A stretch of 19,840 nt of DNA. Source: Candidatus Zixiibacteriota bacterium (GTDB taxonomy: Bacteria > Zixibacteria > MSB-5A5 > SM23-73-2). Both the position numbers and the translations under genes were made by a program. Under the pieces are notes generated by a model. It did not search any database. It was not told where the DNA came from and saw only the letters and a list, made by a program, of their open reading frames with translations. Within the stretch, counting starts at the first letter, position 1; each line of letters opens with the position of its first letter. The stretch covers positions 1-19,840 of the forward strand of contig JAUWYR010000046.1 in assembly GCA_030615745.1 (NCBI GenBank), given 5' to 3'. Below, piece by piece: positions 1 through 19,840 of the stretch.

Positions 1-588
1 ATCGGTATCGATCAAGAGATAAGTTTAAGCATCGCTTTGAAGCATATGACCGATAATGGATCCTGGTTTGTTAACAAGGATAAAGCCTTAACCCGGGTGC
101 AGATGTTTCTTAAAGAGCAAGAGATTGGTCATATCAAGACCGGAGTGCGTCGTCCCACCACCAAAGGCAAAGTAGAGAGGTTTCATCGCACCCTGAATGA
201 GGAGTTGATTAAGAAGTTTCGCTTCAAAGACTTAGAAGATGCCCAAAAAGCTTTTGAGGCTTATCGTTATTATTATAACTATCAAAGACCCCATCAGGCT
301 CTGGGCAATCTTCCTCCCCTGGCCGGGCAGGCTATCTCTCGATATAAGTTCGTGTCTCTTGATCGATTCCGACAACGAGAGTTTCCAGAACCACCTGTGC
401 CTATCTTCTATCCACAAGGAAGTTTACTAAGAAAAGTCCGGGGAAATGGCTGTATTTCTTTCAAGGGAAATGAAATCTATATATCCGAAATACTTAAAGG
501 TATTATGGTAAAAATAGAACAAAACAAAAATTGTTTGGAGATCTATTATGATAAAGACTTAGTCAAATGTGTTACCTATGTCAGTTGA
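1..588 (+). CDS. IS transposase, C-terminal part (integrase-core DDE family), 5' truncated by window edge
   Basis: The frame is open from base 1, so the start lies outside the window; TTG at 37 is not a credible start. The visible part is the second half of an rve integrase core, which catalyses strand transfer of an insertion sequence. The motif TDNGS carries the second catalytic Asp (residue 18 counted from base 1). KGKVERFHRTL carries the catalytic Glu (residue 59). The tail YNYQRPHQALGNLPPLAG is typical of IS481/IS3-like transposases. A further ~90 residues follow, rich in Lys/Ile, ending in a TGA stop. The first catalytic Asp and the DNA-binding domain would be upstream. No frameshift is seen, so the element may be intact. 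The exact IS family cannot be fixed without the N-terminus. The transposase identity is well supported by motifs; activity is not known. Confidence 0.9.
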   Translation: MGIDQEISLSIALKHMTDNGSWFVNKDKALTRVQMFLKEQEIGHIKTGVRRPTTKGKVERFHRTLNEELIKKFRFKDLEDAQKAFEAYRYYYNYQRPHQALGNLPPLAGQAISRYKFVSLDRFRQREFPEPPVPIFYPQGSLLRKVRGNGCISFKGNEIYISEILKGIMVKIEQNKNCLEIYYDKDLVKCVTYVS

Positions 589-616
589 TAGCTTTGTAAC
601 CTATCCTACTTGATAG
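571..616 (+). repeat. Imperfect direct repeats at the 3' end of the insertion sequence
   Basis: Two 21-nt units, 571-591 and 596-616, match at 16 of 21 positions; both have the form GT-N-ACCTAT...TTGATAG. The first overlaps the transposase stop codon and the second lies just beyond it. Repeated ACCTAT-type motifs at the edge of an IS481-like element suggest transposase-binding sites or the right end of the element, but the left end is outside the window, so the terminus cannot be defined. Confidence 0.45.
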
Positions 617-699
617 TACACTAAAGGTTTACACTCCAATGTTTGCACTCCAGTTTTGCTTTTAGTGGAATGTCCCAAAATAACAATTATATTTTAGCC

Positions 700-769
700 T
701 GTCTTTGCGAGGGGCGTAGCCCCGAAGCAATCTCAAGGGATTGCCACGCCCTTCGGGCTCGCAATGACA
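700..769 (+). repeat. MITE-like palindromic dispersed repeat, copy 1
   Basis: A 70-bp unit is bounded by near-perfect terminal inverted repeats: TGTCTTTGCGAG at 700-711 and CTCGCAATGACA at 758-769 (one mismatch). The interior holds GAAGCAATCTC and CAAGGGATTGCC. The reverse complement of this copy matches the repeat at 6496-6577 over most of its length. Sequences of this TGTCATTGCGAG...GCAATCTC type are scattered in many environmental bacterial genomes and behave like non-autonomous elements. It contains no ORF, and as RNA it would fold into a long hairpin. Confidence 0.8.
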
Positions 770-836
770 AATGATGTAACATTATTTACGAAACAATGTT
801 TTTGGGCTACTTTTTCAAAAACAAAAAAGAAAATAG

Positions 837-866
837 TTGACAGAAAGATTTTTTTACCTTTTTTAT
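837..866 (+). promoter_or_regulatory. Possible sigma70-like promoter for the zinc-ribbon gene
   Basis: A perfect -35 box TTGACA lies at 837-842. The best -10 candidate is TTTTAT at 861-866, 18 nt away, which is weak. It lies about 50 nt upstream of the zinc-ribbon start. The perfect -35 makes it worth noting; the poor -10 keeps confidence low. Confidence 0.35.
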
Positions 867-875
867 CTGTAAAAG

Positions 876-1142
876 GTGGGCGAAGCGAGAAATTTTAAAG
901 GGAGGTGAGGAAGGGTATGGAGAAAGGGTTTCCACAATGTCTGAAATGTAACACCGGTGTTCTTTTGCCTCTGTCCGACTATGGTCGCGACGGAGCAAGC
1001 ATTATGTATAAAGCCTGGGTGTGCAACAATCCTGAGTGTGGATTTTCCATTCGCATCGATAACGGCGAGGTGAGCTTCGGGAAAACAATTGGATATTCGA
1101 CAAAATAAAGTTTTTTAAAAGTTAATAAAACGCTTCGCCCAC
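876..1142. repeat. 12-bp inverted repeat flanking the zinc-ribbon gene
   Basis: GTGGGCGAAGCG at 876-887 is repeated as its exact reverse complement, CGCTTCGCCCAC, at 1131-1142. The two arms enclose the small gene at 917-1108 with its ribosome binding site. The arms are G/C-rich in A/T-rich surroundings. They could be the ends of a small mobile cassette, or two copies of a short dispersed repeat. In an mRNA they could pair around the whole gene. Confidence 0.6.
917..1108 (+). CDS. Small zinc-ribbon protein of unknown function (63 aa)
   Basis: ATG at 917 is chosen because GGAGGTGA (901-908) sits 8 nt upstream; a GTG at 905 would lie inside that Shine-Dalgarno sequence. The protein has two Cys pairs, CLKC near residues 8-11 and CNNPEC near residues 32-37, about 20 residues apart, followed by GFSIRIDNGEV. 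This is a four-cysteine zinc-ribbon layout. Such small ribbons bind one Zn2+ and often contact nucleic acid or other proteins, but nothing here names a target. No signal peptide or membrane segment is seen, so it is probably cytoplasmic. It is bracketed by a 12-bp inverted repeat and lies 74 nt upstream of the YbbR-domain gene, possibly in one transcript. The coding call is good; the function is unknown. Confidence 0.8.
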   Translation: MEKGFPQCLKCNTGVLLPLSDYGRDGASIMYKAWVCNNPECGFSIRIDNGEVSFGKTIGYSTK

Positions 1143-1156
1143 AAAAAATTTTCAAA

Positions 1157-1182
1157 GATCAAGAGATCGGAGACCAAGAGAT
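1157..1182 (+). repeat. Short tandem repeat (15-nt period) at the YbbR gene start
   Basis: GATCAAGAGAT (1157-1167) recurs as GACCAAGAGAT (1172-1182), directly before the ATG at 1183. The second unit fills the space between the ribosome binding site GGAGA (1169-1173) and the start codon. It may be chance. Confidence 0.3.
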
Positions 1183-2103
1183 ATGTGGTCCGTTATTTTC
1201 AAAAATTTCCCCCTGAAATTGGGAGCTTTATTTTTAGCCTTGCTTCTATGGTTTCACGCCACAACTAACCAGACCTACGAATACAGATTTCATTACCCTC
1301 TAAAGATTATAGGCCTTCCTGAAAATTTAGTCTTGGCAGAAAAAATTCCCTCTTTTGCGGAGGTTCTGATTCAGGGTAAAGGAAAACAACTCATCCGGCT
1401 TTTTTTCACCAAAAAAAACGAAATAAAAATCGATGCCTCAGACTTCAGAGCTAAAAAGATAAATTATAAACTTTCCTTAGAACAGATAGACCTTCCAAAA
1501 GAGGAGGGGTTGGCCATAAAAGAGATTGTCCATCCAAAAAATCTAAATTTAAAAATCGATTATCTTGTGAAAAAGAAAGTTAAGGTTATCCCCCAAGTTG
1601 AGATAAAAATAGACCCAGATTATCTTCAAAAAGAAAAGATAAAAATTGAGCCAAAAGAGGTGACGATTTCAGGTCCGAGAAGATTTGTCAGATTGATAAA
1701 TTCGATCTCCACTGGAAAAAAAGTTTTTTCAAATCTGAAAGAATCACTTAAAGAGGAAATAAGTTTGATTTCTCCTGAGGATTATAATGTTAAATACTTT
1801 CCAGAAGCAGTCACTTTATGGGTCAATGTAGAAAAAGGGGTTAAAAGGGAATTTAATAACATATTTTTGGATTTAGTTGGAATTCCAAAAGGCAAAAAAG
1901 TAGAAGTTGAGCCTGAAAAGATTAATCTTACTCTATTAGGAGAAGAAGATGTGATCGATAATCTGAATTCAGAGGAGATAAAAGTTACTTTAGATCTCAA
2001 AGGGATTGTGGGAAGGAAAAAACTCGCACCCAAAATTCATCTCCCAGAAGAAGTTAAATTGATAAACTTTTCTCCGGATTCTTTTTTGGTTGAGATAAAA
2101 TAA
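1183..2103 (+). CDS. YbbR-domain membrane protein (CdaR-like)
   Basis: The 306-aa protein begins with a single membrane segment, about residues 10-27 (LKLGALFLALLLWF), then HATTNQTYEYRFHYPLKIIGLPENLVL, the usual opening of a YbbR protein. About three YbbR-type beta-rich repeats follow (roughly 30-115, 125-205 and 210-300), each with a PxxVxIxG-like edge, such as PKEVTISGPRRFV. YbbR proteins are anchored with the repeats outside the cytoplasm; in Firmicutes CdaR regulates the diadenylate cyclase CdaA. Start ATG 1183 has GGAGA nine nt upstream. No cdaA gene lies in the ~1.2 kb upstream, and tsaD follows after 5 nt, so these two genes are probably translated from one message. Lys/Glu richness is high. 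The family call is firm; the role in c-di-AMP signalling is not shown. Confidence 0.88.
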   Translation: MWSVIFKNFPLKLGALFLALLLWFHATTNQTYEYRFHYPLKIIGLPENLVLAEKIPSFAEVLIQGKGKQLIRLFFTKKNEIKIDASDFRAKKINYKLSLEQIDLPKEEGLAIKEIVHPKNLNLKIDYLVKKKVKVIPQVEIKIDPDYLQKEKIKIEPKEVTISGPRRFVRLINSISTGKKVFSNLKESLKEEISLISPEDYNVKYFPEAVTLWVNVEKGVKREFNNIFLDLVGIPKGKKVEVEPEKINLTLLGEEDVIDNLNSEEIKVTLDLKGIVGRKKLAPKIHLPEEVKLINFSPDSFLVEIK

Positions 2104-2108
2104 AATCT

Positions 2109-3107
2109 ATGTTAGTATTAGGAATAGAAACGTCCTGCGATGAGACTGCAGCCTCAGTAGTTAAGGATGGTAAAAAAATCTTATCCAATATCATCTATTC
2201 TCAGCTTGTTCATGAAAAGTATGGTGGGGTTGTTCCTGAGCTTGCGTCAAGGGAGCATATAAGAACCATTATTCCCATAGTTCAGTCCGCATTGAAAAAA
2301 GCTAAAGTTTCCAAAAAACAAATTGAAGGGATTGCTGTTACCTATGGTCCAGGGCTTGTTGGTTCACTTTTGATAGGTCTATCATTTGCCAAAGCCCTGT
2401 CCTATTCATTGGGAATTCCTTTTTTAGGTATAAATCATCTGGAGGGACACATATTTTCAATTTTTTTGGAACATCCAAGATTAAAGCCTCCTTTTATCTG
2501 CCTTATTGTTTCTGGGGGGCACTCTGAACTGATTTTGGTAAAAAACAAGGGAGATTATCATATCCTGGGAAGAACAAAGGATGATGCTGCTGGTGAGGCT
2601 TTCGATAAGGTAGCAAAGCTTTTGAATATCGGATATCCAGGTGGTCCTGCAATCGATAAGCTTTCCCAGAAAGGGAATCGGAACTTTTTCAGATTCCCTC
2701 GAGCTTTTTTAAAAGGTAGTTTCGATTTCAGTTTCAGTGGGCTTAAGACAGCAGTTGCCTTATATGTATCAAAAAGATTATCTCAAAATTCTGATTTTCC
2801 TACCACAGATATTGCTGCCTCTTTTCAGGAGGCGGTTGTGGATGTTCTGGTCGAGAAAACAATTAAGGCTGCCTTGTCGGAGAATGTTAAAAAAATAGCC
2901 TGTGTGGGTGGTGTGGCAAGAAATTCCCGGTTAAGAAAAGAATTTAAAAAAAGATGTAAAGATAAAAATTTGAAAGTCTTTTTCCCCTCCTCTATTCTCT
3001 GCACAGACAATGCGGTAATGATAGCTGCTTGTGGGGATTTTCATCTTCGGCGGGGTGAAAGATCAAGCCTCGATTTAAACGCAGTTCCATACGCTGAGCT
3101 TATTTAA
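2109..3107 (+). CDS. tsaD: tRNA N6-adenosine threonylcarbamoyltransferase
   Basis: TsaD (formerly Gcp/YgjD) transfers the threonylcarbamoyl group from threonylcarbamoyl-AMP to A37 of ANN-decoding tRNAs, working with TsaB and TsaE. At 332 aa it is full length for the bacterial family. It opens with LGIETSCDETAASVV and has VPELASREH, TYGPGLVGSLLIG, the metal-binding His pair in NHLEGH (H110, H114), LIVSGGHSE, GEAFDKVAKLL, GYPGGPAID, FSFSGLKTA, VGGVARNS and the late Asp ligand in CTDNAV (D300). All are family signatures and none is missing. It starts 5 nt after the YbbR stop with only a weak ribosome binding site, so translation is probably coupled. The tsaB and tsaE partners are not in this window. 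An essential cytoplasmic housekeeping gene. Confidence 0.97.
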   Translation: MLVLGIETSCDETAASVVKDGKKILSNIIYSQLVHEKYGGVVPELASREHIRTIIPIVQSALKKAKVSKKQIEGIAVTYGPGLVGSLLIGLSFAKALSYSLGIPFLGINHLEGHIFSIFLEHPRLKPPFICLIVSGGHSELILVKNKGDYHILGRTKDDAAGEAFDKVAKLLNIGYPGGPAIDKLSQKGNRNFFRFPRAFLKGSFDFSFSGLKTAVALYVSKRLSQNSDFPTTDIAASFQEAVVDVLVEKTIKAALSENVKKIACVGGVARNSRLRKEFKKRCKDKNLKVFFPSSILCTDNAVMIAACGDFHLRRGERSSLDLNAVPYAELI

Positions 3108-3113
3108 ACCTCA

Positions 3114-3240
3114 TTTTAACTCTGTTGGAGTGCTGGGTCTGTCCGTCCCGGACTTACGCCCATATGGGCGGCTACCACTTTAAAACATGGTTTTCACGTA
3201 GCTTGACGTGGGCATACCAATTAATGTTCTTTTAACTCTG
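3114..3240 (+). repeat. 11-bp direct repeat flanking a ~105-bp segment after tsaD
   Basis: TTTTAACTCTG occurs at 3114-3124 and again at 3230-3240. The enclosed segment is visibly richer in G/C and palindromes than its flanks. This looks like a target duplication around a small insertion, or the residue of a slippage duplication. No transposase is present. Confidence 0.4.
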
Positions 3241-3270
3241 ACTTACAGCTGGCAGGGCTAAATGCCCTGC
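3141..3270. repeat. Cluster of five short inverted repeats downstream of tsaD
   Basis: Five hairpins follow one another: GTCC/GGAC (3141-3153), the perfect palindrome CGCCCATATGGGCG (3157-3170), AAAAC/GTTTT around ATG (3182-3194), CACGT/ACGTG around AGCTTG (3195-3210), and GCAGGGC/GCCCTGC around TAAAT (3252-3270). None is followed by a T-run, so this is not a standard intrinsic terminator, though it may stabilise or end the tsaD message. The segment beginning GGAGTGCTG (3127) shares that word and a GCAGGGC-type hairpin with 11601-11624, suggesting dispersed repeat material. Confidence 0.5.
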
Positions 3271-3500
3271 TCTATGATAAAAAGGATATCTGGTAGGTAA
3301 AGCACTCTGAACCACCTACATCTCTGAACAATAAGCCTGAAAATTTTAATAAAAATCAACCCTTTGCTTTTGAGGCTCATTTTTCGTTAAAACACTTTTG
3401 AATTCAAATTTTATCAAGATAGTCTAAATGAAGTCGATAAATAAAAAAGGCTAATCTAAATGCTTAAAAAGAAACAAAAAAGATAAAAAAGGAGCAAAAG
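3271..3500. other. Non-coding, A/T-rich region upstream of the kinase gene
   Basis: No gene is supported. The only local structure seen is the 12-bp palindrome TTTGAATTCAAA at 3397-3408, a possible regulator site. The kinase reading frame is open from 3468 (the stop TAA is at 3465-3467), and its Shine-Dalgarno sequence AAAAAGGAG ends at 3494. Confidence 0.5.
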
Positions 3501-6461
3501 CTGAAGGATAAATTCTTTTTAAATTTTTTCAATTCATTAGAAGAGGAAATCTTAATTATAGATAAGGACTACAAGGTAATTGAGGTTAATTTGCGGTTTT
3601 TAAAGAGAAGAAAATTATTTAGGGAACAAGTCATAGATAAATATTGCTATGAAGTTTTCCATAGTCTCTGTTCTCCCTGTGATTTTCCTGATGAAATTTG
3701 TCCTTTAAAGGAGGTATTAAAAACCTCTCAGACAGTAAGGGCAATCCATTTTCAAAAGAGCCAAAAAAGCGATAGGGAAAGATACACCGAGATCACAGCA
3801 TCCCCGATTAAAGATGAAAAAGGGTCTATAAAAGAAATAGCTGTGATTATAAAAGATGTGACTGAGAAGAAGAAAACTTTGGAGCAGATCAAATATTTAA
3901 AAGATTTCAACCAGGAGATCGTGGATAAACTTCCTATTGGACTGGTGAGGTTGGATGATAAGGGGACAATCATCTATGAAAATCCAAAGATGAAAGAGAT
4001 CTTGGGTGTAAGAGAAGGTAAGAAGCCCAAAGGTATTGGTCAGAAGATAACTGAAATCCCAAATGTGGTTCAGACCGGAATTGTCAAAACATTGATAAGA
4101 TTGCTTTCAGGAGAACCTTTTGGGGATTTAGTTCTCCCATACACCTCTTTGGAGGGTAAAAAGGCTATCCTCTCTGTTTCTGGTGTTCCATTATTTGAGA
4201 AAGATGGGAAGGCAAATGGGGCTTTGCTTTTAATTGAGGATATAAGTGAGCAGAAAAAAGCTGGAACCGAGCTTTTAAGAAGGAATAAGGAGCTTTTAGC
4301 TCTAAACATAATATCAACAGTGACCGCTCAATCTCTTGATTTAGAGGAGTGCCTCAAAAATACTCTGGATAGAGTCCTGGAGATAATGGAAGGTGATTGC
4401 GGTGGTATATATCTTTTAGATGATAGGAAACTTGAGCTGAGTTTAGCGGTCAAAAAGAACATAAGTTCATCTCTGGTTAAAAAAAGTCTCAAATTAGGAG
4501 AGGGAATCTGTGGAGAAATTGCCAAATCTGGCAATCCGAGGTTGATTCGGGAAATAAAAGGTGTTTATAAGAGTTTTGCTCTGGAGATAAAAGGAAAAAA
4601 GCTTTGTTCTTTTATGGGTGTGCCTCTAAAATCAAAAAATGAGGTATTAGGAGTTCTTTTTGTTGCATTCAAAAAAATCAAAGACTTTGGGCAAAAGGAG
4701 CTCGACCTTTTGACTAATATTGGAAATCACATTGGAATCGCAGTTGAGAATGTCAGGCTTTACAAAGAGGCAGAGAACTGGATTTCCCAGCTGGATACCA
4801 TTCGGAAAATTACAAACAGGTTAAACAAGATCAGCAATGTCAGAACCATTGCTTCCTCAATCGCTGAGGAGATCAGGAAGGTAATTGAGTTTGATAACTG
4901 CAGGGTATTTTTATTAGATGAATCTGGTCAGAATCTCATCCCGGTCACCTTTGGGAGTGAGGTGGAGGAATATAGAGGAGAGACTGAAGAGCTTTTGAGA
5001 ATGAAGCTGGGAGAGGGGATAACTGGCTGGGTAGCTGAGAGCGGAGTTGGAAAAGTTATCGATGATGTTGAAAGACACCCTAAGGCAAGACACATTCCTG
5101 GCACCCCTTTTATAGATGAGTCGATGGTAGCTGTTCCTATGATATACGAGGAAAAGGTAAGAGGAGTAATCACATTATCAAAGTTGGGGCTCAAACAGTT
5201 TAACCATAGTCACTTAGGACTTTTAAACATCTTAGCCAACGAAGCTATTGGGGCGGTTGAGAATGCAAAACTTTTTGAAGATTTAAAAAGAGCCTATTCA
5301 AAACTTAAAACCACCCAGGACCAGCTAATCCAGTCTGAGAAATTAAACGCCTTAGGTGAGATGGCAGGTGGAGTGGCTCATGATTTTAACAATGTCTTGG
5401 GTGCTATCTTGGGTAGAGCACAACTTATGCAGTTGAGTGCTTCTGATCCTAAGATAAAAAAGGGGCTTTCCCTTATAGAGCAGGCAGCTGTGGATGGGGC
5501 GGAGACTGTTAGGAGAATTCAGGAATTCACCAGGGTTAGAACAGATGAGGCATTTGTGAGAGTAAATATAAATGAAATAATTAAGCAATCTGTTGAGATG
5601 ACCAAGCACAAATGGAAAGATCAAGCACAGGAAAAAGGAATAGTAATTGAGATAAAAACAGACCTTGGAAAACTTGATCCAATTGTAGCAGGAAATCCAT
5701 CTGAACTCAGGGAGACTTTCACCAATATAATTTTTAATGCCATAGATTTTATGCCCAAAGGGGGGAGAATTAAAATCTCCACTAAAAGGAAAGGCAACTC
5801 TGTCCTTTTATCCTTTGCTGATACCGGAGTAGGGATGTCTGAAGCGGTTAAAAGAAAGGTTTTTGATCCTTTCTTCACCACCAAGGGACCTAAAGGGACC
5901 GGTTTGGGAATGAGCGTGGCTTATGGTATTATAATTCGCCATGGGGGTAAAATTTATCTGGAAAGCGAGGAAGGGAAAGGAACCACTTTCTACATTCAAA
6001 TTCCTATAAAAAAACTCCTATCCACTACTTCTCAAAAGGAAAGCATTGCCCTTCCACCACAAAAAGCCAAAATTCTTATAATAGATGATGAGCCTGCGAT
6101 AATTGACCTTTTAAAGGAGATTTTCGAGCTTCACGATCAAGAAGTCGCAACTGCACTCGGAGGTAAGGAAGGAATTGAGAAATTTAAAAAAGAGAGTTTC
6201 GATGTTGTTTTCACCGACCTATCCATGCCTGAGATGTCGGGATGGGAAGTGGTGAGAGTCCTAAAAGAGCTTGACCCACATGCTATTATGGTGATGATCA
6301 CTGGCTGGGGAACTCAAATCAACCCAGAAAGATTAGAGGAGGAAGGTATCGATCTGATTGTGGCAAAGCCTTTTGAAGTTAAAAAGGTTCTTGAGACTGT
6401 ATCAAAAGGCATTAAATTAAAAAAGGAAAAATTAAAAGAAAAAAATCTCAGCCAGGTTTGA
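3501..6461 (+). CDS. Hybrid sensor histidine kinase, PAS-PAS-GAF-GAF-HisKA-HATPase-REC
   Basis: A soluble sensor kinase of about 986 aa. TTG at 3591 would cut the first PAS domain, whose opening FNSLEEEILIIDKDYKVIE is encoded upstream in the same frame. The best start is the rare codon CTG 3501, with AAAAAGGAG ending 6 nt before it; no ATG, GTG or TTG lies upstream in frame. Counted from 3501: PAS1 ~6-130 with a C-x7-C-x2-C-x6-C cluster (C49, C57, C60, C67), PAS2 ~133-255, GAF1 ~262-420, GAF2 ~428-590, HisKA with GEMAGGVAHDFNN (phospho-accepting H627), HATPase with N746, DTGVGM and GTGLGM, and a receiver with IIDDE and phospho-acceptor D906 in VFTDLSMPEMSG. No membrane segment is seen, so it senses cytoplasmic cues. 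No partner regulator, HPt protein or output gene is adjacent. Ligands are unknown. Confidence 0.92.
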   Translation: MKDKFFLNFFNSLEEEILIIDKDYKVIEVNLRFLKRRKLFREQVIDKYCYEVFHSLCSPCDFPDEICPLKEVLKTSQTVRAIHFQKSQKSDRERYTEITASPIKDEKGSIKEIAVIIKDVTEKKKTLEQIKYLKDFNQEIVDKLPIGLVRLDDKGTIIYENPKMKEILGVREGKKPKGIGQKITEIPNVVQTGIVKTLIRLLSGEPFGDLVLPYTSLEGKKAILSVSGVPLFEKDGKANGALLLIEDISEQKKAGTELLRRNKELLALNIISTVTAQSLDLEECLKNTLDRVLEIMEGDCGGIYLLDDRKLELSLAVKKNISSSLVKKSLKLGEGICGEIAKSGNPRLIREIKGVYKSFALEIKGKKLCSFMGVPLKSKNEVLGVLFVAFKKIKDFGQKELDLLTNIGNHIGIAVENVRLYKEAENWISQLDTIRKITNRLNKISNVRTIASSIAEEIRKVIEFDNCRVFLLDESGQNLIPVTFGSEVEEYRGETEELLRMKLGEGITGWVAESGVGKVIDDVERHPKARHIPGTPFIDESMVAVPMIYEEKVRGVITLSKLGLKQFNHSHLGLLNILANEAIGAVENAKLFEDLKRAYSKLKTTQDQLIQSEKLNALGEMAGGVAHDFNNVLGAILGRAQLMQLSASDPKIKKGLSLIEQAAVDGAETVRRIQEFTRVRTDEAFVRVNINEIIKQSVEMTKHKWKDQAQEKGIVIEIKTDLGKLDPIVAGNPSELRETFTNIIFNAIDFMPKGGRIKISTKRKGNSVLLSFADTGVGMSEAVKRKVFDPFFTTKGPKGTGLGMSVAYGIIIRHGGKIYLESEEGKGTTFYIQIPIKKLLSTTSQKESIALPPQKAKILIIDDEPAIIDLLKEIFELHDQEVATALGGKEGIEKFKKESFDVVFTDLSMPEMSGWEVVRVLKELDPHAIMVMITGWGTQINPERLEEEGIDLIVAKPFEVKKVLETVSKGIKLKKEKLKEKNLSQV

Positions 6462-6495
6462 ATTTACAAAGAGAGCTCTGAAAAAGTATGTTTTT

Positions 6496-6577
6496 TGTCA
6501 TTGCGAGCCCAAAGGGCGTGGTAATCCCTTGAGATTGCTTCGTTGTCCCGCCAAAGACGGGACTCCTCGCAATGACA
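6496..6577 (-). repeat. MITE-like palindromic dispersed repeat, copy 2 (inverted relative to copy 1)
   Basis: An 82-bp unit has perfect 12-bp terminal inverted repeats: TGTCATTGCGAG (6496-6507) and CTCGCAATGACA (6566-6577). It shares AAGGGCGTGG, AATCCCTTGAGATTGCTTCG and other blocks with the reverse complement of 700-769. It is about 12 bp longer, with an extra internal hairpin, GTCCCG/CGGGAC (6545-6562). It sits 34 nt after the kinase stop and may also fold as the end of that transcript. Confidence 0.82.
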
Positions 6578-6664
6578 GAGCGTTGATAATATGAGTTTTT
6601 CAGAGACCAAACAAAAACCTTTTTTTTCCTAAATTATTAATAAATATTTCTCAATATTTCAGAT

Positions 6665-6706
6665 TTGTCAATTTACTATTGACAATTTTCTTTTTTAAAA
6701 TAAAAT
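6665..6706 (+). promoter_or_regulatory. Promoter with an operator-like palindrome for the transglutaminase pair
   Basis: The -35 box TTGACA (6679-6684) and a -10 box TAAAAT (6701-6706) are 16 nt apart, about 35 nt upstream of the ATG at 6742. The -35 box lies inside a perfect 8-bp inverted repeat, TTGTCAAT/ATTGACAA (6665-6672 and 6678-6685, 5-nt spacer). A repressor binding this palindrome would block the -35 box; that part is inference. Confidence 0.55.
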
Positions 6707-6741
6707 AATCTTTTAGAGAATATTTAAAAAAGTAATTCGAG

Positions 6742-7941
6742 ATGAAAAAATATATCTTTTTTTTCTTTGTGTTAATTTTTTTGGTTTTGATTTTCTTTGT
6801 TCTCAATAGATGGAGGCAAAAAAAACTTATAATCGATGGAGTTGATCTAACGCCCTACACAGAGGAGAAGTGGGTTAGGGAAATAAAATCTGCTTTTAAG
6901 GATGCTAAAGAGAACAAAGATGAGTTAAAAAAGATAGTCACTGAGGTTGAGCCAGAATATAGAAAACAAGCCCTTTTCCTTATAGCTTTTATGCCTTACC
7001 CGGATCTAATTCAGGTAAACTCCTCTGTAATACTCGACAATATCCGATATGCTAATTTAGCAAAAAAGACCTTTCCTTGGGCTAAGAACCTACCTGAGGA
7101 TATATTTCTAAATTATGTTTTACCCTATAGAAACTCTCAGGAGCCGATTGAGAACTTCAGACCCTACTTTTTTGAAAAGCTTTATCCAGTTGTTAAAGAT
7201 TTAAAGGATGCTTATGATGCTTCTATTGCAGTAAATCGTTGGATTGCTGAGAGGGTAAAATATAAACCTACCCAGAGGGAGGATCAGGGACCTTTTGAGA
7301 CATTAAAAGGTGGGTATGGAAGATGTGAGGAGCTGGTGATTCTTTACAACGATGCCTTAAGAAGTATCGGAATACCTTCAAGAAAAGTATGGACTCCTTT
7401 CTGGTCAATTCGGGATGATAACCACGCCTGGACCGAGCTTTATATCGAAGATCAAGAGATAGATGGAAGATGGTGGTACACTGGAGCAGCAGAGCCTAAG
7501 GATAGTTTGAACTCAGCCTGGTTCGACCAAGTGGTGAAAAAGGCATCACTGGTATTTTCAAAACCCTATGGTGAACCTGGTGCACAGGAGGTGATATATT
7601 ATAACAAAAGGGGTGAACTTTATGTAAATTCCACATCTTTCTATACTGAGACAAATGGATTTGAGATAGAGGTCGTTTCTGGTAAAAAAAGAATTAAAGA
7701 TATTTTTGTCTTTTTCTCTGTATTTAATTATGGAGCTTTAAGAAGGATTGCCTCAGTTAAGACAGGAAAAAAAGGAAAAGCAACCCTTGTAATAGGTAAA
7801 GGAACTTACTTTATTTCAACTGGAGATTCTAAAGAATATACCTGGAAAGTTGTTACAATAGGAGACGACCAAAAACAAAAGGTTTTGTTAGATTTGAAAG
7901 AAAAACCCAAAGAAAAAGAGAGTTTTTGGCTAAGGTATTAA
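6742..7941 (+). CDS. Membrane-anchored transglutaminase-like (papain-fold) protein
   Basis: The 399-aa protein has an N-terminal hydrophobic segment (residues ~4-22) ending in NRWRQKK with no clear cleavage site, so it is probably an inner-membrane anchor with the rest in the periplasm. A helical region (~30-165) precedes the transglutaminase core: TLKGGYGRCEE carries the candidate catalytic Cys (C195), SIGIPSR is the usual motif after it, and RDDNHAWTE carries the His (H228). GRWWYTGAAEP follows, a form seen in Bacteroidetes homologues (GACEP), where a clear third-residue Asp is not obvious. The last ~110 residues look like a beta-sandwich. Members may act as proteases, amidases or crosslinkers of proteins or cell-wall peptides; the substrate is unknown. 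The ribosome binding site is weak. The next gene is a paralogue 1 nt away. Confidence 0.85.
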   Translation: MKKYIFFFFVLIFLVLIFFVLNRWRQKKLIIDGVDLTPYTEEKWVREIKSAFKDAKENKDELKKIVTEVEPEYRKQALFLIAFMPYPDLIQVNSSVILDNIRYANLAKKTFPWAKNLPEDIFLNYVLPYRNSQEPIENFRPYFFEKLYPVVKDLKDAYDASIAVNRWIAERVKYKPTQREDQGPFETLKGGYGRCEELVILYNDALRSIGIPSRKVWTPFWSIRDDNHAWTELYIEDQEIDGRWWYTGAAEPKDSLNSAWFDQVVKKASLVFSKPYGEPGAQEVIYYNKRGELYVNSTSFYTETNGFEIEVVSGKKRIKDIFVFFSVFNYGALRRIASVKTGKKGKATLVIGKGTYFISTGDSKEYTWKVVTIGDDQKQKVLLDLKEKPKEKESFWLRY

Positions 7942-7942
7942 T

Positions 7943-9094
7943 ATGAGAAACTTCAAAATTATTTTGATTTTGTTTTTTTCCATATCTTTGAATGTTTTTG
8001 CCCAAAAAAACGATAGGTTCGACCCAACAAAGAATAAAAATATATTAGATTTGGTCTCTGGAAAATATAAAGAAAAGCTTGTTTCTGCTTTGGAGGATGC
8101 GGGAGCAAATTATAAAGAGCTTTGCCAGGCTATTTCTGAAGTTGAAGAGGGTAAAAGGGACGATCTGGTCTGGCTTGTCTTAAATATGCCCCATCTCGAT
8201 AGACTCACAATAACCTGTAAAATTTTAATTGAGCACCTGGAGTATTCCTATTTGGTAAAAGATAAATTTTTATATGAAGTTCCTGAGGACCTTTTTAAAG
8301 AATTTATTTTGGTTTACAGAATAGGTTCAGAGCCAGTTGAGGGTTACAGAAAAGTTTTGTTCGAAAAGTTTTATCCTTTAGTCAAAGACGAAAAAACCTC
8401 ATCTGGCGCAGCTAAGATTATAAATGAATGGATTTTTGAGAATATCTCTTTGAGAAACCAGGAGTTTTTCGGTCAGGTTTTATCTCCGCTTTTGACCCTG
8501 AAAGGAAAAAAGGGGACTGAGGAGGAGATTGCGATTTTGACAACTGCAATTTTGAAATCTATTGGAATCCCATCTCGCAGGGCAAGGGCAAGATATTTTG
8601 GAGAAAAAAAAGGTGGTTCAAGCTGGGTTGAGATATATGATTTAGGGAAATGGGTCCCTTTGTATCCTTTAGTCCCAAAAAGCTTTGGAGATTATCAAGA
8701 ATATGAGAGGGAAAAACGTTTTAACATCACAGCAGTCTATACCACCTCCGCTTTTCAAAAAAGTCTTGTCACAGAAAACTACACCCAGACCGGAAAGCTG
8801 ATACTGGTTTTGAGTTCTGGCTCTAAGCCAGCTGTGGGATTTAAACATTTTTCAATTAGCGTTTTTAATGATGGCTCTCTTTGCCCTTTAGATGAGCTCG
8901 GTTTTTTATGTAAAGATGAGGAGCTTGTCACAGATTCTACCGGATGTTTTGAGGCGGTGCTCGGAGATGGGACATACTACATTGAGACAGGAGTAAGGGA
9001 CTCTTTAGGGAATGTCTTTGTGAGAATTCAAAAAATAGAGATAAAGGCTCAAAAGACAGAAAAAGTGCAAATCGATGTCTCTTTTGAGGATTAA
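7943..9094 (+). CDS. Secreted transglutaminase-like paralogue lacking catalytic residues
   Basis: The 383-aa protein has a cleavable signal peptide (hydrophobic residues ~5-18, cut after NVFA). It aligns along its whole length with the preceding protein: SEVEEGKRD with TEVEPEYRK, VPEDLFKEFILVYRIGSEPVE with LPEDIFLNYVLPYRNSQEPIE, LFEKFYPLVKD with FFEKLYPVVKD, and TLKGKKGTEEE with TLKGGYGRCEE. SIGIPSR is kept. The catalytic Cys is replaced by Glu (E193) and the His by Ser (S226, in GGSSWVEIY), so it cannot use the papain-like mechanism. It starts 1 nt after the previous stop with AAGG at 7932-7935, so the two are clearly one operon. It is likely a binding or regulatory pseudo-enzyme. It is no decayed pseudogene, because the frame and fold motifs are intact. 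Confidence 0.82.
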   Translation: MRNFKIILILFFSISLNVFAQKNDRFDPTKNKNILDLVSGKYKEKLVSALEDAGANYKELCQAISEVEEGKRDDLVWLVLNMPHLDRLTITCKILIEHLEYSYLVKDKFLYEVPEDLFKEFILVYRIGSEPVEGYRKVLFEKFYPLVKDEKTSSGAAKIINEWIFENISLRNQEFFGQVLSPLLTLKGKKGTEEEIAILTTAILKSIGIPSRRARARYFGEKKGGSSWVEIYDLGKWVPLYPLVPKSFGDYQEYEREKRFNITAVYTTSAFQKSLVTENYTQTGKLILVLSSGSKPAVGFKHFSISVFNDGSLCPLDELGFLCKDEELVTDSTGCFEAVLGDGTYYIETGVRDSLGNVFVRIQKIEIKAQKTEKVQIDVSFED

Positions 9095-9135
9095 TAAGAA
9101 GCTTTCTATTTATGAATAGTGAAACTGAAAAAGGT

Positions 9136-9159
9136 AGGAATAAAAAGTTAAGTATTCCT
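9136..9159 (+). promoter_or_regulatory. Hairpin just upstream of the antiporter ribosome binding site
   Basis: AGGAATA (9136-9142) and TATTCCT (9153-9159) form a perfect 7-bp stem with a 10-nt loop. It ends 3 nt before the Shine-Dalgarno AGGTGA (9163-9168) of the antiporter. It could tune translation or mark the end of the upstream message; there is no T-run. Confidence 0.3.
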
Positions 9160-9172
9160 GATAGGTGAAAAG

Positions 9173-10375
9173 TTGGAAGATATCACCAAAATTCTTTTTG
9201 GTCTGTTCATAATGTTTGCCGCTGCTAAAGGGATGGGGGAGCTTTTCGAAAGAATCAAGCAGCCGGCAGTGGTGGGAGAAATTTTAGCAGGGATTTTATT
9301 AGGACCTTATATCCTTAATCTTGTTGAACCATCACATTTTTACAATGTCTTGGCGGAGATCGGGGTGATAATTCTTCTTTTTACAGTTGGACTTCAGATC
9401 GGAGTGGATGAGCTTTTATTAGTTGGAAAAACTTCTTTAATAGTAGCGATCTTAGGTGTGATCTTCCCTTTTATCTTCGGTTTCTTATATGCCCAGATCA
9501 TAGCTCATACGACGGTGGAGGCTATGTTCGTGGGCGCTGTTATGGTGGCTACCTCTGTAGGGATTACTGCACGGGTTTTGGCTGATCTGAGAATTTTGAA
9601 TGCTAAGGTGAGTAAAGTGATCCTGGGTGCTGCGGTTTTCGACGATATCATTGGGCTTATTGTATTGGCTATAGTAACTGGATTAGGCAAAGGAGCTATC
9701 TCCTATCTCAAGATAGGATTGGTTATTTTTGAAGCTTTAGCTTTTGTCTTGTTTTTGATCTTTATCGGAAAAAGGGTTGTTCCCTACGTTGCTCCTGGAT
9801 TAAAGGTTTTCAAGACAAGAAATGCTCCTTTCTCTTTAGCTATCCTTCTATGTCTGGGTCTTTCTGTGGTTGCCTCCTATATCGATTTAGCAGCGATAAT
9901 TGGTGCTTTTATGGCAGGAATGGTTTTATCCGGGTTGAACATAGAATTCAGGCTGTCTTTAAAAACGGAGTCATTATATGATTTTTTGGTTCCTTTCTTT
10001 TTCGTTGTGATGGGAATGAAAGTGGATCTTTCTGTTTTTACTCAAATTCATATAATTGGTGCAGCTTTGCTTTTAACTCTTTTTGCCATCCTGGGTAAAC
10101 TTTTGGGTTGTGGATTGGGGGCTTTAGGTCTGGGATTAAGAGATGCATCGATAGTGGGGGTTGGAATGGTTCCAAGGGGTGAGGTGGGTATTATCATCGC
10201 CTCTATTGGGCTTTCCATGGGAGCTATCGGCGCTGATTTGTATTCTGTGGTGATATTTATGGTGGTGGCAACTACCCTCTTGACTCCCCCGGTTTTAAGG
10301 AAGATGATTTTAAAAAGTGACTCACTCAAAAGAGTTGGGGAGGAGATGGCGGAAAAAGCTGGAGCACCGGAATGA
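9173..10375 (+). CDS. CPA2-family cation/proton antiporter (KefB-type membrane domain)
   Basis: This 400-aa integral membrane protein has about 12-13 hydrophobic segments over its whole length. The opening FERIKQPAVVGEILAGILLGP is the CPA2 signature; LLFTVGLQIGVDEL, the paired acidic residues in AVFDDIIGL (D157, D158) and MVPRGEVGIIIASIG are also family features. The adjacent Asp pair is typical of electrogenic Na+/H+ antiporters. It exchanges Na+ or K+ for H+ across the inner membrane; the ion cannot be told from sequence. Unlike KefB/KefC, it has no fused TrkA-N domain, but the next gene, 35 nt downstream, encodes RCK domains with a channel. The start is TTG 9173, with AGGTGA 4 nt before it; the N-terminus matches the family, which supports this choice. 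Confidence 0.92.
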   Translation: MEDITKILFGLFIMFAAAKGMGELFERIKQPAVVGEILAGILLGPYILNLVEPSHFYNVLAEIGVIILLFTVGLQIGVDELLLVGKTSLIVAILGVIFPFIFGFLYAQIIAHTTVEAMFVGAVMVATSVGITARVLADLRILNAKVSKVILGAAVFDDIIGLIVLAIVTGLGKGAISYLKIGLVIFEALAFVLFLIFIGKRVVPYVAPGLKVFKTRNAPFSLAILLCLGLSVVASYIDLAAIIGAFMAGMVLSGLNIEFRLSLKTESLYDFLVPFFFVVMGMKVDLSVFTQIHIIGAALLLTLFAILGKLLGCGLGALGLGLRDASIVGVGMVPRGEVGIIIASIGLSMGAIGADLYSVVIFMVVATTLLTPPVLRKMILKSDSLKRVGEEMAEKAGAPE

Positions 10376-10410
10376 TTTTTTGATTGGCAAAAAGTTAAAA
10401 AGTTGAAAAA

Positions 10411-11415
10411 ATGTCCCCGGAGAAAAAATTAAAATGGGTCTTTTTGATTCTGGCTGGAGTAATTTCATACGGCACTCTTGGATATACCCTTATTGAGGGA
10501 TGGTCTTTTTTGGAATCTTTTTATATGACTATTATCACCCTCTCCACTGTTGGATTTAGGGAAGTTAGAGCTCTATCAGCCACCGGAAGAGTATTTACCA
10601 TAACATTAGTGATTTTCGGTGTGGCTGGTGCTGCTTTTACTATCAGCGTTTTAGGTCAGTTTATCGTCGAGGGTGAGATCAGAAGAATTTTAGGGAGGAG
10701 AAAGATGGAGAAAAGACTGAAAGATATGAAAAAGCATTATATTGTGTGTGGATATGGCAGGGTTGGTATGCAGGTATGTAAGGAATTTTGTTCAAGAGAA
10801 ATTCCTTTGGTGGTTATTGAGAAAAATCCAGAAAGGGTTGAGCAATTAGTAAAAGAGGGAATATTGGTAATTCAAGGAGATGCAACCGATGACGAAGTTC
10901 TTTTAGCTGCAGGAATCCAAAGATCTAAGGCTCTGATAAGCACCATAGCATCTGAATCTGAGAATGTCTTCATCGCTTTATCTGCTCGTGAGCTTAACCC
11001 TGAGATATTCATCACCGCCAGAGCTGAATCAAAATCCGCTGAAAAAAAACTTCTAAGAGCCGGGGCCGACAGGGTGGTCTCTCCTCATGAGATGGGCGGT
11101 ATAAGGATGGCTTTAGTGACACTGAGACCGGATATAGTTGATTTCATGAGGATTGTTACTGGTGATCGGGAAAAGGGTTTTGGAATAGAGGAGATAGAGG
11201 TTAAAGAGAAATCATCCATAGCAGACACTTTGTTAAAAGATTCACCTATCAGATGTGAGCTTGGGCTTCTGGTTATCGGGATAAAAAAGAAAGGCAAGGA
11301 GATGATTATAAATCCCTCTGCTCAGATTAGAATTGAGCCCGGTGATATTCTGGTGGTGATCGGGGAAACTGAAAAATTAGAGAAATTGGGTCAGATGACT
11401 TCTGCTCGGGTTTAA
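10411..11415 (+). CDS. Two-TM potassium channel with RCK_N and RCK_C domains
   Basis: In this 334-aa protein TM1 spans ~9-28, a pore helix and filter span ~38-50 (TIITLSTVGFRE), and TM2 spans ~61-86. A cytoplasmic RCK_N/TrkA-N Rossmann domain follows, with GYGRVG at 114-119, VVIEKNPERVEQL, GDATDDEVLLAAGI, and GADRVVSPHEMGG. A TrkA-C domain (~245-328) has LLVIGIKKKG and IEPGDILVVIG. The layout is that of MthK-like channels gated by nucleotides or ions. The filter reads TVGFR rather than TVGYG: Phe for Tyr is common, while Arg replaces the last Gly. It lies 35 nt after the antiporter, probably in one operon for K+/pH balance. The ribosome binding site is weak. The family call is firm; K+ selectivity is less certain because of the filter. 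Confidence 0.9.
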   Translation: MSPEKKLKWVFLILAGVISYGTLGYTLIEGWSFLESFYMTIITLSTVGFREVRALSATGRVFTITLVIFGVAGAAFTISVLGQFIVEGEIRRILGRRKMEKRLKDMKKHYIVCGYGRVGMQVCKEFCSREIPLVVIEKNPERVEQLVKEGILVIQGDATDDEVLLAAGIQRSKALISTIASESENVFIALSARELNPEIFITARAESKSAEKKLLRAGADRVVSPHEMGGIRMALVTLRPDIVDFMRIVTGDREKGFGIEEIEVKEKSSIADTLLKDSPIRCELGLLVIGIKKKGKEMIINPSAQIRIEPGDILVVIGETEKLEKLGQMTSARV

Positions 11416-11709
11416 GGATTTTATAAACTTAAGAATGTGTTTTAGAAAGGTCAAACAAAATTATCAGAAACACTGTAGACTTAGCAAAAATAGTGGTAAA
11501 GAATAAATCGATTTAAGCCGAAACAAAAAAAAGATATTGAGGTATAAAAAAGATAAGAAAAAAGGTCTTTTGAAAAGGTGAGATTTTGGGATGAGAATAA
11601 GGAGTGCTGAGCCCTTGCAGGGCTTCTATCAAAATAAGGAAAACCACATAAGATTACCACTCCGATTTTTTCCCAAAGCTATTTTTTTCTAAAGATTAAA
11701 AAAAACTAT
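11416..11709. other. Non-coding region after the channel gene, with a dispersed-repeat hairpin
   Basis: No convincing gene is present. A hairpin AGCCCT/AGGGCT (11610-11624, 3-nt loop) sits in GGAGTGCTGAGCCCTTGC, which shares its first word and hairpin theme with 3127-3270. No clear intrinsic terminator follows the channel gene. The rest is A/T-rich, with long A runs. Confidence 0.5.
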
Positions 11710-11738
11710 TTGACAAGATATTAAGATTTGATTAAATT
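11710..11738 (+). promoter_or_regulatory. Upstream sigma70-like promoter candidate for the giant surface-protein gene
   Basis: TTGACA (11710-11715) and TAAATT (11733-11738) are separated by 17 nt. The -35 box is perfect and the -10 box matches TATAAT at 4 of 6. It is about 90 nt upstream of a stronger promoter and may be a second start for the same message. Confidence 0.45.
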
Positions 11739-11801
11739 GGTCGAAATTATTATGTGGGGTTTAGGCTCTTTTGTAAAATTTTAAAAAAGTGAATTTTTTT
11801 C

Positions 11802-11830
11802 TTGACAAAAATTTTAGCTTGCTTTATATT
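11802..11830 (+). promoter_or_regulatory. Strong sigma70-like promoter for the giant surface-protein gene
   Basis: TTGACA (11802-11807), an exact 17-nt spacer and TATATT (11825-11830) make the best promoter in the window. An A/T-rich stretch just upstream could serve as an UP element. Transcription would begin near 11837, leaving a leader of about 345-410 nt before the coding region. Confidence 0.7.
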
Positions 11831-11852
11831 CAAAAACAATTTAGCTTTACTT

Positions 11853-11908
11853 GGTTAATGTTTTATATTAGATTTGTAACTTAATTTGAAATCTATGTTG
11901 GATTAACC
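11853..11908 (+). promoter_or_regulatory. Leader RNA hairpin domain 1
   Basis: A nested fold: the outer stem is GGTTAAT (11853-11859) with ATTAACC (11902-11908), both arms perfect over 7 bp. The inner stem is TAGATTT (11869-11875) with AAATCTA (11889-11895), also 7 bp, around a 13-nt loop. It begins about 16 nt after the predicted transcription start. Pairing is read by eye; function is unknown. Confidence 0.4.
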
Positions 11909-11956
11909 TCTTTTAGGGATGATAAAAAAAGGAAGGGTCTTATTTAAAAACTCCTC

Positions 11957-12051
11957 TTAAATGACATCTTAGAAAGCCAGCACCCGGGTGAAACGGAGGG
12001 GGTGATGTAGTTTGTTAGAAAGGAAACCAGAATACCTTAGAAGACATTTAA
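11957..12051 (+). promoter_or_regulatory. Leader RNA structured domain 2 (riboswitch-like candidate)
   Basis: A closing stem, TTAAATG (11957-11963) with CATTTAA (12045-12051), encloses two arms. Arm one pairs ACAT (11964-11967) with ATGT (12005-12008) and CACCC (11981-11985) with GGGTG (12000-12004), with a one-sided 13-nt bulge and a purine-rich loop. Arm two pairs AAGG (12020-12023) with CCTT (12035-12038). The G/C-rich core AGCACCCGGGTGAAACGGAG stands out from A/T-rich surroundings. I do not recognise a known riboswitch core. This could be an unknown cis-regulatory RNA or a protein-binding leader. Confidence 0.4.
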
Positions 12052-12084
12052 AAAGTATTTTATCCAAAGTTGTATTCATTTATC

Positions 12085-12095
12085 TAAGGAGGTGA
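12085..12095 (+). promoter_or_regulatory. Perfect Shine-Dalgarno sequence with no matching ORF
   Basis: TAAGGAGGTGA is fully complementary to the usual 3' end of 16S rRNA. No start codon follows at the right distance: the GTG inside it gives a 4-codon frame and TTG 12112 is 16 nt away. It may be a ribosome standby site, or may load ribosomes to protect the leader. Confidence 0.5.
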
Positions 12096-12244
12096 GAACC
12101 ATATAAAAAAATTGAAAGTTGGAAACGAAAGAAAAAAGGATAGGTTTTAACTTTTCTTAAGAAAGGAGGAAAAAAAAGAAGATGTTAAAACAAACCATAC
12201 CAAAAATAACAAAACCAAAAACCTTTAACCAAGGGGTTTGTGAT

Positions 12245-15200
12245 ATGAGAAACTTTCGTTTAATCCTGCCAGTTTTCTTGGCGGCGCTCTTTGTGTTCAC
12301 ATCACAGGCATTTGCCGCATTTCCCTCATCCTTTGATGTGATTTCGGGCACCAGGGTCGATACGGTGAGAATTGACTCAAGCGTTGTCAATGGGGATACC
12401 ACTGATGTTGATGTGCCGTGTCTTGCCATGGCTATTGTGGACTCCAATGATACTTTTGATGATACTCTGCGAAAGATCATAGTTCACAGTGACAACGATA
12501 CGGCTTACTCTGTGACGAAGCTGAAGCTATGGATAGAGAATCATGAACTAGCTGGATTTCAGAGCAGCGGTAGTGATCAAGACTCGCTTATAGCGGATAT
12601 ATCTATCACCGAGGCTTTTCAAAAAGATGATTCTCTGATAATTGACGCGATAAATCTACCTATTGCTGATAATACAGTTGATACCTTCTATTTTTCCTAT
12701 GATATTAATCCTGCTATTGATAGCACTTATAACAATAAGTATTGCGCCTTGAAGATTAATCCATTCAATATTGAGATGGACAGTGCGGGTGTTGGACCAG
12801 CTGCAGGTGACACATTGGATGTCTTCATTATCTTTGGCGCAAAACTCATCAGGATTGATGTTGAGCCTCCCCAGTTCACGCTGATGGCTTTTGATCTGGT
12901 TGAGGATACAGAATCAAATGGAATTATCGATTTGGGTGACTCGGTGCGAGTCTTTATCAAAGTATCACCAGACGTGAATGACACCATGGTTAAGTCATAT
13001 TTTGCTGCTTTTGATACCACCGACTGGGTCACCTTGGACGACAGCACTGCAGCTCCTCCTCCAAGCGATAGCTTTGTTTATCGGCATCGGATTCCTTTGG
13101 CCACAGTGGGGTTGCCTCTGGATGTTGATTCCAATTTCTACTATTTGATCTTCACTGCAGAGGACACAGTGGGCAACCAGGGCCGCGATTCTTTCTTGGT
13201 TAGCTATCCCATTGATACGAAAAAGCCTGTCTTTCCCACTGTCGATTCGGTCGAGGTGGAGCTGGTCTATGATTTGCATGGAAGTGGTGAGGGTGTGATA
13301 TCCATTGGAGATTCACTGAAGTTCACCGGCTGGATGACCAACAACCCATTTGGTGAGATCGAGACTGTATGGGTAAATCTGGACAGCCTTAATTCCGGTG
13401 TGATAGTTGGACTTGCGGATATTTCAAACAGGATATGGACCTGGACTTATGAGGTTGTGCCGGGTAATTTGGATACACTTGCGGATTCAATAGCCTGCTG
13501 GTTTGTGGCTGAGGACAATGCTGGTAACTTGGACTCAGCAAGAAGTCCCATACCTTATCCAATAGATATCGTCGCCCCGAGTATCTTAGTTTCTGATATA
13601 ATCTATGCCGGATGGGTTGATATCGACGCCAATAATGTGATGAATCTCGGCGATTCGGTGATAATCAGGGTGGATGCATCCGGGGTTCCAGATTTGGATA
13701 CTACTTGTGGGGTTATGGTGAACCTGCTCCATGCGGGACTTGGCGGACCCTATAACTATTGTATGGAGGATAGTGCGGGAACTGGGATTTACAGACTCCT
13801 CTGGGAATTGAAACCAGACCCACAGGATTCTGCCATCGATGTGCTGGCCAACGTTGCCGATGTGGATATCGCTTTGAAGGACGATGCTGGTAACGACACC
13901 ACCATCACCTCCAATCCTATAGATAAACCTGTGGATACCACCATACCGGCTGCGGTGAAAGACTTGTTAGCAACTCCCAAGAAGGATTGCGTGATCGAGC
14001 TTTCCTGGGGAGAGCAGGCATATGACGCTTACATGTTTGCTGTGTTCTGGGATTCAGGTTATGGTGGAGAAATCTTCTGGGATGACACTTTGGGTACTAG
14101 CTTCGACACTTCAAGCCACAAATGGAGTACTGTTGGGGATAATGGTATTACATATAGGTTTGCAGTCCAGACCTTAGATGATGCCAATAATTCTGAGAGC
14201 CCTACTGATACTGTTGTTGTGTCAGCTCGTGCAGATTGTGAACCACCGATTGTATGTATTACCTCACCTGAATCAGGCTTAACCTTTGGTCCATTGAACC
14301 CACTATTTCTGATTGGAGAAAGCAATGCTCCCGATGTGAAGGACGTGAAAGTTCTTTACCGATTTAAGGATACAGATGGGATGGGCACCCCGGGTCCCTG
14401 GCACTATTACGATTATATGTATAGCAGCGGTGGAATTATTTACAAAGATACCATACCAAATCTACCTCCAGCGCCAGGGGACACTCTTAAAGGAGAAGGT
14501 ACCTACGAGTTGATCGCTTATGCCTATGACTCCTTGGGGAATGTCCTGGATACCTTAGCAGCTTACGATTCCTGCCATTTTGAGTTCAACTGGTTCTTCC
14601 ACCCGGTGCCGATATTCATGGTGAGTGTTAATGATACTGTATCCCCTCAGTCTGGCTGTGGTTACAATGTTTCCGGGGATAGTAATAAGATTGTGGTTGA
14701 TGTTACAGGTGCTACCCCAGCTGACTCATTTACTTTGGATGTGTATGTGATAATAGTTCCACCGGATAGCACTGCCAGAGTCTATTATGTTGAGAATATC
14801 ACTATGCCCCACACCTTCTATTTAGATGTCACTTACTGGGAACCGGGAACACAGAAGATGTTTGTGAAGTCGATAAATGAGGCACATAACATTGGAGTTG
14901 ACACTGTTGATCTCTGCGTGCCTGAGTGGCAGGTGCCAGTAGCAGAGATCACCTCTCCTAAGGATGGTCAGAGGGTGCATCGAGCTTTGACATCCATGAA
15001 TCCGGTTTTAATTAGAGCTGAGTTGAGCCCTAACTCACCATTTGGTGTCTCGGAAATAGATAAAGTTGAGTTTGAATATTCTCTTAATGCGACCGACTGG
15101 ATTCTGATCGAGACAAAATTAGATACCAGCTCGTCCTATTGGCAGGCTGAGTGGGATAACTCAGACACAACTATCTTCACTGATGGATTGAAAGTCTATC

Positions 15201-18200
15201 TGAGAGCTAAGTTCTATATTCCGGATGGCTCATTCGGTGTTACTTCAATGGTTTATGTCTTTATAGATGCATCTGTCCCGGTTATAGATTTGAAGGTCCA
15301 GCCGATTGTAACTATAAATGGAGTGGACAAGATCTCAGGCCCGGTTGACCTGTTTGCTTATGTGAAGCAATCAACCATAGACATAAAGTATGTTAGCTTC
15401 TACTGGAAGTATAGTACTGATCCGGATATATTCTTCAAATACAACTTTATAGATAAAGTAACTCCGGTTAATCCGGGTGATCCGGACAGCGCCACCGTCT
15501 TTGCCTATCGAGGCTTTACCAGCGGTTCGGATCAGTATTCCATTGACATAAGAGCGATTTCTGAGGATCAGGCTGGAAATGTTCTGTTCGACTATGATGG
15601 TGATATGCTCTTCGACGATGGCTGGTTCAGCCTGGCTAATCCTTCTGATACCACCGTATTCAGAGATGAGCAGGCTCCGGATCCAGCTATTGATACGGTA
15701 AAAAGCATTGCCTCCGATGGATCGGATACTATAACCTTTGTCAATCCGTCAGCAAAGTTAGGTGGTAATGCTACAGTCTTCCTCCAGGCTGGTCGTTGGG
15801 TCTCTATTACCTCTCATATTCTGCCGGCTGGTGATTCAGTTGATGTTGATAAGATCGAGTACTATTTAAACCCCAATGGTTATTATTTAGGCACACGGTA
15901 TAATCCTCCGTACAAAGTCACCTTCAATCCAGCGGATTTGGGAATTTATCCGCTTGATGGTTATGAATCGCACAAGCTAACGGCAACTCTCTATGATAAA
16001 TTGGGCAATTCCACAACACAAGACACAATCAGACTGTATTTCCTTGATGTAACTGGAAATCAGGTGGTGATCACCTCTCCTACGAATAACTCCTATAGAA
16101 GTCGCGATATCACCTTACAAGGTGCAGCCTTAGATGGATATAGCTCAGATATTCAGTCAGTTACTTATCAATATGGAGTGGTTGGTTCAGATACTACCTG
16201 GTATGATATCGGAACTACGGCCGGGTCTCAACCTTGGACATATTACTGGCACACTTATAACAACATAGATGATGGCTGGTATCCTCTGAGAGCTGTGTCT
16301 GAAGATAACGCAGGCAATCCTGCTATTGGTCCGGTGATCAGGGTGAACGTTACCAATCATGATCCAATTGCCTATATGATTATGCCAGATGACTCGACAA
16401 TCATCGGAGGAAATCTGAATATCAAGCCGTGGTGGTACTCCTATGGTGATTCCTTTGATGTGAAGTTGAGGGCTGTTGCCAAGAAATACTCGCCCAGTTC
16501 AGCTGGTATCGATTACGTAGACTTCAGATACAAATTGCAGACCAGTGGTACCTGGACCACCGTGCCTTACGGACCTGACACCTTAACTCTTTATCAGGAT
16601 TCGATCTATGCTAATGTTCTGGGAGTGGAAGGAAAGACCAGCGGCTGGTATCATTTTGGAGCTCAAGCCTATGACTCTGCTTCGAATATGGCTTGGACCG
16701 ATACCCTGGATATTTTCATAGATAATGAAGATCCTCAAGGCAAGCTGATGTACGTCAATGGTGACTACAACAGCTGGTATAAGGATATCACCGAGCCCGA
16801 TACTGCACTGCTGGTAGCCCGAGCCTGGGATATGCCGTCTGATTACAATGCTGGACTGGATACTGTTCAATTTATAATTACCGATTTCGACTCCGATAAC
16901 ATGTCACCTGGTAAAGTCTGGTTTACGGGTACGGCTTTGCCCGGCGATACTACTGGACAATACTATATAACCTGGAATCATGCTGGAGTTCCTCCGGGAA
17001 CCTATTGGGTCTATCTGAAATTAGTGGATGGAGTCAACAACAAGTCCATAACTCAGGGTTGGCCGGTGGAGATTCGGGATATAACGGTTCCGGTGGGCGT
17101 GGTGAGAGCCTTCCATCCGAGCTATATCTATGCTTCCACTGAGAATCCGGTCGACTATCTGCAGTTTGAGTATAAGCCAGCAGGTGGTGCTCTGGGCGGC
17201 TCCGATTGGATCAAGCTAAGCCTGGCTGATACGGTGAGTGGTTTTGTTGACCTGTGGTCTGCTCCATGGGATCCGATGTCCTTAGCTGGTGTAGATGATA
17301 TGGATTACCTGGTCAGAGCTGTGCCGGTAAGAGAGGAATGGCCAGAAATCGAGAAGGGTGTTGCTAAGTATGTGGTTTTGGATAACTTCATTGCTCCGGA
17401 GGCTCTGATTACGGTTACTCCTGAAGGAGAGGTTATCACCCAAGGGACGGAGAATATCGGTCCGATGAGCTTTACCGCAAATCTTGCTTACAACAGCAAG
17501 GGAACCATAAGCTTGACCCAGACCTCAGAGAAGCCATATCTGTTAGCAATTTATACTGACCTGGATACTGTGGTTCGGTATGTTACTCCTCTGACTTTGG
17601 ATAAGGTTATCGGAGACGATACCTATAATGGCTTCTTCGATGCTAAGTGGATTTGTACTACAGCCGGAACAGCTGATTTCTTTGCTTCTGTTTATGATGG
17701 TGGAGTCTTTATAGAAAAAGGTGGATTTGTTATCCATAAGGTGTTCAAGGCATTCGGAACCAATGGCTGGGTGTTGTCCCATGATGGGACCGCCAGGATC
17801 AAGATGCCTGAGGGAGTTATTGATGATACCTTAGCTAATCTTTTGATCTTCCCAGCTCAGAAGCCGGATGTAACCTCGATTCCTCATATGGACTATCTGC
17901 CGGTCGGAAATGAGAACGGTATGCTGCAGCAGTTTTATCTGTTCTTACCCGATACATTATGTCCTTTTGGCGAACCTTGCTCAGGTGGAGAACAACTTTA
18001 TCATTCACCAACAGTCTATTCCACCATAGTCTTGAGCTACGATACTAATGAGGTGCAGATAGATGAGTCCGAACTGCAGGTTGGCAGATGGAATGAAGAC
18101 ACTCTTAGATGGGAGTTTACCGGCATCAGGGACCTGGTGGTTGATACTGTTAATAACACTGCTACCTTCAAGACCAACGAGATGGGTCTTTATGCGGTTG

Positions 18201-19519
18201 TGCAGAACGTATCTGGCATATCCATCATGGCAATGGTTGAGGTTGAGCCCAACTGCTCAGATTATACCTACAAGTATCCGTTGTTCAAGGCAACCATAAA
18301 GGATAACTACAGCGGAGTATATGAAAACAGCATCGTGATGAGGGTTGGTCCTTTGGGCGGATATATGATGGAGATCTACGACGGAGGAAGCCTTGCCGAT
18401 GGATTCTGTTATCGTGATACCTCCGGCGGTGAATACTACGGTTATGATCCTGTGTCAGGCATACTCAAGGTAGAGAACTGTGGACAGCCGTTCGATGCTG
18501 GCACTTATGTGGTTACAGTGAGCGCCAGAAATAATTATGGAATTAAAGCTACTGCGGGAGATACCTTTATTGTTGAGACTGCTCCTCCGGAGATCTACAT
18601 TCCTAAGCACTACGTTTCCAAGAATCCGGAGTTCTGGTTCACGGTTAAGGACCTTGAGTCCGGAGTGGACAAGAATTCCATCTTCATAGACTTCGCCGGA
18701 GCTACCTATGACTATTCAGATGTATTCGAGCGGAAGATCTACTTCACCATGACTCCGAGCCAGATCGATATCGTCAATGATACCGTATATATCGACCCGC
18801 TGTTCGAGCTAAAAGACGATGACTACCTACATGTGGTTATCTACAATGGTATTTACAGAAGAGAATATCAGGAGAATGAAAATTACGTCAGGATTTATGC
18901 GGACTCGAATGGCCATTCACACGGTATTTACGACTGCGTAGGCAACCAGGCCACTGTTATTCATCAGTGGTTCCCGGTTGACGGCAGTCCTCCTGTTATC
19001 ACTCTGTTGAGCGAGCTCTCCGACCGTCCGCTTGAGTTCCGGATAACCGATGCTCGTTCTGGAATTAAGACCGTAGTGGCTGATCCAGCTGGCACTTCCT
19101 CCTGGGATTCCTTGACTGGCAAGTTCCTCTACACTCCTTCGGATGGCGACAGAATGATAACCATAACTGCTACCGATACAGTTGGCAATGTTACTGTCTA
19201 TCCCTTCACTACTGAGGCAGAAGTGCTTGCGATTACGGATGTTTACAACTATCCCAACCCATTCGATCCGACAGGTGATGGCTACACAACCATAGAACTC
19301 GGACTGACTAAAGGTGCTAATGTGACTGTTAAGATATATGACTTTGCTGGAGACTATGTAACTACTCTCTCTCCTGTTAATGGTGAATATCGGTGGAAAG
19401 GAACTACTGAGGATGGTGAAATGGTTGCCAATGGAGTCTATCTCTGTTACATCAAAGCGAAAGACGGTTCCAATACAGTGACTGAAGTAATCAAGATAGC
19501 GGTGGTTAAGAAGGACTAA
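12245..19519 (+). CDS. Giant secreted multi-repeat surface protein with C-terminal FlgD/T9SS-like domain
   Basis: The start is ATG 12245 (AAGGGG at 12231-12236, 8 nt before), which places a standard signal peptide first (cut after QAFA). An in-frame ATG at 12182, with AAAGGAGG 12 nt before, would add 21 residues. From 12245 the protein is 2424 aa. An N-terminal beta-rich region (~25-203) is followed by three tandem units (204-322, 323-439, 440-562), each with a GDSV/GDSL motif and ending near GN...PID/PVD. A fibronectin-III-like module (~563-667) comes next, then Ig-like modules opening with ITSP (near 672, 902 and 1276), more Ig-like domains, and a region with VGRWNEDTLRWEF resembling domains found after ZU5-like folds. 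The C-terminus (2330-2424) has YPNPFDP, VKIYDFAG and GVYLCYIKA: the FlgD-Ig/type-A sorting-domain pattern. It is probably exported to the cell surface. A porV-like gene follows. Confidence 0.9.
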   Translation: MRNFRLILPVFLAALFVFTSQAFAAFPSSFDVISGTRVDTVRIDSSVVNGDTTDVDVPCLAMAIVDSNDTFDDTLRKIIVHSDNDTAYSVTKLKLWIENHELAGFQSSGSDQDSLIADISITEAFQKDDSLIIDAINLPIADNTVDTFYFSYDINPAIDSTYNNKYCALKINPFNIEMDSAGVGPAAGDTLDVFIIFGAKLIRIDVEPPQFTLMAFDLVEDTESNGIIDLGDSVRVFIKVSPDVNDTMVKSYFAAFDTTDWVTLDDSTAAPPPSDSFVYRHRIPLATVGLPLDVDSNFYYLIFTAEDTVGNQGRDSFLVSYPIDTKKPVFPTVDSVEVELVYDLHGSGEGVISIGDSLKFTGWMTNNPFGEIETVWVNLDSLNSGVIVGLADISNRIWTWTYEVVPGNLDTLADSIACWFVAEDNAGNLDSARSPIPYPIDIVAPSILVSDIIYAGWVDIDANNVMNLGDSVIIRVDASGVPDLDTTCGVMVNLLHAGLGGPYNYCMEDSAGTGIYRLLWELKPDPQDSAIDVLANVADVDIALKDDAGNDTTITSNPIDKPVDTTIPAAVKDLLATPKKDCVIELSWGEQAYDAYMFAVFWDSGYGGEIFWDDTLGTSFDTSSHKWSTVGDNGITYRFAVQTLDDANNSESPTDTVVVSARADCEPPIVCITSPESGLTFGPLNPLFLIGESNAPDVKDVKVLYRFKDTDGMGTPGPWHYYDYMYSSGGIIYKDTIPNLPPAPGDTLKGEGTYELIAYAYDSLGNVLDTLAAYDSCHFEFNWFFHPVPIFMVSVNDTVSPQSGCGYNVSGDSNKIVVDVTGATPADSFTLDVYVIIVPPDSTARVYYVENITMPHTFYLDVTYWEPGTQKMFVKSINEAHNIGVDTVDLCVPEWQVPVAEITSPKDGQRVHRALTSMNPVLIRAELSPNSPFGVSEIDKVEFEYSLNATDWILIETKLDTSSSYWQAEWDNSDTTIFTDGLKVYLRAKFYIPDGSFGVTSMVYVFIDASVPVIDLKVQPIVTINGVDKISGPVDLFAYVKQSTIDIKYVSFYWKYSTDPDIFFKYNFIDKVTPVNPGDPDSATVFAYRGFTSGSDQYSIDIRAISEDQAGNVLFDYDGDMLFDDGWFSLANPSDTTVFRDEQAPDPAIDTVKSIASDGSDTITFVNPSAKLGGNATVFLQAGRWVSITSHILPAGDSVDVDKIEYYLNPNGYYLGTRYNPPYKVTFNPADLGIYPLDGYESHKLTATLYDKLGNSTTQDTIRLYFLDVTGNQVVITSPTNNSYRSRDITLQGAALDGYSSDIQSVTYQYGVVGSDTTWYDIGTTAGSQPWTYYWHTYNNIDDGWYPLRAVSEDNAGNPAIGPVIRVNVTNHDPIAYMIMPDDSTIIGGNLNIKPWWYSYGDSFDVKLRAVAKKYSPSSAGIDYVDFRYKLQTSGTWTTVPYGPDTLTLYQDSIYANVLGVEGKTSGWYHFGAQAYDSASNMAWTDTLDIFIDNEDPQGKLMYVNGDYNSWYKDITEPDTALLVARAWDMPSDYNAGLDTVQFIITDFDSDNMSPGKVWFTGTALPGDTTGQYYITWNHAGVPPGTYWVYLKLVDGVNNKSITQGWPVEIRDITVPVGVVRAFHPSYIYASTENPVDYLQFEYKPAGGALGGSDWIKLSLADTVSGFVDLWSAPWDPMSLAGVDDMDYLVRAVPVREEWPEIEKGVAKYVVLDNFIAPEALITVTPEGEVITQGTENIGPMSFTANLAYNSKGTISLTQTSEKPYLLAIYTDLDTVVRYVTPLTLDKVIGDDTYNGFFDAKWICTTAGTADFFASVYDGGVFIEKGGFVIHKVFKAFGTNGWVLSHDGTARIKMPEGVIDDTLANLLIFPAQKPDVTSIPHMDYLPVGNENGMLQQFYLFLPDTLCPFGEPCSGGEQLYHSPTVYSTIVLSYDTNEVQIDESELQVGRWNEDTLRWEFTGIRDLVVDTVNNTATFKTNEMGLYAVVQNVSGISIMAMVEVEPNCSDYTYKYPLFKATIKDNYSGVYENSIVMRVGPLGGYMMEIYDGGSLADGFCYRDTSGGEYYGYDPVSGILKVENCGQPFDAGTYVVTVSARNNYGIKATAGDTFIVETAPPEIYIPKHYVSKNPEFWFTVKDLESGVDKNSIFIDFAGATYDYSDVFERKIYFTMTPSQIDIVNDTVYIDPLFELKDDDYLHVVIYNGIYRREYQENENYVRIYADSNGHSHGIYDCVGNQATVIHQWFPVDGSPPVITLLSELSDRPLEFRITDARSGIKTVVADPAGTSSWDSLTGKFLYTPSDGDRMITITATDTVGNVTVYPFTTEAEVLAITDVYNYPNPFDPTGDGYTTIELGLTKGANVTVKIYDFAGDYVTTLSPVNGEYRWKGTTEDGEMVANGVYLCYIKAKDGSNTVTEVIKIAVVKKD

Positions 19520-19528
19520 CAGAAACTG

Positions 19529-19554
19529 AGGGGCGACCCCTACGGGTCGCCCCT
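19529..19554 (+). terminator. Strong hairpin between the giant gene and the porV-like gene
   Basis: AGGGGCGACCC (19529-19539) and GGGTCGCCCCT (19544-19554) form a perfect 11-bp stem with a CTAC loop, 9 nt after the stop codon. The sequence after it, ATAAAAGAT, lacks the T-run of an intrinsic terminator. It may be partial read-through control, an mRNA stabiliser, or a dispersed palindromic repeat of the GGGGCGACCC type. Confidence 0.5.
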
Positions 19555-19616
19555 ATAAAAGATAGATGGGAGATAAAAAAATGTTGCCAACTAACCTTAA
19601 AGAAAGGGGAAAGAAA

Positions 19617-19840
19617 ATGTTAAAGAAAGTATTACTGGTGATGGTCTCTCTTTTCCTCCTGTTGAGCCCAAATCTTTTTGCCGGTGACAACCACGCAGCG
19701 CCTATGTTGAGAATGGGAGTTGGTGCCAGAGCTTTAGCTATGGGTGGAGCCTATGTGGCTGAAGCTCATGATGCCTCTGCTGGATACTGGAACCCTGCTG
19801 GTCTTTCAGAAATAGACTTCATCAATATCACCACGATGTA
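19617..19840 (+). CDS. PorV/PorQ-family outer-membrane protein, N-terminal part (runs off the window)
   Basis: ATG 19617 has AAAGGGG (19603-19609) 7 nt upstream; an in-frame ATG at 19581 lacks a good ribosome binding site and would put charged residues before the signal peptide. The product begins with a signal peptide (hydrophobic ~5-17, cut near NLFAG), then GVGARALAMGGAYVAEAHDASAGYWNPAGLSE read across two parts: GARALAMGGAYVA and DASAGYWNPAGL. This is the PorV/PorQ/UPF0164 signature, a FadL-like outer-membrane barrel. In Bacteroidetes PorV is part of the type IX secretion system and handles CTD-bearing cargo. Its position after a CTD-like giant protein fits a cargo-and-handler pair. Only 74 residues are visible, so PorV and PorQ cannot be told apart. 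Confidence 0.82.
   Translation, partial: MLKKVLLVMVSLFLLLSPNLFAGDNHAAPMLRMGVGARALAMGGAYVAEAHDASAGYWNPAGLSEIDFINITTM

Follow-up and report, generated by a model that had tools for sequence, protein, structure and literature searches.

The conserved feature of the leader in front of the giant exported-protein gene of this Zixibacteria contig is a series of four motifs complementary to the 3' end of 16S rRNA, designated SD1, SD2, SD3 and SD4 (Table 1). The last two of these precede two in-frame ATG codons of the same gene, giving it a double start. We favour a reading in which the leader loads ribosomes, by standby binding or by coupled translation, and feeds a dual-start gene with an extended signal peptide; we hold this reading tentatively, at a little short of an even balance. 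The leader is a variant of kinds already known, the standby or start-less SD and the dual-start signal peptide. Throughout, 'the window' refers to the whole 19,840-nt stretch of DNA analysed.

Table 1. Positions of the promoter, leader motifs and reading frames in the window
Feature	Position	Strand	Remarks
Sigma-70-type promoter, TTGACA-17-TATATT	11802-11830	+	11/12 matches; identical in G001
5' leader	11837-12181	+	Extent as given by the sequence-only reading; present once in the genome; conserved in the same-genus species
CTCCTC, anti-SD-like pyrimidine block	11951-11956	+	Within an 18-nt stretch (11940-11957) identical in both genus members
SD1, GGAGGGGGTG / AAACGGAGGGGGTG	11991-12004	+	Counterpart AAAGGGGTGATG at the SD1 place in three f3 genomes
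Candidate uORF, TTG start, 27 codons, ending ...KSILSKVVFIYLRR*	12012-12095	+	8-9 nt after SD1; stop inside SD2
36-nt block holding SD2	12066-12101	+	100% identical in both genus members (genus-pair alignment)
SD2, AAGGAGGTGAG	12086-12096	+	Perfectly complementary to the 16S 3' end; duplex -16.1 kcal/mol
SD3, AAAGGAGG	12162-12169	+	ATG follows at 12 nt
ATG and 21-codon in-frame N-terminal extension, MLKQTIPKITKPKTFNQGVCD	12182-12244	+	12 nt after SD3
SD4, AAGGGG	12231-12236	+	8 nt before ATG 12245
Giant exported protein from the signal peptide on, 2424 aa	12245-19519	+	Signal peptide by inspection

The window belongs to a 2.28-Mb Zixibacteria genome in 74 contigs that is 98.6% complete. Its same-genus relative is SM23_73_2 (G001), and the order also includes SM23_73_3 and bin1014. 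The product of the giant gene (12182-19519) is an exported protein of 2445 aa that carries a Big_7 domain and has a FlgD_ig/Por_Secre_tail-like C terminus. The promoter, which the sequence-only reading had called strong, is the best in its region and lies ~345 nt from the ATG at 12182, the leader length given by that reading, and ~408 nt from the in-frame signal-peptide ATG at 12245. Elsewhere in the window, a transposase integrase core domain (rve_3) occupies the left contig end (1-588), and the segment at 6742-9094 encodes two transglutaminase-core proteins side by side, then a Na+/H+ exchanger and a TrkA/ion-channel protein.

Among 59 relatives, a full-length alignment of the leader was obtained only with G001. 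This alignment begins at the promoter, and the promoter and leader together are 79% identical at the DNA level, compared with 53% identity for the giant protein; the intergenic DNA 5' of the promoter does not align. The leader is therefore under constraint. Three species of the sister family f3 (G003, G010 and G007) carry a homologue of the giant gene; its promoter is related, with TTGACA kept at the corresponding place, and its leader is ~500 nt long. The leader occurs once per genome, each time ahead of this giant exported protein; we found no copies before other genes and no match in a search of a viral collection. A long and conserved leader that matches no Rfam family and is tied to one giant exported-protein gene is likely to be a cis-acting element. 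To this extent the earlier proposal of a new cis-regulatory RNA stands, but a structured, aptamer-like character is not supported, as described below.

Six blocks of at least 11 nt are identical between the window and G001: 11883-11900, 11940-11957, 11991-12001 (AAACGGAGGGG), 12066-12101, 12159-12169 (AAGAAAGGAGG) and 12175-12188. Three of the six complement the 16S 3' end, and the longest identical stretches include SD1, SD2 and SD3. The best conserved block, which holds SD2, falls outside both folded domains proposed for the leader. The CTCCTC block, invariant in the genus pair, could pair with SD1 or SD2.

SD2 shows no variation across five species from two families, forming 11 invariant columns in a leader alignment with a mean column identity of 58%, and no canonical start codon (ATG) lies at working distance from it in any of the five. 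The site is weakly structured and conserved in relatives, as expected of a standby leader. The AAGGAGG before the gene is likewise invariant in f3. The number of SD-like sites in the window leader is not above that of shuffled sequences (4 versus 2.8 +/- 1.4; 17 of 60 shuffles have as many), so motif count alone was dropped as evidence and the case for the series rests on conservation and position. In the window's own genome, AAGGAGGTGAG occurs 15 times, compared with once for a reversed control. Five of the 15 copies are followed at 7-10 nt by an ATG or GTG, and several of the remainder lie within or beside other ORFs. At two loci of this genome (L105 and L110) the order promoter, leader, start-less AAGGAGGTGAG, true SD and exported-protein gene is repeated.

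By inspection, a textbook signal peptide begins at ATG 12245 and not at ATG 12182. The arrangement of SD3, 11-14 nt, ATG, 19-33 in-frame codons, SD4 and a second ATG was found in all 18 genomes measured, from seven families, with the extended-start ATG picked among in-frame ATGs. It is kept although the sequences differ among the 18 genomes, so that a pair of in-frame SD-start units ahead of a single signal peptide, as expected of a dual start, is conserved throughout. In a sample of the window's own genome, 34 of 37 genes have a GGAGG-to-start distance of 3-9 nt. The 19-33-aa extensions (window 12182-12245, L087-L102) end in GGCRMK, GVCKMK or GGARMK, the translation product of the second SD. 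Several f4 genomes (L092, L096-L099 and L101) have an extra upstream SD-ATG in the open frame of the giant protein, e.g. GGGGGGGTCATG near -195, for up to three nested in-frame starts. The annotated start of Zixibacteria giant exported proteins is ambiguous.

An alternative reading, which we consider unlikely, is control by a leader peptide, in which translation of or stalling on an ORF driven by SD1 alters access to SD2-SD4 in a uORF-coupled or attenuation-like manner. The candidate uORF of the window ends in SD2, and in G001 an ORF of 31 codons that shares its C terminus begins at the ATG of SD1; the SD1 ORFs of G003 and G010 stop just after SD2. In family f7 (L093, L094 and L028) a conserved short uORF, MEDL..CG.DWKGGY, overlaps and ends at SD3, in a coupled layout with the extended start (TAATG in L093). 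However, the uORF is absent from G007, one of the five species, its phase with respect to SD2 varies from family to family, and ORFs this short are frequent in random AT-rich DNA. Substitutions in the uORF show no third-position bias, so it remains a candidate coding sequence.

Two further readings invoke a factor bound at the SD motifs, and both appear improbable. In the first, CsrA or another GGA-binding regulator would cover the SD-like GGA motifs and repress translation of the surface protein. As in CsrA-regulated leaders, GGA motifs overlap the SDs (A-N-GGA occurs within SD2 and SD3) and csrA is present in the window's own genome. In f3, a hairpin with a stem invariant in the three species exposes GGAGGGG in its loop, a GGA-bearing loop seen only in that family. 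Of the 132 genomes of the class, 124 have csrA, and its presence therefore says little. A-N-GGA is not enriched against shuffles in f3 (4, 7 and 5 versus 6.3, 6.6 and 5.0) and only weakly enriched in f1 (7 versus 4.1 and 6 versus 3.1), an enrichment no greater than the SDs themselves give. With no clear enrichment, CsrA was set aside as the reason for the GGA motifs, and control of the leader by CsrA keeps a low probability.

The second, of similarly low probability, is that a 30S subunit parked on SD2 shields the long transcript from decay, in the manner of the STAB-SD of Bacillus thuringiensis cry3A (PMC4113751). Both are strong, non-initiating SDs able to pair with 16S rRNA: SD2 lies in the 5' UTR with no start codon at working distance, toward the 5' end of a very long transcript made from a strong promoter. 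RNase E/G, a 5'-end-sensitive nuclease, is present in the genome (C59). The likeness is one of motif type, and the window leader differs from cry3A in having several SDs and a mid-leader site, SD2 being ~250 nt downstream of the 5' end. The nuclease that is blocked in Bacillus, RNase J, gave no match (TIGR00649) in the 98.6%-complete genome, and a control matched in 13 of 14 genomes. Stabilization by way of RNase J was set aside on this ground.

The least probable reading is that of the original proposal, a structured ligand-binding RNA of the riboswitch type, to which we give very little weight. The strong conservation of the leader would be compatible with such an RNA, but the window leader folds worse than its shuffles: the minimum free energy of 11837-12181 is -54.9, compared with -64.7 +/- 5.2 (z +1.88), which provides no thermodynamic signal for a structured leader. 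Neither of the two folded domains that had been proposed is exceptional, the 11957-12051 fold being average (z +0.16) and that of 11853-11908 mildly better than chance (z -1.94; 11 of 200 shuffles equally good). In G001, the outer stem of the first domain keeps six of seven pairs, with one broken and two now G-U, and pairs of its inner stem are also lost (by eye on the alignment); the closing stem of the second domain keeps six of seven pairs, with one broken. No compensatory changes were found in the named stems between the window and G001, a comparison of two sequences that has little power for covariation. The G/C-rich core assigned to the second domain is SD1, a Shine-Dalgarno-like motif (AAACGGAGGGG(G)). 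The suggestion that this core fits no recognised riboswitch class is borne out by an Rfam scan of the leader, in which no family reached the gathering threshold and only chance hits appeared up to E=10.

The f3 leaders present a different picture in their 5' part, which contains three conserved hairpins (L036 568-690, L037 548-675 and L038 512-640), the third carrying the exposed GGAGGGG loop. It is more stable than expected by chance in G003 and G007 (z -3.23 and -2.76, respectively) and mildly so in G010 (z -1.87), and one pair is changed on both sides in the three-sequence alignment. A covariance model of this f3 domain (R1) gave high scores only for the three f3 leaders and did not find the window leader or the fold in f1, indicating that the fold is not shared; the SD2 and SD3 motifs are shared. 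Weak matches of the model elsewhere (E 7e-4 to 0.1) were taken as noise. Between SD2 and SD3, f3 has a 9-bp hairpin with one two-sided change in G007 (manual alignment), and a hairpin at this place is seen also at locus L110 of the window's own genome. The corresponding window hairpin is no better than shuffles (z -0.19), that of the sister is worse (z +1.37), and it was rejected. Also rejected was a helix of ACATC (11964-11968) with GATGT (12003-12007), which in one register looks compensatory, reading ACACC/GGTGT in the sister, but is broken by the MAFFT alignment. Rfam gave no match, stability did not exceed that of shuffles, the named stems showed no covariation and the leader was found before no other gene; on the evidence, it is not a riboswitch.

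Upstream SD-like sites before other exported-protein genes were surveyed in a ~385-kb sample of the window's own genome, counting strong sites that lie over 30 nt 5' of the start. At -11 kcal/mol, such sites precede 17 of 37 signal-peptide genes and 22 of 125 others (Fisher p 0.0008); at -14.5 kcal/mol the counts are 6 of 37 and 3 of 125 (Fisher p 0.005), with crude ORF calling and signal-peptide detection and thresholds chosen post hoc. Sense and antisense counts are 22 and 8 for signal-peptide genes and 32 and 29 for the others, the asymmetry being limited to the former. The upstream regions of signal-peptide genes are longer (median 371 versus 228 nt), and some of the sites are those of small unannotated ORFs or of tRNA genes nearby, so the enrichment is suggestive only. 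Upstream of a second giant gene of the genome (L121 10059-16643; 2195 aa, beta-helix/dockerin) there are also several SD-like motifs, among them AGGGGGTGAAATATG at -197 and GAAAGGAGG at -88.

The cell-wall-protein operon of Bacillus brevis 47 has a long leader, and its tandem in-frame SD-start units, two in number, place additional residues N-terminal to the signal peptide. The window locus resembles it in all of these respects and in serving a surface-protein gene; the organism and protein are unrelated, and here the first start has an unusually long SD spacing of 11-14 nt. Autotransporters and two-partner secreted proteins (PMC2805444) likewise include giant exported proteins in which an ordinary signal peptide is preceded by an N-terminal extension. 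The protein families here are different and the window extension is not alike in sequence, and the C terminus of the giant protein indicates that the secretion route probably differs as well. The upstream SDs also have a parallel in the standby sites of long 5' UTRs, where a start is fed by 30S-accessible, single-stranded sites ahead of it and distant ones can support high translation (PMC3936740). In contrast to those sites, the motifs described here form a row of several near-perfect SDs that is conserved in a lineage and linked to a single gene.

The arrangement of the motifs suggests how a ribosome-loading leader might work, in keeping with the high translation that distant standby sites can support. 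Transcription would start near 11837 and produce an AU-rich, weakly folded leader with tandem 16S-complementary sites. SD1 probably drives the short leader ORF, whose translation would terminate inside SD2. SD2, with no usable ATG, is predicted to hold or recruit a 30S subunit upstream of the gene, by standby or re-loading. SD3 would serve the start at 12182, a weak one given its 12-nt spacing, with a signal peptide 21 aa longer, and SD4 would serve the in-frame start at 12245 at normal spacing. We infer that both starts are used and that the leader affects expression, the expected outcome being high and steady initiation on a very long exported-protein mRNA, possibly its protection, and a minority product with the extended signal peptide.

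A broader proposal, which we regard as doubtful, is that Zixibacteria have a recurrent class of exported-protein leaders made up of a start-less perfect SD, a spacer and a true SD, joined at giant genes by a second in-frame start with the 11-14-nt SD spacing. Such a leader could be a dedicated device for ribosome queuing or re-loading, by which the ratio of long to short signal peptide is set.

In place of a riboswitch candidate, now removed, the leader offers an idea about translation in an uncultured phylum. If it is true, start-less SDs and a conserved double start would be part of making giant exported proteins. The class-wide double-start layout also suggests that the annotated starts and signal peptides of these giant proteins may be wrong or dual.
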